Positions 1 to 64,000 of a stretch of 64,000 nucleotides of DNA are shown here, piece after piece. Below the pieces are notes generated by a model. The model was not told the origin of the DNA and searched no databases. It worked only from the letters and a program-made list of their open reading frames with translations. The translations under genes and the position numbers were made by a program. Each line of letters begins with the position of its first letter. The stretch's first letter is position 1. Source of the DNA: Planctomycetota bacterium (GTDB lineage: Bacteria > Planctomycetota > Phycisphaerae > UBA1845); NCBI GenBank assembly GCA_024280855.1, contig JAJRPG010000096.1, positions 1-64,000 on the forward strand, read 5' to 3'.

Positions 1-54
1 GAACGGCGAGTGCAGGGTACTCAAAGAAATCCGCCCCGCTAGAAAGAAAATGAG

Positions 55-375
55 ATGATTATGGTTACGAGACGATGGACGCTTTCAGTCGTGGCGCTTG
101 CGATGCTTGGCGTAGTCACGCTTGGAGCGGTGAAGCTGGCAACGGCCAACGCGGAGCGAGCGGATTGCCCCGGAAAGATTATCTGCCCAGAAACGGGCAA
201 GCTCATCTGCCGGGATAAATGCCCGACGATTGACCAGAACCGCGCGGACTGTCCCGGTCGCGTAGTGTGTCCGATCACCGGGAAGCTCGTGTGCAAAGAT
301 CGCTGCCCGGTTGGTGACGCGACCACGAAGAGTGCGGACGCGAAGGCCAAGCCCGCGTGTTGTCGAAAGGGCTAA
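55..375 (+). CDS. Exported cysteine-repeat protein, probable metal binding
   Basis: Protein of about 106 residues. A hydrophobic segment near residues 10-28 followed by small residues looks like a signal peptide, so the product is probably periplasmic. The mature part holds two near-identical units of the form ADCPG-x3-CP-x-TGKL-x-C-x-D-x-CP, four cysteines each, and ends in a CC pair. I do not recognise the family. The stop codon overlaps the start of the next gene (TAATG), so it is the first visible gene of the operon running to 3569. Paired-cysteine repeats next to a MerC-like protein and HMA domains suggest capture of a soft metal; this is inference. Start could be ATG at 55 or 61; gene ends just before a possible unseen upstream part of the operon. 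Confidence 0.75.
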   Translation: MIMVTRRWTLSVVALAMLGVVTLGAVKLATANAERADCPGKIICPETGKLICRDKCPTIDQNRADCPGRVVCPITGKLVCKDRCPVGDATTKSADAKAKPACCRKG

Positions 376-863
376 TGTTGATTGGTAACACCAACGACGA
401 CCCCATTGCAGATAGCCCTGAGCAATCCCGTATCCCGGCGCAACGGGGTCGGCGCGCTTGGTATCAAACGCTCATCGCCGTTCCGGCGGCGGTGCTGCCA
501 CTCTTGCCGAGTTTTTCGTGTCCCGTATGCGTCGCTGCCTACGCGGGTTTGCTCTCTTCGCTCGGTTTGGGCTTTCTTCTTACTGATAGCGTGCAGCGCC
601 CGTTGATCGTCGCGTTCCTGATCGTCTCGGTTGCCAGCGTGGGATGGGCGGCGAGGCGATACAAAAGGATCGGGCCGTTCGTTCTTGCCCTTGTCGGCTC
701 CGCTGCGATCATCGCAGGCCGGGTCGTGTGGAGCGTAACGCCGATGCTGTATGCAGGTGTGGTCTGCCTCGTGGCGGGTACTGTCTGGAATCTGATACTG
801 AAACGGCCTAGGCGGAAGTTCGTTCCTCTGGGCATCGAGCATACAAGGAATCCAAGTTCATGA
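375..863 (+). CDS. MerC-like four-helix membrane protein (mercury/heavy-metal uptake family)
   Basis: About 162 residues with four predicted membrane helices. The first helix carries the motif SCPVCVAAYAGLLSSLGLGF, which matches the Cys-Pro-x-Cys followed by Leu/Gly-rich helix seen in MerC-type mercury transporters. MerC-family proteins pass Hg(II) from periplasmic binding proteins across the inner membrane; that role here is inferred from motif and context. ATG 375 is preferred over the GTG at 357 because AAAGGG lies just upstream and the start overlaps the previous stop (TAATG coupling). Its own stop overlaps the next start (ATGA). Size and four-helix layout fit MerC better than MerT. It could also be a general DUF-type copper or mercury chaperone partner. 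Confidence 0.65.
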   Translation: MLIGNTNDDPIADSPEQSRIPAQRGRRAWYQTLIAVPAAVLPLLPSFSCPVCVAAYAGLLSSLGLGFLLTDSVQRPLIVAFLIVSVASVGWAARRYKRIGPFVLALVGSAAIIAGRVVWSVTPMLYAGVVCLVAGTVWNLILKRPRRKFVPLGIEHTRNPSS

Positions 864-1591
864 GGCCTCAAGAAATATCATTCATGGCGGCAAGCACCAT
901 GCTGATTTTCACGGCAGCTTTGCCCCTTTCGGGCTGCGCCTCGACCGGAACGGCCAAGCGACAGGGCGCGGACTACGCAGACCAGCTTGAGACCTTTCGT
1001 TTCGCCGTGTACGGAATGAGTTGCGACACATGCGCCGGGAAAGCGTCAAGCAAACTGCGGGAGCTTCGGGGCGTCGTGCGGGCAGGCGTCGATTTCGATT
1101 CCAAGACGGCCACCGTCGATGTGGAGAAAGGTGCGCTCACTTTGGGCGACATCCAGTCGGCTTTGGGAACTCTGGGTTTCGAGGCTCTCCCCCAAGGCGA
1201 GCAACCGACTCTTCCGCTGTCCGATGCCGAAAAGAAAACTCTCGATATCCAATCGCTGCGGCAGGGCGAGCGTCTCGATCTTCGTAAGAATCTCGCCCAA
1301 GGAAAAGTCACGCTCTTCGACTACTACGCCGACTGGTGCGGCCCTTGCCACCTGCTGACGCCGAAACTCGAACGATTGGTTTTCAAGTATGAGAATGTCG
1401 CCCTTCGCAAGGTGGACATCGGTACTTGGGAGTCTGACGCAGCCGAACAAGCCTCGTCCGAGTTTGAACTTCCGGGACTTCCCTTCACGCGGGTCTTCGA
1501 CAGCCACGGCAAACTTCTTGGGCAAGTGCATGGTAACCAAATCGAACAAATTGAAGCCATCGTTGCGGCCAATGCCAAGCTCAAGGAGTGA
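860..1591 (+). CDS. Lipoprotein with HMA domain fused to thioredoxin domain (Cys form)
   Basis: Protein of 243 residues. The N-terminus ends in a lipobox (LSGC near residue 26), so it is probably anchored to a membrane on the periplasmic side. Residues about 46-113 form a heavy-metal-associated domain with GMSCDTC (cysteines 55 and 58). Residues about 140-243 form a thioredoxin domain with WCGPC (cysteines 160 and 163). HMA domains bind soft metal ions through the CxxC pair, and the thioredoxin part could keep that pair reduced or transfer electrons to a metal-thiolate; the combination is inference. It is a paralogue of the gene at 2799-3569, which has the same architecture but TGA codons at the HMA metal-binding positions. 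ATG overlaps the stop of the MerC-like gene. Confidence 0.8.
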   Translation: MRPQEISFMAASTMLIFTAALPLSGCASTGTAKRQGADYADQLETFRFAVYGMSCDTCAGKASSKLRELRGVVRAGVDFDSKTATVDVEKGALTLGDIQSALGTLGFEALPQGEQPTLPLSDAEKKTLDIQSLRQGERLDLRKNLAQGKVTLFDYYADWCGPCHLLTPKLERLVFKYENVALRKVDIGTWESDAAEQASSEFELPGLPFTRVFDSHGKLLGQVHGNQIEQIEAIVAANAKLKE

Positions 1592-1599
1592 AAGCCGTA

Positions 1600-2691
1600 A
1601 TGCGTTCTCACCACACTAGGTTTGCGGCTGGCAAGGCCGTCGTCGCGTTGTCTGTCGCATTGCTCGGATTCACCGCAACCGCCCACGCCCAGTGACCCGG
1701 CTGAGCGAATCCGTCGCTCTCCGGTGGAGGGCAATCACAGTACGACAAGCCGATTCAGAAGGGGCAGTTTCGTCTGGACATCAATGTTCAGTACCACGCC
1801 CTGACGGAACTCGTGCCGGGTTCTCGCGGGATCGGGCAGAGTTTTTCGATTTCGGACGCGGGGGCGACGGCTGCGCAACACGGCGACGCAGACTTCTTCG
1901 TCTTCCGCACGGATTTCTTCTTTCGCTATGGCCCAACCGACCGGACAGAGCTAAGTCTTGATCTCCCCTACATCCGCAACGAAATCCGAACCGAGCAGAG
2001 TGACGAGCATCACCGAGACGAAGTGCTTGAAGGACTCGGAGACATCCGACTCTCGCTCAAGCACTTCTTTGTCGCCGAGAAGAAGTTGCAGGTCGCTGGC
2101 ATCTTTGGGCTGAGCGTCCCCACGGGAAAGATCAATCGAATAACCCGTGCCTCTTACATCGACCATGACGAAGGTGGACGGCTTGGCATCATTATTCCTC
2201 GCCACTCGCACCTGCAACTGGGGACGGGAACCTTCGACCCCTTCGTAGGTCTTGAGGCCGTCTACCGACTCAAAAAAGGCTGGATGATATACGGAAGCGT
2301 GGTTGCGAATCTTCCGTTCTACGAAAACCGATACGGCTACCGAACCGCTCCGAATGTAAACCTTGCCGTTGGGCCAGCGGTCAGCCTTGGCAAGAGCCGT
2401 GTGATTCTGTCGCTTCTTGCGAATGTTTTCTACTCCGGACGCGACCAGTTTCGTGGCAAAGATATTTACGGACTTGGAGGCGTGGTTGACGGCGACCTCG
2501 GCGTCCCGAACACCGGACGACTTGAGTTCTCGCTTCAACCGAACCTGAGTTGGGCCGTGAACAAGAACTTGACGCTCAATGTGAACCTGAATGTTCCAAT
2601 TTACACGCGAATCCGCACGAACTCTCTGGATCGAGATGTTCAACTCACGGAACAGGTAGGCGTCTTCTTGGGAATGTCTTGGCATTTTTAG
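1600..2691 (+). CDS. Selenoprotein: outer-membrane beta-barrel with N-terminal UxxU
   Basis: The ORF track starts this gene at 1813, but the same frame is open from ATG 1600 except for two TGA codons at 1693 and 1702. Residues 1-31 are a clean signal peptide ending AHAQ. Then come TGA (codon 32), Pro, Gly, TGA (codon 35), and ANPSLSGG leading into the barrel. The remaining 300 or so residues are rich in alternating aromatic strands and end GMSWHF, the usual C-terminal aromatic signature of outer-membrane beta-barrels. A hairpin with a GGT loop follows the second TGA (1716-1732). I therefore read both TGAs as selenocysteine, giving a 363-residue protein with UxxU at the mature N-terminus. AAGGAG at 1583-1588 precedes the start. 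Alternative: a doubly interrupted pseudogene. Confidence 0.75.
1716..1732 (+). promoter_or_regulatory. Bacterial SECIS hairpin for the UxxU barrel gene
   Basis: GCTCTCC-GGT-GGAGGGC forms seven pairs (one G-U) around a GGU triloop. The loop starts 18 nt after the second TGA, the same spacing as in Escherichia coli fdhF, where SelB reads a GGU-containing loop. It lies in coding sequence, as bacterial SECIS elements do. Confidence 0.75.
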
Positions 2692-2798
2692 AATCACCCG
2701 ACATACTTTCAGTCCAGCGTCGGCGTTTTCGCTCCGGCGAGGTCGCACGGATACACCGGAGTTATGATATGTCGAACAGCAGGAAGGAATCCAAACAC

Positions 2799-3569
2799 AT
2801 GATCCAAATGGTATCGATGCTCAACACATTCGCGCTGGCGGTAGTGTTTCTTATTGCAGGTTGCGTAAACGGTTCTCTGCAAGCAGACGCAGAAATGGAC
2901 AATACGGTCGAGGGTCGCATGTCCGAGATCGAGAATGTTGCTTTTCATGTCATCGGGCTGGCGAAAACGAAATCGGGAGCGACATGACTGGGGTGACCGA
3001 ACGCGGTCACAAAGTCTCTGGAAGAGACTAAGGCAACGAAAGGTATCACTTGGGATTACGGCAAGGATCGCGTGACAATCGGGTACGATCCGAAGCTGAC
3101 TACGCAGAAAAAGCTGGCCAAGGTCATCACCGATCTAGGGTACAAGGTGGAGGAGATTGAAGTACCGAAAACGGAGGCCGACGCGAAAAAATTGCAGCCC
3201 GTCAAAGCGCCGATGCCGGAAGACGCGCCCAAGTTTCTACGCGACGCCTTCGACGAGGCGCGTCGAGCCAATCAGCCGCTCGTGGTTGATTTCTGGGCTG
3301 AGTGGTGCGCGCCGTGCCTGCAATTGAAGAAGGTAACCTTTCACGACCCGAAAGTCGCCAAGCTGCTTGAAAAGGTGCAACTGGTCTTTGTTGATCTCGA
3401 CAAGTATCCGGCGTTAGGGACAGCCTTCGGCGTGGAATCCGTGCCGGATGTGTTTCTGATTGACCGCAAGGGGGTGATCGTGGATCGGCTGCACAACTTC
3501 GTGCCGCCAGCCGATTTCCTTGTGCGACTCAAGCGGCTACTTGGCGAACAGGAGAGCGACTCTCCGTGA
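2799..3569 (+). CDS. Selenoprotein: lipoprotein with Sec-type HMA domain (UxxU) plus thioredoxin domain
   Basis: The track shows two pieces (ending 2987; starting 3072) that share one frame, broken only by TGA at 2985 and 2994. Joined, they give 256 residues. An N-terminal hydrophobic segment ends in lipobox LIAGC. A complete HMA fold follows: strand VAFHVIGL, then GAT-U-LG-U-PNAV (codons 63 and 66) where other HMA domains have GMTCxxC, helix, strand RVTIGYDP, helix, strand. Residues about 140-255 are a thioredoxin domain with WCAPC (170 and 173). A seven-pair SECIS hairpin follows the second TGA. The homologous continuation across the TGAs argues against decay. AGGAAGG about 11 nt upstream favours ATG 2799 over 2769. 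Selenols bind Hg(II) and other soft metals more tightly than thiols, so a metal-capture role is likely (inference). Confidence 0.85.
3013..3029 (+). promoter_or_regulatory. Bacterial SECIS hairpin for the UxxU HMA-thioredoxin gene
   Basis: AGTCTCT-GGA-AGAGACT is a perfect seven-pair stem with a GGA triloop. The loop begins 23 nt after the second TGA (2994-2996) and 32 nt after the first, within the range of bacterial SECIS elements. Confidence 0.75.
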
Positions 3570-3601
3570 CACTCTTTGACGCCTCGTGACCGACGCCAGC
3601 C

Positions 3602-4495
3602 ATGTCATCCTCACCTTGGCCGCTAGAACGGGCGCACGGTGTTTTGGCCAACACGGTCTTGTTTTGTTCTAACGCTGATGACGAACCCGTCGGCAACTTT
3701 GCCGGGACGGGAGAAGCTATGCCGCCTATGTGGCGACCGGGACTAAGCGAAGACGACAAGACCACGGTCATTCAATCCAACCGCCTGATACCGATTTCGC
3801 CAAGAGGGGGTCTCTACCTCACTACGCCTCATGGCCAGCCCCGTGATGCTGGCCCGCGTCACGACGACCTAGCGTGTGACAAGAACGAACGGTTCGCTGC
3901 GATCTTCCGCAAGGTCTGGCTAGGTTTGCCTCGTCGGGCGCGGATGCGTTTACGAAGGTACTGGCGGGATGAAAGTTGGCAGTATCACAACTCAGCGTAC
4001 AGCCCGCGCATTGTCCTGTTGCCAGATTGGCCGGATCGCCCGCGTTACCGCGCGGGTCTATACGCGGGTCGGCCACCCGGCGGACGCGATACGGCGGGGC
4101 ATCATTTCGTATTTTGGGCGGGGTGTATCAATCAGTTGCCCAGCCAAAACCCGATGCCCCACTGGCATGTAGCGACGCTTATCAACGGCATGTTGGCGCA
4201 AGCCCTTTATTTCTGCCAGTTGACGGTTGATGGTCGGACGCACGGCTTCCCGCATCCGCCGCGCAACGAGGTGGAGAGGATTCGCGCGAATCCGGCAGGC
4301 ACCATGACCGTCAAGTGGAGCGCGAAATGGAACAGGCGTGTTGACGACATAGATGGTGTGTGTCGATGGTTCAGTCGAAACCAGAAGATGTTGAGATGCA
4401 TCGACCATGGGATACGCAGGTGGTGGTATGTCATGCCACGGGACAGCGAAATCGTCTCCTGTGATCGTCATGCAGCTTTGTGTGCGGGAGAGTGA
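3602..4495 (+). CDS. Hypothetical protein, possibly a degenerate zinc-peptidase-like fold
   Basis: Open frame of 297 codons downstream of the selenoprotein operon, same strand. The first 90 or so residues have low-complexity, frame-shadow-like character, and the true start may be ATG 3720 or later. From residue about 95 it reads like a protein: FRKVWLGLPRRARMRLRRYW, then HHFVFWAGCINQLP and HVATLINGMLAQALYF. That last stretch has the pattern of the active-site helix of small metallopeptidases (VATLIAHELAHA...) but lacks the HExxH residues. I do not recognise the family. If real, it is either a pseudo-enzyme or unrelated. An overlapping minus-strand frame (4058-4471) is also open, which lowers confidence. 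Confidence 0.35.
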   Translation: MSSSPWPLERAHGVLANTVLFCSNADDEPVGNFAGTGEAMPPMWRPGLSEDDKTTVIQSNRLIPISPRGGLYLTTPHGQPRDAGPRHDDLACDKNERFAAIFRKVWLGLPRRARMRLRRYWRDESWQYHNSAYSPRIVLLPDWPDRPRYRAGLYAGRPPGGRDTAGHHFVFWAGCINQLPSQNPMPHWHVATLINGMLAQALYFCQLTVDGRTHGFPHPPRNEVERIRANPAGTMTVKWSAKWNRRVDDIDGVCRWFSRNQKMLRCIDHGIRRWWYVMPRDSEIVSCDRHAALCAGE

Positions 4496-4764
4496 CGCGA
4501 TATGTCACTATTGCCTTGGCAAGATGCCGTACCGTCTGTGAACCCTATTCGTGTTTCGGAAATGTCTCAACAATTTTTTCTGGACATATGCACGCAACCA
4601 TAGGCTGGTGGACAGAAGGGGGTGGCGCAGCACCCTGCGCAAGCCCTAAAAAGATGCGCCGTACTTTTTCAATGGGGGCGGTTTTTCTTGCAGCGCATTT
4701 CGCCACATGAAGCAGGATCAACGGTAAGCAGTTTGAGCTTGAAGGATAAGGTTTTGCGGTTGAC
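4496..4764. other. Gap between the hypothetical gene and the integrase
   Basis: No convincing gene. It lies beyond the integrase stop, where an attachment site would be expected, but I see no tRNA fragment here and no clear match to the tRNA-Gly anticodon-arm palindrome at 37.12 kb. Confidence 0.4.
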
Positions 4765-5370
4765 TTACTCGGAGCGTCGATTGACCGCACCGCGAAGGTC
4801 GTCGAGGTTCGGATGGTCGTAGCGCATCGTCGAACGCACATCACGGTGACGCATCAGCATCTTGGCCAGCGAAATGTTCCCGTTCGTCCGGCGGATGATA
4901 TCTGTGCAGCAGTAATGTCTGAGTGAGTGCGCGGTCTTGTCTGGGAAGCCATGTCGCGTTAGTAGCATCGACAGCTTCTTCGACATCGTGTTGGGGCTAT
5001 ATGGCGATCCGGTCTTGGTGAGGAAGAGCTTGTCCGAGCGGTCTGCGAATCGAACCCTTGGCCTGACTTTGCGGAGATATCGCCGCAGCACACGCAGGCT
5101 CGCCCTGTCTAGTGGGACAATTCCCGTCGTTTCCCACTTGGCTTCGTCGATGACGACGATTCCGGCTTCCGTGTCGATGTGGTTAGATTGGCTCGTGTCG
5201 ATGCTGATGGAGGCGAGTTCGCCAGCCCTGCATCCCGTCGCCCACGCACACACGATGAGGGCGTGATCCACCTTGTCTACCAACCCGCCGCGCGTGGCCT
5301 TCACCCGCACGGCTTGTAGCAGTGCTTTCATTTCGGCGGCGGTGAAGTATCTGTTAGCTTTCCCCATCAT
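4765..5370 (-). CDS. Tyrosine recombinase (phage-type integrase), catalytic domain
   Basis: About 201 residues covering the catalytic domain of the tyrosine recombinase family. The residues are in order: Arg in ATGCRAGEL, Lys-bearing beta-hairpin region, HSLRH (His-x-x-Arg), His in LMRHRD and the nucleophile Tyr in TMRYDHPN. The family cuts and rejoins DNA through a 3'-phosphotyrosine, integrating and excising mobile elements. It lacks the usual N-terminal SAM-like and arm-binding domains (full integrases are 300-400 residues), so it is short, though the catalytic set is complete. GGGGG a few bases before the tandem ATGATG supports start 5370. It marks the left part of the mobile region; whether it moved the whole island ending at 37.12 kb is not shown by the sequence. 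Confidence 0.85.
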   Translation of the reverse strand: MMGKANRYFTAAEMKALLQAVRVKATRGGLVDKVDHALIVCAWATGCRAGELASISIDTSQSNHIDTEAGIVVIDEAKWETTGIVPLDRASLRVLRRYLRKVRPRVRFADRSDKLFLTKTGSPYSPNTMSKKLSMLLTRHGFPDKTAHSLRHYCCTDIIRRTNGNISLAKMLMRHRDVRSTMRYDHPNLDDLRGAVNRRSE

Positions 5371-5718
5371 CTTTCCCCCGACTGGCACAATGCGCTCAGT
5401 TTGCCGTCATGGCGAGGCCGCACGGTGTAGCCGCAGGGCGGATTCCCGGCTTGGGACTTCCACAGTTTTGCGAAAGTCTGCCAGTCTTCGACCGCCGCAA
5501 TACATGCTCGAAAGCGTCGCCAGCACAGCGTCGTGGCAACTCACCCCAATCAAACTTCGTACCTGCCACGAAACGACCACCGTTCGACCGCCCTCACCGC
5601 CCGACAAGGGGGTTCGCGCGACCGAGACATGATGCTTGACACTCTTTCTCATCCGATCACGCCGCCGGAGCCACACACCGATCCCGTTGGCATCATAGGC
5701 TCGGTTCCAGCCGTCCCT
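5371..5718. other. No confident gene
   Basis: An 89-codon minus-strand frame (5407-5676) is open here, with some ordinary-looking composition, but plus-strand frames overlap it and no family or ribosome site stands out. I leave it uncalled. Confidence 0.3.
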
Positions 5719-6261
5719 TCATTCACCGTCTTGCAGCATCATGCGCTGGGCTTCTTCGGCTACTGCGACCACCTCGTCCTGATTACGGGCTGGGTCGCGG
5801 TTCCATTTCAACAATGTGACCCCACTGTAACGCTCTCGCAGAATGGCCTGCACGGCGCGGAAGAACGACTCACGACGCGGCGATCCGTCGAACGCATGGT
5901 TGGCTGCTGCCCATATCGTATAGAATCGAGCCTTCCCGCTTGCGGGAAAGACAGGACAGCCATCAGCATCGGCGGCAGGCTGCACGGTTCGGCTCCAACC
6001 ACTACGCAGCAGTTCCGACGGCAGCGTTCCCGACGCGATGGCGCGTGGCGCTTCCACGCACACCAAGGCCGGACGAGCCATGGGTACAGCGTCGCGCCTA
6101 GCCAGCCGAGCAGCGATGTCGTAACCGCACTGCGGACAGAACCGAGGCCGACATCTACCACCGCCTGCAACGACTCGTCGCACGGCGAGCCACGCGATGG
6201 CAGTCAGGCACACGACGCCAGCGAGAATCAGTCGAGCGTTGTCGTGCAAACCATCGAGCAT
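5719..6261 (-). CDS. Small membrane protein with zinc ribbon
   Basis: About 180 residues from the preferred ATG at 6261; the open frame runs up to 6357, so 6294 or farther upstream is also possible. A single membrane helix (RLILAGVVCLTAIAWLAV) is followed by a basic linker and a CPQCGYDI half zinc ribbon, a pattern very common in planctomycete membrane proteins of unknown role. The rest is acidic and basic without recognised motifs. It lies on the minus strand with the small accessory genes up to 9026 and shares their GC-rich codon use. Function not recognised. Confidence 0.55.
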   Translation of the reverse strand: MLDGLHDNARLILAGVVCLTAIAWLAVRRVVAGGGRCRPRFCPQCGYDIAARLARRDAVPMARPALVCVEAPRAIASGTLPSELLRSGWSRTVQPAADADGCPVFPASGKARFYTIWAAANHAFDGSPRRESFFRAVQAILRERYSGVTLLKWNRDPARNQDEVVAVAEEAQRMMLQDGE

Positions 6262-6747
6262 CAGCGCCCTTTCCTGTAGGTGCAATAGTGACATGAACCT
6301 GTACCCGGCTCTTGGCGTCAGCCGCGATGAACCTCGCAGTGTAATATCTTGGCGCACCGCTTCGGTGTTCCATCAACACTCAAACCTGAGCGACTCCATC
6401 CTGCGACGATGCGCGGCAAGCCACCGGATCGCACGCTGCCCGTTCATGATGTCCGACGGTACGACCACCGCCGAGTTGAAAAAACAAGCGCACTAACTCA
6501 TCGCTGATGCCCACAAGAGTCGCCTTCAAGGCACCTCCAGAATCGTTTATATCCACGCCGAAAAGCACATCTAGTAAAGTAATATCAGCATGGGGGTGAC
6601 GGCGAAAATGACCTGATTTTTCACAAGCCATTTTGGCGGCACACCCACCGGAGGGTTTTACCCGCAATTTCAGCATTCCTCGCTTCGCCCGTATCGAGGG
6701 CATCTTCGTTCGGATTTTGTGACCGTTGGCACGGCTACATCCGAGCG
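6262..6747 (-). other. Small-ORF region, weak coding evidence
   Basis: Two tiny overlapping minus-strand frames stand out: a 24-residue ORF (6373-6447, MNGQRAIRWLAAHRRRM...) whose TGA overlaps the ATG of a 72-codon frame (6155-6373, MEHRSGAPRYYTARF...). The latter overlaps the zinc-ribbon gene in another frame. A further minus frame is open from 6380 upward (GVDINDSGGALKATLVGISD). None has a clear ribosome site or family. This may be degraded coding DNA. Confidence 0.3.
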
Positions 6748-7062
6748 TCAACCATGACCAAACCTCCGGCCCAGCAGGTCGATGATCTGCTCCGGCGTCT
6801 TGATCGACGGGCGTGCAAGGTCGTCCAAGCGACCCACCCTTTCGGCCTCGTCGAGCATCGCCGCAGCCGACCGTAGGGCTGGGTCGTACGCGCCGTCTCC
6901 ACGGTCGTCGCACGGCGAGCCGCATTCGTCGAAGAATGGGCGCAGGACTTCAATGTCGAAACCTCCGCAGGCGTATAGGTACACGATGTTAAGGCACGCC
7001 AAGTTAATTGGGGTGCCATTCCAACCAATTGCCGAAATTCTTGACCACAGCCGTTCTTCCAT
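6748..7062 (-). CDS. Hypothetical small phage-like protein
   Basis: About 104 residues; no family recognised. Sequence is globular, with a cysteine-containing centre (LNIVYLYACGGFDIEVL, FDECGSPCDD) and a C-terminal IKTPEQIIDLLGRRFGHG. I choose ATG 7062 because GGGGAAAG precedes it. The longer frame to 7158 would translate through a perfect 9-bp inverted repeat and has no ribosome site. It lies 69 bases after the stop of the 7131-7895 gene, same strand, probably cotranscribed. Confidence 0.55.
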   Translation of the reverse strand: MEERLWSRISAIGWNGTPINLACLNIVYLYACGGFDIEVLRPFFDECGSPCDDRGDGAYDPALRSAAAMLDEAERVGRLDDLARPSIKTPEQIIDLLGRRFGHG

Positions 7063-7080
7063 CGTCTTTCCCCAATCCGG

Positions 7081-7101
7081 GGTGACCCCTTCGGGGTCAC
7101 C
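7081..7101. repeat. Perfect inverted repeat GGTGACCCC-TTC-GGGGTCACC
   Basis: Nine-pair hairpin with a three-base loop between two minus-strand genes. A T-rich stretch (TTTCTTCC) follows on the plus strand only, so it could end plus-strand transcription or act as an mRNA hairpin on the minus strand. Confidence 0.5.
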
Positions 7102-7130
7102 TTTCTTCCGCAGGTTTCTGTGCCACGCAT

Positions 7131-7895
7131 CTACGGCGTCAGTCGATGGCGTTCGCATCGAGCGGCGAAGAGACTGCCGAACTCACTGAGGGGTTCGCCC
7201 TTCGTGTCCTCGACTCCAAAGTCCGGGCGCACCCACGCACGAAAACACTGGGTGCAATGGGCGACCCGACATCTCACGACTGCCTCAGTCCGCAACCTCA
7301 CCTTGGCATCCCGCAGTATCCGGCGGCTGCGGTCATCCAATTCGTCCAAAGCCACCACGACGGATCGCCGCGAGCCTTCGGGCTGTAGTCGAACACGCCC
7401 GTATGAGGGTGGCCAGATTGCCTTCGCCTTCTTCCCGTTCCCATTCAGTGCCACAATGACAGGCTCTAGGAACACAGCGTCGAATCGCAGTGCCGTCCCA
7501 TCAGCCTCGCCCACCGCAGTCCCCGGCGCACCTTCGTTCTCGGCCTCTTCTCGCCCCGTGATACCGCCGGAGATGTCGGGTTCCCGCCGTTCACGATCCG
7601 GCATGATGCACCGGACATCCGCCGTCAGTCCGACGGCCACCAGCGTCTCGCTGATGTGTGCTGCAAGCCTTCTCAGCCGCATAGCCTTCGCCGGATAGTC
7701 GTCGATGCAGTCGGCTGCGTGATGGATCAGGTCTGTCGTCATCCGCTCAATTCCATCGGCGTCGCTTCCGTCCATGATGTCCAATGACTGGAGTCGCCTT
7801 ACGAGGTCTATGATCTCCCCGTCCGCGACATCCAGCGCGTTGGCATCACACCACGCGCATATGGCCAGCTTCACACCTTGTTTTGTCGTTCTCAT
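7131..7895 (-). CDS. Hypothetical protein with C-terminal Cys/His cluster
   Basis: 254 residues, unrecognised family. The N-terminal third is helical and acidic (DLVRRLQSLDIMDGSD). The middle has a low-complexity acidic segment (GREEAENEGAPGTAVGEADG). The C-terminal third has VVVALDELDDRSRRILRDAK and cysteines in CRVAHCTQCFRAW and FAARCERH that could form a zinc site. GGGGAG seven bases before ATG 7895 supports the start, and the first 50 bases overlap the end of the upstream gene in another frame. It belongs to the minus-strand run of small accessory genes. Confidence 0.6.
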   Translation of the reverse strand: MRTTKQGVKLAICAWCDANALDVADGEIIDLVRRLQSLDIMDGSDADGIERMTTDLIHHAADCIDDYPAKAMRLRRLAAHISETLVAVGLTADVRCIMPDRERREPDISGGITGREEAENEGAPGTAVGEADGTALRFDAVFLEPVIVALNGNGKKAKAIWPPSYGRVRLQPEGSRRSVVVALDELDDRSRRILRDAKVRLRTEAVVRCRVAHCTQCFRAWVRPDFGVEDTKGEPLSEFGSLFAARCERHRLTP

Positions 7896-8121
7896 TCGTG
7901 ATCTCCCCTTGTCTCCTCACCCTAGCGGGTCGCCCGACCCGCCCCAACGCCGAGCGCAGCACATCGATTGCATATTCGAGGTATACAAGCGTTCCAACCA
8001 ACGCATCGCCGTCCAACGCTGCCACCAGTGCGGCGTCCAGCGCGTCGATGACGGCAAGTGGTCTCATCGCGTCGCCGGACGATGGCATGCCAGTCTCCTC
8101 GTCACAGCTTGCCTCATCCAT
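7846..8121 (-). CDS. Hypothetical small protein
   Basis: About 91 residues; no family recognised. Core AVIDALDAALVAALDGDALVG resembles an amphipathic helix pair. ATG 8121 overlaps the TGA of the upstream gene (stop at 8114-8116), an arrangement typical of coupled translation, which is the main reason to believe it. Its own 3' end overlaps the next gene by 50 bases. Confidence 0.5.
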   Translation of the reverse strand: MDEASCDEETGMPSSGDAMRPLAVIDALDAALVAALDGDALVGTLVYLEYAIDVLRSALGRVGRPARVRRQGEITNENDKTRCEAGHMRVV

Positions 8122-8407
8122 TGGGAAACTTCCGCCTGTCCGCGCAGTTCGCGTGCGGAGCTTCGGCGTCATCCGGCTCCCGATCCCCGGCAGGCAGGCA
8201 AAGCCGCAGGACAGCAGCCAGCAGCAGCGAGACCGTATGCTCGTATTCCGCGAACGCATCCAGCAGGCGCGCGGCCGAGTCCGCCCGCGCCTTCCGTTCC
8301 CGCGACGAAGAAGTCCCCGTGCATGGCATTCCCGGCACACCCTCCCCGGCGGTGGCTGTCTTCCCGGCGTCACCGGACGGCGGCGGTGTCTGTTTCGTTT
8401 CGCTCAT
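8114..8407 (-). CDS. Hypothetical small protein
   Basis: About 97 residues. A polar, low-complexity N-terminus (MSETKQTPPPSGDAGK...) precedes a helical segment (LLDAFAEYEHTVSLLLAAVL). ATG 8407 has a strong GGAGGGGG site upstream, and the longer track frame to 8545 is not needed. No family recognised. Translationally coupled to the gene at 7846-8121. Confidence 0.6.
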   Translation of the reverse strand: MSETKQTPPPSGDAGKTATAGEGVPGMPCTGTSSSRERKARADSAARLLDAFAEYEHTVSLLLAAVLRLCLPAGDREPDDAEAPHANCADRRKFPNG

Positions 8408-8469
8408 ATCGAATCCCCCTCCATTCGCTCGTCTACGAGCCATTTTTCGTGGCAAAAACGCAAATAGGT

Positions 8470-8886
8470 TCATAGAAGTCCCAATTCCGAAAGCAACCAT
8501 TGCAACTGACCCGCAATCGTTCTGAGCCTTGCCCGCTGCCCCCAATCCCTAATCAGTCCGCCTTGCTCCATCAGGGCATCGACGATTTGCTGGGCGGAAA
8601 TCGTGCCGTCCTCGTCGAACAGAAGCCTTGCAACCCGCAACCTCCCGGCCAAATCGTCCAGGTCTTCGGTCTTCGGTTTAGACGGCAACGCCTCCGCCCA
8701 CTCCGCTATGACTGTGTACGGAGTCTGCGCAGGCCAAGTCGGCACGAGTTTCAAGTGGTTCCTTCCCATCCTGCGTATCATTCCGCGCACAGCCTGACGC
8801 CGTACGATCTCCTCGTCGGTTTCCGGCTCGCGTTCTACGGCCTGCGCATCGGTTGGGAACTTCACCGTGTCGCATTCCCCGGTCAT
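8470..8886 (-). CDS. Hypothetical small phage-like protein
   Basis: About 138 residues, start ATG 8886 overlapping the TGA of the upstream 47-residue gene (ATGA). N-terminal half is acidic then basic (EIVRRQAVRGMIRRMGRNHL), C-terminal half hydrophobic-helical (LAGRLRVARLLFDEDG, IAGQLQWLLSELGLL). No domain recognised. Its place in a chain of overlapping short genes next to a primase suggests a plasmid- or phage-type accessory function. Confidence 0.6.
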   Translation of the reverse strand: MTGECDTVKFPTDAQAVEREPETDEEIVRRQAVRGMIRRMGRNHLKLVPTWPAQTPYTVIAEWAEALPSKPKTEDLDDLAGRLRVARLLFDEDGTISAQQIVDALMEQGGLIRDWGQRARLRTIAGQLQWLLSELGLL

Positions 8887-9026
8887 CCGACCCGCACGAT
8901 CCGCCGTAGGGTGCCGCCGGGGTTGCGGGCGAGTGCAGCGATCTTGGCCATCGCCGGGGTGTTCGCCCTGATGGTCTCGGTGACCGTGGAGCCGTTCCAG
9001 TTGACCTCTACATCGTATGTGTGCAT
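8883..9026 (-). CDS. Very small protein (47 residues)
   Basis: Starts at ATG 9026 after GAGGG. Sequence MHTYDVEVNWNGSTVTETIR looks like a short beta-hairpin protein, followed by a helix and GGTLRRIVRVG, resembling small phage regulators or structural peptides. The track frame extends far upstream through repeat DNA, which is not coding. The stop overlaps the next start by ATGA, supporting real translation. Family unknown. Confidence 0.55.
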   Translation of the reverse strand: MHTYDVEVNWNGSTVTETIRANTPAMAKIAALARNPGGTLRRIVRVG

Positions 9027-9047
9027 CGCATTGCCCTCTGAGAGAAA

Positions 9048-9066
9048 GCCGCCCCGGAGGGGCGGC
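9048..9066 (-). repeat. 19-bp GC palindrome, copy 1
   Basis: On the minus strand it reads GCCGCCCCTCCGGGGCGGC followed by TTTCTCTC, sitting just upstream of the 47-residue gene. Identical core to copies at 9197 and 9411; terminator-like. Confidence 0.6.
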
Positions 9067-9196
9067 TGAACAGGAGCCGCACGGCTCCACCGAAGTGCAT
9101 GGCGATGACATCTGTATTGCCTACGGAAGCACGCAGAGGCCGATAGCGTCGGGGTTGGTAGGGAGGGGCTGGGGGTCTTACGCCGAAGGGTCACAG

Positions 9197-9215
9197 GCCG
9201 CCCCTCCGGGGCGGC
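9197..9215 (+). repeat. 19-bp GC palindrome, copy 2
   Basis: Same GCCGCCCCTCCGGGGCGGC core, on the plus strand, followed by TTTCTCTTCC. Opposite orientation to copies 1 and 3. Confidence 0.6.
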
Positions 9216-9410
9216 TTTCTCTTCCGAGGGTAGCCTGACACCGTGTGTGACACCGCCCCGCAACCGATGGCTCGTCACGAGCCGCGCGCCGGCACCGCAG
9301 TGGTCACGGGACGCCGGGGTATGGCGACGCTGCGAGTGCCGAGACATTCGCATCGAGTCGGGGGCATCGGTGTCGGATGGGAGGCAGAGAAGCAACCGCT
9401 TGAAGGGAAA

Positions 9411-9429
9411 GCCGCCCCGGAGGGGCGGC
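9411..9429 (-). repeat. 19-bp GC palindrome, copy 3
   Basis: Same core, minus orientation, followed by TTTCCCTTC. It lies about 240 bases downstream of the primase stop and may end that transcript. The gap 9027-9669 holds these three palindromes and the 9508 hairpin and no gene I can support. Confidence 0.6.
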
Positions 9430-9507
9430 TGAAAGCATGAAGAACATTGGAGTTACGCGCGAAGCCCCCGGCGACGGAAGGTCAGCCGAACGACTACCTC
9501 AAAGGCA

Positions 9508-9527
9508 GGGCGGGCGCAAGCCCGCCC
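9508..9527. repeat. Hairpin GGGCGGGC-GCAA-GCCCGCCC
   Basis: Perfect eight-pair stem with a GNRA-type tetraloop in the gene-free stretch downstream of the primase. No clear T-tract on either side, so its role as a terminator is uncertain. Confidence 0.5.
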
Positions 9528-9669
9528 ATGCTCTACGGTGTGGCTACGGGTTCCGTTGTTCAGCCGCGCTGCCACCGCCCCCCAAGACCAATCAAAGATG
9601 AAACCCAAAAGGGGGCTTCCGGGGGGGCTTACTTTATAGATACCCACCAAGTGGGCGACGACTCCGCAA

Positions 9670-11400
9670 TCAATTCCGTTTCGACCTGCGCCGCCCGCTC
9701 AAGACGCTGCATAGGCTTTCCCCGTCCTCATCCCGCTTCGCCCCGCGCGCCGACCAATCCGCCGTCGTCTCATGGCGGTGCCGTTCCCACGCCAGCAGCG
9801 ACACGACAGGGATCGAGATGTCGTACAGTCTCGTTCGCTTGTCCGGCAGGTACTCCGCGACCTGCACGACGAACCCCGTGGTCAGCAAGTGCTTGAATCC
9901 CCTGTACGCCATTCGCCTGCCGTCACGGCTGAGACCCTGAGAGCAGGCTACGAAGTCGCTCGGCTTCGCGTCGTCTTCGTTGCAGTCATGCCGGGTGTTT
10001 CGTTCCGACTCGTGCGTGGCGAGCCTTACGCGACCAAGCCGTTCGATGTCCCGCCTAGCGTGCAGTGAGTGACGGCGGAAGCAGGAGAGGCCGCGCCGGT
10101 GCGCCACGGCGGTCAAGTAGCGGACGAACCCCGTGAGCCAGTCGCGGAAGCCATCGGCGTCGGCTTGCGTCCAGTCCGGCGGAATGTGCATCGCTATCTC
10201 ACGCACGCAGTCCTCCAAGTCCTCGATGGGGGCGTAGTCGGTTTTCGGCACATGAGCCTTGGTGTACCAGTTGGCCACGAGCGCATCGACCTGGCTCAAC
10301 ACCTGAGCGAGCCGCTCGTTCGCGCCCTCCGAGGTTCCGGGGTAGCACGCGATGAACCGCTTGACGATGCGGCAGGCGTCCCGCTTCGACATACACATGT
10401 CTCGATGACACCACAGGATTAGGGCAAGCGTGGTGGAGTGCCGCTCGCCACAGCGGAGGTCTCCGAACGCGCGGTGGGCAGCGTCGATGATCGCCTCGTC
10501 GCCCCCGTCGTCGAAGGCCAGAAGCTCGTCCAGTCCGTCGGCGGTGGTGCATCGGGGATTGGTATCCGCGCAGCCCTGCCTAGTGGTCTGGGCAGGGGCG
10601 TTCCGTGGATTGCGACCAAGCTCTGTGTCCATGTACGCGGTGACTTCTTTCGGTTTCAGCGTTAGCGCAGCTTCGATTTCCTCGATGGCGGGGAAGCTGT
10701 CCTCCTCGTGGATCATGCGTGCGCGGCGGAGCCGTCCCCGTTCGAGGCTCTTGGAGTGGATCGAACCGGGGAGTCGAAGCTGGTGCATCGCCGGAATTGT
10801 CTTTCCGTCGCCGAGAAGCTGCGCGCAGAGCCGTGGCATGACGGTATTGAAGCGTTCCCGGTCGATGGGTTCAGCCAGCACCCAGTAGGCGTGCAGGGAT
10901 TTCCCGCCGCTCCACACGATCATCGTCGGGGTCACGCCGAACGAGTGCAGTCTGTCCCACTGCTCCCTCACGGTGCCTCTGTCCATCTCGCACCACAGCG
11001 CCTGGCATGTCTCAACATGGGCGTTGGTTCTGTGGTAGCGATTGACCGGGAACCGCCCGCCGTCCTTCCGGCCTGTCCACTTCACCTCAAGCTCCTGCTT
11101 GGACAGGCAGACGCCGATGAATGCGCCATTCGTTCTCGTGTTCCAGACCTTCTCGCTGATCCGCAATCGGCTGTCACGGCAGCAGAGGCACAGCGAATCG
11201 TTGGGGTGGCTCTTGATTTCCCTAGTGAAGTTGACGGTAGTGCAGTGGTGCGTCTTCCCGCCTTTCCTGTCACGGTGAGGCTTGCAGCACTTCGGCCCGG
11301 CCAAGCGGCGCAGGAATCGTTCCGTCTCATCTGGGTAGACCCTGCGCTGGCGGCGCTTGGGCTTACCCTCGCTCCGGCATGTAACCATCTTCCTGCCCAT
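9670..11400 (-). CDS. Primase/replication-initiator-like protein of the mobile element
   Basis: About 576 residues from ATG 11400. The N-terminal part has a Cys/His-rich segment (CCKPHRDRKGGKTHHC and LCLCC) that may bind zinc. Residues about 120-230 contain CEMDRG, a conserved SGGKSLHAYWVL and a QLRLPGSIHSKS, the signature order of RepB- or archaeo-eukaryotic-type primases of plasmids and phages (acidic pair, SGxGxHxYW, LR-PG). The C-terminal half is helical with no helicase motifs, ending in a segment that could be winged-helix. It would prime replication of the element. I cut the track start back because the first 64 codons are arginine-rich, shadow-like sequence. Flanked downstream by the palindrome repeats. 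Confidence 0.65.
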   Translation of the reverse strand: MGRKMVTCRSEGKPKRRQRRVYPDETERFLRRLAGPKCCKPHRDRKGGKTHHCTTVNFTREIKSHPNDSLCLCCRDSRLRISEKVWNTRTNGAFIGVCLSKQELEVKWTGRKDGGRFPVNRYHRTNAHVETCQALWCEMDRGTVREQWDRLHSFGVTPTMIVWSGGKSLHAYWVLAEPIDRERFNTVMPRLCAQLLGDGKTIPAMHQLRLPGSIHSKSLERGRLRRARMIHEEDSFPAIEEIEAALTLKPKEVTAYMDTELGRNPRNAPAQTTRQGCADTNPRCTTADGLDELLAFDDGGDEAIIDAAHRAFGDLRCGERHSTTLALILWCHRDMCMSKRDACRIVKRFIACYPGTSEGANERLAQVLSQVDALVANWYTKAHVPKTDYAPIEDLEDCVREIAMHIPPDWTQADADGFRDWLTGFVRYLTAVAHRRGLSCFRRHSLHARRDIERLGRVRLATHESERNTRHDCNEDDAKPSDFVACSQGLSRDGRRMAYRGFKHLLTTGFVVQVAEYLPDKRTRLYDISIPVVSLLAWERHRHETTADWSARGAKRDEDGESLCSVLSGRRRSKRN

Positions 11401-11613
11401 TCTTCTCCGTCTTCCCGCGACGGGTCTTCCGCCACATCTAGTTCTAGCGGAGAGCGCAGTGTTCTCGATTCTCCGTGATCGCTGGCCGGAGCCTGAATCT
11501 GCTCCGATCCGCCGAGACGGAGCCGAAACCTCCCTCACAGCCCGGAAACAGCGCTTCCCCTGCCGGATTTGGCGGGTACAGTCTGATGGCAATGGTGCCG
11601 CGAGGACAAAGAC
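11401..11613. other. Divergent intergenic region
   Basis: 213 bases between the primase and the plus-strand gene at 11614; presumably holds both promoters, though I cannot point to a clear pair of boxes. Confidence 0.35.
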
Positions 11614-11934
11614 ATGGCTTTGACGATAGTAATCAAGAGGGATGGCGTAGTGACCGCGAACGGGGACAGGTATGTAACGCTGGACGGGCCGGGGCGCACA
11701 GGTCTGCTGTGCAGGGTCGCCGTCAAGGGCTGCGAGGCATGGTGCCTAATCTGCGGGCGCGTCCAGCCGGACAACCAGTGCGGCTCGTGTGAGGACGCAA
11801 ACTGCGCCGGGACGAACATCGGAAGGGCTGAGGAAGACGACCCGTACGATCTGGATGACGACCTCACGCCCGATGTCATCGAAATGGCGAAGATGCTTGA
11901 ATATCGTCTTCGCCAACAACACGGCGAACGATGA
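11614..11934 (+). CDS. Small Cys-rich hypothetical protein
   Basis: 106 residues. N-terminal half is a beta-rich segment (MALTIVIKRDGVVTANGDRY). The centre holds CEAWCLICGRVQPDNQCGSC plus a further Cys, spaced like a zinc ribbon. The C-terminus is acidic (AEEDDPYDLDDDLTPD) and ends in a helix. The family is not recognised. First gene of the rightward side of the element, divergent from the primase; possibly a DNA-binding accessory. Confidence 0.55.
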   Translation: MALTIVIKRDGVVTANGDRYVTLDGPGRTGLLCRVAVKGCEAWCLICGRVQPDNQCGSCEDANCAGTNIGRAEEDDPYDLDDDLTPDVIEMAKMLEYRLRQQHGER

Positions 11935-11981
11935 CGCCGTGACGGACGGCTACGCATTTCCGCGATCTGGGTGGGCGGCAA

Positions 11982-12257
11982 TCACTCGTACTGGCTGTGG
12001 TACTGGGTGAGGACGCCGCGCATCCGGTCGAGGATGTGGGAGGCGACGCTCTCAAGCGAGAGCTTGTTGTGGCAGTCCCCGCACGAGCAAAGTCGCCCCT
12101 CCTGCTTTTCGATTTGCGAGCAGAGTTCCGCGAACATTTCGTCCGCCCGTGCCTCCGGCAACCCACCCTCGACCGCCTCGGAAACCACGATCTCAATCAG
12201 TACCTTCAACAACCCCATAGGCTCATTCCAATACGCGGCAAGCTCTCGCTGTTTCAT
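11982..12257 (-). CDS. Hypothetical small protein with CxCxxC
   Basis: About 91 residues from ATG 12257, which is preceded by GGAGG; ATG 12269 is possible. Helical (AAYWNEPMGLLKVLIEIVVSEAVEG), with RLCSCGDCHNKLSLE near residue 70, a possible metal site, and a C-terminal helix. Related in style to other short planctomycete plasmid genes but not assigned to a family. Convergent with the gene at 11614. Confidence 0.5.
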   Translation of the reverse strand: MKQRELAAYWNEPMGLLKVLIEIVVSEAVEGGLPEARADEMFAELCSQIEKQEGRLCSCGDCHNKLSLESVASHILDRMRGVLTQYHSQYE

Positions 12258-12489
12258 GTTGCCCTCCATTCCGCAATCGCCGTCACGGTAAGACAACACA
12301 AGACAACGACCTATTTTCCCCTCGGCCAGTAGACCGTGAGCAGGAGCGAAATCCGCTGTTAGGCGACATCCCGTAGCAGCCACAGAGGACGAGGCTGAAA
12401 CTGGAGACACCACGATAGAACTACTACAGGAGCGAGTGCTGTGGATGGCACTCCCGAACGGAGAACGAGAAGGAACAGGGAGAAATCAA

Positions 12490-12942
12490 ATGTTGGAATC
12501 GAATGACAAGTGTGAACATTGTGGCGTCAACTTGGACGAGTACGACTATTGCAGTGAATGTGGTGAGCTGGCGTGCGAGGCCTGCATGGAGCATGAATCG
12601 GATTGCGTGATAGCCATCAGGCTGAGGCTCGAAGAGGTGGAGGCGTTCCTGCTCGACCCGGATGACATCCCCTTGGGCGAGCTGAGAGACCTTGCCGCAA
12701 ACCACCTGCGGCGGGAGCTACAGCGGAAAGGGAAATGGGACATCGACGAGAACCTACTTCTGGCAACCGTCGTAGGCGGAACGGTCGCGGAACTGAAAAC
12801 CAACGCGAGAGAGATGGCTCTCGTGGAGCAGCCGGAACTCCAAGACAAGCTCCGCGTGCTGGAGCTGGAGACGCAAGAGCTTGCCGTTGCCGGACTCGTG
12901 CCGAGCGACAGCGATGAACCTGAAAGGAGGGAGATAGCGTGA
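12490..12942 (+). CDS. Small zinc-finger protein (B-box-like Cys pairs)
   Basis: About 150 residues from ATG 12490 after AGGGAG. The N-terminus has CEHCG, CSECG and CEACMEHESDC, a run of four Cys pairs typical of a treble-clef or B-box-like zinc site. The rest is helical and charged (RLRLEEVEAFLLDPDDIP, LLLATVVGGTVAEL). The last codons overlap the next gene (GTGA). The role is unknown; such proteins often mediate protein or nucleic-acid binding. Confidence 0.55.
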   Translation: MLESNDKCEHCGVNLDEYDYCSECGELACEACMEHESDCVIAIRLRLEEVEAFLLDPDDIPLGELRDLAANHLRRELQRKGKWDIDENLLLATVVGGTVAELKTNAREMALVEQPELQDKLRVLELETQELAVAGLVPSDSDEPERREIA

Positions 12943-13229
12943 AAGTCAAGAATGCAATTGCGCAACTCGAAAAGCACATTGGCCCGGTGGAGGTGACTTC
13001 CTGCGAAGATCGGGCGAAGTACCGCGCAGTGCCACCCGGTGGGCAAACAGGGATCGAATTTTCGACGACACCTTGGACGGATGAGATTCAGTCTCTGCGC
13101 GTTCGCACTGAGGGAGACGAGGACGACCCTTCGACAGATTACCGCGCTGGGTCGTGGTTCAGGAACATTAAGCAAGCGATTGAATTCGTCCAAGCATACC
13201 GCTGGCCTTCTGAGAGCCATGAAGACTAG
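12939..13229 (+). CDS. Hypothetical small protein
   Basis: 96 residues beginning at GTG 12939, overlapping the preceding stop and following AAAGGAGGGAG, a strong ribosome site. Sequence (AIAQLEKHIGPVEVTSC, GIEFSTTPWTDEIQSLRVRT) looks like a compact alpha-beta domain seen in several uncharacterised phage and plasmid proteins. Family not recognised. Cotranscribed with the zinc-finger gene. Confidence 0.6.
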   Translation: MKVKNAIAQLEKHIGPVEVTSCEDRAKYRAVPPGGQTGIEFSTTPWTDEIQSLRVRTEGDEDDPSTDYRAGSWFRNIKQAIEFVQAYRWPSESHED

Positions 13230-13474
13230 CCGAAATCCTCTCGCCCAATGAGTGTCCCTATTGGACGGAGGCGGACTGAGCTGCGTGGCCTCACGGCGCG
13301 TCGGTCGTCGCTGCGACCCATAACCCGGCGATGGCCGAATGATTCACGGCGTTGCGTCGTTCCGGCTCATGTTGCTTGGACGGAGAACCGATCAAACCGT
13401 AGTGTGGTGTGGCACGGAATTTCCGCCACGCAATCTGCAATCCGTGGTTTCTGAACGAAGGGCGGTGGCGTATC

Positions 13475-13777
13475 ATGCCGAGTCAACAAACACTCCGAGA
13501 GATGGCAAGTCCCGTGCAGCGGATCGAGGAGCCGGATATTCGTGAGCAGATGAAGGAGGCTGGCCTCATCTGGGGCTGCGACACCGCGTCCGATTGCGTC
13601 GCCCTGTTCTACGGCAGGGAGATGCTTGAGGACATCTCCAAGGGCAGGGATTCCGAGTTCGACCCCCAGATAACGATTGCCTTCGAGTTGGACTTCCGCA
13701 CCGAGGAACTGGAATACCTGTGTGCGGCAGTCCAGAAACTTCGCGGAGCGCACTGCTACCAGTCCGAGGACGATTGA
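13475..13777 (+). CDS. Hypothetical small protein
   Basis: About 100 residues from ATG 13475; the track start at 13409 adds an unsupported basic leader. Contains EMKEAGLIWGCDTASDCVALFYG-like core (Cys pair seven apart) and an acidic C-terminus (AFELDFRTEELEYLCAAVQKL). No family recognised. Continues the rightward run from 12490 after a 245-base gap in which I see no gene. Confidence 0.5.
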   Translation: MPSQQTLREMASPVQRIEEPDIREQMKEAGLIWGCDTASDCVALFYGREMLEDISKGRDSEFDPQITIAFELDFRTEELEYLCAAVQKLRGAHCYQSEDD

Positions 13778-13879
13778 CGGTCAGTGGCAGCGCGAGTCTA
13801 CTTACCTGCGTGTCGCCCCAAGGGCGGTTCGCCCAGAAAGACGGACACGGCTGCGTCACCACCATGCCGTTTACTTCCT

Positions 13880-14179
13880 TTATTCGGAAGACACCTGCCC
13901 GCGCCGCACGAGCAGCCACGGCACGCCGTCGTCGGGAACGACCTTGATACCCTCGCGCCCGATCTCCAACTCATGGGCAGACAATACGACAATATCGCCA
14001 GCGACACCGACCGCCGAAAGCGTACCCTTGTCTTCTCGTTCGGAGATTTCCCAGACACTTTGCCACGAATCCCCATAGTGTTCTTCGATGATGCGATTGA
14101 ACGACTGGACACCTTCGAGCCAATCGCATTCGCATACGACAATTTCGCCTTCCGGTCGTTCATGGATTAGCACCGCCAT
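13880..14179 (-). CDS. Hypothetical small protein
   Basis: About 99 residues; AGGAGG directly upstream fixes ATG 14179. Beta-rich, with IVVCECDWLEGVQSFNRIIE, VAGDIVVLSAHELEIG and a C-terminal LLVRRGQVSSE. Family not recognised; could be a small phage-type regulator. It is upstream of nothing on its strand except the gap before 14321 and runs in the opposite direction to the gene at 13475. Confidence 0.55.
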   Translation of the reverse strand: MAVLIHERPEGEIVVCECDWLEGVQSFNRIIEEHYGDSWQSVWEISEREDKGTLSAVGVAGDIVVLSAHELEIGREGIKVVPDDGVPWLLVRRGQVSSE

Positions 14180-14320
14180 TTCACCTCCTGTCAGAGCAAC
14201 GAGCCGTGGCAACAAAGACTAAATAGAAGGGAGAGGACGGGGTTGGTTACTGGTGGCGGGCTTGCGGTGAGCCGTTGGGTTCATTCGATTCGAGCCTTCT
14301 TGAACCGCATACATTCGATT

Positions 14321-15319
14321 CTAAATTTCGTTGCCCCAAGTATCCCATCCATCGACTGCGGAACGCGCGAACAACTCCAAGTACGGGCTTGGGCTGATTT
14401 TCTCTACGATTGCCCGAAAAACTTCTGGCTTCTCGCTATGCGCGAGGCGGTCGTGTTCGACCCAACTTCGCTGGTCTGTTGCCCGGCCTGCCAGATTGCC
14501 TCGGCTCGCTATTAGCAGAAATTCGTGGCTCACTCTCAAGATATTTCCTAAACCGAGCGGCTTTACCCACACGAGCGTGGACTTATACTCAAATCCCCAA
14601 GCGTCAATCACCGTGAACGCCTCCCGAAGGAATGAATTGGTCGTCCACAACCAAAGATGTGCTTGTGTCTTGACCCGCTCCAATACAGGCAACTCGCAAA
14701 TGTCGTCGATGCTCATCGTCGGGTAGTGATTTATTGCCGCTGCTCTGCTAGCCTGATTGCGATATGGCCACGGCGGGTCGGCGTAGATTGTGCCATAATG
14801 ATTGGTTGGCAGCGCGGACAGCGGCGTCGCCTTGTAATTCTTCGAGCCATATTTTTTCTGTTTTTGCCTTCGCTGTTGTATCTTGGCAAGTTGTAGCACG
14901 CCCGCAGTCGTCAGCTCCGCTCTTGTGTCTCCGGCCTTAGCTTTGTCCATTGTTTCTTGGAGATGCTCCTCGAATATCCTTTCCGGTATGTTTGCGATGG
15001 TCTGCCAGCGGGAGGATTGCATTCTGGTCAAGCCCAATTCCATCAATGTAGGCAAGGAAACCTGTAACATCGTGTTACTGGTTTTCTTAGGCCTCCCGCC
15101 CCCGTTCTTGTCTGTCTCTTGCAACAACTCGCCCGCTCGTCGCTCAGCTCTTAACTTGATCTCCGCGCAGTTGTTTTGCATCTCCAACGACTCGCCCGCC
15201 TGTTTGGCATAAGCGCGCAACGCTTCTGCCTTGTCGCGCGTCTCCTTCACCTCGCTTATGTTCGTGGAAAGCGCCAATTCCCGCTTGGCTTTCCGAAAGT
15301 GGGCAAGTTGATTGTTCAT
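14321..15319 (-). CDS. MT-A70 family adenine-N6 DNA methyltransferase
   Basis: About 332 residues from ATG 15319, which overlaps the stop of the TPR gene (ATGA). The first 150 or so residues are helical with ParB-like or KorB-like character (RAERRAGELLQ, RWQTIANIPERIFEEHL). The C-terminal half is an MT-A70 methylase: IYADPPWPYR (DPPW catalytic motif), TQAHLWLWTTNSFL, LVWVKPLGLGN, SEKPEVFRAIVE and YLELFARS. The family methylates adenine N6 using S-adenosylmethionine. This architecture is common in phages and plasmids. It is the last gene of the minus run containing BREX but is not a standard BREX gene, and PglX already supplies the BREX methylase. A separate protective or regulatory methylation is possible. 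Confidence 0.85.
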   Translation of the reverse strand: MNNQLAHFRKAKRELALSTNISEVKETRDKAEALRAYAKQAGESLEMQNNCAEIKLRAERRAGELLQETDKNGGGRPKKTSNTMLQVSLPTLMELGLTRMQSSRWQTIANIPERIFEEHLQETMDKAKAGDTRAELTTAGVLQLAKIQQRRQKQKKYGSKNYKATPLSALPTNHYGTIYADPPWPYRNQASRAAAINHYPTMSIDDICELPVLERVKTQAHLWLWTTNSFLREAFTVIDAWGFEYKSTLVWVKPLGLGNILRVSHEFLLIASRGNLAGRATDQRSWVEHDRLAHSEKPEVFRAIVEKISPSPYLELFARSAVDGWDTWGNEI

Positions 15320-16347
15320 GCCTGCGCTTTCAACCATGCCACGGACTTCCGATGCCCCTTCCACGCTGGGCGCAGGCTGACCGCCACATGCTTGGCCTCG
15401 GACTCCTCGCCCGGCGAGTAGTAGTCCGGCAGCGTACGCGGCATCCTTTTCGCCCCGGACAGGTACGGCTCCACGAAGGCGTTGTTTTTTCTCGCCTCGG
15501 CGAGCAGCGTCACCGCCTTGGCCTCGTCTCCGGCGAGGTGTCGTTCGAGAATGCGAGACCATCGGAATGCGGCGCTGCCGTCTTCCTCGTACTGATCGAA
15601 CAGTCGTCTCGCGCCGTCGAGGTCGGCGCGCGTCAGGTAGATCGCCAACAGCACTTCGCGGATGCCTTGATTGTCATTGGGGTTGAGTTCGAGCATCGCC
15701 TCGTAGTGCGCGATTGCCTCGTCGGTGCGACCCGCGTCGTGCAGCAGATCAGCAAGCTCCTGCCGCGCACGCATGTACGGTCGCGTCTCCATCAGTCCCC
15801 AGAAGTGGCCACGGTTCTCCTCGAAGAAGTCTTCGCCTAGAGCCTGCTCGCCAATCCATACGGTCTTCTCAAAGTTTTCGATCAGTTCATCATCAGACTT
15901 CGACCCGCCGTGCGCGAGAATGACCAGCGCGTCCACGCAACGACGATCCAAATCGACCGCCTGCATCGCCAATTCGACGGCGGTGTTGATGTTGTCCGAA
16001 TCCATCGCCTCGTATGCAAGCTCCTGCGCCTTCTCGCTGGCCGTGGGCAACGGCGCGCCAGCCCACGCGTTTAACTCATCGACGAAGGCGTCCATGTCGT
16101 CCTCGCTGGCGAACTCCTGCGATTCGAGCATCTTGTGGAACTCGCGCATGGTTTGCTCCATCGACATGCGGGACGGCGGCGACGGAGGAGAATCCGATCC
16201 GCCCGGCGAATCGCCAACCAGACGAAGGTTCGGTTCATCCGGTTTCTTCGCCTGCTCCCGCCGCAGGGATTCCTGCCGTTGTTTCGTTTGACGATGCTTC
16301 TCGTTGCGCTTGCTGCGCCGACGGTCGTTCTTGTTTGATTTGCTCAT
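15316..16347 (-). CDS. TPR protein, ST7-like
   Basis: 343 residues. A lysine/arginine-rich N-terminus (about 45 residues) is followed by a helical region and TPR-like repeats. RPYMRARQELADLLHDAGRT and MLELNPNDNQGIREVLLAIY closely match the conserved block of ST7-type TPR proteins found in bacteria and animals. Function of that family in bacteria is not established; the repeats would bind a protein partner. It overlaps the methyltransferase gene by four bases, so the two are probably made together. The basic N-terminus could bind nucleic acid. Confidence 0.7.
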   Translation of the reverse strand: MSKSNKNDRRRSKRNEKHRQTKQRQESLRREQAKKPDEPNLRLVGDSPGGSDSPPSPPSRMSMEQTMREFHKMLESQEFASEDDMDAFVDELNAWAGAPLPTASEKAQELAYEAMDSDNINTAVELAMQAVDLDRRCVDALVILAHGGSKSDDELIENFEKTVWIGEQALGEDFFEENRGHFWGLMETRPYMRARQELADLLHDAGRTDEAIAHYEAMLELNPNDNQGIREVLLAIYLTRADLDGARRLFDQYEEDGSAAFRWSRILERHLAGDEAKAVTLLAEARKNNAFVEPYLSGAKRMPRTLPDYYSPGEESEAKHVAVSLRPAWKGHRKSVAWLKAQA

Positions 16348-16383
16348 TGTCCCGGCTCCCTGATTCTCCGGCGCGTCTTGATG

Positions 16384-16749
16384 CTACCAGCAGTCCCCGC
16401 CTCCATACGCACGACGATACTCCGCGCGAAGCTCGTCGAACAGACCCCTGATAGCAACGCACCTCGGATCGTCGTGCGGGACAAACCATTGCCGAAACCG
16501 CTTGCCCGGCTCAAGCGAGTTGTCACAAGGATAGCCGTGCGGCTCCTTCACGACCATATCCAGCGTGTCGAGCAGGCATTCCAAGTCCCAGCGATACAGC
16601 GTGAGAGGGGGCTTGCCCTGATAGCGCTCAATCTTGCGGTCAAGCCCGAAACTCTCAGGCAGGTCGCAGGCGTGACGCTTGAGTTCCTCCAACGCCAATC
16701 CCGTGATGAGCATCCGGTGCTGCTGGTCAGGTCTTCCGCGCTTCACCAC
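16384..16749 (-). CDS. Hypothetical protein
   Basis: 121 residues beginning at GTG 16749 after AAGGA; ATG 16713 is the alternative. Contains HACDLPESFGLDRKIERYQG and YRWDLECLLDTLDMVV, then a C-terminal helix RGLFDELRAEYRRAYGGGDCW. No recognised family. Lies between the OLD nuclease and the TPR gene on the same strand with short gaps, so probably part of the same transcript. Confidence 0.55.
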   Translation of the reverse strand: MVKRGRPDQQHRMLITGLALEELKRHACDLPESFGLDRKIERYQGKPPLTLYRWDLECLLDTLDMVVKEPHGYPCDNSLEPGKRFRQWFVPHDDPRCVAIRGLFDELRAEYRRAYGGGDCW

Positions 16750-16806
16750 TCCCGTCCTTTCAACCGTGCCGCTAGAATGCGGCCAGCGTTACACGGACGG
16801 CTTCTT

Positions 16807-18837
16807 TCACACCTCGCCACCAAGCGCTGCATTGATGTCCTTGAATATGCTTTCCGCAGCCTCCAGCAATTCCGATGGAACGCCTTTCGGGTCACGGTAA
16901 ACGCTCTGCACTACTTCGTGAATCGGTCGCCATTTCTCGAAAGGCCCTACCTCAAGCCGCTCGAATAACTGTTGCACTCGGTCAACGACGCTGGCAGTCT
17001 TCTTTTCGCTCGCGTTGAACTTGATCTCGATTTTCGGATAGGCGACTTTCACGGCGTCCAGGTAGTATTTCTCTGGAAGGAGGTCTTCTAACTCAGTAAT
17101 CTCGTGGTCACCGCCGTAGCTGCTTATCTGAAAACACCGCTGATCGACACCCGTGAGTAACTTTCGCAACTTTTTCATTCCTTTGGCACCCGCAGGGTCA
17201 GAGTCAAGCAGAACTGCGATCTCAACATCATGTCCAATCAACATCGAGGCCAGCGGCGCAAGGTTCGTCGTTCCTCCCATAGGAACCATCACAATCGTCC
17301 GGTCGAGTCCGCATCTTCCCGCAGCTAACAAATGCTGACTGAGCGCGGACAGAAGCGTATAGTCGGTTATGCCTTCGACCATGACCTGCTTCTTCGAGAG
17401 GAACAGTGATTGGCACACTGAATAGCCAAGCGCAGCCTGCAACGGAAACAACGAGTCCCGGTCTCTAGGCCATACCTCCGTAGACACTCGCATATTGCCG
17501 TCCTCTTCGCTCAGGGCTACTGCCCGTTCAAGATGCGCGCCATCGACCATGAAGGGGCTGTGCGTCGTGTAGAAAAGCTGATTGTCGGCAGACATTTTCT
17601 CAAAAAACTCGATTAGCTTTGCCTGTGCCGTCCCATGCAAATGCAGTCCCGGCTCGTCTAGGAGCAGAATGCAATTCCGATGCAGGTCTTCTGCTTCGAC
17701 GATGAAGACGAGGTAGAACGAAAAGAAATAGCGCATTCCGGCGCTTCGCTCCTCAAGCTCAATCTCACTTGGGTTCCGGTCGTCAGATACCCAGATGCGG
17801 AAGTAATTGCCGTGGAATTCGTAGTGAAAGGCGTGAGTGCGCTGCTCCCACCAATCGCGGAAACGCTTTGTCATGGCCTGAGACGCGGCGTTGCAGCGAA
17901 TCGTCAGTTCATCTATTTCCCTTCTGGTGTTCTCGTTGTCTGGGTCTTCAGCTTTGTGTCTTCCGAGTGCGCCGAGTTTAGTAATCTCCACTCCGACATG
18001 CTTGAAAAGGCATTCCTGCACGCGCACCTCTTGTGTGTTGCGCCCCTGCCCAATCTTGGTCAGGAAGTCGGGGATGAAGATGTCGCTTTGAAGAACGCCG
18101 AGGTTGTCGAAGTAGAGGAAGTGCGGCATGTTCTGGACAACCCATTCGTCGGCCTTGCCTAATGTGGCCTCCTGTTCGAGGAGTTCCGCCATCTTCTCCC
18201 AAGGGGCGAGGAACGGTTCAAGAATCTCCTTTGCCCATTCTTCATTCATCTGTCCAGTGATCGCCTGCATAGCCGCGTTCAAGTCAGCCAAGGTCGGATC
18301 GTTTTCGTCTGCTTCGGACTTCGTGATGCAACCGTCGATAGCACTGGTGACCGCCGCCTTGACCGTCCCCCACGGCTCGCTCTTGTCGTCCGGCGGGGTG
18401 GTTCGCTCGATCTTCTTCCTCGCATCCTTGAGCGATTTCAGCCATGCGTCGTGCGACACAAGATCGAGTTTGGCTGCTGGGGAGTACTTGACGAAGACGG
18501 TATCCGAATAGTGCCTCGTCACCTCAACAGTCTTTGTCTTAGCTAACGGGGGACATACGGCTCCAAGCGCGGCACGCTCATTCTTGTCGAGCTGGAATCG
18601 CCCCGTGCCAACTGGCCAGTCCTGCTGGTCGCCTTCGCTGGTCAGGCGGCCGCGCGGAAACTCTTTGAGCTTGTCATACTTAGCCCCGTCGGTTGGGTTG
18701 AGTTTGGACAGGGCGCGAAACAAAGTCGTCTTTCCCGACTCGTTCTTGCCAACAAAGACCATCAGGTCTTCGCAGGAAATCCACCCCGTGTCTTGAATGT
18801 TCTTGTAGTTCTGTACCCGGAATGCTTCCAACCTCAT
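16807..18837 (-). CDS. OLD-family ATP-dependent nuclease (ABC ATPase plus TOPRIM)
   Basis: 676 residues. N-terminal ABC-type ATPase: Walker A GKNESGKTT near residue 30, signature-like ELEERSAGMRYFF, Walker B LLLDEPGLHLHG, and His in TTHSPFM. C-terminal TOPRIM nuclease domain: VEGITDYTLLSAL (metal-binding Glu) and VLLDSDPAG (the DxD). This is the layout of OLD and GajA-type nucleases, several of which act against phage. It sits directly after brxL in the BREX run, so it may be an accessory effector; that is inference. A 33-codon ORF ends on its start codon (TCATGA overlap), implying coupled translation. Confidence 0.88.
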   Translation of the reverse strand: MRLEAFRVQNYKNIQDTGWISCEDLMVFVGKNESGKTTLFRALSKLNPTDGAKYDKLKEFPRGRLTSEGDQQDWPVGTGRFQLDKNERAALGAVCPPLAKTKTVEVTRHYSDTVFVKYSPAAKLDLVSHDAWLKSLKDARKKIERTTPPDDKSEPWGTVKAAVTSAIDGCITKSEADENDPTLADLNAAMQAITGQMNEEWAKEILEPFLAPWEKMAELLEQEATLGKADEWVVQNMPHFLYFDNLGVLQSDIFIPDFLTKIGQGRNTQEVRVQECLFKHVGVEITKLGALGRHKAEDPDNENTRREIDELTIRCNAASQAMTKRFRDWWEQRTHAFHYEFHGNYFRIWVSDDRNPSEIELEERSAGMRYFFSFYLVFIVEAEDLHRNCILLLDEPGLHLHGTAQAKLIEFFEKMSADNQLFYTTHSPFMVDGAHLERAVALSEEDGNMRVSTEVWPRDRDSLFPLQAALGYSVCQSLFLSKKQVMVEGITDYTLLSALSQHLLAAGRCGLDRTIVMVPMGGTTNLAPLASMLIGHDVEIAVLLDSDPAGAKGMKKLRKLLTGVDQRCFQISSYGGDHEITELEDLLPEKYYLDAVKVAYPKIEIKFNASEKKTASVVDRVQQLFERLEVGPFEKWRPIHEVVQSVYRDPKGVPSELLEAAESIFKDINAALGGEV

Positions 18838-18935
18838 GACCTACTCCTCGCTGCGTTGGCGTCCGTGCGGCGCGAGGCATCCGATTCCGTTCCGTCAATG
18901 GGGCGTCGCCCGATTTCATACACTATGTTCGTCAT
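18834..18935 (-). CDS. 33-residue leader peptide coupled to the OLD nuclease
   Basis: Too short for the ORF track. ATG 18935 follows GAGGAG; the frame encodes MTNIVYEIGRRPIDGTES... and ends in TGA overlapping the ATG of the OLD gene. Either a real micropeptide or a translational leader that sets expression of the toxic nuclease. Confidence 0.5.
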   Translation of the reverse strand: MTNIVYEIGRRPIDGTESDASRRTDANAARSRS

Positions 18936-19021
18936 TATTCATCTCCTCTATGCGCGCTTCCCGATGCGCCTGCGCCGCTGGCGGTCTCTCTCGTTGTCGC
19001 TCGCCGAGAATTATCTCAATA

Positions 19022-21070
19022 CTACTCGCACAGCGCCTTGATGAGCGCCTCGCGCGCATCAGCGTAGAACTGCACATCAACCTTGGTCGCCATGTCGTCG
19101 GGAAGCTCGAACAACTGTCGCCGGGACGACACGGGCATCAGCAGCATCGTCGCCCCTTTGTCGATGGCGAGTTCGGCCACGCCCACTGCGTTGTAGACCT
19201 GCTCGATGGTGCCGCCGAGATTGAGACCGCCCACGGCGATCAGTCCGCCCTTCATGTTCTTTTCGAGAAGCGAACCGCACAGCGCCAGCAGTGCGGGCAG
19301 ACCCACTGCCGTGCCGGAGCGTGAGGAATCGAACGCGCGAAGCTGCACGGTGAACTCGTGCGCCCTTGGATCACGGTCGCCGACAAGCTCCTTGGCGCGT
19401 GCGTAGAGATTCTGCACGCCGAAGTCCATGCTCTCCTTGAACGGCTTGGGCGTGGGCTGGTTCAGGATCTTCACGCCCGAACCCGGCCCCTCAGTAATAT
19501 CAATCCGATAGAGACCGGGGTTCTCGTCCTGACCGCCCGGACTGATCGCCCAGACTTGCCCCGGTGGTAACGGATCGGTGCCGATGCTGTCATCGCTCTG
19601 GAGTTCCGGCGTCACCACGAACTTCTCCACGCCGTCGTGGCCAATCTGATAGCTGAAATGCGTGTTGCGAAACTCGGCAGACCCGATCCGCTTCTGCTGC
19701 TCCTTCACGCGGCGACGGCACTCAAGCGCTAACCGCACCGCCCACTCCAAATCCTCGTCGGCCACGGGCATCTCCGGGTCGGGGTAGAGTAGCTTGAGCA
19801 ACCCGCTGATCGTCTTTTGCACGCCCGTCGTGTCTCGACCACTCAATGCCCCGCCGAAGAACACACGATCTTGAAGCACGGAGACCCGGCTCTGGTTTCG
19901 CAGCCGATTCCAACACTCAGCGAGGAAGTCGCTGACCAAGCCGAAGTGATCGGTGAACAGTTCCCGATTCATCTTCGGGATGTCCCAGCCCGGAAGGTAC
20001 GCATGGATGCGATCCATGAAAGGCGTTCGCTCTCGCATCTCCGTCGGAAACGGGCCAAACAGGTGGCCGATCCGCTGCTGATGAACGACATCCACATCGA
20101 AGTTGCCCACCATCACGATGCCGCCGTCTGCGCGAATGCTCTCCTTGCCCCGGCTGAACTCGCCGGATTCCATGTACCCCTGCATGATGTTGACGCCATC
20201 CTTCTGATCGAAGGACACGCCGCCAATCTCATCGAAGCACACGACATCGTATTGGCATACCAGCCCGCGCTGCCCGGTGGAGTTGTTCACGAACATCCGG
20301 GCGACGCTCGCCTTGCCGCCGGAGATCAAATGCGAATAGGGTGATACCTGCTGAAAGAGATGGCTCTTGCCCGTACCCGCTGGGCCAAGCTCGACCATGT
20401 TGTAGTTGCGTTCGACAAAAGGCACCATGCGCATCAGCACGATGTCCTGAGTGCGCTGCGAAAGCGCATCTGGCTCCAGCCCGATGCTGCGGATCAGAAA
20501 CTTCTTCCACTCCTCGGTCGTGAACATCGCACGACCCTGCGCGAGTGAGTCCAGCACTTCGCGTTTTGACAACTGGATGGGGCGGATCGCCTCAACGCCG
20601 AACGGCCTCCCGCTCTTCTCCTGTGCGATGGCCGCGTCGTAGACCAGCGTGACCTCGGCGTAGAACCCCCCAGTGAGCATCCGCTCATGCTCATGCACAA
20701 GTTCTGATGAAATGCGTGCGTCGTTCAACGACAGACTCGGAAGCTCAGCAAGGTATGAGTCCGACTTCGCATCGAGCCGCGCCTTGATGATGTCGATGAT
20801 CTTCACCGACCCCTGCTCGCGCGACCGCGACTTGAACAGTTCTTCTTCCCCAGCCCGAACAGCACGATCCGAAAGCTGCCGCGAGACGACCTTCAACCCT
20901 TCCTCGATCTCCACCGGGTCGATGCTCGCGCAGTAGCGACCGAGCAGGAACTCGCAGACATAGGTGGGTACGGGGTACTGCCCCTTGAACTGGCGTACCA
21001 AGTCCTTGCGAACGATGTACCCGTCGAATCCCTTGGCCGACAAATTATCTAGTGCGTCAAGCTCCATCAT
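19022..21070 (-). CDS. brxL: BREX protein BrxL (AAA+ plus Lon-like domain)
   Basis: 682 residues, normal length for BrxL. N-terminal domain opens with LDNLSAKGFDGYIVRKDLVR, typical of the family. AAA+ core: Walker A ELGPAGTGKSHLFQQ near residue 238 and Walker B VVCFDEIGGVSFDQ. C-terminal Lon-protease-like domain from about residue 560 (SRSGTAVGLPALLALCGSLL, GGLIAVGGLNLGG). BrxL forms DNA-loading rings and is needed for phage exclusion in type 1 BREX. It follows pglZ by seven bases. Diagnostic of BREX type 1. The Lon-like part does not show the classical DGPSAG serine motif; protease activity should not be assumed. Confidence 0.95.
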   Translation of the reverse strand: MMELDALDNLSAKGFDGYIVRKDLVRQFKGQYPVPTYVCEFLLGRYCASIDPVEIEEGLKVVSRQLSDRAVRAGEEELFKSRSREQGSVKIIDIIKARLDAKSDSYLAELPSLSLNDARISSELVHEHERMLTGGFYAEVTLVYDAAIAQEKSGRPFGVEAIRPIQLSKREVLDSLAQGRAMFTTEEWKKFLIRSIGLEPDALSQRTQDIVLMRMVPFVERNYNMVELGPAGTGKSHLFQQVSPYSHLISGGKASVARMFVNNSTGQRGLVCQYDVVCFDEIGGVSFDQKDGVNIMQGYMESGEFSRGKESIRADGGIVMVGNFDVDVVHQQRIGHLFGPFPTEMRERTPFMDRIHAYLPGWDIPKMNRELFTDHFGLVSDFLAECWNRLRNQSRVSVLQDRVFFGGALSGRDTTGVQKTISGLLKLLYPDPEMPVADEDLEWAVRLALECRRRVKEQQKRIGSAEFRNTHFSYQIGHDGVEKFVVTPELQSDDSIGTDPLPPGQVWAISPGGQDENPGLYRIDITEGPGSGVKILNQPTPKPFKESMDFGVQNLYARAKELVGDRDPRAHEFTVQLRAFDSSRSGTAVGLPALLALCGSLLEKNMKGGLIAVGGLNLGGTIEQVYNAVGVAELAIDKGATMLLMPVSSRRQLFELPDDMATKVDVQFYADAREALIKALCE

Positions 21071-21077
21071 GTATCCT

Positions 21078-23411
21078 CTATTCGCCCACCATCGTGGATT
21101 TCTTAGCTATCGTTCTGCCGTCGTTTGTCACCAGCACCACCGCAGCCGCCGTACCTTCCAGAGAATCATCTCCGACAAGCAACGCCACCGAGCCGTCCTT
21201 ACCCACCGCCTTGGCCTCCGCGAGCGATGTCGATGCATCAGCAGGCTTCGTGCGGATGTCCGCCATGAGTCCGGTCGTCGCACCGTCAACCTGCACGCGG
21301 CAACGCAATCCAACCCATTTGACGGACTTGATCGAAGCCTTTGGCCGCGCCGCCTTGCCAGCACGCACGGTGAACTCCGGGATCAGGCATTCCTGAACAC
21401 TCAAGCTCCCGTGTGCATAGTCCAACCCCGCCTTGAAGCACGAGATGCCCGGTGCCATCGCAATACGCACATCCGGCGACCAATGCCACATCATCGTCGG
21501 CACCTTTACCGACGACTTATCCTTCAACACGGCGCAGCGACCCCAGCGTGCCTCCGCCAGATAGCTCGGCATCTGCACCTTTGGCATCCCGCCGGGTAGC
21601 AGCAGCCAGCCGTGATCGGTTACTATCCGTACCTCTTCCCATCCCGCATCCAGCAAGGAGCGAATTCGATCCGCCAATCCCCGCACCTCTTCATCAATTC
21701 GCCACGACAGCTTCCATCCCTGCTTGTGGCCATTGGTGTCGATGCTGCCCGCCTCCGTCCACGCCCGCTTGTTGACATCCCCGGTGTCGTCGCCATGCAG
21801 CACATCGAACCCGCGATCAACGAGAAGCTGCCGAAACAGGTCGATGGTCAACCGCTTCCCCGATTCCTTGATCGCCGGACAAAAATCATCACCATCGCTA
21901 TCCGTACCCAGCAAGTCAGCCACAGGAGACACAGCGGGCTTGGCCGTCGCCGTCACAGGCGGCAGCGCAACCCATCGCCAGTCGGCCTCCACCTTCCACC
22001 CTTTGTCTTCCATGACGCCCTTGAGTTTCTGCGCCACATCGAATCGCAACCCGTCGGCGAAGAGAATGCAGCACCCGGTCTTGGATTCCGACAGCTCCTT
22101 GGCGTGCTGCTCCACATTCTCGCACAGACGCGGCATGTCTTTGACCAACGCCTGAAACCGCTCCGCGCCGGCTTCGAGCCACGGCTGATACACGGCGGCG
22201 ACCGCAGCATGTACGGCCTTGGCATCCTCCGACGCACGCTGGGAATGTTGAACACTCGCCAGCGCATCGAGCATAGCCGCGTCCGCCTTCCAGCCTACCG
22301 ACACATACGCCTCGGCGAACGCCTCAAGCGTGGCTCCGCCCATAGCGTCCTTGCACACCTCCGCCATGACGGCCAGATGCTCCAGCGCAATCGCCAGCGA
22401 CGCTTGGCCGAGTTCCTTCCACACCCAATCGCGGCGTTTGCCGTGAGTGTCCTCAAGTTTGATGATCGCAGCGGCTGCGTCGTTCGGTGCGAGCTTCGTC
22501 AGTTTCTCCAACGCCCCGCGCAAGTCGTCTTCCAGTTTGTCGTTATCCTGCGGCCAGCATGACTCATCGCGGAACAGGTTGTCCGGCGGGTTGGCCGCGC
22601 GTAGGCGTTCGGGGATGTGGGGATATCGCTTGGGCGCTTCGGCAAAGCGATTCCACACTGTTTGCCACTGACTCTCCTTGCGACCCAGATGCTCAGCCCC
22701 GACGATCTCGCCGTCGGCCTGCGGGTCGAAGTCGTAGTCGCTCTGACACACGCTGCGGAAGGCATCCCACTCGCTGGCGTTGAATCCGTCGCGGGTGGCC
22801 TTCGGGTCGTTGAGCCACTTGAGCAGGCTCCGCACCGGGTCGGGTGCAGCCAGCTTGTTGAAGTCCGACGCATCCAGCTTGCCCGTTAGCTCGGAGATGA
22901 GCGTGTCAGCCAGCATGGGCAGCGCCCGCTTCATCGCCTCCTGCGTCGCGGCATCACGGGCGACATCGAGACCCAACCCGCCGCCCTTGTCCGTTTGCAG
23001 GAACGCCAAAATCGTCCAGTCCTTCGCGCTGTGTTGCGTCCAGAACACGCCGAGGTATTGCAGCGCCGCCAGCGGTTGCAGGTGCGGGTCGCAGTCTTCG
23101 ACAGCCCGAAGCTCCTGCCGACTGACGCCGGGCAGGTACAGGATCGGCGTCGTCTCTTCCGGCCAGTCCGCCTCCGGCAGTGTTCGACCGATCATGCAGC
23201 GCAGCCAGATGGCCGGGCCTGTCTTGTTGGCCGTGTCGTAATCACCGAGCGTCAGGAAGTGCGGCAGGGATTCGCGCAGGCGTTCGGCCAGCGGTTCCCA
23301 CTGGCGATCCTTGTCCGTCCACAGCACGACCGCCGGAGCCACCACATCGTCGCGGTTGTAGTTTGACGCCTTCGCCAGAGATTTGATAATTGCGTCAAAA
23401 ACAGTCTTCAC
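21078..23411 (-). CDS. pglZ: BREX protein PglZ (alkaline-phosphatase-superfamily, type 1)
   Basis: About 777 residues from GTG 23411, chosen because GGGAG lies about 10 bases upstream; the track TTG start at 23471 runs into the neighbouring gene. N-terminal KTVFDAIIKSLAKASNYNRD and LWTDKDRQWEPL are the family opening. The PglZ phosphatase-like core shows CCILFADGLRFDVAQKL and RIVTDHGWLLLPGG, the metal-binding D and D/H positions of the superfamily. PglZ partners with PglX in BREX. Its 5' end is duplicated: a diverged copy of the first 43 codons lies at 24315-24443, on the other side of the gene at 23428-24252. Confidence 0.92.
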   Translation of the reverse strand: MKTVFDAIIKSLAKASNYNRDDVVAPAVVLWTDKDRQWEPLAERLRESLPHFLTLGDYDTANKTGPAIWLRCMIGRTLPEADWPEETTPILYLPGVSRQELRAVEDCDPHLQPLAALQYLGVFWTQHSAKDWTILAFLQTDKGGGLGLDVARDAATQEAMKRALPMLADTLISELTGKLDASDFNKLAAPDPVRSLLKWLNDPKATRDGFNASEWDAFRSVCQSDYDFDPQADGEIVGAEHLGRKESQWQTVWNRFAEAPKRYPHIPERLRAANPPDNLFRDESCWPQDNDKLEDDLRGALEKLTKLAPNDAAAAIIKLEDTHGKRRDWVWKELGQASLAIALEHLAVMAEVCKDAMGGATLEAFAEAYVSVGWKADAAMLDALASVQHSQRASEDAKAVHAAVAAVYQPWLEAGAERFQALVKDMPRLCENVEQHAKELSESKTGCCILFADGLRFDVAQKLKGVMEDKGWKVEADWRWVALPPVTATAKPAVSPVADLLGTDSDGDDFCPAIKESGKRLTIDLFRQLLVDRGFDVLHGDDTGDVNKRAWTEAGSIDTNGHKQGWKLSWRIDEEVRGLADRIRSLLDAGWEEVRIVTDHGWLLLPGGMPKVQMPSYLAEARWGRCAVLKDKSSVKVPTMMWHWSPDVRIAMAPGISCFKAGLDYAHGSLSVQECLIPEFTVRAGKAARPKASIKSVKWVGLRCRVQVDGATTGLMADIRTKPADASTSLAEAKAVGKDGSVALLVGDDSLEGTAAAVVLVTNDGRTIAKKSTMVGE
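23280..23408 (-). repeat. Direct repeat, pglZ 5' end, copy A (intact gene)
   Basis: 129 bases encoding residues 2-44 of PglZ. Copy B at 24315-24443 encodes 37 of the same 43 residues; the pair flanks the gene at 23428-24252. Confidence 0.85.
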
Positions 23412-23427
23412 TCGCTGCGATCTCCCG

Positions 23428-24252
23428 TTACAGTTTAGAGAATCGGCACATCCGCTCACCACGAAAGGCAACCGTTAGCCCAAAGGTCGCTACCGATTCA
23501 CGCCATGCGCGCGTTACGCTAGTATGACGCCGCCCTGTCAAACACAGGACATAGAATTGGCGGTCGAACTCGTACATGTACCGTTCCAACACTTTTGTCG
23601 GCTTCCACCCGTCGTCCGTGGCTACCCGAATGATCTCGGCCTCAAGTTCGGGTGGCAGCAGAGTCTCGGCATAACCCCACAAACAGGGGAGGGGACTCTT
23701 GTCGAGGACGAAAGCGATACGATCCGCCGATTCGAGATCGCTCGCGTAACTACCAATCACATGTCCTCCCGCAACCATCTCCTTAGCCACTGTATCCCAA
23801 AACACCTTCTTTCGGGCAGAGTCACCGCAATTCAACTCGAACACGAGACCAAGTGGCCGATCCACGAGACTCTCGAACTGGATGTCGTGGATTGGAGACT
23901 CGGTAAACACGATGTGTTTCCGGGTACCGTTCATGACGAACCGCCATTCGCGTTGCCCACTATCTAGTTCCGAGATGAAACCCGCGTCGAGCATGGAGTT
24001 CAGTTTCTCCGAAATCGCATCTGCGCAACACGCATTTGTGTCGCTTAGGACATGGGAGTGAACCGAATCGCAAGCCAGCGTTATCAGGTCGGAACCACAC
24101 CCTTGGTAGTAGCAGCACTTGTCCTCTAAGGCACCTGCTTCCGAGATCGCCGCGAATTCCTTTCGGATTTCAGACTTCGCGTTCTTGGAAGTCCCTCTTT
24201 CGAGAAGGACTTTCAGGTGTTGTTGGCGCTTTCGCGCGGCGTCGAGACTCAT
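23428..24252 (-). CDS. Unknown cargo gene inserted before pglZ
   Basis: About 274 residues from ATG 24252, which overlaps the stop of the pglZ fragment ORF. No known family. The N-terminal helix is basic (AARKRQQHLKVLLERGTSKN). Then CCYYQGCGSDLITLACDSVHSHVLSD resembles the Cys-x-x-x-Cys/His block (C..GC...I..HS) found at the start of many uncharacterised prophage and defence proteins. The C-terminal part is globular alpha-beta (YMYEFDRQFYVLCLTGRRHT). Being wedged between two copies of the pglZ 5' end, it was probably acquired later than the BREX core. Candidate phage-defence accessory; inference from position only. Confidence 0.6.
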   Translation of the reverse strand: MSLDAARKRQQHLKVLLERGTSKNAKSEIRKEFAAISEAGALEDKCCYYQGCGSDLITLACDSVHSHVLSDTNACCADAISEKLNSMLDAGFISELDSGQREWRFVMNGTRKHIVFTESPIHDIQFESLVDRPLGLVFELNCGDSARKKVFWDTVAKEMVAGGHVIGSYASDLESADRIAFVLDKSPLPCLWGYAETLLPPELEAEIIRVATDDGWKPTKVLERYMYEFDRQFYVLCLTGRRHTSVTRAWRESVATFGLTVAFRGERMCRFSKL

Positions 24253-24476
24253 GACAGTGAAAGTTCCTTTCGAGCAGCCTGTTTCTCGGAATTGGTCAGG
24301 CGGATATCGTTCACGCGGTCGGCCAGCGGTTCCCACTGACGATCCTTGTCCGTCCACAGCACGACCGCCGGAGCAACCATGTCGTTGCGATTGTAGTCCG
24401 AAGCCTTCGCCAGCGATGCAAGGATGGCATCGAACACGGTCTTGAGCGCTTTGGATGTGCTTGATTCGACCGTCAC
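24249..24476 (-). pseudogene. Truncated pglZ 5' copy (about 54 codons plus 21 novel)
   Basis: ORF of 75 codons from GTG 24476, overlapping the TGA of the upstream gene. Residues about 12-54 match PglZ residues 2-44; then the sequence departs (VNDIRLTNSEKQAARKEL) and stops, overlapping the start of the cargo gene by ATGA. This looks like the original pglZ start, cut off when the cargo arrived. It may still be translated as a coupling leader. Confidence 0.75.
24315..24443 (-). repeat. Direct repeat, pglZ 5' end, copy B
   Basis: Diverged copy of 23280-23408 (six amino-acid differences in 43, with further silent changes), so it is not a fresh target-site duplication but came from a related pglZ allele or diverged after duplication. 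Confidence 0.85.
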
Positions 24477-25102
24477 GCTACACTTGCCTCGTCTGCATCT
24501 CCCGGAAAAACAATGATCTCATACTCATCCCTGCCTTCCATGTAGGCTAGTATTACTTCTCTTGATATCTCGGCGCAGAAAATGACACACCCTTCACCTT
24601 TGTCCCTTTGCATTCGCTCAGCTACACAGATGCACGATGTCCAACTGATGCCATCTTCCTCGCCTTCGGAGCAAGCCCGGTATATTTTGACACGGTTCGG
24701 GAGTGCATCAAAAGCCGCCTTCTCATCAACATCCTTGGTGACACCCCAAATTGCTTTAGCTTTTCGGAAGAGGGTTCCCCATGCAAAACGGTCTCGATAG
24801 CAATATTCCGCATTCCTGTAGACCATTCTGATCGTCGTCGCAAACTCCCGTTTGGTCACATTTCCTTCAAGCTGCTGAACCGCCGTAACCATATCGGCGC
24901 GTGCGCGCTGGAAGACATATCTTAGGCATCGTTCTTTTTCTAAAGCGCCTCTCAGCGCTTTCAGTTTCTGCGCATCATCCGGTATCCTAAATCCTGTCTT
25001 GCCGAGCGCGTCCCAGACTTCCTCAAAGGAAGGAAACTGGATACTTGTCTTGTCTTTCCCATCGCTAGGCGAGTCGTTTTGGCAATCTCGATCCTCAACC
25101 AT
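24473..25102 (-). CDS. ART-fold-like protein in BREX locus
   Basis: 209 residues. The N-terminal half is helical (FPSFEEVWDALGKTGF). The C-terminal half reads NRVKIYRACSEGEEDGISWT, a strand, GCVIFCAEISREVILAYMEG and EYEIIVFPGD. This order (YRG/A...GISWT...V..A.V..DILAY...R.E.EIVV.P) matches a family of phage-associated proteins that looks like the ADP-ribosyltransferase fold. I cannot say whether it is catalytically active. It starts inside the last codons of pglX and ends on the GTG of the original pglZ start, so it is embedded in the BREX operon. Candidate effector or anti-host-range factor; inference. Confidence 0.6.
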   Translation of the reverse strand: MVEDRDCQNDSPSDGKDKTSIQFPSFEEVWDALGKTGFRIPDDAQKLKALRGALEKERCLRYVFQRARADMVTAVQQLEGNVTKREFATTIRMVYRNAEYCYRDRFAWGTLFRKAKAIWGVTKDVDEKAAFDALPNRVKIYRACSEGEEDGISWTSCICVAERMQRDKGEGCVIFCAEISREVILAYMEGRDEYEIIVFPGDADEASVA

Positions 25103-28100
25103 GCTGCTTCACCTCCATGCGCACTACTCGCTTTTGATCGAGCGTCAGGTGATGGTCGTTGATCCGCTCGCCACCAAACTCGTCGTACCAAGGCAAGCCC
25201 GGTGGGTTCTTGCCGCGATCCTTTTTCCACTTGATGTTGGGTTTCTTGCGCACGATGTTCGCCTCCATGAAGGGGCGGATGTTCATGCGCACGCCGTCGT
25301 TGAGGTCGGGGTTCCAGCCGATGGCCTGCTCTTCGATAGGCTTCCATCGCACGAAGATGTCATACGGCGGCTCGCCCTCGGCGATCAGCTTGAGCTTTTC
25401 TTGGAGCTGCTGCGCCGCCAGCAGTCGGGCATCCGCGCCGGACTCGTCTTGCGCGACGGCTTGCTCCTGCCGTTTGATCCAGTCACCGAGATAGGTGTAG
25501 ATCAGGCGGTCGAGCAGCTTGGCATCGAACATGTGGTAGTTGACCAGCGCGCCAAATCCATCCTGCTTGCGACCGTCCCAGATGTGCCAGATGAACGGGC
25601 GTTGGTCGAACATCTTTTGATGTTGCTCAAAGAACCCATTGCGTATCCACTCATCGAGGCTCTTGCCACTGTATCCAACTGATGCCAGCAGCTCCTCCTG
25701 CATCGCGGGTGACCAAACGCTACCATAAGACTCAGACAGGATGGCCCGCACACGATCCGCCGCTGCACGCTCTCCGCGAACTGCTGGGATGCACACAATT
25801 CCATCGTCGTCGGTGAAACTCAATAGTTCGTCACACCGCTCAACCAACCCTCGCGCTCGCTTGCTCAGGTGCATGGTGTCATCGAGTTCTGATGGCCAAC
25901 GATAGCCCAGCAACCTAGCCACGCCTACTTGTAATGGTGAGGTGGACATCTCCGGCCAACCGTGGAATAGCCACTGCGTGGGATCATCGCTCTCCGGTTC
26001 AGGTAGGCCAGCCGGGTACTTCTGGAGTGCCACTTCCTGCCAGTGTTTGAGGTCGAAACTGATCTTGCCCACATTCCCATTGGTGACTTTCAGCGATTGG
26101 TCAATCGCGCGAACGGATTGGGAAAGGTCTCCAGACTCGGCGAAACACCACAGGGCATCGACGATGGTTTGGTCTGACGGCACAAGGACGCCAGTGTTTT
26201 GGTTGAACGGAATGCCGATGTAAAGACTCGCGGGCAGATCGCTCATCAAGCTGATGACGACACCGCGACGCCCCCAGAATTGAGACCCCGCTTTCCAGAT
26301 TCCACTCTTGTAGCCATTGAGTGCCATGTCTTCCATGTATGAGTAAAGCTGACCGCTTCCATGTTCCCAGCGGACGATTTCACTCACTCCACCGAACATC
26401 ATGGTTGTGTCCACTGTAGATTGTGACGGCAACCAGATTTCGCCCCAGTGCTGCACCTCCCAGAGTTTGAACAGAAAGCGTGGCAGATCGAAAGTCTGCA
26501 TCCCTGTTCCTGTGGATGCATGTGAACTGAGCAGAACTCCCTGTTCTTCTGGAACGGTTGTTATCCGAGCATCTGGGTTATCGCGCTGCTGCTCTTGGCG
26601 AATGACGAACATACCCGCTTGGTGATCGGAACGAAGTTGAGCAGCTTTCTCGTCGGGTTGCCTTACCGCTGAGACATCGAACCCAACCATTTCGTGGGCG
26701 ACTGCGGGCGTAGTTGCTGACAGAGCGAGCAGAGCCACATTCACCACATGCCCACCGATAGTCTCGAACGCACCAGCACCAAGGCGGGCGACCGAATTCC
26801 ATGTTCGATGCTTTAGCAAGTCTTCGCGCAGCTTGGTATAGGTAGTGAGGAACAGCCAGTTCTGCGGTGTGACGAGAGCGACCGTGCAATCTTTGGCACA
26901 GTAGTCCAGACATCGGATGACAAATGCCGTCGCAAGATCAGCCTTGCCTTTATTGTAGTGCTTCGCCAGATGAGCCTTGAGAGTATCGCCCTGTTTGCCC
27001 CGCCCAAGGTATGGCACATTAGTGATGACAAGCGTGTAATCACTGGCCAACAATTCAGCAGCCTTGACCATCCCCGCAGCGGCGATGGCGCGCTCATGCA
27101 CCTCGTCGTCGGCGTGTTCGGCTGTCAGCGCGGCGGCAAGGTAGGGTTGGAGCGTCTCGTAGTCGGCGGCGATAAGGTCGCCGGGAAGTTCACTGGGGTC
27201 GATCAGAGAACCGAGCGTCGGAGCCTGCGAGAACAGAGAGTGCAGGTTGCGCAGCCCTTCAAGGATCGGCTGCTTGCCGATGGCAGGCATGGGGACACCG
27301 GACTGCTCGGCAAGTTCAAGCCACTGCTCCTCGGTCGCGTGCGGCGCGATGCCGGAACAGGCGATGTGCAATTCGGGAAGTTCTCGATATCCGCCCGCGT
27401 CGGGGAATCGCCACGCCGCAAGCGCCAGCGCGAATGCCGCGATCTGCGTACATCGCTGGTCGATCTCAAGGCCGAAGATGTTGTCGCGCAAAACGGCATC
27501 GCAGGCATCGCTCGGCGATAGCCCTTCCTCCTTCATGCGAATACGCACCATCAGGTCGAACGACGCAACGAGAAAGTGACCCGACCCGCAGCAGGGGTCG
27601 AGTATCTTCAAGTCCTTGGCTTCTGTTGGCCAGCCGGAGAATGTTCCTGCCGCAGGCGTGCCGTCGGGCAGGAAGCGCAGGTACTCGAAATCGCAACCGG
27701 GCAGTGCCACGCGCTTGCGCCACTCGTCTTCGGAGAGTTCTTCCTTGTCCGCTCCCTCACGGTCGCGGCTCTGCAAGGCTTTGCCCGCCCACCACGCACC
27801 GAGTGTGTTGTGCAGCAGGAACAGCACCATGTAGTGTTCGGTGAAAAGCTGCGTGACGGCGGGCAGTTCGTCCGCGCCGATCTTGACGCCCGATGCGTTG
27901 ACCTCATCCTTGCGCTTGTCCTGCCAGAACTGGTAGACCCAGCCGAGGCTATCGTCGGCGGTGAACACATCCGGCGGCAGCGTGTCGAGCATCTTCTCCA
28001 ACGCCCGCTTGGATTCCGGCGCGAGCGTGACGGCCAGCACCGGATCATCAGGCCGGAAGATTTGCGGCAGCATCCGCGACGCGAACCGGGCAGCAAGTGT

Positions 28101-28484
28101 CCAGCCGTCGATCCCGTCGTCTTTGGCAAGCTCCTCGCATTCTTCAAGACTAACGGGGACGCCTTCTTCATCGTGGATGAGCAGGTGGTTCTCCGCGAGA
28201 AACCGGGCGAACAGCATTCGATGCCAGTGTTCGTATGCACACTCAACGGCGAGATGATCGATGGCTTGCTTGCCCGCCTTGTCGCGGCGGTCGCCAAGCT
28301 GGCGAGCCTTGGCGCGGAGCTTCTTGCGAAGCTCCTTCCCGTCGGGCGTCATGTGGTCAAAGGGCTTGGCCTGATCGACGGCCAGCCCTTTCAGCGCCTC
28401 CCGCGCCGCATCCTCGGCGATGTCTCGCGCCTTGATGACGGTTTTTTCGAGTTGCTTGCGAAGTTTCTGATGCAGTGCGGGCAT
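25095..28484 (-). CDS. pglX: BREX adenine-specific DNA methyltransferase PglX
   Basis: 1129 residues, within the family range. SAM-binding motif LDPCCGSGHFLVASFD near residue 295 and the catalytic motif in the form TNVPYLGRGKQ (an NPPY variant with Val at position 2) near residue 490. The central and C-terminal parts form the target-recognition region. PglX methylates host DNA at an asymmetric adenine site so that BREX can tell self from phage. Lies between the HEPN-like pair and the ART-like gene. ATG 28484. The NVPY form is seen in other BREX PglX proteins, so it is not evidence of inactivation. Confidence 0.93.
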   Translation of the reverse strand: MPALHQKLRKQLEKTVIKARDIAEDAAREALKGLAVDQAKPFDHMTPDGKELRKKLRAKARQLGDRRDKAGKQAIDHLAVECAYEHWHRMLFARFLAENHLLIHDEEGVPVSLEECEELAKDDGIDGWTLAARFASRMLPQIFRPDDPVLAVTLAPESKRALEKMLDTLPPDVFTADDSLGWVYQFWQDKRKDEVNASGVKIGADELPAVTQLFTEHYMVLFLLHNTLGAWWAGKALQSRDREGADKEELSEDEWRKRVALPGCDFEYLRFLPDGTPAAGTFSGWPTEAKDLKILDPCCGSGHFLVASFDLMVRIRMKEEGLSPSDACDAVLRDNIFGLEIDQRCTQIAAFALALAAWRFPDAGGYRELPELHIACSGIAPHATEEQWLELAEQSGVPMPAIGKQPILEGLRNLHSLFSQAPTLGSLIDPSELPGDLIAADYETLQPYLAAALTAEHADDEVHERAIAAAGMVKAAELLASDYTLVITNVPYLGRGKQGDTLKAHLAKHYNKGKADLATAFVIRCLDYCAKDCTVALVTPQNWLFLTTYTKLREDLLKHRTWNSVARLGAGAFETIGGHVVNVALLALSATTPAVAHEMVGFDVSAVRQPDEKAAQLRSDHQAGMFVIRQEQQRDNPDARITTVPEEQGVLLSSHASTGTGMQTFDLPRFLFKLWEVQHWGEIWLPSQSTVDTTMMFGGVSEIVRWEHGSGQLYSYMEDMALNGYKSGIWKAGSQFWGRRGVVISLMSDLPASLYIGIPFNQNTGVLVPSDQTIVDALWCFAESGDLSQSVRAIDQSLKVTNGNVGKISFDLKHWQEVALQKYPAGLPEPESDDPTQWLFHGWPEMSTSPLQVGVARLLGYRWPSELDDTMHLSKRARGLVERCDELLSFTDDDGIVCIPAVRGERAAADRVRAILSESYGSVWSPAMQEELLASVGYSGKSLDEWIRNGFFEQHQKMFDQRPFIWHIWDGRKQDGFGALVNYHMFDAKLLDRLIYTYLGDWIKRQEQAVAQDESGADARLLAAQQLQEKLKLIAEGEPPYDIFVRWKPIEEQAIGWNPDLNDGVRMNIRPFMEANIVRKKPNIKWKKDRGKNPPGLPWYDEFGGERINDHHLTLDQKRVVRMEVKQHG

Positions 28485-28499
28485 TACTTAGTTCCTAGG

Positions 28500-28985
28500 T
28501 CAAGCGGTGATCCGGAGCAGGTTTTCAACAAGCCTAACTAGCTTGACCATATGTGCGTGCTTCGGGTTGAAAACAGGAAAGGCAAACGACGCTGGATAAA
28601 CAACTTGGCCATCGGCCTTCGGTTGCCAAGGGTATTCAGGGTTCGGCTGAGAAAAGCCCGCATAGGAGGGAGCAAGTCGCTGAATCTGCTCGGCAAGGGG
28701 CAACAACGAATTGATAAACGAGCGAAAAACTGACCTTTCTTTGTATCCGAGCTGCCGTCGCAAGTCCGGGCGTCCTCTGATATGGTGAAGTAGCCGAACA
28801 AACCCAGCATGCGTCTTGGCCGGAGGAGCGTTTTTCTGGGGCGCCAAGAGACCCTTCGCCAGTTTCTCAGTTACCATTTGCAGGTAGTGCAATTGATGCG
28901 AATAGTCGCAGCGCTTGCGATTCAGAAGGACTCGTATCTCGGCGTCACTACGAGCTTGGGCTAGGAATGCTTCGCGCCAGTTCAT
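28500..28985 (-). CDS. HEPN-like protein between brxC and pglX
   Basis: About 161 residues from ATG 28985, which overlaps the stop of the upstream gene (ATGA). The first 80 residues (WREAFLAQARSDAEIRVLLN, SHQLHYLQMVTEKLAKGLL) match the two-helix entry of HEPN-type proteins, with an H-x3-F-x2-L-like block after it. HEPN proteins are often RNases or toxin-like partners of nucleotidyltransferases. No nucleotidyltransferase is next to it; its partner here is the 102-residue protein. HEPN assignment is by pattern, not certain. It is an accessory in a position of BREX loci known to carry variable genes. Confidence 0.55.
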   Translation of the reverse strand: MNWREAFLAQARSDAEIRVLLNRKRCDYSHQLHYLQMVTEKLAKGLLAPQKNAPPAKTHAGFVRLLHHIRGRPDLRRQLGYKERSVFRSFINSLLPLAEQIQRLAPSYAGFSQPNPEYPWQPKADGQVVYPASFAFPVFNPKHAHMVKLVRLVENLLRITA

Positions 28986-29290
28986 TCTCCATCCTCCAGC
29001 TCCACGGCGCTGTCCCAATCACCCCAGTCTGGTGGAAGCTTCAGTTTGCGAAACTCATCGGGCCTAATCAGCGCAACCCCCGATGGCGCGGGCAGGTCAT
29101 CGGACGGCGACGGCTTGAAAAAGAACGGATGCACATGCTCGTCGTCGCTCTGTGGGATTGTCGAATGAAGTTCGACGAGGCGAACCTCGTTGTCATTTGG
29201 AAACCAAAATACCTTGCTGATCTCTGGGTCGGATTGCCTGTTTTCCTTGGCAAGCAACTCGGCTTGGCGTTTCACATCTGATTTCTGCAT
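28982..29290 (-). CDS. Small partner of the HEPN-like protein
   Basis: 102 residues, no known fold assigned. Sequence begins with a helix (AELLAKENRQSDPEISKVFW), then strands FWFPNDNEVRLVELHSTIP and the proline-rich FFFKPSPSDDLPAPSGVALI, ending GDWDSAVELEDGE. Overlaps the HEPN-like gene, so the two are probably a translated pair. The layout is that of a toxin with a small neutralising or sensing partner (inference). It lies 29 bases after brxC. Confidence 0.6.
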   Translation of the reverse strand: MQKSDVKRQAELLAKENRQSDPEISKVFWFPNDNEVRLVELHSTIPQSDDEHVHPFFFKPSPSDDLPAPSGVALIRPDEFRKLKLPPDWGDWDSAVELEDGE

Positions 29291-29319
29291 GGTAGCGACT
29301 CACTTTCGTTGGATATCTG

Positions 29320-32300
29320 CTAGATGACCACCGGGCCGTCCTTTAGCTTCGTACTGATCTCGTCGCGCGCTTTGCCGAGCCACGCCTCCATCTCTTTGGT
29401 GTCCTTGATCGTGGCCGACGGCAGCGTGACCTTCACGGACTTGGGTTCTAGTTCCTTGGCTGCGGCGAGCATGGCGTTGGCGAAACGCTGCGGCAGCGCG
29501 TCGGCCAGCGTCTTCCAGTCGCTTATGCTTCTGCCCTGCAACGAGGTAAGAAGTTCGTCCTCCGTGCCGACCTTGACCTTCGGCAACGAGGTGATGTCGC
29601 AGTTCGCACGGATCGATGCACGCTTGTCCTTGTCGAGCTTCTTCCATGTATCCGATCCGGTGAGCTTCTTCTTCTCCACCTCGAAGATGTCCGTGCAGGC
29701 TTGGCTCGCCTTGGTCAGTTCCCCGCGCAGTGCATCGGTAACGCTCTTACACAGCGGCGGAACCGGATCGGTGCTGTTCAGCAGGGATCGTTGATCGATG
29801 ATAGCCGCAACCTGTGGCGCAACCTCTTCGACGACCTGCATCCCGTCGGCGTGCTTGATGAGTTCTTGCAGTGACCGCCAGCGGGGCAGGCGTGTCTTGC
29901 CAAGCTCGGCGGTCTTCTCCCATTCCTCAGCCTGCTTGGTCAGGTCAGCCTGCTTATCGAACAAGGCGATTATTTGTTCGTTGCCACCAAGGTTGCCGAT
30001 GTCTTCCAACTCGGTCGTGGCTGGCTTGGCGGGCAGCGGCGGCTCACCGCCTGCGGCCTCCGCCCGACTGAGCATTTCCTTCACAAACACCGTGGCCTTG
30101 TTGGATTCGTCGTTGGACTTGCATGTAATGTCCGCCGTCTGGAACAACTTGCGAACGGCGATGCGCTGCTTGGCGCTGACCGTGGCGATCTCAACACGGA
30201 AGTCGGTCGCGCGAATCTTCGTCCGCTCAAGCTCGGTAGCTTCCAGCGACTTACCGTTCAGCGACGCGCGAATGTGTCCCGTCGCCAGCAGCGCGAGCAA
30301 CGCGCCTTCGATGGCGTCCTGCGGCCAACCGTATGGCTCATCCTCGAAGTGCTTACGGATTTCGCTGCCTTTCTTCCCAGCAGTGATGTAGTTCAGGACT
30401 TCGCCGCAGACGGCGTTCTTGTCTATGTCTCCTGTGTAGCCGATCGCATCGAGTGCGTTGCCGTCACCTTTCTTGGCTCGATCAAACACTTTTCCCCAAC
30501 GAGGGTCATCAGCCATGTCGAACTGCGGGTACATGCGGACGAGCGAATCCTCCGCCGCGTCCTGCACCTTGGCCGACAACAACATCCCCGCGACTTCGTT
30601 GCCGCCGCCTTGGATGACGCGCGTGCCGCCGAAGATGTCCGAGAGAATCGAATCCATGGCCGTCTTGGCTGCATCGAGTCGGGTCTGCATCGACTGCCGA
30701 GCTTCCTTGCCCTCGTTCGAGGTGGGGATGCCCTTGGTTTGCAGGGTTTCCTCCGCCGCCTTGTGTTCCGAGAGAGTCTTCTTGAAGTCTTCGGCGGCGC
30801 GGCGCTGGATGTAGACGGAGAGCAGGGGCGAGTCGGTGCCAGCAGCGCGTGCCTCAGAGAGGATGGTCTTTTCATTCACACTCCAACCGTCACGAATCCA
30901 CACTGGGATGGTCTGACCGGACGGCTTGGGGGCGTCCTCGGTGAAGTGCGTTTCGATCTTGCGCGACTCTTTGCACTTGCCTTGTACGAGCTTCACGCTC
31001 TTGAGTTGCTTGGCGCATTCCTCGCGGAGCATGTCGGTTCGTAGGTCGGCCATGCGCTGCGCGTCGTTGAAGATGCGGGACTGCTTTTCGCGGTACGCAG
31101 CGTCCCACTCGCTGCTCTCGCGGGTTTGTAGACGGTACTCGCTATCGACCTGCATCAACTCGCCGCCCTGCACAAGGCCGTTGAGCAGTTCAGGGATGCG
31201 TTTGCGCAATTCTGTGCTGTCCGCCGTGAGGTCTTCGACGAGCAGGTCAGCCAGCATGTCAGGCGTGGCGCGGATGCCGACATCGGAACCGGGTTCGCGC
31301 GAGAGCTTGCTGATGAGGAAGATCAAGGCGCAGAGCCGCGAGCGGAGTTTGCCATCGTCGGAGCCGTCGCGTTGCTTGCGGACAATTTCGTCAATCTCGC
31401 GCAACAACACCCCGGTCTGAATCATGTTGGTGGATACTTGGTCGTAGAGGAAGTCGCCGGGGATCACCGTTCCGAGTGGATCGTCGGCGCTGTCACGGAC
31501 AGCCTCGAAGACAATCCGAAGTTGCGTGCGAAGTTGCCCGGTCGTGCCTGCTTTGTCCACGGCACGCAGAACCTTCTCCCAGAAGCGTCGTCGCACGGGC
31601 AGCAGCGGGTAGTCGGCGACGATGATGTCTTGGTCTTCGGTTCGTTGCTCGATTCTGGTGCCGCTGAGGTGGCGCGAAATCTCCCCGCTGTGCGTCGAGA
31701 GCATGTCGCGGATAACCTGCTCCTTGTCCGGCTTCTTGGCTAGCACCATCTTGCGCGTGACCGTCTCAACATCGGTGTCTGAAAGCTCGATTGGCACCCT
31801 GAAACGCCCCATGAGCTTCTGGAGTTGCGGCGTTCCGGTCAGCGCCGTTTGCCCCGTGCCGACGAACAGCACGCGACCGCCCAGTTTCTTGCAGCACTCT
31901 TCGGTCAGTTCCTGAACCGCGTAGGTTCGCTCCGCGTTTTCGCCGATGTATTGCTGCACCTCGTCTAGTACGATCAGCGTGCAGGGAAACTCTCCGTCAA
32001 CGGTGAGGGCGTCCCGAATGGCGGCGGTCATCTCGGTGTTGCTGACATCCTTGCAGACGGGGAATTGCGCTTTGAGGAGTGACTTCGCCTCCGCCGGGCT
32101 GGATGCGAACGATGCATCGGCCTTCAAAAGTGCGTTCGCGATGACGGGCGACACATACATATGGTGGAGTTCTTTGTTCCAATCCCGTTTCGCGGCTTCG
32201 ACCGATGCACGCACCGCGTCATAGATGCCGTTGCTTTTGAGCCACATCACGAAGCGGGCGGTGGGATACTCTTCCGGCAGGTCTTTCGACCGGAATATGA

Positions 32301-32763
32301 TCGACAGCAGCGCGAGCCGAACACTCTCACTCGCGCCTGCACCCAGCGTCCCGGCTGCGGCGTGCAAGCCACCTTCTTGCTTGCCCTTGGTGGAAAGCTC
32401 CTTGAGCAGGTCTTTGATGTCTTGCGAAAGTGTCGTGGGCAGTCCGCGTGCGGCAGCGTCGTCGTCTGGAAAGCGGAAATCCAGCCATAGGTACTGGAGC
32501 ATTTTGACGAGGTGCGACTTGCCGCTTCCGAAGAAGCCGCTCACCCAGACGGCGGGCTGTTCCGGGCGGTCGAGGTTCGATAGATAGGTGCTGAGGATTC
32601 GCTCCATGCCCTTGGCGTACTGGCCTTCGCAGACGAAGTTCTCAAGCTCGAACCGAAGAGTACGCAACTCCTCCTCCGTCCGCATGTCCATAACCTTGGC
32701 CACGCCGTTGTTGAGGAGTTGGACATCCTTGGGGTCTTTGAGGAACAGTTCGCGGTTCTTCAT
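29320..32763 (-). CDS. brxC: BREX ATPase BrxC
   Basis: 1147 residues. Opens MKNRELFLKDPKDVQLLNNG, the usual BrxC start. P-loop WVSGFFGSGKSHLVKMLQYL near residue 90 and acidic LIVLDEVQQYIGEN near 265 are the Walker A and B of its ATPase. BrxC is a large STAND/ORC-like ATPase required for exclusion. It overlaps brxB by four bases. Together with brxA, brxB, pglX, pglZ and brxL it gives the standard type 1 set. Confidence 0.95.
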   Translation of the reverse strand: MKNRELFLKDPKDVQLLNNGVAKVMDMRTEEELRTLRFELENFVCEGQYAKGMERILSTYLSNLDRPEQPAVWVSGFFGSGKSHLVKMLQYLWLDFRFPDDDAAARGLPTTLSQDIKDLLKELSTKGKQEGGLHAAAGTLGAGASESVRLALLSIIFRSKDLPEEYPTARFVMWLKSNGIYDAVRASVEAAKRDWNKELHHMYVSPVIANALLKADASFASSPAEAKSLLKAQFPVCKDVSNTEMTAAIRDALTVDGEFPCTLIVLDEVQQYIGENAERTYAVQELTEECCKKLGGRVLFVGTGQTALTGTPQLQKLMGRFRVPIELSDTDVETVTRKMVLAKKPDKEQVIRDMLSTHSGEISRHLSGTRIEQRTEDQDIIVADYPLLPVRRRFWEKVLRAVDKAGTTGQLRTQLRIVFEAVRDSADDPLGTVIPGDFLYDQVSTNMIQTGVLLREIDEIVRKQRDGSDDGKLRSRLCALIFLISKLSREPGSDVGIRATPDMLADLLVEDLTADSTELRKRIPELLNGLVQGGELMQVDSEYRLQTRESSEWDAAYREKQSRIFNDAQRMADLRTDMLREECAKQLKSVKLVQGKCKESRKIETHFTEDAPKPSGQTIPVWIRDGWSVNEKTILSEARAAGTDSPLLSVYIQRRAAEDFKKTLSEHKAAEETLQTKGIPTSNEGKEARQSMQTRLDAAKTAMDSILSDIFGGTRVIQGGGNEVAGMLLSAKVQDAAEDSLVRMYPQFDMADDPRWGKVFDRAKKGDGNALDAIGYTGDIDKNAVCGEVLNYITAGKKGSEIRKHFEDEPYGWPQDAIEGALLALLATGHIRASLNGKSLEATELERTKIRATDFRVEIATVSAKQRIAVRKLFQTADITCKSNDESNKATVFVKEMLSRAEAAGGEPPLPAKPATTELEDIGNLGGNEQIIALFDKQADLTKQAEEWEKTAELGKTRLPRWRSLQELIKHADGMQVVEEVAPQVAAIIDQRSLLNSTDPVPPLCKSVTDALRGELTKASQACTDIFEVEKKKLTGSDTWKKLDKDKRASIRANCDITSLPKVKVGTEDELLTSLQGRSISDWKTLADALPQRFANAMLAAAKELEPKSVKVTLPSATIKDTKEMEAWLGKARDEISTKLKDGPVVI

Positions 32764-33320
32764 AAGCCATGCGCTCCTTCGCGTGTGGTGATCGGCACGG
32801 CGAGGTAGTTCCAGCCGTCACGGGCATCCAATAGCCGATAGTTGTTGTTCTCGAATTCGCCGGGGAAAAAGGCGAGCAGCCGACCACGGATCGAGGACTC
32901 TACCGCGCCAATCAGATCGGAGACCTTTATAAGTCCGAACAGGCACGCGATTCCGTGGATCGCTACGACCGTGTTGGCGTCCGCTGCCTCGTCATCCAAC
33001 GCCGACTTGACCCGTGCCGATACAAAATCGAGGAAGCCGGACATCGCCATCTCAAGATCGTCCGGCGCTTTGAAGTAGTCCTCGCGATAATCCTCCGCTG
33101 CCATCCACTCAGCGAATGCGCCCGCGACATCCACGAGCTTCCAACCGTGTTTGGCACTCGTGGTCGCAATCTCGAACTCGCCAAGGCGGATGCGCAGGCG
33201 GCGTTCGTCGGTCTTGTCGTAGACGGCGAACCAAACCCGTTGCGCGCCGGCTAGGTTCTGCTCCCAAGGCAGGGCAGCAAAGCGTCCGTAGTTCTCGACG
33301 AGTTGTTCGATCCTACCCAT
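32760..33320 (-). CDS. brxB: BREX protein BrxB
   Basis: 186 residues, the usual size. Contains VWFAVYDKTDERRLRIRLGE and VVAIHGIACLFGLIKVSDLI-type core and FFPGEFENNNYRLLDARDGW, the conserved C-terminal signature of BrxB (DUF1788). Essential in type 1 BREX; exact activity is not known. Overlaps brxA and brxC at both ends. Confidence 0.93.
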   Translation of the reverse strand: MGRIEQLVENYGRFAALPWEQNLAGAQRVWFAVYDKTDERRLRIRLGEFEIATTSAKHGWKLVDVAGAFAEWMAAEDYREDYFKAPDDLEMAMSGFLDFVSARVKSALDDEAADANTVVAIHGIACLFGLIKVSDLIGAVESSIRGRLLAFFPGEFENNNYRLLDARDGWNYLAVPITTREGAHGL

Positions 33321-34101
33321 GCATCGCTTCCTTCTCGCGTTGGGTCAGTAGACCGTTGAAGCTCACTTCCACGACCGTTCCGAGTCGTCGGTAGTCCAAC
33401 CATTCCCGTCTCGAAGCCTCGGCGGTCATCGCGTGCAGTTCCTCGGTGGGAGCATCGAGAATCCCCGTCCAGAAGGTGCTGAACATCATCTGGCCGCGAG
33501 CGCCGGAGAGGTATCCGAGCAGCAGCGCGTAAGCGGTGTTCGCAGGGGTGACGACCGGATGCCGTCTTAGCTTTGGCCGACGACCTTCAAGGTGGCCGGA
33601 TTGCGTCCATGAGGACAGTGCGTTGCGTGCGATCTTGTTCCGTGTCGGCGGGTTGAAGCGGCTTGGGTCGGATGCCTCCACTGCCTCCTCCAGTTCTGCG
33701 CTTGTCACGGTGTCACCTATGCGTGCCGACAGGACACGCGAGGCCGTCATGCGCAAGAGTGGGTCGCGGGCGTTCGCGCAAAGACAAGCCAGCAATGGCC
33801 GTCCTTCGTCATCGAGTTCCCAGAAGAATCGCAGGTGCCTGAACAGATGGACGGCGGCGTCCAGCCCATACACCTCGCTCAGACGCTGCGCCGTCAGGCG
33901 ACGGTTCGATGCCGTCTTCTTGGCCAGCACATTTTCCTCGGTGATCGCCGCGCGATAGTCCGCCAGTGATGCGCCACCGGGTGTCGTCTCCAGAACACTG
34001 GCCAGTTCCGACAGCATCATCGTGCGACTCGTGTGCGTTCCGCGCGCACCGCTGCGGAATCCGAGTTCTGCTGGCAAGGTTGTCGGAGGAGACTCGATCA
34101 T
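33313..34101 (-). CDS. brxA: BREX protein BrxA
   Basis: 262 residues, family DUF1819-type BrxA. Features GARGTHTSRTMMLSELASVL near the N-terminus and MFSTFWTGILDA and REWLDYRRLGTVVEVSFNGL near the C-terminus. BrxA proteins from other systems bind DNA through winged-helix-like parts; in this gene that is inferred from family only. First core BREX gene in the transcript, 99 bases after the helix-turn-helix gene. Confidence 0.92.
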   Translation of the reverse strand: MIESPPTTLPAELGFRSGARGTHTSRTMMLSELASVLETTPGGASLADYRAAITEENVLAKKTASNRRLTAQRLSEVYGLDAAVHLFRHLRFFWELDDEGRPLLACLCANARDPLLRMTASRVLSARIGDTVTSAELEEAVEASDPSRFNPPTRNKIARNALSSWTQSGHLEGRRPKLRRHPVVTPANTAYALLLGYLSGARGQMMFSTFWTGILDAPTEELHAMTAEASRREWLDYRRLGTVVEVSFNGLLTQREKEAMHG

Positions 34102-34200
34102 CTCGTTGTCCGGTCTTGTGTGTCACATGCATCTATCCCGTAGACCGCTTCCACGGGTATGGCGCGATTCCGTCCGCACTAGGCTCAGGTCGCGCCGACC

Positions 34201-34464
34201 TCAGCCCTTACGCTTCTGAGAGCGTGCCTTCGGCTTCTTCGTGCCGCGTTTCGCTCCGACAGCCGCCTTCTTGTCCCCGTCACCGACTTTCCGCAGGAAC
34301 TCGTCGAGTTCGCTGGGTAGATAAATCCTGAAATTGGACGCAGGGTGTCTCCTTGCAGGCAACTTGTTCGACCTGTCGTAACGCCTCAGAGTGTCCGCGC
34401 TACATCCAAGATAGGCGGCGGCTTCCGCGACCGTCAGATACTCATTTAGCTTCGCCACAGTCAT
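34201..34464 (-). CDS. MerR/excisionase-type DNA-binding protein at head of the BREX run
   Basis: 87 residues. LTVAEAAAYLGCSADTLRRYDRSNKLP followed by a wing (FRIYLPSELDEFL) is the helix-turn-helix of the excisionase/MerR-like family, and the C-terminus is strongly basic. It could regulate the BREX promoter or act as a recombination directionality factor for the tyrosine recombinase at 4.8 kb. The usual BREX regulator, BrxR, is a WYL-type protein and does not look like this. Start ATG 34464. Confidence 0.75.
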   Translation of the reverse strand: MTVAKLNEYLTVAEAAAYLGCSADTLRRYDRSNKLPARRHPASNFRIYLPSELDEFLRKVGDGDKKAAVGAKRGTKKPKARSQKRKG

Positions 34465-34872
34465 CCACTCCAGAAGGGGGCGCTTGGTGCAGCATTATGC
34501 AGCGTCTGGCGGCTCTTGGGAAGCCGAACCGGGATCGGCCCGCCCCTCCGGGGCGTGCCTCCTTCAAGAGGATGCTCCCGTCCGCGACGCCCAACCCGTC
34601 CCCGGAGCCTTCTCCATGGGCGAATGCCCCCTTTCCGTTCGTTTCCGGGGAGATGAACGGCGTAGGTCTACCGAAATACGCCCACGGGGCAGCGATGGCT
34701 GCTGCCAGCGTAGCTGCACGAGATGGTCAACCGTGCCTATCGCGTCCATTACGGGCGGCTCAAATCTGAGGTCTTGACCCCCATTCCCGGCTTTGGTTCG
34801 GCGGGACTACGAGGCGACTAACGCAGATTGGATTCTGAACGGCGGCGATAGAATCCGAGGGAGATGTCGTTG
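34465..34872. other. Gap between the BREX run and the plus-strand gene
   Basis: No gene supported. Contains GCCCGCCCCTCCGGGGCGTG near 34535, a variant of the 19-bp palindrome of 9 kb, and must hold divergent promoters for both sides. Confidence 0.4.
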
Positions 34873-35223
34873 ATGAACAGGAAGCAGGAAATGATGTTCG
34901 CTTGCATGGATTGCAGCGTCAACACTGGCCACATAGGCGAGTATTACATGCTACTACGCGATGTGTGGCGATCCGCTCACTCAACCTGCGATGGGATGTT
35001 GTGCATAGCATGCGTAGAAAGAAGGCTAGGTAGGATGCTAGCATCAAAGGACTTCACGAACGCTGCCTGCAACAAGCCGTCTTGTTGGGAGATGGCGTAC
35101 ATAAGTCCACGCATGTTGTCTCGTATCAGCGACGGGTTACTCTGCTACGCCCCGGAGGCGCATGGACACGATCAAGCCGAGATAGTGAAGGTGCCAAGGA
35201 AGAATCGCGGGAAATCCGAATAG
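34873..35223 (+). CDS. Small Cys-rich protein of a phage-associated family
   Basis: About 116 residues. FACMDCSVNTGHIGEYYMLL, VW..A, GMLCIACVERRLGRML and KDFTNA form the conserved block of a family common in actinophage- and plasmid-derived hypothetical proteins, with two Cys pairs that may form a zinc site. Function is not known. ATG 34873 sits nine bases after GAGGGAG; 34864 lies too close to it. Shows the accessory character of this end of the island. Confidence 0.65.
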   Translation: MNRKQEMMFACMDCSVNTGHIGEYYMLLRDVWRSAHSTCDGMLCIACVERRLGRMLASKDFTNAACNKPSCWEMAYISPRMLSRISDGLLCYAPEAHGHDQAEIVKVPRKNRGKSE

Positions 35224-35358
35224 ACGAACATCCAATGGATGGCTACCTGATTTCGTATCGTCTCTCGTCAGTGCTGATCGCCACAACCCCATCCTATCGG
35301 CGTCCGATCATGTTCGGCGCGTATCCGTAGGCCTCTATCCGTGCATCACGCTAACCGC

Positions 35359-35592
35359 ATGATTAGTCCATACCGTCTGCGAATGGCAATGGAACTGCTT
35401 GGTGGCGTTTCACAGGGGGAGCTATCCCGCATGAGCAATGTAAGTACGACCACCATCTCCTTGTTTCTGAACGGCAAGCGGAAGCTGCGGCCTGCGCAGG
35501 CGGCGCGGCTCGTTGAAGGTCTGGAGCGTGCCTTCGTGCGGAATGGGTCGCGTTTGGACACCGCGTTCTTCACCGAAGACTACAACGATTGA
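35359..35592 (+). CDS. Helix-turn-helix (XRE-like) regulator
   Basis: About 77 residues. GGVSQGELSRMSNVSTTTIS and LFLNGKRKLRPAQAARLVEG fit an XRE-type helix-turn-helix. Too short for more than a DNA-binding domain. ATG 35359 is used; the frame is open to 35341. Lies convergent to the DUF4143-type ATPase and downstream of the Cys-rich gene. May regulate phage-type functions of the island. Confidence 0.7.
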   Translation: MISPYRLRMAMELLGGVSQGELSRMSNVSTTTISLFLNGKRKLRPAQAARLVEGLERAFVRNGSRLDTAFFTEDYND

Positions 35593-35614
35593 CCGTAGAT
35601 CACTTTGCTGCGAC

Positions 35615-36865
35615 TCAAGTTCTCGATCCGGTGCCAGCCCAAAGGGCATTGATGGGCATCGCGTGAATGCGCGAGCCGAAGGGGATCGTGTCTTGACCCC
35701 CGTATAGCACGATGCCACAGTGAAACCGTTTGCCTGCAATCTCCGCCAACGCTTTCATGCCTTTGAGGTCGTTCGTGCCAAGCGTCGCACCTGCCTTGAC
35801 CTCGATGCCGACGATTCGCCCTGACCGATCTTCAAGAACGATGTCCACCTCGCGCCCAGCCTGCGTGCGGAAGTGGAATAGCTCCGGCCTCGTCTTGCTC
35901 CACGACGCCTGTTTGCGAAGCTCGGCGACGACGAAGTTCTCCATCAACGGCCCGCTTTGCTTCGGGTCGTTGCCAAGCCGATGCTTGCTGAACCCCAGCA
36001 GGTGAGCGAGCAAGCCCGTATCGGCTAGGCATAGCTTCGGAGATTTCACGAGCCGCTTGCCGAGGTTGCTCGACCACGCAGGCAATGCCTGCACGATGAA
36101 GGTCATCTCCAGTAAGGCGAAGTATCGCTTGAGCGTTGTCTGCGGGATCGACAGGTCGCGGGCGATGTCGGCGAAGTTGAGCGACCACCCCACGCGCGTG
36201 GCCAACAGCGTCAGCAGCCGAGGCAATTCGGTTAGACCCTCGATGTTCGACAGGTCGCGTATGTCGCGTTGCAGAATCGTCGTGATGTACGACCGGAACC
36301 AATCATCGCGCCGACCAGCGCTTCGGGTTGTGCAGATTTCGGGGTATCCGCCGCGCAGCACTCGATCCATGAGCTTGGACGATGACAATGGTTTCTCAGG
36401 CGCACGCGGATTGGACTTGGCGAACAGCGCATCTACGAAGGTTTCGCGCACACCTTCGATTTCGCCTTGCGAGAATGGCCAAAGGGGTAGTATTTCAATC
36501 CTACCAGCAAGCGACTCGGACACCTTGGGTACGAGCAACACATTCGCAGACCCGGTGAGCAGGAACCGACCGGGCTTTCGCTTGCGATCCACTTCAAGCT
36601 TGATAGCCGGGAAGAGTGCAGGTGCTTTTTGCACTTCATCGAGAACGACAGGCCCGTCGAAGCCTCGAATGAAGCCAGCCGGGTCGCCCGTCGCCGCCGC
36701 AAGCGTGGCCGCGTCGTCCAGCGTCAGGTAGGTGGCCTTCCGCCTGCCCTCGGCAATCGCCTGCACAAGCGTACTCTTGCCCGTTTGCCGTGCGCCGTGC
36801 AAGAAGACCACTGGCGTATCCTTGAGAGCCTGCCGAAGCCGTGTTGCAATGTTTCGCTCGATCAT
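35615..36865 (-). CDS. AAA_14/DUF4143 family ATPase
   Basis: 416 residues. AAA domain with VVFLHGARQTGKSTLVQAI near residue 25 (Walker A) and GFDGPVVLDEVQKAP (Walker B), then FLLTGSANVLL. The C-terminal DUF4143 half has the family's NFVVAELRKQ and REVDIVLEDRSGRIVGIEVK, a PD-(D/E)xK-like nuclease pattern. Members are widespread, function unknown, probably DNA- or toxin-related. Not part of the BREX run. The three phased palindromes just upstream suggest its own tight regulation. It is the last gene before the tRNA-Gly fragment. Confidence 0.9.
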   Translation of the reverse strand: MIERNIATRLRQALKDTPVVFLHGARQTGKSTLVQAIAEGRRKATYLTLDDAATLAAATGDPAGFIRGFDGPVVLDEVQKAPALFPAIKLEVDRKRKPGRFLLTGSANVLLVPKVSESLAGRIEILPLWPFSQGEIEGVRETFVDALFAKSNPRAPEKPLSSSKLMDRVLRGGYPEICTTRSAGRRDDWFRSYITTILQRDIRDLSNIEGLTELPRLLTLLATRVGWSLNFADIARDLSIPQTTLKRYFALLEMTFIVQALPAWSSNLGKRLVKSPKLCLADTGLLAHLLGFSKHRLGNDPKQSGPLMENFVVAELRKQASWSKTRPELFHFRTQAGREVDIVLEDRSGRIVGIEVKAGATLGTNDLKGMKALAEIAGKRFHCGIVLYGGQDTIPFGSRIHAMPINALWAGTGSRT

Positions 36866-36878
36866 GGTGGTAGCCTAA

Positions 36879-36933
36879 CCGCTGAGCGGCTGGGGATCAA
36901 CCGCTGAGTGGTTGAATATCGTCCACTTGGTGG
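36879..36933 (-). promoter_or_regulatory. Three tandem palindromic operator sites upstream of the DUF4143 ATPase
   Basis: CCGCTGAGCGG (36879), CCGCTGAGTGG (36901) and CCACTTGGTGG (36923), centred on the same 11-bp pattern CCRCTKRGYGG and spaced exactly 22 bases apart, so all face the same side of the helix. They begin 14 bases upstream of the start codon. The first is a perfect palindrome, the others degenerate. Confidence 0.7.
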
Positions 36934-37116
36934 TTGATTTACATCCGTCTAGGGCGAAAATGGCAAGCCGCAAGCTGGATGTCGAAGCGGGGATTCTATC
37001 GGACGGCGAGATAGAGAGCGGATGTGAATCAGCGAGTTAAGTTGCCAAATGGTTCCGACTAAGTTGCCAAGCCGTTGTAAGTGCTTTGTTTCCAGATGGT
37101 TACAAAATGAAAATCT
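36934..37116. other. Island end region
   Basis: No gene. Holds the sequence that replaces the 3' half of tRNA-Gly, with short related stretches TAAGTTGCCAAATGG and TAAGTTGCCAAGCCG that could be recombinase-binding arms. No terminator seen. Confidence 0.4.
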
Positions 37117-37156
<40 letters not shown>

Positions 37157-37239
37157 AATAGCGAAAAACGCCATTCTTGAGTCATTATCGATGGTTCCTC
37201 AACTCGGTCAAGTACACTTGACGCAGCATGCGTAGTACA

Positions 37240-39870
37240 TCATTTAGCCATTCTCTTTTGCCAGCCTGCCGCATCACCCAGTCTGTTTTGGGCTGTGTAG
37301 AAAGCAACAATATCACTCACAACTTTTTGTGCCCTTTCGCTCTCACTTCCGAAGGTCGCAACCACACCGGCATGCGCTGCTAGAAGAAGTTCTTCCACTT
37401 CTTCGTATTGGTCAAGTTCAAAAAGACAGTGGCCTAGTTGATGCTTTGCCAATGCGAGTGCACCATGGTTCTTACCTGAGACGGCCTCGCCGCGTTTGAG
37501 ACTCTCCCGTAGAAGCGGTATTTCCTGAGCGCAACGATCCTGCTTCGCAATGCTCCTCGCTAGCAAAAAAGTGGTCACCGCAGCGGCTGACCCTTTAGGA
37601 TTCGCGGTGTTATAGATGCCAACGGCTTCGCGATACCACTTTTCCGCGCTGGCGGAATCGCCCTGTCGCCAAGCGATCGCGCCGAGATATGTAAGCGTTT
37701 TTGCGGTGGACGTGTTGTTGGTATCGAGTGTAGCTCGTTGTATTTCCAAGACATCTTCGCAAATCGGTTTTGCTTCTTCTAATTGCCGTCGTCGAATCTT
37801 CATTTCGCACATGGCGGCAAGGCTCTCAGCGATTTCTGGATGTCTCGGCTGATGAATGCGCCTGCGGATTTCGAGCGATCGGGAATAATACTCGTCCGCA
37901 GCGTCGTGATCCCCTTGCTGCATAGCCACGACGCCAAGCTTGAACAGGGCTACGGCAACGTTCAACTCCGAGTCACCTGGCTCCGCCTGCCATCGCCGCA
38001 AACACTCCTCGTGCAATTCCCTTGCTTCGTCGAATCGCTTTTGCCCGTGCAATGTGTTCGACAACAGGTCGAGCGTTGTTGCTACACTGGTGTGTTCGTT
38101 GCCGTATGCCTGCCTCTCAATGGCGAGCGCCCGTCGGTGTAGCATTTCCGCTTCCTTGTGCCGCGATTGGATGTACGCCAAGTATCCAAGCTCATCCAAC
38201 GTGTTGGCTATGTCGGGGTCGTCTTCACTTAGGTTTCGCTCCTGAATATCTAGCCTCATTTTCAGAATGGCGCCGCCCTCATCAAGACGCCCGTCGCGAA
38301 TCAACATACTACCCAGCATGTAGCGAGTCTCTTGAGCGTCCTGGGACTCGCTGCCGGAGTTATTGACCTGCGCCTTCAATGCGTCTCGCATCATAGTCTC
38401 AGCCTTCTGCTTGTCACCAAGGTTATTGTAGAGATCACCGAGTGCCGCGCGAATGACGCTCTCCTGTGCTGGCTGGCCAGCAAAAGCGTCGTCGAGGTGC
38501 GACGTCGCGTTGTCCAGAAGCTGTGCCACCGTCATGTCCTTTCTGCCGCCGCTATACGGATCGATTCCACCGAACATGTCGTCAAGCAGGAACGTATTCA
38601 AGGCACTCGCTCGAGCGGCCTCCACGCGGGCAGTGTCTCGTTCGAGCGTCACCTGTATAACACTTGCGATTAACATGAGAAAAGCGATGGTAATACCACC
38701 GACCAGCCCCGTGTTCCGCCGTGCGAATTTGCGAAGCTGATAGATCGTGCTGGCCGGACGCGCGGAGATCGGCTCGTTATTGAGAAAACGGTGGACATCA
38801 GCAGCGAGGTCAGCCGACGACGTATAACGGCGATCCTTCTCTTTTTCCAGCGCCTTAGCGACTATGGTTTCAACGTCGCCACGCAACGACGTATCCACAG
38901 ACCCCAGACGCGACGGTTCTAAGTCTTGGATAATACGAACCGCCTCGGGAATGGTGCGGTGGGTAATATCATGCGGCAGACAATGCCCAAGCAACTCAAA
39001 GAGAATCACACCCAAGGCGTAGACATCGCTTCGTGTGTCTATCGCGTTAGGGTCGCCCGAAACCTGTTCTGGACTCATGTACGGTATCGTCCCAACGAGT
39101 TGCCCCACGTTGGTTTGCATAGTCACCGTTCGTATGTCGGCGTCTGTGGCTCGGGCGATTCCAAAATCGAGAATCTTCGGTTCACCCTTCGAGCCTACCG
39201 ATTCGGCAACCAGGATATTACCCGGTTTCAGATCGCGATGGATCACGCCAACCTGATGAGCGAAGTGTACGGCGTCGCAAATTTTTGCGAACAGTACAAG
39301 CTTGTCTCGTAAAGGAAGTTTGTGGGTCTTGGCGTAATCCAAAAGCTCGCGGCCTTGAACAAGTTCCATGGCGAAGTAGGGTTGCACGCCCGCCGCAGTC
39401 TTCGTCGTGCCGGCCTCATAAATCTGCGCGATGCCCGCGTGCTTGAGTCGCCCAAGCACTTCGGTCTCGAATTCAAATCGCCGAAAGAGTGATCGCGTAG
39501 CCGTTCCCAGGCGAAGTGCTTTCAGGGCTACGGCGCGATGGGGATTCTCCTGAGTCGCTTCGTACACCACGCCCATTCCGCCTTCGCCGATTTTGCGAAT
39601 GATTGTATATTGCCCGATACGATCAGGAAGGGCTGGTTCATCATCCAGCGCCGCGATGCCCGATGCCACGAACTCGACACCAGAAGGTCCGTCCGCTTGT
39701 TCAACAAACGGAGTCGCTTGCTGGTCATGTCGTAGCATTCTTTCAACTTGCTGCCTTATTTCGTAATCCTCGCCGCAGGCTTCATGTAGGAATGACTCCC
39801 ATTTGTCCGGCTCAAGCGCACACGCCTGATCAAATAGAGCCATCACGCGGCTATGACGTTCACGATCCAT
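37240..39870 (-). CDS. Ser/Thr protein kinase with TPR tail
   Basis: About 876 residues from ATG 39870, which overlaps the sigma factor gene; the track GTG start at 39897 is possible. Kinase domain at about 75-340: GEGGMGVVYEA, ELVQGRELLDYA, HRDLKPGNI, DFGIARATD and SPEQVSGDP. One membrane helix near residue 400 (VGGITIAFLMLIASVI), then about 450 residues of TPR repeats (ADEYYSRSLEIRRR and others). This is the standard planctomycete ECF-coupled kinase. Kinase faces the cytoplasm, TPRs the periplasm, and a phosphorylation relay to the partner sigma factor is known for related pairs in this phylum; targets here are unknown. Confidence 0.9.
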   Translation of the reverse strand: MDRERHSRVMALFDQACALEPDKWESFLHEACGEDYEIRQQVERMLRHDQQATPFVEQADGPSGVEFVASGIAALDDEPALPDRIGQYTIIRKIGEGGMGVVYEATQENPHRAVALKALRLGTATRSLFRRFEFETEVLGRLKHAGIAQIYEAGTTKTAAGVQPYFAMELVQGRELLDYAKTHKLPLRDKLVLFAKICDAVHFAHQVGVIHRDLKPGNILVAESVGSKGEPKILDFGIARATDADIRTVTMQTNVGQLVGTIPYMSPEQVSGDPNAIDTRSDVYALGVILFELLGHCLPHDITHRTIPEAVRIIQDLEPSRLGSVDTSLRGDVETIVAKALEKEKDRRYTSSADLAADVHRFLNNEPISARPASTIYQLRKFARRNTGLVGGITIAFLMLIASVIQVTLERDTARVEAARASALNTFLLDDMFGGIDPYSGGRKDMTVAQLLDNATSHLDDAFAGQPAQESVIRAALGDLYNNLGDKQKAETMMRDALKAQVNNSGSESQDAQETRYMLGSMLIRDGRLDEGGAILKMRLDIQERNLSEDDPDIANTLDELGYLAYIQSRHKEAEMLHRRALAIERQAYGNEHTSVATTLDLLSNTLHGQKRFDEARELHEECLRRWQAEPGDSELNVAVALFKLGVVAMQQGDHDAADEYYSRSLEIRRRIHQPRHPEIAESLAAMCEMKIRRRQLEEAKPICEDVLEIQRATLDTNNTSTAKTLTYLGAIAWRQGDSASAEKWYREAVGIYNTANPKGSAAAVTTFLLARSIAKQDRCAQEIPLLRESLKRGEAVSGKNHGALALAKHQLGHCLFELDQYEEVEELLLAAHAGVVATFGSESERAQKVVSDIVAFYTAQNRLGDAAGWQKRMAK

Positions 39871-40435
39871 GACGATCTCGCTCGCTGAGTTCAGCACTCA
39901 ACCAGGCTCGCGTCCGTCGCCATTCCTTCTCGATGGTGCGTGTACTCACATCGAAGAACGTTGCGATTTCTTGGGTCGTCAATCCTCCGAAAAATCGTAG
40001 CTCGACGATTCGCGCTTGTCGGGCGTCCAAGGCTGCTAATGTCTCCAATACTTCGTTCAATGCCAAGAGATCGACCTGTCGTTCGCTAATTGGATCGGCG
40101 AGGTCGCAAAGCGTGACGCGTTCACGAGCGTCGTTACCTCCACGCTTAGCCGCCTTCCGCCGTCGAGCGTGATCGCTGAGAATCTGTCGCATTGCGGTAG
40201 CTGCAATTGCCAGAAAGTGTTCTCGGTCTTTCCAGACGCCCTCTCTCGGCGCGATCAACTTGAGATAAGCCTCGTGGACCAACGCCGTCGGTTGAAGTGT
40301 CTGGTCAGGACGCTGGCCGCGGAAATAATTGCCCGCCAGTGCCCGTAAATGGTCATAGACTAACGGAAACAGCGCCTCAGCGGCGGACCCGTCACCTTGT
40401 GCCATTCGTTCAAGAATGATTGTCGCATCGCTCAT
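39860..40435 (-). CDS. ECF-type RNA polymerase sigma factor
   Basis: 191 residues. Regions 2 and 4 present: EALFPLVYDHLRALAGNYFR, LVHEAYLKLI and the DNA-binding LTTQEIATFFDVSTRTIEKE. It belongs to the planctomycete family of ECF sigma factors that pair with Ser/Thr kinases. Stop overlaps the kinase start, so the two form one unit. Its own target promoters were not found. The divergent beta-helix gene at 40634 is a candidate member of its regulon only by position. Confidence 0.9.
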   Translation of the reverse strand: MSDATIILERMAQGDGSAAEALFPLVYDHLRALAGNYFRGQRPDQTLQPTALVHEAYLKLIAPREGVWKDREHFLAIAATAMRQILSDHARRRKAAKRGGNDARERVTLCDLADPISERQVDLLALNEVLETLAALDARQARIVELRFFGGLTTQEIATFFDVSTRTIEKEWRRTRAWLSAELSERDRHGS

Positions 40436-40633
40436 TTTCAGTCTTTTCCAAATCCAACTCGCGCAGCCCCAAAACCATTATACCCATTTGAAGCCTCCTG
40501 TGGCTCCTCCAGCGGTCCAAGGAGGATAAATCATTTTTTTCGTCGGTTCGGTTCGGGTTCAGGGCGTTTTTTGCGTGGACTAAAGGGGGGAGGACAGCCT
40601 AACCCGGAGATTGGTAAAACGGAGAAACAGGTA

Positions 40634-42466
40634 ATGAAATCGTTCAAGCAAACAAATGAATCGTCAGCGTTGAAGCATCGGGTGGCATGGACAAGCTGTA
40701 GCTTACCCGTGTGGGTCACGCACGTGTTTGGAATCATGTTGGTAACGTGTACCGGCACCGTTGCACAAGGCGCTGTGATCAACGTCGACCCAGGTCAATC
40801 GATCCAAGCAGCCATTGATGTAGCCAATGACGGTGATGAAATCGTCGTAGCTCCAGGGACTTATGCGCCGATCGATTTTCTCGGCAAGAGGCTCATAATC
40901 CGCAGCACGGGCGGTCCCAAGGTGACCATTATCGATGCAGCCGGAGGCCCCACTGGGGTCACCCTAAGAAACGCAGAGCCGGATGGCACTAAGCTAGACG
41001 GCTTCACATTGACCGGCGGCACGGGTCAAACAATTCCGGGGACGAATTGGACCGGAGGCGGGGGAATGTTCATTACGGGGGACGCCCATGTTGTCGTTCA
41101 AAACAGCGTCATTACCAAAAATCATTTGAACTCCTTAAAAGCATTCGTTATCATAGGCGGCGGCGTCTATAAGGGAGTTTCCACGGTTACATTCATCGAC
41201 AGCGAGTTTTCATATAACTCGGCGGACCTCCTAAACGGCGGGCTTGGTGGAGCCATTGGAAGTTTGTTTCCTACTATTGGTACAGTGGAAAACACAGCTA
41301 CTTTCATTCGGTGTTCCTTTATCGGTAATACGCAAGAGCTTAGTACGGTCTATGTCGGTAATGACCTAGAAAGTAGCTGGTATTTTGATTCGTGCCACTT
41401 TATTGGAAACATCATGGAACAATCCACTGACAGTTTCGGTGGTGTCCTCTTGATGGTAACGAAACACACTTCCTTAACGAACTGTCTGTTCAGCGGAAAT
41501 ATCATTCAAAATAATCAAGGAGTCCTCCTGTCCGTCGCAGGAGGCGATACGGTCATTGATCACTGCACATTTACCAATAATGTGACTGGTAGTCTCCTGT
41601 ATGTTACTCTAGCGGCCCCCATCAGTAACAGCATTTTATATGATAATGACCTTGCGACGTTCGGTCGCATTTTTACCAGCCCATTCGGTGGTAGCACATT
41701 CAATGTGAAGTATAGCAATATCCAGGGCGGTCATCCGGGCGTTGGCAACATCGATGCAGAGCCCCTGTTCCGAGATCCACTGGGGCCAGATGGTGTTGCG
41801 GGTACGCTGGATGATGATCTTCGCTTGCTTCCTTTTTCGCCCTCAGCTGAAACTGGCAGCAACGCCGCGACGCCGGCAGACATACTTGACGTCGATGGTG
41901 ATGGTGACACGACAGAGGCACTACCGTTCGATATAGATGGACTGGCGCGGGTACTTGATGCTGACAACGACGGCACGGCTACCACCGACATGGGCGCTCA
42001 TGAAGTCCCGACCAACGCATGTGAAGTCGTTGCTTACCTGGATTGCGACGGTAACGGCCGCGAAGACAGCTGCGACGTATTTGATGGTATTGGTGGCCCG
42101 GATTGCAATGGAAACTTTTTTATTGACTCATGCGAGATAGAGAATGGCACGTTGAAAGATTGTGATGGCGACGGACTAGCTGACCTCTGCGAGATTGCAA
42201 ACGGCACGGCTCCCGACTGTGACGGAAACAGTATCGACGATGCCTGTGATCCCGACTTCGACGGCGACGGCACAAACGACGCCTGTGACGACGACATCGA
42301 CGGCGACGGTGTTCTCAATAGCGCGGACGTATGCAATGCCACTCCTCTGGGGGCGATCGTTCAGCCAAATGGCACGCTGCTCATGGATGGAGATGGCGAC
42401 TGCGATGTTGATTTGTATGACTACAGTATTTTCCAGGCCGAATTTAGCGGTTTGAACTCGAACTAA
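40634..42466 (+). CDS. Secreted right-handed beta-helix protein with Ca-binding tail
   Basis: About 610 residues. ATG 40634 with a long signal peptide (GIMLVTCTGTVAQGAVINVD). Residues about 50-480 form a parallel beta-helix of the pectate-lyase type (VDPGQSIQAAIDVANDGDEI is the usual first rung); no catalytic residues can be assigned. The tail has many D-x-D-G-N/D repeats (DGNGREDSCDVFDG, DCDGDGLADLCEIANG), a thrombospondin-3-like or dockerin-like Ca-binding region, ending with VDLYDYSIFQAEFSG. Cell-surface display is likely. This style of tail is typical of Phycisphaerae. Confidence 0.8.
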   Translation: MKSFKQTNESSALKHRVAWTSCSLPVWVTHVFGIMLVTCTGTVAQGAVINVDPGQSIQAAIDVANDGDEIVVAPGTYAPIDFLGKRLIIRSTGGPKVTIIDAAGGPTGVTLRNAEPDGTKLDGFTLTGGTGQTIPGTNWTGGGGMFITGDAHVVVQNSVITKNHLNSLKAFVIIGGGVYKGVSTVTFIDSEFSYNSADLLNGGLGGAIGSLFPTIGTVENTATFIRCSFIGNTQELSTVYVGNDLESSWYFDSCHFIGNIMEQSTDSFGGVLLMVTKHTSLTNCLFSGNIIQNNQGVLLSVAGGDTVIDHCTFTNNVTGSLLYVTLAAPISNSILYDNDLATFGRIFTSPFGGSTFNVKYSNIQGGHPGVGNIDAEPLFRDPLGPDGVAGTLDDDLRLLPFSPSAETGSNAATPADILDVDGDGDTTEALPFDIDGLARVLDADNDGTATTDMGAHEVPTNACEVVAYLDCDGNGREDSCDVFDGIGGPDCNGNFFIDSCEIENGTLKDCDGDGLADLCEIANGTAPDCDGNSIDDACDPDFDGDGTNDACDDDIDGDGVLNSADVCNATPLGAIVQPNGTLLMDGDGDCDVDLYDYSIFQAEFSGLNSN

Positions 42467-42896
42467 GACCCACAAGGTGGCAGAGCCAGAACGGTAAATT
42501 CAGTACATGACTTACGCACTTGTGCCCCGAGTTCAGCATTGAAAACTGGGAGGCCTCTGCTCAAAAGGGCTAGGATTGTCCAGCCTTGTCGTCTTGCGAT
42601 CAAACGGATTCTGAAGTGTACGTTAGTTGTGGTATCATCCCAGCATCGTCATCTAATACAGTAGCCGGATGCCAATAATTTAAGGCACTTATCCACAAAG
42701 CGTTGAGTTCCGATAAATAGCATCTTTGTTAGGCCAAAATGGTTGTTCAATTAGTTCTTCATTGTTCCAGGTCGGATTTCTTTGCTTGAGTTGTGGATAG
42801 GCTATAATTCGATACCTTTTGCATCATGTGAAGTTGAGGAAGCGGTTTGCTCTTCGGCTCGTTGGGGGCATGTACGTAGGAATAAAGGAGGGTGGA
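42467..42896 (+). other. Intergenic region
   Basis: 430 bases between the beta-helix gene and the decayed LamG gene. No gene or RNA recognised. Confidence 0.4.
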
Positions 42897-44376
42897 ATGG
42901 CACGACAGGTAATTTGGACTTGTATGGTGAGTCTCGTATTTGGGATGGTGGGTTTCCGTGCGAATTCCATTTGCGCTGTGTATGGTATGGATACCGTCCG
43001 GCTATATGCATCCAGCGACCTAGCAGACCTACCAAATCTTGTTGATTGCCTAACGGACCCTGGGGTACTGCCTGCACCAACTGGCATAATGACCGTGCAA
43101 CAGTGCCTTGATCTCTTCGACTTCAATGCCGACAACGATGTCGATTTAGGCGATTCAGCTACGTGGCTGCAAGTCGTCCAGGATTGTCCGGCGGAGTTCC
43201 AAGAATGCGTCACAGGCGATTGCCAAAATGAGTTAGCCTGTTTTGGAAATGGCCTATGCTCTGGTAACGCATGCGTTTGTGACGGCGGCTGGATCGGGAC
43301 TCGATGTTCAGCCGCTTGCGACGGAGGTGCTGACAACAGCTTCTGCCTAAACCAGAGCATTCAATGCCTGGGTCAGGGAATTTGCTTCGAAAACTTGGTC
43401 GACGACCAAATGGGAAACAACTTGTCCTGCTACAGTTGCACATGCGACACCCTGGCAGAGAAATTGGGCGGTGACACATCAACAATTTCGTATGTGGGCC
43501 CTCAATGTGAATGCGCAGGGGCTGGCGCTCGCCTTGACCATGCCGTTGAAGCTTCCTTGGAATACCAGCCTACTTACGAATGTGTCACAGATCCTTTCGG
43601 CGGCGGTTCCTGCAATGTCAGCCCATTCGACATTCGGCCAGGCGGTTTAGAAGAACTGACATTCGAGTTTTGGTTTCGAATTGACTTCGCGGACCATCTT
43701 TGGAACGTACCTTTGCTCTCCAAGCACGGATGCATACCGTCGCAATGGAATCAGCCTTCGACCTGCATCAAGTACCTGAATTGGGAAATCCATGTAGGTG
43801 TTCCGCAAGGTCTATCCAGTCAGCAACTCTATTTTTTCGCCACCGAGGGAGATAGGCACGGGATTGGTGGGACGAGCAACGGATATGATGCCACCAATGC
43901 TGGACCAATCTGGCATCACGCAGCCGTAGTTTACAGTAGCGCAGCCAATACGATAGACTTCTACGAGGAAGGAGTATGGGCTGGCGTAGCCTCAACATCA
44001 GAATTGAACGCATCGGTCCCCGCCCTTGGCTTCGTGTCGAACGTCGGTCCAATTACCATTGGGGGACTTCAGAGTATCTCCCCCAGTTGAAAACCAATTC
44101 ATCCGTTTTGTGGACGAAGTTCGAATATAGGATCACGCTCGTACTCAAGCACAGATTCTTGATAATATGCATACCGAGATCACCGACCCGGCTGAGCTGA
44201 GTAAACTGCTCTTGTATGTCAATTTCAACGAGCGAAACACAATGCCACAAGTTGTGCCACTCGACCACGGGCCACGCGCATTGCCTGGAGTTCTCGTCGG
44301 CGACATCGCGTATGAAGTCCCTTCGCCTGTTTTCGACCCGGTCGATCCGAATTCGCAATTATGTAAGGACTATTAG
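42897..44376 (+). pseudogene. Decayed secreted EGF/LamG-domain protein
   Basis: ATG 42897 with a signal peptide (VSLVFGMVGFRANSICAV), a dockerin-like DFNADNDVDLGDSATWL, an EGF-like region (CFGNGLCSGNACVCDGGWIGTRC) and a LamG domain (LTFEFWFRIDFADHLWN, WHHAAVVYSSAANTIDFYEE). The frame ends at 44090 in ISPS-stop. The homologous continuation lies in the next frame: FVDEVRI-TAG-DHARTQAQIL, where the LamG family has FVDEVRIWD. Thus a one-base gain in the CCCCC run near 44080 and a TGG-to-TAG change at 44128. The following frame continues to 44376. The gene is inactive unless both are sequencing errors. Confidence 0.75.
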
Positions 44377-44851
44377 CCACGAGGCACACTGGATTTTCGA
44401 TGCGTTATCCCCAGTCCTTTTCGAAGCAGCCATAGATCGTCCCAGGCTCCATTACACGGTCAAGCAATCAAAAGCTAAGGCAAGATTGAAAATTATTATA
44501 TATTTTTTTTCGAACTGAAAAATATGCTCTATCGATAAGCCTACATTTGCGGATTCTTAACGAAAATAGCGATTTAGCAATCGAAATGCCCCTTAAAATA
44601 CGTCCTGCCATCACCAACGCTTCACGCCAACAAAACGCCATCATCTCATTTGATCTAAACAACGCATCAAAAAAAACACTCCCGATAGATCACCGGTCAC
44701 GTTCTTTATATAGACGGGTCATCAGCAGACAACTGGTGCATAGTACCCGATCGCTCTTTGACAACCGAATAGCATCTGCCCAAGCGCTTAGCCACGCATC
44801 CACAAATTGGAAGGGTGGCAGGCGAAGGAAGATTTCCATTCGTACTGCGCA
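44377..44851. other. Intergenic region
   Basis: About 475 bases, AT-rich in part (a T-run near 44500). Plus-strand frames here look non-coding. No RNA gene recognised. Confidence 0.4.
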
Positions 44852-46810
44852 TTACGCCTGGTACGATTCCACCAGCGCATCTACCACCGCAGGGTCAGCG
44901 AGGGTGGAAGTATCTCCCACCTGGTCAGGCTGCCCCTCCGCAATTTTTCGGAGAATGCGGCGCATGATTTTTCCCGATCGCGTTTTCGGCAGGCCCGGTG
45001 CCCAGTGGATGACATCAGGCGCAGCAATAGGGCCAATCTCTTTACGAACGTGCTTGACCAACTCGGCCTTGAGTTCATCCGTGTATTCAACGCCAGAGAG
45101 GAGCGTCACATAGGCGTATATACCCTGGCCTTTGATTTCGTGAGGGAAGCCAACAACGGCGGCTTCGACGACAGCCGAGTGAGCGACAAGTGCGCTTTCT
45201 ACTTCGGCTGACCCCATGCGATGACCTGACACGTTGATGACATCATCGACTCGGCCAGTGACCCAGTAGTAGCCATCTTCGTCGCGGCGACATCCGTCGC
45301 CTGTAAAATACAATCCCTCATAAGCTGTAAAATAGGTCTCCTTAAATCTTGCATGTTGGCCATACAGGGTGCGCATCATGGATGGCCAAGGCTGCTCTAA
45401 ACATAGCACGCCGGAGCCAGCGCCTTCTATGCGTTGCCCTTTTTCGTCCAACAAAATCGGTTTAACACCGAAAAATGGCAGCGTCGCAGAACCAGGCTTA
45501 GCTGGAATCGCGCCGGGTAATGGCGAGATAAGAATGCCTCCGGTTTCAGTTTGCCACCAGGTGTCAACGATAGGACACCGCTCATCACCTACGACCGTGT
45601 GATACCACATCCACGCTTCGGGGTTGATTGGCTCACCCACCGTGCCCAGTAGTCGCAAGCTCTTTCGGCTATGTTTTTTAACCGGCTCATCGCCATCGCG
45701 CATGAGCGCGCGAATAGCTGTGGGCGCAGTATAAAATTGGTTCACTTTGTATTTGTCCACGACAGCCCAAAAACGTCCGGCGTCTGGATAAGTCGGAATC
45801 CCCTCGAACATGACAGTCGTCGCGCCAGCACATAGTGGGCCATAAACGATGTAAGAATGGCCTGTAACCCAGCCGATGTCAGCCGTACACCAATAAATGT
45901 CGCCGTCGTGATAATCAAAAACGTATTTGAATGTGGTCGTGGTGTATATCATGTACCCGCCCACGGAATGCACGACGCCTTTTGGTTTTCCGGTGGAGCC
46001 TGAGGTGTACAAAATAAACAATGGGTCTTCGGAATCCATCCATTCCGGCTCGCACTCCTGCGAAGCGTCAGCCATGACATCGTGCCACCAGTGATCTCGC
46101 CCCGCGCGCATGTCGACAGGCATCTTATCCTGGCCTACTCGTTGAGACACGATGCAAGCACGAACCTGAACGCCCTGCTTGGCAGCATTAGCCATCGCAG
46201 CGTCGGCGTTTTCTTTTAGCGGGACAGCTTTCGCACCACGAAACACGCCGTCTGTGGTGATGAGTACTTCGCATGTTGAATCTACGATTCGATCGGCTAG
46301 TGAATCCGGGCTAAAGCCTCCGAAGACAATCGAATGAACAGCGCCAATTCTCGCACAAGCTAACATGGCGATGGCTAATTCTTTCACCATAGGCATGTAA
46401 ATCGAAACGCGATCGCCCTTCTTTACGCCCTGCGCTTTAAGCACGTTTGAAAATTTGCACACCTCGACATGAAGCTGGCGATAAGTCAGCTTGGCATCTT
46501 CGCCTGGCTCATTACCTTCCCAGATAATAGCTGTTTGATCGCCCCGATTTTCTAAATGGCGGTCGATGGCGTTGTAGGTAATGTTTGTTTTTCCGCCGAG
46601 GAAATACTTGATGGAGATATCGCCGGTAAAATCATATTCTCGAACTTTCGTCCACTTTTCTTTCCAATAAAACCCTTCGGCTATCTCACCCCAAAAGGCG
46701 TCGGGGTCTGAGATAGATCGGTCGTACATCTGCTTATATTGCTCGATTGAGCTAACGTGGGCCTGCTTTGAAAATTCCGCACTGGGAGGAAAAATTTTAA
46801 CGTTAGCCAT
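44852..46810 (-). CDS. acs: Acetyl-CoA synthetase
   Basis: 652 residues, full length. AMP-binding motif [27 protein letters not shown], the [20 protein letters not shown] block and C-terminal [13 protein letters not shown] with the regulatory acetyl-lysine. Makes acetyl-CoA from acetate, ATP and CoA in the cytoplasm. Begins at ATG 46810. Separated from waaA by 63 bases on the same strand. Confidence 0.97.
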
Positions 46811-46873
46811 GATGGGTACTCCTATACAAACTATAAGAAACGCTTTGCATCTCGTGACTCTGTGTTATGTCTA

Positions 46874-48217
46874 TCACGGATCGTAATGCAATCGCTGGCG
46901 ACTGCCAACGCCCTCGACGCCGCTTAGCAGAGTTGCGAGTTTTTCGACTGTAACATCCGTAGCCCCTTGATTTTCCTGAACGACTTTTCGAGCATTTTGA
47001 GCCAAAACCTGCGCCTCATCGGGATGGCTCAGTAGTTGTTTCACGCCCTCGGCTAAAAGCTCCGCACTTTTCACGACGAGGACAGCCCTGGCTCGTTCAA
47101 ACGTCGCAACGGGTAACGCGAAGTTGCCCATATGAGGTCCGACGATCATCGGCTTGCCCATCGCAGCTACTTCCATCGGGTCCGAACCGCCCATCGGGAC
47201 GAGGCTTCTGCCTACGAAAACGACGCTGGCCAGCGAGTAAAATTTTCGCAATTCGCCCATCGTGTCGCCGAGAATTACAGTTGGCGAATCATCCAAACCA
47301 TTGGCCTGGCATCCATCCGCTCGTTGGCTACGACGAATACATTTGAAGCCTTCGTTTCGGATTAACTTCGCCACATCGTCGAATCGTTCCGGTTTACGCG
47401 GCACGATAACCAGAGTTGGCGATGCCTGAGAACTTGACCAACTGGCGAGCAGTTTTTTGTGAGCCTCAAGAATAATCGCCTCCTCGGCTGGGCCTGTGCT
47501 ACCGCAAACCCACAGAGGCTTAGACTGATCGATGCCCAAAGCTAAGGCTAATTCGTTAGCACGTTCCACAACATCACTCACCGTCGCCGTGTCCCATTTT
47601 AACGACGAGGTCATCTCAACACATTCCGACGGTGTTCCTAGCGAACGAAATCTTTCGGCAATGGCTTCGTCCTGTGCGCCTACCCAAGAAAGCCTTGCGA
47701 ACATGGATCGACCAATCGCACCGAGCCAACCTAGTCGTTTCACACTTCGCTGCGTAAGTCGGCCATTAACAATCGCGATAGGAATGCCCCGCCGATGAGC
47801 CTGATGGACGAGATTGTACCAAACCTCCAACTCAACCAATACGATTAGCGATGGCCTGATACGCCTAAGAACTTTTGAAATCGTCAAGCTGAAATCCAGA
47901 GGAAAACGAAAAACCGCGTCCTGGCCAAATAGTTGAACCGCTCTTGCGAAACCTGTATCCGTAGTAGTTGAAATAACAATGTCTACGTCAGGCAGCTTGT
48001 GGCGAAGTTTTTTAACTAATAGCGGTGTACAATTTATTTCGCCAAGCGAGACCGCGTGAATCCAGATGCGAGGCTGGCTCGAATCACGCTGGCGCAAGCT
48101 ACCAAAGCGTTCGCGCCAGCCATGACGGTTCTTACCCAGCAGCAGCGCGTTGTACACGGCGACCGGCAGGTACAGCAACCCGACGAATAGATATAGGAAA
48201 TCTGCGAACCATCGCAT
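46874..48217 (-). CDS. waaA: 3-deoxy-D-manno-octulosonic acid transferase
   Basis: 447 residues, GT30 family. N-terminal membrane anchor (FADFLYLFVGLLYLPVAVY), then RIWIHAVSLGEINCTPLL and the conserved LVELEVWYNLVHQAHRRGIP, WVCGSTGPAEE and GRSLVPMGGSDPMEVAAMGKP. Adds Kdo to lipid A at the inner face of the inner membrane, so the host makes LPS. The gene is divergent from truD, with starts 86 bases apart. Confidence 0.93.
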   Translation of the reverse strand: MRWFADFLYLFVGLLYLPVAVYNALLLGKNRHGWRERFGSLRQRDSSQPRIWIHAVSLGEINCTPLLVKKLRHKLPDVDIVISTTTDTGFARAVQLFGQDAVFRFPLDFSLTISKVLRRIRPSLIVLVELEVWYNLVHQAHRRGIPIAIVNGRLTQRSVKRLGWLGAIGRSMFARLSWVGAQDEAIAERFRSLGTPSECVEMTSSLKWDTATVSDVVERANELALALGIDQSKPLWVCGSTGPAEEAIILEAHKKLLASWSSSQASPTLVIVPRKPERFDDVAKLIRNEGFKCIRRSQRADGCQANGLDDSPTVILGDTMGELRKFYSLASVVFVGRSLVPMGGSDPMEVAAMGKPMIVGPHMGNFALPVATFERARAVLVVKSAELLAEGVKQLLSHPDEAQVLAQNARKVVQENQGATDVTVEKLATLLSGVEGVGSRQRLHYDP

Positions 48218-48302
48218 AGCCCACCATCGTAAGCTGGCTACTCGATCTGAGCAAATTCACGAAGGACTCGCGTGCTTTTTTGACTGCGCGTACACTAGGT
48301 GC

Positions 48303-49535
48303 ATGTCAGATTCTATTGCAACCCAGACGCTCCCCCACCTCACGGCTAATATCCCTGGCGTTGGCGGCGTGATTAAACGATATGACCGGGATTTCGTAGT
48401 CGAAGAACTGCCTCGCTACGAAGCCAGCGGCCAGGGAACCCACACTTATTTTTGCATCGAAAAGCAAGGACTCAGCACGCCGGCTGCGATTCGCGTGTTG
48501 AGCAAAGCCCTTGGTAAGCGAGATCGAGATTTCGGATATGCTGGCCTGAAAGACGTTCACGGGATAACCCGACAGATGCTGAGTATCGAACATGTTTCGC
48601 AACCGAAAATCGCGGCCTTGGAATTAAATCAAATCAAGATTATTTCCACCACGCGACATTCCAACAAAATTAAGCTTGGGCATCTACGGGGAAACCGTTT
48701 CGACATTCGCATCCGTGAAGTCTCGCCCCAGGTCAAAGATAACGCGCAACAAATTCTTGATGTGTTGCAAAATCGCGGGCTGCCCAATTATTTCGGTCCA
48801 CAACGGTTTGGCTTTCGAGGTGACAACGCAGCCATCGGGCGGGCTGCCCTGCTCAATGATTACGATGAAGCCATTGCGATGATGTTGGGGAGAACGACTC
48901 ACCGGGACAAAGGCAGCGCGAAGATGGCGAGAGATTTTTTCGACGCGGGAAATCTCGCGGCCTCAGCCGATGCGTGGGATCGTGGTTTTCGTGACACGGC
49001 TAGAGTTTGTCGCGTACTCTCTGAGTCAGGCCAAGATGCAAGCAAAGCCTGGCAGGCAGTTAATCATGGCATGCGTAAGCTTTATTTTTCTGCGCTGCAA
49101 AGTGAGATGTTCAATCAAGTGGTCGCTAGCCGAGTCAACAGCATCGATCAATTGCTCGACGGCGACGTAGCCTGGAAACACCAGAACGGGGCGTGCTTTC
49201 TTGTAGAAAATGTTGATGAGGAACAGCCTCGCTGCTCAGCTTTTGAAATTTCTCCGACCGGGCCTTTGTTTGGTAAGAAAATGAAAGAGCCTGCCGGCGA
49301 AGCGGCAAAAATGGAGGAGGCGGTCTTAGCGAAAGCCAATCTTAGCCGTAATCAAATCAGCTCACCGGAAGGAAAAAGATTAGATGGCGCTCGCCGACCG
49401 TTGCGCGTACCGCTTGAGGATGTTTCTCTCGATCATGGCCAAGACGATCATGGCTCATTCATCCACCTTACGTTTACGTTACCACCAGGTTCTTATGCCA
49501 CGACAGTGACACGAGAGATTTGCAAGAATGGGTAG
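48303..49535 (+). CDS. truD: tRNA pseudouridine synthase D
   Basis: About 410 residues from ATG 48303; upstream codons in the track are not supported. GYAGLKDVHGITRQMLSIE holds the TruD catalytic Asp, and GLPNYFGPQRFG and KLYFSALQSEMFNQVVASR are further family motifs. Modifies U13 of certain tRNAs. Divergent from waaA. Confidence 0.92.
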   Translation: MSDSIATQTLPHLTANIPGVGGVIKRYDRDFVVEELPRYEASGQGTHTYFCIEKQGLSTPAAIRVLSKALGKRDRDFGYAGLKDVHGITRQMLSIEHVSQPKIAALELNQIKIISTTRHSNKIKLGHLRGNRFDIRIREVSPQVKDNAQQILDVLQNRGLPNYFGPQRFGFRGDNAAIGRAALLNDYDEAIAMMLGRTTHRDKGSAKMARDFFDAGNLAASADAWDRGFRDTARVCRVLSESGQDASKAWQAVNHGMRKLYFSALQSEMFNQVVASRVNSIDQLLDGDVAWKHQNGACFLVENVDEEQPRCSAFEISPTGPLFGKKMKEPAGEAAKMEEAVLAKANLSRNQISSPEGKRLDGARRPLRVPLEDVSLDHGQDDHGSFIHLTFTLPPGSYATTVTREICKNG

Positions 49536-49578
49536 CGGTATTTACCAATCTTGTTATTCTTCTAGGATCGAACGACTA

Positions 49579-52500
49579 TCAGGAGAACCAGCCACGCTTT
49601 TTACTAGTACTACTCCCGGCAGTTTGTTTCTTTTCTTTCTTGGCTTGTTTAATTAAATCCTTGATCGGTTTATTAGGTGTGAGCCGTTGCAACATTCTAA
49701 CTTTTCTTGCGACTTCAGGGGCGAGGTCAGCCGGTAACTCTTGATGTTTGGATTTCGTGGGCTTGGCCGTTGCTTGATCGTCCGCTTCATTGGCCACGCT
49801 CTCGCCAGTGAATTTCACCGGAATTTCAACCGATGTTGGAAGTAGGTCACTATAATCAGTATCGGTCCCCGGCGCGGGTTCGTCGTCTGTGCCATCTATC
49901 TCAGCTTGTGCCGCCAGTAACGCCGCCTTCATAGCTGTCGCTTGATCGACCTCTTCAATTTCGGGATTGTGCAGACTCTCTTCTTCTGGATGCTGAACAT
50001 CTTCATGCTCGACTGCTTCATCGCATTCAACTTCACTCAACGGGTCGCTGGCAGGGCCAGCAGGTTCTTGCATCGCAGCGAAATCAAAGCCGCACCAGAA
50101 AGTTTCGATGGCTGAGTGCATGGCAGTATTTTCGACCGACTGAGACGCTTCACCAATCACACTTGGCTGGGAACTTTGCGATTCTAACGCTTGCTCACGC
50201 TTGTCAATTTCGAGCATCATGGCTTCCAGGTCTGCGCGATCTGCATCGAGTTTTTCTGCCGCTTGAGCCAATTCTTTTTGAGCCGCAACTGATACCTCTT
50301 CGTCCTGTCCCGCCTGCTCGCTCGCACGGTTTTCTAATTGCTTTGCCTGCTCAGCGTATTCAGACAATTGCTGCTCATGTTCACTTTTCGCCTGCTGAAG
50401 TTTTTGTTGTTGGTCCTCGTTGTCCCGCTCAACTTTATCAACCAGTTTCTTTTGGCGGGACAATTCCTGACGTGCCTGTTCAATATTTTCCTGCTCGTCC
50501 TTAAGTTGTTGACGCTGCTGCTGAAGATCTTGCTCAAGATTTTGTCGATGATTTTCGCTGGATTTTCCTTGATCCGCTAAAGTGGCCGCCTGAGTTTTTA
50601 ACGCTTTTTCTCGTTGCGCTAAATCGACATGCTGCTGCTCAAGTTCTTTTCGCGTGACGTCAAACGATGCTTTAAGCCCCTGTGCATCTTTATCCGTCGC
50701 GGCTAAGGAGTTCTCTTTTTCGTCAAGAATCTTCATGCGTTCATCGTAGCGTTTTTGCTTTGACGCTAATTCTTCTTGAGACGCAGATAAGGCTCGCTGC
50801 TTTTCCTGGAACGCTGACTCCAGCGTTTTTTGCTTTTCTACGCTTTGAGAAAGCTTGGCCTGGAACTCCTGCTCCTGTCGTTTGGCAACCTCTGCGAGTT
50901 CATTCTGTTGGTCCTGGATGTTTTTATTTTGTCTTTGAAGTTCATCTTGCTGACTATGTAGCTGAGACTCACTCTTTTCGAGGTCGGCCTGCTTTTGCGC
51001 AAGCTCTTTGCGCGTGACATCGAAGGATGCCTTGAGGTTATGGGCGTCCTTATCCGTAGCGGCTAGTGAATTTTCTTTCTCATCAAGAATTTTCGCCCGC
51101 TCATCCGTGCGCTTCTGCTGTGTGGAAAGCTCTTCTTGCGTGCGTACCAGCGCCTGCTTCTTTTTAGTCATTTCATTTTCGATGACTTGCTGCTGTTTCT
51201 TCCAGGCGTCTTGCTGAGTTTTCAATTCTTGTTGTTGCTGCTGATACTGAGCCTGCTCTTTCTCAAACTCCTGTCGCATGTTGTCTATTAGCTGCTTCTG
51301 TTTTTCAACCTCAGCCTGAGCTTGTTTTTGTGATTGGTCTAATTGTTGCTGCTGGCTTGCGAGTGTTTTTTCTTGTTGGTCTACATCGTTAGTTCGCTTG
51401 GCTAATGATGCTTTCAATTCTGTTATAGTCTTACTTTCTTTTTCCAACTCGGCGTGGCGCTGCTGATGTTTTGATTCCAGCGAGGCTAGTTCCTGTTCTT
51501 TAATTTTGCACTTATCCAGCCATTGCTGAGTTTTGCTATCATGCTGTTTCTGATTCACGCTCTGGTCATTTATGCTCTTATTTAGTACTTGCTGTCGATC
51601 GTGTAGCGCGATCTCGGCATCTTTCAGGGATGCCTGTCGCACGGATAGCAAGTTATCATCCTCACTCATTTTATTTTTCAATTTCGCAATCGTCTCTTGC
51701 TCAACCTTTAACGACTGCTGCTGCTTTTCTATTTGCTGTCTTTGGGTATTGTTAGCCGCGTCTTTTTGCGACAGGTCATCTTCTAACTGCTTAAGCTGCT
51801 CCTGTCGCTGGTTACACCGCTGCGCAAACTCTGTTAGCTTAGCTCTCTCGGTCTCAAGCTCATTACTGGCCTGGGTACATGCACTCTCTCTCTTTTGCAG
51901 CGCCTTTTCATTTTCTGCAGACGACTGATTTTGCTTGGCTATATCGTTTTGTGTCGTTTTCAACACGGCTTCTTGTCGGGCTATTTTTTCAGCTTGTGAT
52001 TCCAGCTGCGCAGCTTGCTTTTCTAGATTTTGATGTTTGCTTTCCAGCTCGGCCTGTTTTGACGCCATCGCTTTTTCAGCTTGATTACGATTCGTCGTAG
52101 CGTTGGCAATCTCTTTGTCACGATCGTCTAATTGTTTACCTAATTTATTTTGTTTTTCTATTTGAGCCGTAAGCTGTTCTTGCTTGTCGCGAAGCGCCAA
52201 CTCGCCTTTTTCAAGCTCTTGCGATTGCGCTGACAATTCGCTTTCCAGCTTGGCGAGATTTTTTTCCTGTATCGCCTGACCCTTGATTTTTTCGTTAATG
52301 CTAGCTTCACTAGCAGCTAATGCCTGTAGCCGTGTTTCCAGATTGGCTCGATCTGCTTCTTGTTTTTGATTGGCCTTGACGAAATTATCTTGCTCGCTTT
52401 TTAGTGTTTTCTCCGCCTCACTAAATTCTTTTTGTCTGGCTTCAAATTCTGTGGTTTGATGATTTAGCGCCGCGGCAGATTCTTCTATTGTTGAGCGATT

Positions 52501-52794
52501 CTTTTTTATATCTTCTTCCGCATCGACAAACGCCTGCTGCTGTTTGGCAAGTTGCTGACTGAGCTGGTCCAGGCGATTTTTTTCGTCCTGATTACTTCCA
52601 GCTTGTTTTTCAGACTCTGCTTGAAGACGTGCGATCATTTCCTGCTGCTCGGCGGCGCGCTGCTCGTGCGACTGAAGCCAACCTTGCGACCAACGCTGGA
52701 CTTTATCTGGGTAGGTAAGAAGGTTATCTTCTAAAGTCTGTACAGCGGAGTCTACGGCTGCGACGGCTTCGTCGAGAGATTGTTTTTTTGGCAT
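49579..52794 (-). CDS. Large coiled-coil protein
   Basis: About 1071 residues; ATG 52794 (MPKKQSLDEAVAAVDSAVQT). From residue about 50 to 830 almost all is charged Gln/Glu/Lys heptad sequence. Two long near-repeats near 570 and 680 share ILDEKENSLAATDKDA and LKASFDVTRKEL, an internal duplication of about 107 residues. The C-terminus has an acidic linker, then PEVARKVRMLQRLTPNKPIK and a basic end. No enzyme motif. The divergent gene at 53233 encodes another coiled coil, and the two share an intergenic region. Structural or scaffolding role is likely; exact function is unknown. Confidence 0.75.
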   Translation of the reverse strand: MPKKQSLDEAVAAVDSAVQTLEDNLLTYPDKVQRWSQGWLQSHEQRAAEQQEMIARLQAESEKQAGSNQDEKNRLDQLSQQLAKQQQAFVDAEEDIKKNRSTIEESAAALNHQTTEFEARQKEFSEAEKTLKSEQDNFVKANQKQEADRANLETRLQALAASEASINEKIKGQAIQEKNLAKLESELSAQSQELEKGELALRDKQEQLTAQIEKQNKLGKQLDDRDKEIANATTNRNQAEKAMASKQAELESKHQNLEKQAAQLESQAEKIARQEAVLKTTQNDIAKQNQSSAENEKALQKRESACTQASNELETERAKLTEFAQRCNQRQEQLKQLEDDLSQKDAANNTQRQQIEKQQQSLKVEQETIAKLKNKMSEDDNLLSVRQASLKDAEIALHDRQQVLNKSINDQSVNQKQHDSKTQQWLDKCKIKEQELASLESKHQQRHAELEKESKTITELKASLAKRTNDVDQQEKTLASQQQQLDQSQKQAQAEVEKQKQLIDNMRQEFEKEQAQYQQQQQELKTQQDAWKKQQQVIENEMTKKKQALVRTQEELSTQQKRTDERAKILDEKENSLAATDKDAHNLKASFDVTRKELAQKQADLEKSESQLHSQQDELQRQNKNIQDQQNELAEVAKRQEQEFQAKLSQSVEKQKTLESAFQEKQRALSASQEELASKQKRYDERMKILDEKENSLAATDKDAQGLKASFDVTRKELEQQHVDLAQREKALKTQAATLADQGKSSENHRQNLEQDLQQQRQQLKDEQENIEQARQELSRQKKLVDKVERDNEDQQQKLQQAKSEHEQQLSEYAEQAKQLENRASEQAGQDEEVSVAAQKELAQAAEKLDADRADLEAMMLEIDKREQALESQSSQPSVIGEASQSVENTAMHSAIETFWCGFDFAAMQEPAGPASDPLSEVECDEAVEHEDVQHPEEESLHNPEIEEVDQATAMKAALLAAQAEIDGTDDEPAPGTDTDYSDLLPTSVEIPVKFTGESVANEADDQATAKPTKSKHQELPADLAPEVARKVRMLQRLTPNKPIKDLIKQAKKEKKQTAGSSTSKKRGWFS

Positions 52795-53232
52795 ATCAAT
52801 GCAATCCGGAATTACTTTGTCTTGGCGCTGCTCATGTACATAGCCCAGGGTCAGCGACCTATACAGTCGCCACCATAAGTGTACATTTTGGGGCACGCGA
52901 AGATTAGTTTTTGCATACTCGGACGTTACAAGTTTTTGTCGCGTAACTCATTATTGTAGCGGTAAAACCTTTATGATTACCGGTCCAAGGCAGTTCTTTT
53001 GTTTTCAAATATGTGTTTGATGCTCACCCTGAGTAGATCGTATCGTAAGATTGGCCTGTTGGAACATGGCTCGCTAGCTACGTCGATTGGTCGGCACTGC
53101 AAGGCGGACATGTAGAAGTGCAACTTGTATATTTGGTTCGTAATTGTAAAGAATGGGTTGAGCAACTTCGTGGGTAAACAAGAACACACAAATTGCACAG
53201 AGAGCTTCCCGGATTCGCAAGAATTGCGGTCG
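52795..53232. other. Divergent promoter region between two coiled-coil genes
   Basis: 438 bases, AT-rich. Presumably both promoters; no operator recognised. Confidence 0.4.
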
Positions 53233-54003
53233 ATGACTGCCAACGCGCTCGATGCGCTGCGTGGCGCTCAACAACAATTGCACGAACAAATTGAGACGCT
53301 AGATGCCCAGCGTGATCAAATAGACGCCGATCAAGGCCAGCTAAAGTCTGAAAGCGGAGCCATTAGTGAAGCGCAGGAAAAACTCGAAGCAGAATCTGAG
53401 CGGTTAGAGATTTTAGCTAATTCGTTGCAAGATCAAAAACTGAAAATGGAAGCCTCCCTGTCGGGCTTGTCAACGCAAAAGAGCGAGCTTGAAACCAACG
53501 TACAAGAGTTTGAAAATATCCGTAAGCAATGGGAAAGCGAATGCAAAAATCACGCCCAGGCTGTTGTCTTACATGAAAAAAGAGAGCTTGCGCTTAGTAG
53601 TGCTGAAAGTCAACTTAACCAACTTGCCGCGGAAATAGAACCTAAACAAGAAGCACTGGACAAGCGTGAACATGATTTAGAAGCGCGGTCTGGCAAACTT
53701 GAGATGCTGGCTTGTGAGCTGGACGAACGTAGAAAAATGTTAGTCACGATGCAGACCGAGTTAGAGCATAGCCAACAGACTGTATCTTCCCAACGTGAGG
53801 AGTTACTGGCTAGATTGGGTTCGATACACGAAGCACCGACTAGCAGCATGGCTATTCCTCATGAAACGCCACACCAGGAAATACCGGAAGATATAGAGGA
53901 AATCCAATCGCCTTCGGCAAAGCCAAAGCCTGCGGCTAGTGCTGCAACAGATCAGTTTAGGAAATTACGGCGCGACGCTAAGCGGCGCGCTATCGGAGCT
54001 TGA
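53233..54003 (+). CDS. Smaller coiled-coil protein
   Basis: About 256 residues from ATG 53233 (MTANALDALRGAQQQLHEQI); the track start adds an unsupported leader. Coiled coil at about 10-210, then a proline-rich acidic linker (IPEDIEEIQSPSAKPK) and a basic tail (FRKLRRDAKRRAIGA). Tail style parallels that of the 1071-residue protein, suggesting a shared binding target such as nucleoid or ribosome. Heads the four-gene plus-strand set that leads to GAP1. Confidence 0.75.
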   Translation: MTANALDALRGAQQQLHEQIETLDAQRDQIDADQGQLKSESGAISEAQEKLEAESERLEILANSLQDQKLKMEASLSGLSTQKSELETNVQEFENIRKQWESECKNHAQAVVLHEKRELALSSAESQLNQLAAEIEPKQEALDKREHDLEARSGKLEMLACELDERRKMLVTMQTELEHSQQTVSSQREELLARLGSIHEAPTSSMAIPHETPHQEIPEDIEEIQSPSAKPKPAASAATDQFRKLRRDAKRRAIGA

Positions 54004-54061
54004 TCGAGACGTAACTCGTATCTAATCGTTTCGTAGACGCATTCCTTCAGGGGATTTCATC

Positions 54062-55117
54062 ATGGCCTTGAGTTTATTTGCAAGAGCAAAGAGTAGATTT
54101 GATTCGTCCAAAACATCAAGGCGAACGGCGGCCCGTAACCGTAAGCCAGCACCTGAACCAATACAAAGGCCCTTCACGCCAGCGCCGCAAAAAACGCATA
54201 GTGATGATCCTGCTAAACGCATGGTAGAGCAAGGTCGATATGCGGTACTCCTTCGCGATGTGTCATACTGGAAAGCGCTAACTCATGGGCAAGACGCCGT
54301 TTGTCAAGCCAGTAACAGTCTTGAGCGACGGATGGCGTTGGTTCCTGCCGGCACCGTTTGCCTGCCATCTACAATCTCGGCGCAGCCTGGTGATGCCGAA
54401 GTTGATGTTGACATTCAGCCATTTTTACTGGATGTCCACGCCGTCACCAATGCACGTTTTCAGGAATTTGTCGATGATGGCGGTTATGACGAACTGGATT
54501 ACTGGCCCGAAGAAATATGGCCTCACTTGATTGAGTTTAAGGATATGACGAGCGATCCTGCGCCGAGATTTTGGCTTCATGGCAGACATAACGCCAATTT
54601 GTCCGATCATCCTGTGGTCGGAATTAGCTGGTACGAAGCGCAGGCCTATTCGTTGTGGATTGGCCAACGATTGCCAACGGAAACAGAATGGCAAATGTCA
54701 GCATGCTGGCACATAAACAGCTCGGCGGACATCATGCGGCGTTTCCCCTGGGGTGACGCGATGGACAATCAGCGATGTAATATATGGTCTACAAAAAATG
54801 GTCAAACGGTTCCCGTCGATAAATACCCACGCGGGGCGGCTCCGAACCAAGTACTTCAACTTGTGGGGAATACCTGGGAATGGACAGACGCGGAATATCA
54901 AATCACTGACGACGAAGGTCGACCGGTGCTTGGCGAAATGCCTATGCAAAGTATTCGCGGTGGTGCGTTTGATACCTATTTTGAATCCCAAGCGACCGCT
55001 CTTTTTAGGACTGGACAAATTGCGTTAGCTAGAACGCCCAATACCGGATTTCGTTGTGCGATGGATTTATCGCAGGCGACTTGGCTAACTGAAGATTCTG
55101 ACGAGACAGGAGAATAA
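54062..55117 (+). CDS. Formylglycine-generating-enzyme-like (FGE/sulfatase-modifying) protein
   Basis: 351 residues. N-terminal basic linker of about 60 residues, then an FGE fold: FLLDVHAVTNARFQEFVDDG, DHPVVGISWYEAQAYSLWIG, RLPTETEWQMSA, GNTWEWTDAEY and SIRGGAFDTYFESQATALFR. FGE-type domains oxidise a Cys to formylglycine in sulfatases or serve as non-catalytic ligand-binding modules; the catalytic Cys pair is not evident, so the latter may apply. Overlaps almost exactly the start of the GTPase gene (three bases between). Confidence 0.85.
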   Translation: MALSLFARAKSRFDSSKTSRRTAARNRKPAPEPIQRPFTPAPQKTHSDDPAKRMVEQGRYAVLLRDVSYWKALTHGQDAVCQASNSLERRMALVPAGTVCLPSTISAQPGDAEVDVDIQPFLLDVHAVTNARFQEFVDDGGYDELDYWPEEIWPHLIEFKDMTSDPAPRFWLHGRHNANLSDHPVVGISWYEAQAYSLWIGQRLPTETEWQMSACWHINSSADIMRRFPWGDAMDNQRCNIWSTKNGQTVPVDKYPRGAAPNQVLQLVGNTWEWTDAEYQITDDEGRPVLGEMPMQSIRGGAFDTYFESQATALFRTGQIALARTPNTGFRCAMDLSQATWLTEDSDETGE

Positions 55118-55119
55118 CT

Positions 55120-56004
55120 GTGGCTGCAATAGATGCGCAAACCATGCCGGCGACGCTGCCGTGCCTTATCTGTGAATCGAAAAACCCCAGCGAAGCTGTG
55201 GTGTGTAGCGAATGCTGCGCTCCTATGGCTTTGATACACGACGCCCTTTCGCAAGATCGTGATCCGTGCATTGTCACGGTGATCGGCGAAAGTAATGTGG
55301 GGAAAACCGTTTATCTTGGCATGTTGTTAGATATGCTTTCAAAACGCGCGGATGACTTTGAGGCTATTCCCAAAGGGGCGTACTCGGTCAACTTGCAACA
55401 TACGGTAGTTAGCTATCTGAGCGCACGGCAGTTTCCGCCTAAGACCGCTATGGAAGCAGACCTTTGGCAATGGGCGTATTATCAAGTTAGTCGCAGAAAT
55501 GACAGCTCGATAATCTATGATTTGGTCATGCCCGACATGGCTGGTGAGGCTATTGCTGCCGAGGTGTCATCACCGCAAACTTTCAAAGTTATTCGTTCAC
55601 TGCTCGAAAAAAGTAGAGGCGCAGTGCTTTTGGTAGATGCTGCGATGGCTGGTGTTGGCTCGCCGCAACCGGATTTTTTCGCACTGAAACTTATGAGCTA
55701 TATTGATGGTGTCGTAGCAACGGCCCCTAACCAAAAAATTAGTTCGCCGGTGGCTATCGTACTATCAAAATCAGATTATACGCCGGAATCATTTGATAAC
55801 CCCAGAGCCTTTGCGAAAACGAATTTGAACCGACTTTGGAATATCTGCGAGAGCCGGTTTGAGCATTTCGAATTTTTCGCCACCAGCGTGGTCGGAAGCC
55901 TGGGGTTCGGCAGCGACGAATACGAAAACGTCATTCCGTACCCTCTTCATGTGGCGCCGCGCGGCATTATAGAACCTCTTGATTGGGTACTTTCCAAGAT
56001 ATAG
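55120..56004 (+). CDS. Zinc-ribbon P-loop GTPase (double-GTPase-like)
   Basis: 294 residues from GTG 55120, AGGAG eight bases upstream and three bases after the previous stop. Zinc ribbon CLICESKNPSEAVVCSEC at 17-34. GTPase: Walker A VIGESNVGKTVYLGM, switch VMPDMAGEAIA, G4-like VLSKSDY. Fits the TRAFAC-type GTPases described with GAP1 in bacterial conflict-system surveys. Binds and hydrolyses GTP; partner unknown. Cotranscribed with FGE-like and GAP1 genes. Confidence 0.85.
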   Translation: MAAIDAQTMPATLPCLICESKNPSEAVVCSECCAPMALIHDALSQDRDPCIVTVIGESNVGKTVYLGMLLDMLSKRADDFEAIPKGAYSVNLQHTVVSYLSARQFPPKTAMEADLWQWAYYQVSRRNDSSIIYDLVMPDMAGEAIAAEVSSPQTFKVIRSLLEKSRGAVLLVDAAMAGVGSPQPDFFALKLMSYIDGVVATAPNQKISSPVAIVLSKSDYTPESFDNPRAFAKTNLNRLWNICESRFEHFEFFATSVVGSLGFGSDEYENVIPYPLHVAPRGIIEPLDWVLSKI

Positions 56005-56033
56005 CTAAGTCGCCTGCCATTAGGAGGAATGCG

Positions 56034-57467
56034 ATGCCACTGCACACATTGGTCTGCGACCAGGCTATTTTCACGTCTATCCGAACGCCCATGGGCGAAG
56101 GGTATAGAATAATAGCAGCTAGTAAGGGTTTAGGACCAAAAGATAAACAAGCGATCACCCAGCGCAGTCCTTCACACGATGGGCTTTGTGCGCCGGAAAA
56201 AAATGACGACGTCGAAGATTACGCCCCGCTGGCGGTTTCATTTTATCAACTGCCGAGCGGCCAATTGTGCGTTGCGATTTCATGCTTTGCTGGCGCGGAA
56301 CACACGGGTAGAGGCGGGCAGCGAATTTATACCCACTGCGCAATTTTTCCTTCAGATCAATTTGCAGCCTGCGCTTATAATCCATTCAACATCGCCCAGG
56401 CGATGGTAGATGCCGACCTAACAACGCCCACGCTCAAACCGCCGCCTGCGTTAGAAACATTAACGCTAGAGGTGAATACGTCGCCTACGACACTTGATGA
56501 TACTTGTGCTGAATCGCTGACCAACAACAAGACCTACCTGATAGCCATTGAGCGATTGCTTCGTGATAAAGCGGTTATTGTCAACCTAGACAACGACTGG
56601 CTGGTGGCTACTGAAGCTATCATGATGAGTTTGCCAGGCCCGATGCGCGAGGGCGTGTCGTTTGGCTCTGGACTTCGCTACTCAACAGGTCGCCACTTTG
56701 ATTTGAATATGCTCACGGACAAAACGAATGTGAGCAGAACCCGCAGCGTCGGGCAGCCGCTTGAATACTTTGCGGCTTCGGAGCAAGAGGTCGCGGTCCC
56801 TAAAAATATGTGGATTGATTTTGTGGCTCGCATGTGGGATAGGCAGTCTTTTGAAGTCTTGGCGAAGCGCACCTCGTCTGCGTTTAATAACATGAGCGAA
56901 GAGGGCTGCATGTTCATCGCGCAGATGTATAACACTATCGATACCCTTCAGGAAGCAGAGACTGCGGATATATTACAAGCGGTTCTAAGCACGGCGAACA
57001 AAACGGTTTCGGGCGGGGAAGCTCAATTGCAGCAAGAACTGGTGGATGGCGCTGAGCGCGTACTATACAGGAGATTCAGTCAATCGGACTGGTCGCAATG
57101 TCAGCCCTGCTGGTCGATACTTATGGGTATGGCGCGGGCGTCGGAGATGCACAGCCAGCTTGCGTTCCAATTAATTCCGCTGGCTTTGCAAACTGCTTCT
57201 AAAGAAGATATGCCGCAAGCTTTTATGATGGGTTTGCAAGTCGCACGGATTCTGAAAAATGGCGATCATCAACATGATGGCAGAGATGATTGCGTGGCTA
57301 TGGTCCTTGAGCAGACTAGAAACTGGCTAATGAGCGGCGCGGGTGAAAATATCGAGCGAATTCATAGCCTATGCGACGAGTGGAAAATTGTATGCCCAGT
57401 CATTCCAGTCATCGACGAAATTGCCTCACTTTGTAGAGAAAAGCTAGCCCTACCCACACCGCAGTGA
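56034..57467 (+). CDS. GTPase-associated protein 1 (GAP1) family protein
   Basis: About 477 residues from ATG 56034 after AGGAGG. The N-terminus (TLVCDQAIFTSIRTPMGEGY, RSPSHDGLC) matches the GAP1-N2-type domain; GRGGQRIYTHCAIFP follows. The rest is helical. The family occurs next to GTPases in multi-gene systems thought to be conflict or regulatory modules; biochemical role not established. Its position after the GTPase is what the family predicts. Ends the four-gene set. Confidence 0.85.
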   Translation: MPLHTLVCDQAIFTSIRTPMGEGYRIIAASKGLGPKDKQAITQRSPSHDGLCAPEKNDDVEDYAPLAVSFYQLPSGQLCVAISCFAGAEHTGRGGQRIYTHCAIFPSDQFAACAYNPFNIAQAMVDADLTTPTLKPPPALETLTLEVNTSPTTLDDTCAESLTNNKTYLIAIERLLRDKAVIVNLDNDWLVATEAIMMSLPGPMREGVSFGSGLRYSTGRHFDLNMLTDKTNVSRTRSVGQPLEYFAASEQEVAVPKNMWIDFVARMWDRQSFEVLAKRTSSAFNNMSEEGCMFIAQMYNTIDTLQEAETADILQAVLSTANKTVSGGEAQLQQELVDGAERVLYRRFSQSDWSQCQPCWSILMGMARASEMHSQLAFQLIPLALQTASKEDMPQAFMMGLQVARILKNGDHQHDGRDDCVAMVLEQTRNWLMSGAGENIERIHSLCDEWKIVCPVIPVIDEIASLCREKLALPTPQ

Positions 57468-57523
57468 TAATCATGCTGAAGATAGCGTGACAAATTGCAT
57501 CAGCTAGATTACTTTTCTACTTA

Positions 57524-58687
57524 ATGAACGCCATACTCACTGATGCCGAACTGCTAGCTAGGTTAGTTTCCTACGACTCGACTAGCAGCAACAGCAATGT
57601 ACCCATCGCCGATTTTGTTAGCCAATATCTTGAAGATGGTGGCGTTGAAGTTATTCGCAATTTCAATGCCGACAAATCCAAAGTGAATCTTATCGCTCGC
57701 GTTGCAGGTAGAGCGGATGAAAGTAACCACCAAGGTTTAATTCTATCCGGGCATCTTGATGTCGTACCAGCCATTGAAAACGGATGGGAAAGCGATCCTT
57801 TTGAACTTCGTGAAACTGAAGACGCTTACATAGGACGCGGCACTTGCGATATGAAAGGCTTCGTTGCTCTGGCTATTAACACCGTTCGCCAAGCTGTTAG
57901 TCAAAACCATCAACACCCGCTGGTTCTTATTCTGACATTTGATGAAGAGCTAGGCCTGCTCGGCGCACAGCATTTAGCCAAGACCTGGTCTGCTCCTTTT
58001 CCTTGGCCCAGGGCTGCCATTGTTGGGGAACCTACCTCGCTACGGGTGATTCGCGCCCACAAAGGCTGCATGTATATCAATATCAATCTCACCGGAAAAA
58101 GTGCGCATAGCGCTCAGCCACATCTTGGGGTTAATGCCATCGTGCCGGCAGCTAGAATCGTGTCGGAGCTGGATGAATTAAGACATCAATGGTCTACGCA
58201 AACCGTCGATTCGGGTGCGCTGTTTCCTGATGCACCATTTCTAACACTAGACGTAGCCAAGATCGACGGAGGCTCAGCGAACAATATCATTCCCGGTCAA
58301 TGTCGCATAACGATTGGGTTGCGACCACTTCCTGGGCAGGACCGAGACGCACTTATGACTGAGATAACCACAGCAATGAATCGTGGGCTGGATAATGCTC
58401 CGGGCATTACATGTGATCTAGAAATTATTGCGAATTGCCGGCCGGTATTGGTTGACGAAGATGCGCCTATCTGCCAAACGATGTGCGAACTGATGTCACA
58501 GAAAAACGCCGAAGGTGTTTCCTACGCAACCGACGGAGCCATCTTGCAAACGATGGGGATTGATCCAATTATTTGGGGGCCTGGTAGCATTGACGCGGCT
58601 CATAAACCGAACGAGTTTTTGCCTAAAGATGAATTCGTCCAAGCCCGTGAGGTTCTCAATCAACTGGTTGGGCGTACTTGGCATTAA
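57524..58687 (+). CDS. argE: Acetylornithine deacetylase (M20 family)
   Basis: 387 residues. M20 metal-binding motifs LSGHLDVVPA, GRGTCDMKGFVAL and FDEELGLLGAQHLA, with the dimerisation domain between. Removes the acetyl group from N-acetylornithine in arginine synthesis. Succinyl-diaminopimelate desuccinylase is a close relative, but the sequence pattern around FDEELGLLGA favours ArgE. 56 bases after GAP1, same strand, possibly separate promoter. Confidence 0.88.
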   Translation: MNAILTDAELLARLVSYDSTSSNSNVPIADFVSQYLEDGGVEVIRNFNADKSKVNLIARVAGRADESNHQGLILSGHLDVVPAIENGWESDPFELRETEDAYIGRGTCDMKGFVALAINTVRQAVSQNHQHPLVLILTFDEELGLLGAQHLAKTWSAPFPWPRAAIVGEPTSLRVIRAHKGCMYININLTGKSAHSAQPHLGVNAIVPAARIVSELDELRHQWSTQTVDSGALFPDAPFLTLDVAKIDGGSANNIIPGQCRITIGLRPLPGQDRDALMTEITTAMNRGLDNAPGITCDLEIIANCRPVLVDEDAPICQTMCELMSQKNAEGVSYATDGAILQTMGIDPIIWGPGSIDAAHKPNEFLPKDEFVQAREVLNQLVGRTWH

Positions 58688-58785
58688 TGCCACCCACAAT
58701 ATTATGTAAGGATTGCCCGCGCGGTGTGAACCGGCTAACCTTCACGGGTTCGCGTATCGATTTTTAGCACAAGGAATCAAGGACC

Positions 58786-60477
58786 ATGGCTAGCCAACTT
58801 ATTGAATGCGTACCTAACTTTAGCGAGGGGCGCGACCTCAGTGTGATTAAGCAAATCACCGATCAAATTGAAAGTGTAGACGGCGTTACCCTACTCGATG
58901 TTGACCCCGGAGCAGCCACCAATCGCACGGTTGTCACAATGGTGGGAGAACCGCAGGCTGTCATCGAAGCAGCTGTTCGTGCAGGACGAAAAGCAGCTGA
59001 GCTTATCGATATGAGCAAGCATCACGGCGAACACCCTCGCTTTGGCATGATGGACGTCTGCCCGCTTGTGCCCATAGCTAACATCACGATGGATGAAACG
59101 GTCGCTCATGCCCATACCCTGGCTAAGCGGTTAGGTGAAGAAGTTGGCCTTACTATTTACTGTTATGAAAACGCGGCGACTAAAGATGAACGACGCAACC
59201 TAGCTACGGTTCGCGCGGGCGAATATGAAGGCCTCAAAGAAAAATTATCGAATCCGCAATGGAAACCGGATTTTGGTCCGGCGGAATTTAACGCACGTTC
59301 TGGCGCTACGGCTGTTAGCGCGCGTGATTTTCTCGTGGCTTATAACATCAATCTCAACACGACCTCTACCCGTCGGGCTAACGCTATCGCATTTGATATT
59401 CGAGAAAAGGGAAGACAAAAACGCTCTGGTGATCCTCTCAACGGACCGCTTGTCAAAGGCGATAATGGTAAAACCGTCTGGACGCCGGGAAGTTTGAAAT
59501 GCGTGAAAGGTATTGGCTGGTTCATCGAAGAATTCGGTATCGCTCAGGTATCGGTTAATCTTACGAATATCAGCGTCACGCCAGTTCACATCGCGTTTGA
59601 TGAATCCTGCGAGAAAGCTCGCGCTCGCGGTGTTCGCGTCACCGGCTCGGAATTGGTTGGCCTAATCCCCTTGCAAGCCATGCTCGATGCGGGCATATAT
59701 TTTCTTCGCAAACAGCAGCGGTCCGTCGGCGTTTCGGATAGCGAGCTAATCAAAATAGCCGTGAAATCGCTGGGGCTGGACGAGCTTTATCCTTTCAAAC
59801 CAGAAGAAAAGATTGTCGAATACGCTATTAATGCTGGCCAACCTAGCGATAGCCCTTTGATCGAGATGACGCTCAAAGGCTTCGTTCACGAGACTGCGTC
59901 GGAGTCGCCAGCGCCGGGCGGTGGTTCCATCGCGGCGTATATGGGGGCTATGGGCGCGGCACTAGCTACGATGGTGGCTAACCTTTCCTCACACAAAAGA
60001 GGCTGGGACGATCGGTGGGAAGAGTTTTCCGATTGGGCGGAAAAAGGGAAGGCGTATCACGATCAGCTACTTAGATTGGTAGACGAAGATACGCATGCGT
60101 TCAATAAGATTATGGACGCCTTTGGTTTGCCTAAAGGGTCTGATGATGAAAAGGCTGCGCGTAAAAATGCGATACAGTTAGCTACGAAACACGCGATTGA
60201 AATTCCGTTTCGTGTCATGCAAACGGCATTTGATTCGATGGAAGTTATCAAAGCGATGGCTGATATTGGCAACCCGAATTCTGTCTCCGACGCCGGTGTG
60301 GGCGCATTAGCCGCCCGGTCTGCTGTGATGGGTGCGCATCTAAACGTCAAAATAAACGCAAGTGACATTGAAGACAAAGCGTGGGTCGAAAATATCCTTG
60401 CAAAAAGTGATGACCTTCAGAAAAAAGCGATAGCGATGGAAAGCGAGATACTAAAAATCGTGGAAGGGAAAATGTAG
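58786..60477 (+). CDS. ftcD: Bifunctional glutamate formimidoyltransferase / formimidoyltetrahydrofolate cyclodeaminase
   Basis: 563 residues. Residues 1-330: formimidoyltransferase (ECVPNFSEGRDLSVIKQI, HHGEHPRFGMMDVCPLVPI). Residues 340-563: cyclodeaminase (SESPAPGGGSIAAYMGAMGAAL). Fusion as in animal FTCD and many bacteria. Last step of histidine breakdown, feeding formyl or methenyl groups to tetrahydrofolate. Start ATG 58786 after AAGGA. Cyclodeaminase and transferase in one chain pass the product directly. Confidence 0.93.
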   Translation: MASQLIECVPNFSEGRDLSVIKQITDQIESVDGVTLLDVDPGAATNRTVVTMVGEPQAVIEAAVRAGRKAAELIDMSKHHGEHPRFGMMDVCPLVPIANITMDETVAHAHTLAKRLGEEVGLTIYCYENAATKDERRNLATVRAGEYEGLKEKLSNPQWKPDFGPAEFNARSGATAVSARDFLVAYNINLNTTSTRRANAIAFDIREKGRQKRSGDPLNGPLVKGDNGKTVWTPGSLKCVKGIGWFIEEFGIAQVSVNLTNISVTPVHIAFDESCEKARARGVRVTGSELVGLIPLQAMLDAGIYFLRKQQRSVGVSDSELIKIAVKSLGLDELYPFKPEEKIVEYAINAGQPSDSPLIEMTLKGFVHETASESPAPGGGSIAAYMGAMGAALATMVANLSSHKRGWDDRWEEFSDWAEKGKAYHDQLLRLVDEDTHAFNKIMDAFGLPKGSDDEKAARKNAIQLATKHAIEIPFRVMQTAFDSMEVIKAMADIGNPNSVSDAGVGALAARSAVMGAHLNVKINASDIEDKAWVENILAKSDDLQKKAIAMESEILKIVEGKM

Positions 60478-60492
60478 ACAACAAGGGGTCAA

Positions 60493-60576
60493 TGCGGCTG
60501 AGAGGAATCGAACCTCCACGGGGTTTCCCCCACTAGATCCTAAATCTAGCGCGTCTGCCAATTCCGCCACAGCCGC
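60493..60576 (-). tRNA. tRNA-Leu(TAG)
   Basis: Minus strand, GCGGCTG acceptor, D-arm, anticodon arm CTAGA-TTTAGGA-TCTAG with anticodon TAG, long variable arm (GTGGGGGAAACCCCGT) as in Leu tRNAs, T-arm GAGGTTCGATTCCTC, and paired CAGCCGC plus A. CCA is not encoded. Confidence 0.95.
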
Positions 60577-60670
60577 AGCGTCGATCGCCCTAAGCGATTT
60601 ATGAATGGGTCATTATGGCCACTACAGACATTGTCGCAAGAGTCTGCTGGGAGCGATCAATAATTCGCTG

Positions 60671-61837
60671 TTAACCCGCACTAACCCCAAGCTTTCTGGC
60701 TGAATCTAGATAGCTTTCGTAGGCATGACGAACTTCGCCAAGCGTGTCGCCTGCGAATTTTTCCAGAAATGCACGGGCGATTTCAAAGGCTACGACATGC
60801 TCAGCTACTACGCTTGCGGCTGCGACTGCTGCTATGTCGCTTCGTTCATAATCGGAGCGTTGAGGCTGTTTCGTTTCTAAATTTACACTATCCAAGCCGC
60901 GTAATAGCGTACTGATGGGCTTCATCACGCCACGCACGACTATTGGCTGTCCGTTGGTCATGCCGCCTTCCAGGCCCCCGGCTCGGTTGCTGCGGCGCGT
61001 GAATCCTAAGCTGGGCTTGTCTCGTTGACTTTCGTCGTATTCTATTTCGTCGTGGACCTGACTACCTCTTCGTGATGCGCAGCCAAACCCAAGTCCAATT
61101 TCCACGCCCTTGAATGCCTGAATGGAACCGACGGCTTGCATGAGGCGACCGTCCAATTTATCCTGCCATCTCATGCAGCTTCCCAGGCCCGGCGGATGGC
61201 CTTCGACCTTCACTTCGACGATGCCGCCTAGCGTGTCCTTGTCAATCTTGGCTTGTTTTATCTGGGCTATCATGTCTGCGGCGGCCGTGCTATCTGGACA
61301 GTAGGCTTCGTTTTCATCACGCAGCTTTCGCAAATCACTTAGCGACAAGCCATCATCAAGATTGGCCTCGACGCTGCCAACGCGTGTCACATAGCCAACG
61401 ACTTCAATCTCAAACTGTTGCAATAACGACATGACTAACGCGCCGGCTGCTACCCGGGCGGCGGTCTCCCTCGCGGAGGCTCGCTCAAGAATGCTGCGGC
61501 AATCTGTGGTTAGCCATTTTAGACTACCGGCTAAGTCTGCGTGGCCGGGACGTGGGTTCGGCAGGTCTGGAGCGTCGTCTATTCGATAATCTTTATTGTC
61601 GATTTGTAGCATGATGGGTGAACCAATGGTTTGGCCATTGCGCAATCCAGAAAGGATTCGCACCTCGTCGGATTCAATTTTCATGCGCCCGCCACGACCG
61701 TAGCCTCCCTGTCGGCGCTTTAGGGCTGCGTTAACCAAATCAACATCAATACGAATCCCGGCGGGCAAGCCCTCGACCAAGGCGAGGACGGCTCGGCCAT
61801 GAGATTCACCGGCGGTTCTGTAATCTAAGCGTGTCAT
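60671..61837 (-). CDS. aroC: Chorismate synthase
   Basis: 388 residues. YRTAGESHGRAVLALVEGLP, RRQGGYGRGGRM, SARETAARVAAGAL and GLEGGMTNGQPIVVRGVMKP are the family motifs. Turns EPSP into chorismate with reduced FMN. Begins at ATG 61837. Downstream of it on the strand lies tRNA-Leu. Confidence 0.96.
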   Translation of the reverse strand: MTRLDYRTAGESHGRAVLALVEGLPAGIRIDVDLVNAALKRRQGGYGRGGRMKIESDEVRILSGLRNGQTIGSPIMLQIDNKDYRIDDAPDLPNPRPGHADLAGSLKWLTTDCRSILERASARETAARVAAGALVMSLLQQFEIEVVGYVTRVGSVEANLDDGLSLSDLRKLRDENEAYCPDSTAAADMIAQIKQAKIDKDTLGGIVEVKVEGHPPGLGSCMRWQDKLDGRLMQAVGSIQAFKGVEIGLGFGCASRRGSQVHDEIEYDESQRDKPSLGFTRRSNRAGGLEGGMTNGQPIVVRGVMKPISTLLRGLDSVNLETKQPQRSDYERSDIAAVAAASVVAEHVVAFEIARAFLEKFAGDTLGEVRHAYESYLDSARKLGVSAG

Positions 61838-62087
61838 AGCAAATCATTATAATTGCGACATGGCTAAGTGAACAGGGTTCCCCAAAATCAGATAGAAAAT
61901 CATCGCAGGCAAACGCCGTTATGCATGCCTTTTCAAAAAAACCGCGAAGCATAAGATACGGCACGTTCCCATTACTCTACTCATGCGACACATGCTCGTT
62001 CGTCCTTCCCCCACCCTTCGGGAGTACCCGAAGAATGGGGCACCCGGCAGATGAAACATCATTCTCCCGTATGCACCATAGCGATCG
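61838..62087. other. Intergenic region with one hairpin-repeat copy
   Basis: About 250 bases. Apart from the palindromic repeat at 62009 I see no gene. Confidence 0.4.
62009..62040. repeat. Dispersed hairpin repeat, copy 1
   Basis: CCCCA-CC-CTTCGGG-AGTA-CCCGAAG-AA-TGGGG: two stems around a symmetric two-base internal loop. A second copy is at 63884 with a C-to-T change that keeps pairing as G-U. Confidence 0.75.
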
Positions 62088-62270
62088 TTAGACTTGTAGA
62101 TTACTGCTGGCTAGCAGCATATTTACGCCTGCAGTGATTATTCCGTTGACGATATTGCCGGCGGTGTCGGCAAAGGTATTGTCCGGTAAACAGCTCCCGC
62201 TGAAGCCTAGCAACATCGCTTGGCTGACGATGAGCGAACATTTTTTCCACGTCGAAATAGTATTGAACAT
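62088..62270 (-). CDS. Small exported planctomycete peptide
   Basis: 60 residues from ATG 62270, AGGAG upstream. A hydrophobic stretch ends in FSGSC, then LPDNTFADTAGNIVNGIIT. This short signature recurs in many small exported peptides of Phycisphaerae whose role is unknown. The lipobox-like position suggests a lipoprotein. Confidence 0.7.
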   Translation of the reverse strand: MFNTISTWKKCSLIVSQAMLLGFSGSCLPDNTFADTAGNIVNGIITAGVNMLLASSNLQV

Positions 62271-62298
62271 AAGGGTCTCCTTTGTAGTCATAAATAAA

Positions 62299-62652
62299 TC
62301 AATTCAAATCAGCCGGGATATCAGATAAGTCGCTCACGGCTACGATATACGCGCGAAGCGCCGCAGACTTTGCGATGCTTAATTTTGATTTTTGGGCCAT
62401 GCGAGGGATGATTTCGTGCCATTTATTCATGGAATAACGTTGAATCGGCTCGACGCTATGACATCGGGAACAATCGACAAGATACACTTCACGACCAGAC
62501 TCTAAAAGTGCCATTGTGGTGTCTCTTTTTATGGCGATGTTATAAAATTGAGGGCCTACTGGTGGGGCCATCTGCTCAATGCTCATGCACCCCGCAAGCA
62601 TTAACCCTATCCACAAGACCGCCACGAATTGTATTTTCTTTCGATTACGCAT
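62299..62652 (-). CDS. c-type cytochrome lipoprotein
   Basis: About 117 residues from ATG 62652. Lipobox LMLAGC, then one haem-binding CSRCH (residues about 63-67) in VYLVDCSRCHSVEPIQRY. Single-haem c-type cytochrome domain, membrane anchored on the periplasmic side. Could pass electrons to a periplasmic enzyme or the outer-membrane protein downstream. Same strand as the outer-membrane gene with a 69-base gap. Confidence 0.8.
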   Translation of the reverse strand: MRNRKKIQFVAVLWIGLMLAGCMSIEQMAPPVGPQFYNIAIKRDTTMALLESGREVYLVDCSRCHSVEPIQRYSMNKWHEIIPRMAQKSKLSIAKSAALRAYIVAVSDLSDIPADLN

Positions 62653-62721
62653 AGTTGATTTCGTGTATATTTCTAAGATGCGACGAAGCATCATATAGTC
62701 CCCCGCTGCCTAGACATCGAC

Positions 62722-63498
62722 TTATCCCTTCAACTCAAATCCGACCATGAGCCTCATTTGGAAATCAGGTTCGTCTTCCACATCGCTTACCTGGAATAGT
62801 GGCGTTAACGTCGCCCACCAAGATGGTGCACGGTAAGAAAAGTTTGGGCCTAGATAGACTACGGCTTTGCCGCGCATGCCGCGCCAATCCGGCATGGCTA
62901 TTTCGTGTACGAGTTCGATACCAGCTAGGAAGCGAGGGGAAAATTGATAACTCACGCCCAAGGCCTGCTCAAACTTTCCGTTGTCTTCGCTATAGTCAGG
63001 CCCTTCCCACTCTGCCTCGAGCGTCACGTTGTAAGCCGCGACAAATGGCCCCATGTTTTTTTGGACGATGACTTTACCTTCAAGCTCAAATAGCTCGTCA
63101 CCAATTTTAACTTCGCCATACAACGCAATACCTAAAGGGTCCGTTGTGGGGTTTCTCAAACTTAGGATTCCCTCAATCGCAAAATCTCGCCAATCTCCAC
63201 GATTCTTTCCTTTAGGCCGATTCTCCTCGTATCGCCAGTCGGAAAGATAAATTCCAAGTTGGAAATTATCCGTGACGCCGTACTCAATCTCGTAGCGGAA
63301 ATCGAATCGGTCGTAATCTCGATTCGTCTCCTTGGCTGTTTTCCATGTGGCCCAATGCTCTAATTCCCAATGGCCTTTGGGTGATGTCGTGGCTTCGTAG
63401 ACATAGGTGAATCGCCGCTCGCCCCCGTGAGCATGGCTAGCGAACATCACCTGGACGCAGCCTAGAATTACATAAGGGAGGACTTTTTTAATTATCAC
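62722..63498 (-). CDS. Outer-membrane beta-barrel protein (DUF6662-like)
   Basis: About 258 residues from GTG 63498, GGAGATT upstream; the track TTG start at 63549 lies inside the palindrome. Signal peptide (LPYVILGCVQVMFASHAHG), then barrel strands (RRFTYVYEATTSPKGHWELE, FDFRYEIEYGVTDNFQLGIY). Resembles a family annotated as DUF6662. Probably a porin or transporter; substrate unknown. Cytochrome gene is next. Confidence 0.7.
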   Translation of the reverse strand: MIIKKVLPYVILGCVQVMFASHAHGGERRFTYVYEATTSPKGHWELEHWATWKTAKETNRDYDRFDFRYEIEYGVTDNFQLGIYLSDWRYEENRPKGKNRGDWRDFAIEGILSLRNPTTDPLGIALYGEVKIGDELFELEGKVIVQKNMGPFVAAYNVTLEAEWEGPDYSEDNGKFEQALGVSYQFSPRFLAGIELVHEIAMPDWRGMRGKAVVYLGPNFSYRAPSWWATLTPLFQVSDVEDEPDFQMRLMVGFELKG

Positions 63499-63531
63499 CG
63501 TATCAATCTCCAAATCTTCCAATCGAACCTT

Positions 63532-63550
63532 ATTGAGACTTTGTCTCAAT
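63532..63550 (-). promoter_or_regulatory. Palindrome upstream of the outer-membrane gene, possible operator
   Basis: ATTGAGAC-TTT-GTCTCAAT, eight-base arms, 34 bases upstream of the GTG. Size and TTGAGA...TCTCAA core resemble Fur-family boxes of several phyla, so metal control is possible but unproven. Confidence 0.5.
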
Positions 63551-63834
63551 TGGCGGGATCATAATGGATAATTTTCGAGTGTCAAGTAGTTGATTTGGAG
63601 AAAAATATTCACAAGGCTGGAGCGAGGAAATCGTCACGTGGTGCATGGCGGCTTCATCGACCTTGAATAGTCGTGATGGCCGTTCTTCGTGTCACCGATT
63701 ATGGCATGATGTAAGCACAGTCGCTCGGTGATGCGCAGGGTGAGGGCGACTCATGCTCGCAGTTCCGTCCTCGCCAGGGGCTGCGCACGAACAATACTAT
63801 CTCGCTTGTTTTTTTGTTCCGATAGTGGAACTGG

Positions 63835-63854
63835 ATTCCCGCCTGCGCGGGAAT
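63835..63854. repeat. Interspersed hairpin ATTCCCGC-CTGC-GCGGGAAT
   Basis: Eight-pair stem with flanks CTGG and GACG. This CTGGATTCCCGCC..GGGAATGACG unit is a familiar scattered REP-like element in many bacterial genomes. Confidence 0.75.
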
Positions 63855-63883
63855 GACGTGTTGCCAGCGCTCGTACTTCCATC

Positions 63884-63915
63884 CCCCACCCTTCGGGAGT
63901 ACCTGAAGAATGGGG
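63884..63915. repeat. Dispersed hairpin repeat, copy 2
   Basis: Same 32-base hairpin as 62009, CTTCGGG-AGTA-CCTGAAG inner stem with one G-U in place of G-C. Confidence 0.75.
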
Positions 63916-64000
63916 CATCCTACTCGCTTGACCATGCCACATGGATGGCACTTATTTCCATCGCCAAGAGTGGCTGTCCTTGGTTTTATTTGATAGCCAT

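Follow-up and report, generated by a model that had tools for sequence, protein, structure and literature searches.

Two stacked cargo units and a pglZ/pglX fusion ORF in a planctomycetal type-1 BREX operon, probably assembled by recombination between BREX alleles

In the BREX phage-defence operon of a Planctomycetota bacterium, the 5′ end of pglZ is present twice: once at the head of the intact gene, and once further upstream, with another gene in between. What kind of event leaves a second gene start inside an operon that otherwise appears complete? The original prediction for this locus held that the duplicated pglZ start flanks a cargo gene, that recombination with another pglZ rather than a simple insertion was responsible, and that BREX loci might pick up accessory genes in this way. 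Here, we describe the locus within a window of 64,000 nucleotides, the whole stretch of DNA that was analysed (positions 1 to 64,000 of contig JAJRPG010000096.1, assembly GCA_024280855.1), and place it among related BREX loci.

The BREX operon and the repeated pglZ start

The genes of the operon lie on the minus strand in the order brxA, brxB, brxC, a 172-codon ORF, pglX, cargo 1, a 75-codon ORF, cargo 2, pglZ and brxL. PADLOC recovered all six type-1 BREX genes on one strand and in order: brxA (34101-33313), brxB (33320-32760), brxC (32763-29320), pglX (25095..28484; the BREX methyltransferase gene, full length against model PDLC02528 with 1626 bits), pglZ (21078..23411) and brxL (19022..21070; 968 bits, with the Pfam domains BrxL_ATPase and BrxL_N). 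The 777-aa product of pglZ belongs to the class of the NCBI ‘type B’ equivalog (NCBIfam BREX_PglZ_1_B, E=3e-273). The 172-codon ORF between brxC and pglX (28500-29018, minus strand) has no NCBIfam match and possibly marks a second accessory slot. brxL is directly followed, with no change of strand, by the gene of an OLD/AAA_15 ATPase that carries a TOPRIM domain (16807-18837), likely another defence gene. Two genomes of the same genus (G918 and G930) carry no PglZ match, and the BREX operon is thus not genus-wide.

pglX forms the upstream border of the cargo slot, and its last codons overlap cargo 1 (24473..25102, minus strand; 209 aa). Termed ART-like in the original prediction, cargo 1 has no match in Pfam, PADLOC or NCBIfam; it is 28% identical to a hypothetical protein of Agrobacterium plasmids, with which it shares the SWT and ExE pattern, part of the R-S-E motif, the Arg not being common to both. 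A PDB match of cargo 1 to erbB-2 was judged a Cys-rich chance match, and its AlphaFold model was unusable (pLDDT 39.5), as was that of cargo 2 (pLDDT 41.0). For cargo 2 (23428..24252, minus strand; 274 aa), searches of Pfam, PADLOC and NCBIfam, of plasmids, phages and viral contigs, and of 392 phylum genomes all came back empty. Neither cargo gene has a donor or single-unit relative among the related loci, plasmids, phages, viral contigs and phylum genomes searched.

Within 20.0-26.0 kb, a repeat search with a minimum length of 25 nt returned a single direct repeat, 23272-23408 / 24307-24443, which spans 137 nt at 82% identity; the repeat region occupies a single place in the assembly, and PglZ searches of the genome matched the intact gene and the second copy only. 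The duplication of the pglZ 5′ end was thus correctly predicted, as was the assignment of copy A (23272-23408) to the start of the working gene, that of the intact 777-aa PglZ. The native leader of this gene was lost at the cargo 2 border, and translation starts from an internal GTG behind GGGAG. Copy B, in keeping with the prediction, retains the original start: the pglZ-derived half of the 75-codon ORF (24315..24476, minus strand) carries the leader MTVESSTSKAL and the native GTG, which overlaps the TGA of cargo 1 (GTGA, 24476-24473). A locus of the same family, L171, has kept its native leader, with the GTGA overlap and the leader length as in copy B.

Where the prediction had copy B break off, we instead find it continuing in frame into another gene. 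The 75-codon ORF (24249..24476, minus strand) comprises ~53 pglZ codons, the leader of ~10 residues included, followed by the last ~22 codons of a pglX (24249..24320). It ends in DRVNDIRLTNSEKQAARKELSLS, and its stop codon at 24249 overlaps the ATG of cargo 2 (ATGA). In tblastn searches against about a hundred related BREX loci, the best matches of this tail were PglX C-termini, those of L043, L048, L052 and L053 among others, with E from 1e-5 and identities of 79% over 19 aa (L043), 78% over 18 aa (L048) and 64% over 22 aa (L053). The window’s own PglX ends differently, at only 40% identity over 20 residues, so the tail derives from another pglX allele. The GACCGC at the joint (24320-24315) is compatible with both parents, as reconstructed from relatives. 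The layout is pglX - cargo 1 - (pglZ5′/pglX3′) - cargo 2 - pglZ, that is, two pglX-cargo-pglZ junctions head to tail. While the repeat does flank a cargo gene, the picture of a single flanked cargo gives way to two stacked cargo units with a scar between them, the pglX half of which had been missed.

The two pglZ copies agree at 37 of 43 residues, as the prediction stated. Over the same 43 codons they differ at 21 nt, 15 of these at third positions, which amounts to 13 synonymous and 6 non-synonymous codon differences (dN 0.07, dS 0.60-0.70). The resulting dN/dS of about 0.1 indicates that both copies diverged as functional alleles and, therefore, that two BREX alleles recombined. When both copies were compared with related pglZ, the pglZ start of L171 was nearer to copy B (85.5%) than to copy A (77%); no crossover point or step between resident and donor sequence was visible along pglZ in the comparison with L171, and the crossover cannot be placed along this gene. 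Together with the foreign pglX tail, the excess of synonymous change upholds the predicted recombination with another pglZ; a simple insertion is disfavoured because it is unable to supply that tail.

Scars and cargo units in related BREX loci

To place the window among its relatives, we used a locus set comprising 80 PglZ relatives in GTDB genomes, 10 viral contigs and further Planctomycetota genomes, with near-duplicates removed; 93 loci were resolved at the pglX end as well as at the pglZ start. The gap between the two genes (median 1,764 nt) was shorter than 150 nt in 20 of these and longer in 73. Genes within the interval are mostly of accessory defence types: AAA_21/AAA_15, Schlafen-AlbA_2 with HATPase_c_4, GmrSD, DUF4276, HSP70, YhcG, AIPR, Fic and AbiEii. 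Loci with a filled and with a near-empty interval can both be found at this point; no single-unit relative of the window’s own cargo was among them.

Truncated pglZ starts and/or pglX ends, which we refer to as scars, are present in 7 of the 73 cargo-bearing loci, the window included. An in-frame pglZ5′/pglX3′ fusion ORF is shared by the window, L097 (Verrucomicrobiales) and L067 (Thiohalocapsa), and in L175 a pglX tail lies in frame behind a 37-codon stub. The pglZ head stands alone in L104 (~38 codons), L086 (~190 codons, running into an AlbA domain as a fusion) and L039 (~70 codons, frameshifted). An eighth locus with a pglZ head, L059, falls outside this count, as its pglX lies off the contig. 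The short pglZ head of L067 scores against its own PglZ at a level reached by 0 of 2,000 shuffles. In L097, the joint is resolved to the base: the 6 nt microhomology CGCCTC is present in both parents, and each half of the scar matches its intact gene at 94-95% identity.

Other gene ends, searched by the same method as controls, yielded no truncated second copies at the brxL start (105 loci), the brxL end (73), the brxC start (16), the brxC end (52) or the pglX start (63), and a partial second copy of the pglZ end in 1 of 106 loci. With these controls near-empty, the fragments stem almost exclusively from the two gene ends bordering the interval. In E. coli, where PglZ is of type A, the pglZ 5′ end maps to 340 places across 339 genomes; this species thus almost lacks scars, and its BREX loci offered no useful case.

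Several candidates were set aside. Extra pglX tails in L035 and L051 proved false: the pglX ORF of L035 runs into an ATPase gene and had polluted the HMM, and both signals were gone once the HMM was rebuilt. The second pglX end of L164 belongs to a complete second pglX, the pglZ of L152 (G465) is cut off beside a transposase-like ORF and was not counted, and the decayed loci L153 and L155 were left out of the scar count. Some of these loci, as well as L067, display features of their own. L164 (1049-8118, reverse complement) has two complete tandem pglX genes of 1193 codons each before one pglZ, perhaps for two methylation specificities. In L035 (2688-7235), the pglX ORF continues without a stop into the ATPase cargo gene, either as a real fusion or through a lost stop codon. 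The pglZ of L152 (G465:C515, 3877-4865, reverse complement) stops at codon ~46 beside the transposase-like ORF, at the contig end. In L067 (1970-2257), an in-frame TAG interrupts the pglX of Thiohalocapsa halophila ~43 codons short of its end; the duplicated tail within the scar reads through without a stop.

The units of other composite loci are found singly elsewhere. In L175, the first cargo corresponds to that of L171 (57%), a locus from the family to which the window belongs; the second unit consists of a large AAA-type and an AlbA-type protein and matches the L042 cargo pair (42 and 60%). In L104, a 322-aa protein and GmrSD make up the second unit, which recurs as the cargo of L103 (50 and 55%). 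Relatives of the AAA-type and AlbA-type second unit of L067 lie between pglX and pglZ in L036, L038, L042 and L054, and the first unit of L097, an AAA_15 cargo, also precedes pglZ in L055 (62%). Within one family, L173 and L175 are 86% identical in pglX and 89% in pglZ, with entirely different cargo. The scars and the separate occurrence of composite units support the suggestion that BREX loci gain accessory genes by this route.

A proposed route and its alternatives

Taken together, these data make it likely that the pglX-pglZ interval of type-1 BREX with a type B PglZ is a cargo slot, and that in the window two units were stacked in it by recombination of two BREX alleles. Each cargo unit would formerly have occupied a pglX-cargo-pglZ junction of its own. 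A piece of one allele, running from the pglX 3′ end through cargo 2 to pglZ, would have become attached, through an illegitimate joint at chance homology of only a few bases, to the pglZ 5′ portion behind cargo 1 of the other allele; homologous recombination in the flanking core genes would have closed the other side, leaving the stack bordered, as observed, by one intact pglX and one intact pglZ, and the 75-codon ORF would be the leftover scar. The order of these events, the side of the donor and the mechanism, putatively homology-facilitated illegitimate recombination of incoming DNA, are inferred; the fusion itself, the descent of the two copies from different alleles, the scars of unrelated loci, the separate units of other composites and the L097 microhomology are direct observations. 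As the same kind of leftover is present in unrelated bacteria, the scar can be read as a record of extra genes being stacked by recombination with another BREX locus. Joints that are in frame may persist through translational coupling of the operon: with the start and stop codons of adjacent genes overlapping, a scar in frame would let ribosomes carry on into cargo 2, and an out-of-frame joint would lower cargo 2 expression.

The main rival to this reading starts from two complete BREX operons in tandem, in one genome or as a chromosome with an integrated element, from which a deletion reaching from pglZ to the end of the second pglX would have been resolved at a microhomology. The structure would be identical and would need one illegitimate joint; what we see in the window fits incoming DNA and the collapse of a tandem alike, and L164 demonstrates that two full pglX genes can stand in tandem. 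However, two complete pglZ genes side by side occur in 0 of 109 non-redundant loci, and the window’s own genome has one BREX pglZ; we regard a collapsed tandem as unlikely. An in-place duplication of the pglZ start, for instance a target-site duplication upon insertion of cargo 2, would explain why this gene is directly flanked by the repeat, but 137 nt at 82% identity with mostly synonymous differences (dS 0.6-0.7) are far too diverged for such an origin, the pglX tail is left unaccounted for and contradicts it, and no transposase or integrase gene lies between the copies, which makes it highly improbable. Insertion of a transposon or site-specific cassette is not supported, with no transposase or integrase gene in the interval and breakpoints that scatter across loci from codon ~18 to ~190.

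Just as improbable is an assembly artefact in which reads of two BREX loci were joined at the repeat. The window does come from a 112-contig assembly, but with 18% of sites differing between the copies an assembler would have met no long exact repeat at which to go astray, and the same type of scar recurs in assemblies made independently, including a 4.32 Mb genome in a single contig (L175, G780) and isolates (L039, L067). The fusion ORF could alternatively have been selected in its own right, as a functional small protein made of a PglZ head and a PglX tail or as a kept translational bridge. In each of the four scars with a pglX tail, the frame is open and preceded by an upstream start codon (about 1/81 by chance, from four cases only), and the start/stop overlaps are kept at both ends of the window’s scar and also in L067. 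Against this, the halves vary widely in length (about 18-60 pglZ and 22-98 pglX codons) and have no domain in common, the reading frame of other scars is shifted or closed immediately (L039, L104), and four cases are few; selection on the ORF itself appears rather doubtful. We retain recombination between two BREX alleles as the preferred explanation. More tentatively, and with somewhat less than even confidence, we suggest that the pglX-pglZ interval of type-1 BREX operons acts as a recombination-driven capture slot, in which defence units of the form ‘pglX tail - cargo - pglZ head’ may travel between distant bacteria and stack, with in-frame scars kept by coupled-chain translation.

Significance and relation to known systems

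Gene gain in defence islands is usually deduced from gene content rather than from joints, and these scars are such joints. They show that recombination between BREX loci is able to add cargo, the core genes providing the homology and no mobile element being involved. They also offer a signature to search for, a pglZ head or pglX tail left truncated among cargo genes, and point to accessory genes that have travelled with BREX; for the window, a pglX ending in ...RVNDIRLTNSEKQAARKELSLS ahead of cargo 2 would mark the donor type. The scar-based route can be tested in competent laboratory strains. In a search of the open literature, with subscription papers and preprints outside its scope, neither pglZ-head/pglX-tail scars nor this acquisition route turned up.

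Accessory genes between pglX and pglZ, as single cases (PMC9009780), and the mechanism proposed here are each already known, and additional genes within BREX clusters are listed in a review (PMC12707154). In the StySA BREX locus, as presented in the accessible part of the report, Salmonella LT2 and E. coli HS differ by a pglX-pglZ indel with ATPase and DUF4435 genes (PMC9009780). Two accessory genes thus occupy the same slot as in the window, but they form one cargo unit beside a type A PglZ, and that part of the report describes no duplicated gene ends. BrxU of the pEFER BREX island is likewise an accessory defence gene, a GmrSD-like type IV restriction enzyme, within a BREX operon; unlike the cargo described here, it sits between brxC and pglX, and the accessible portion of the source mentions no scar (PMC8565348).

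Transformable bacteria are known to undergo homology-facilitated illegitimate recombination, in which one side is homologous and a few bases suffice to join the other (PMC5361080, PMC3240628). There it was shown experimentally with marker DNA, whereas here it is deduced from natural joints. It has been proposed for the arrays of orphan immunity genes in the T6SS of Vibrio cholerae, in which, as in the BREX loci, modules are added serially beside a conserved gene and truncated remnants are left behind (PMC5361080). In the T6SS arrays, which belong to a secretion system, the old effector gives way to the incoming module while its immunity gene stays behind (PMC5361080), whereas in the BREX operon described here the older cargo survives whole and the scar joins the ends of two core genes.
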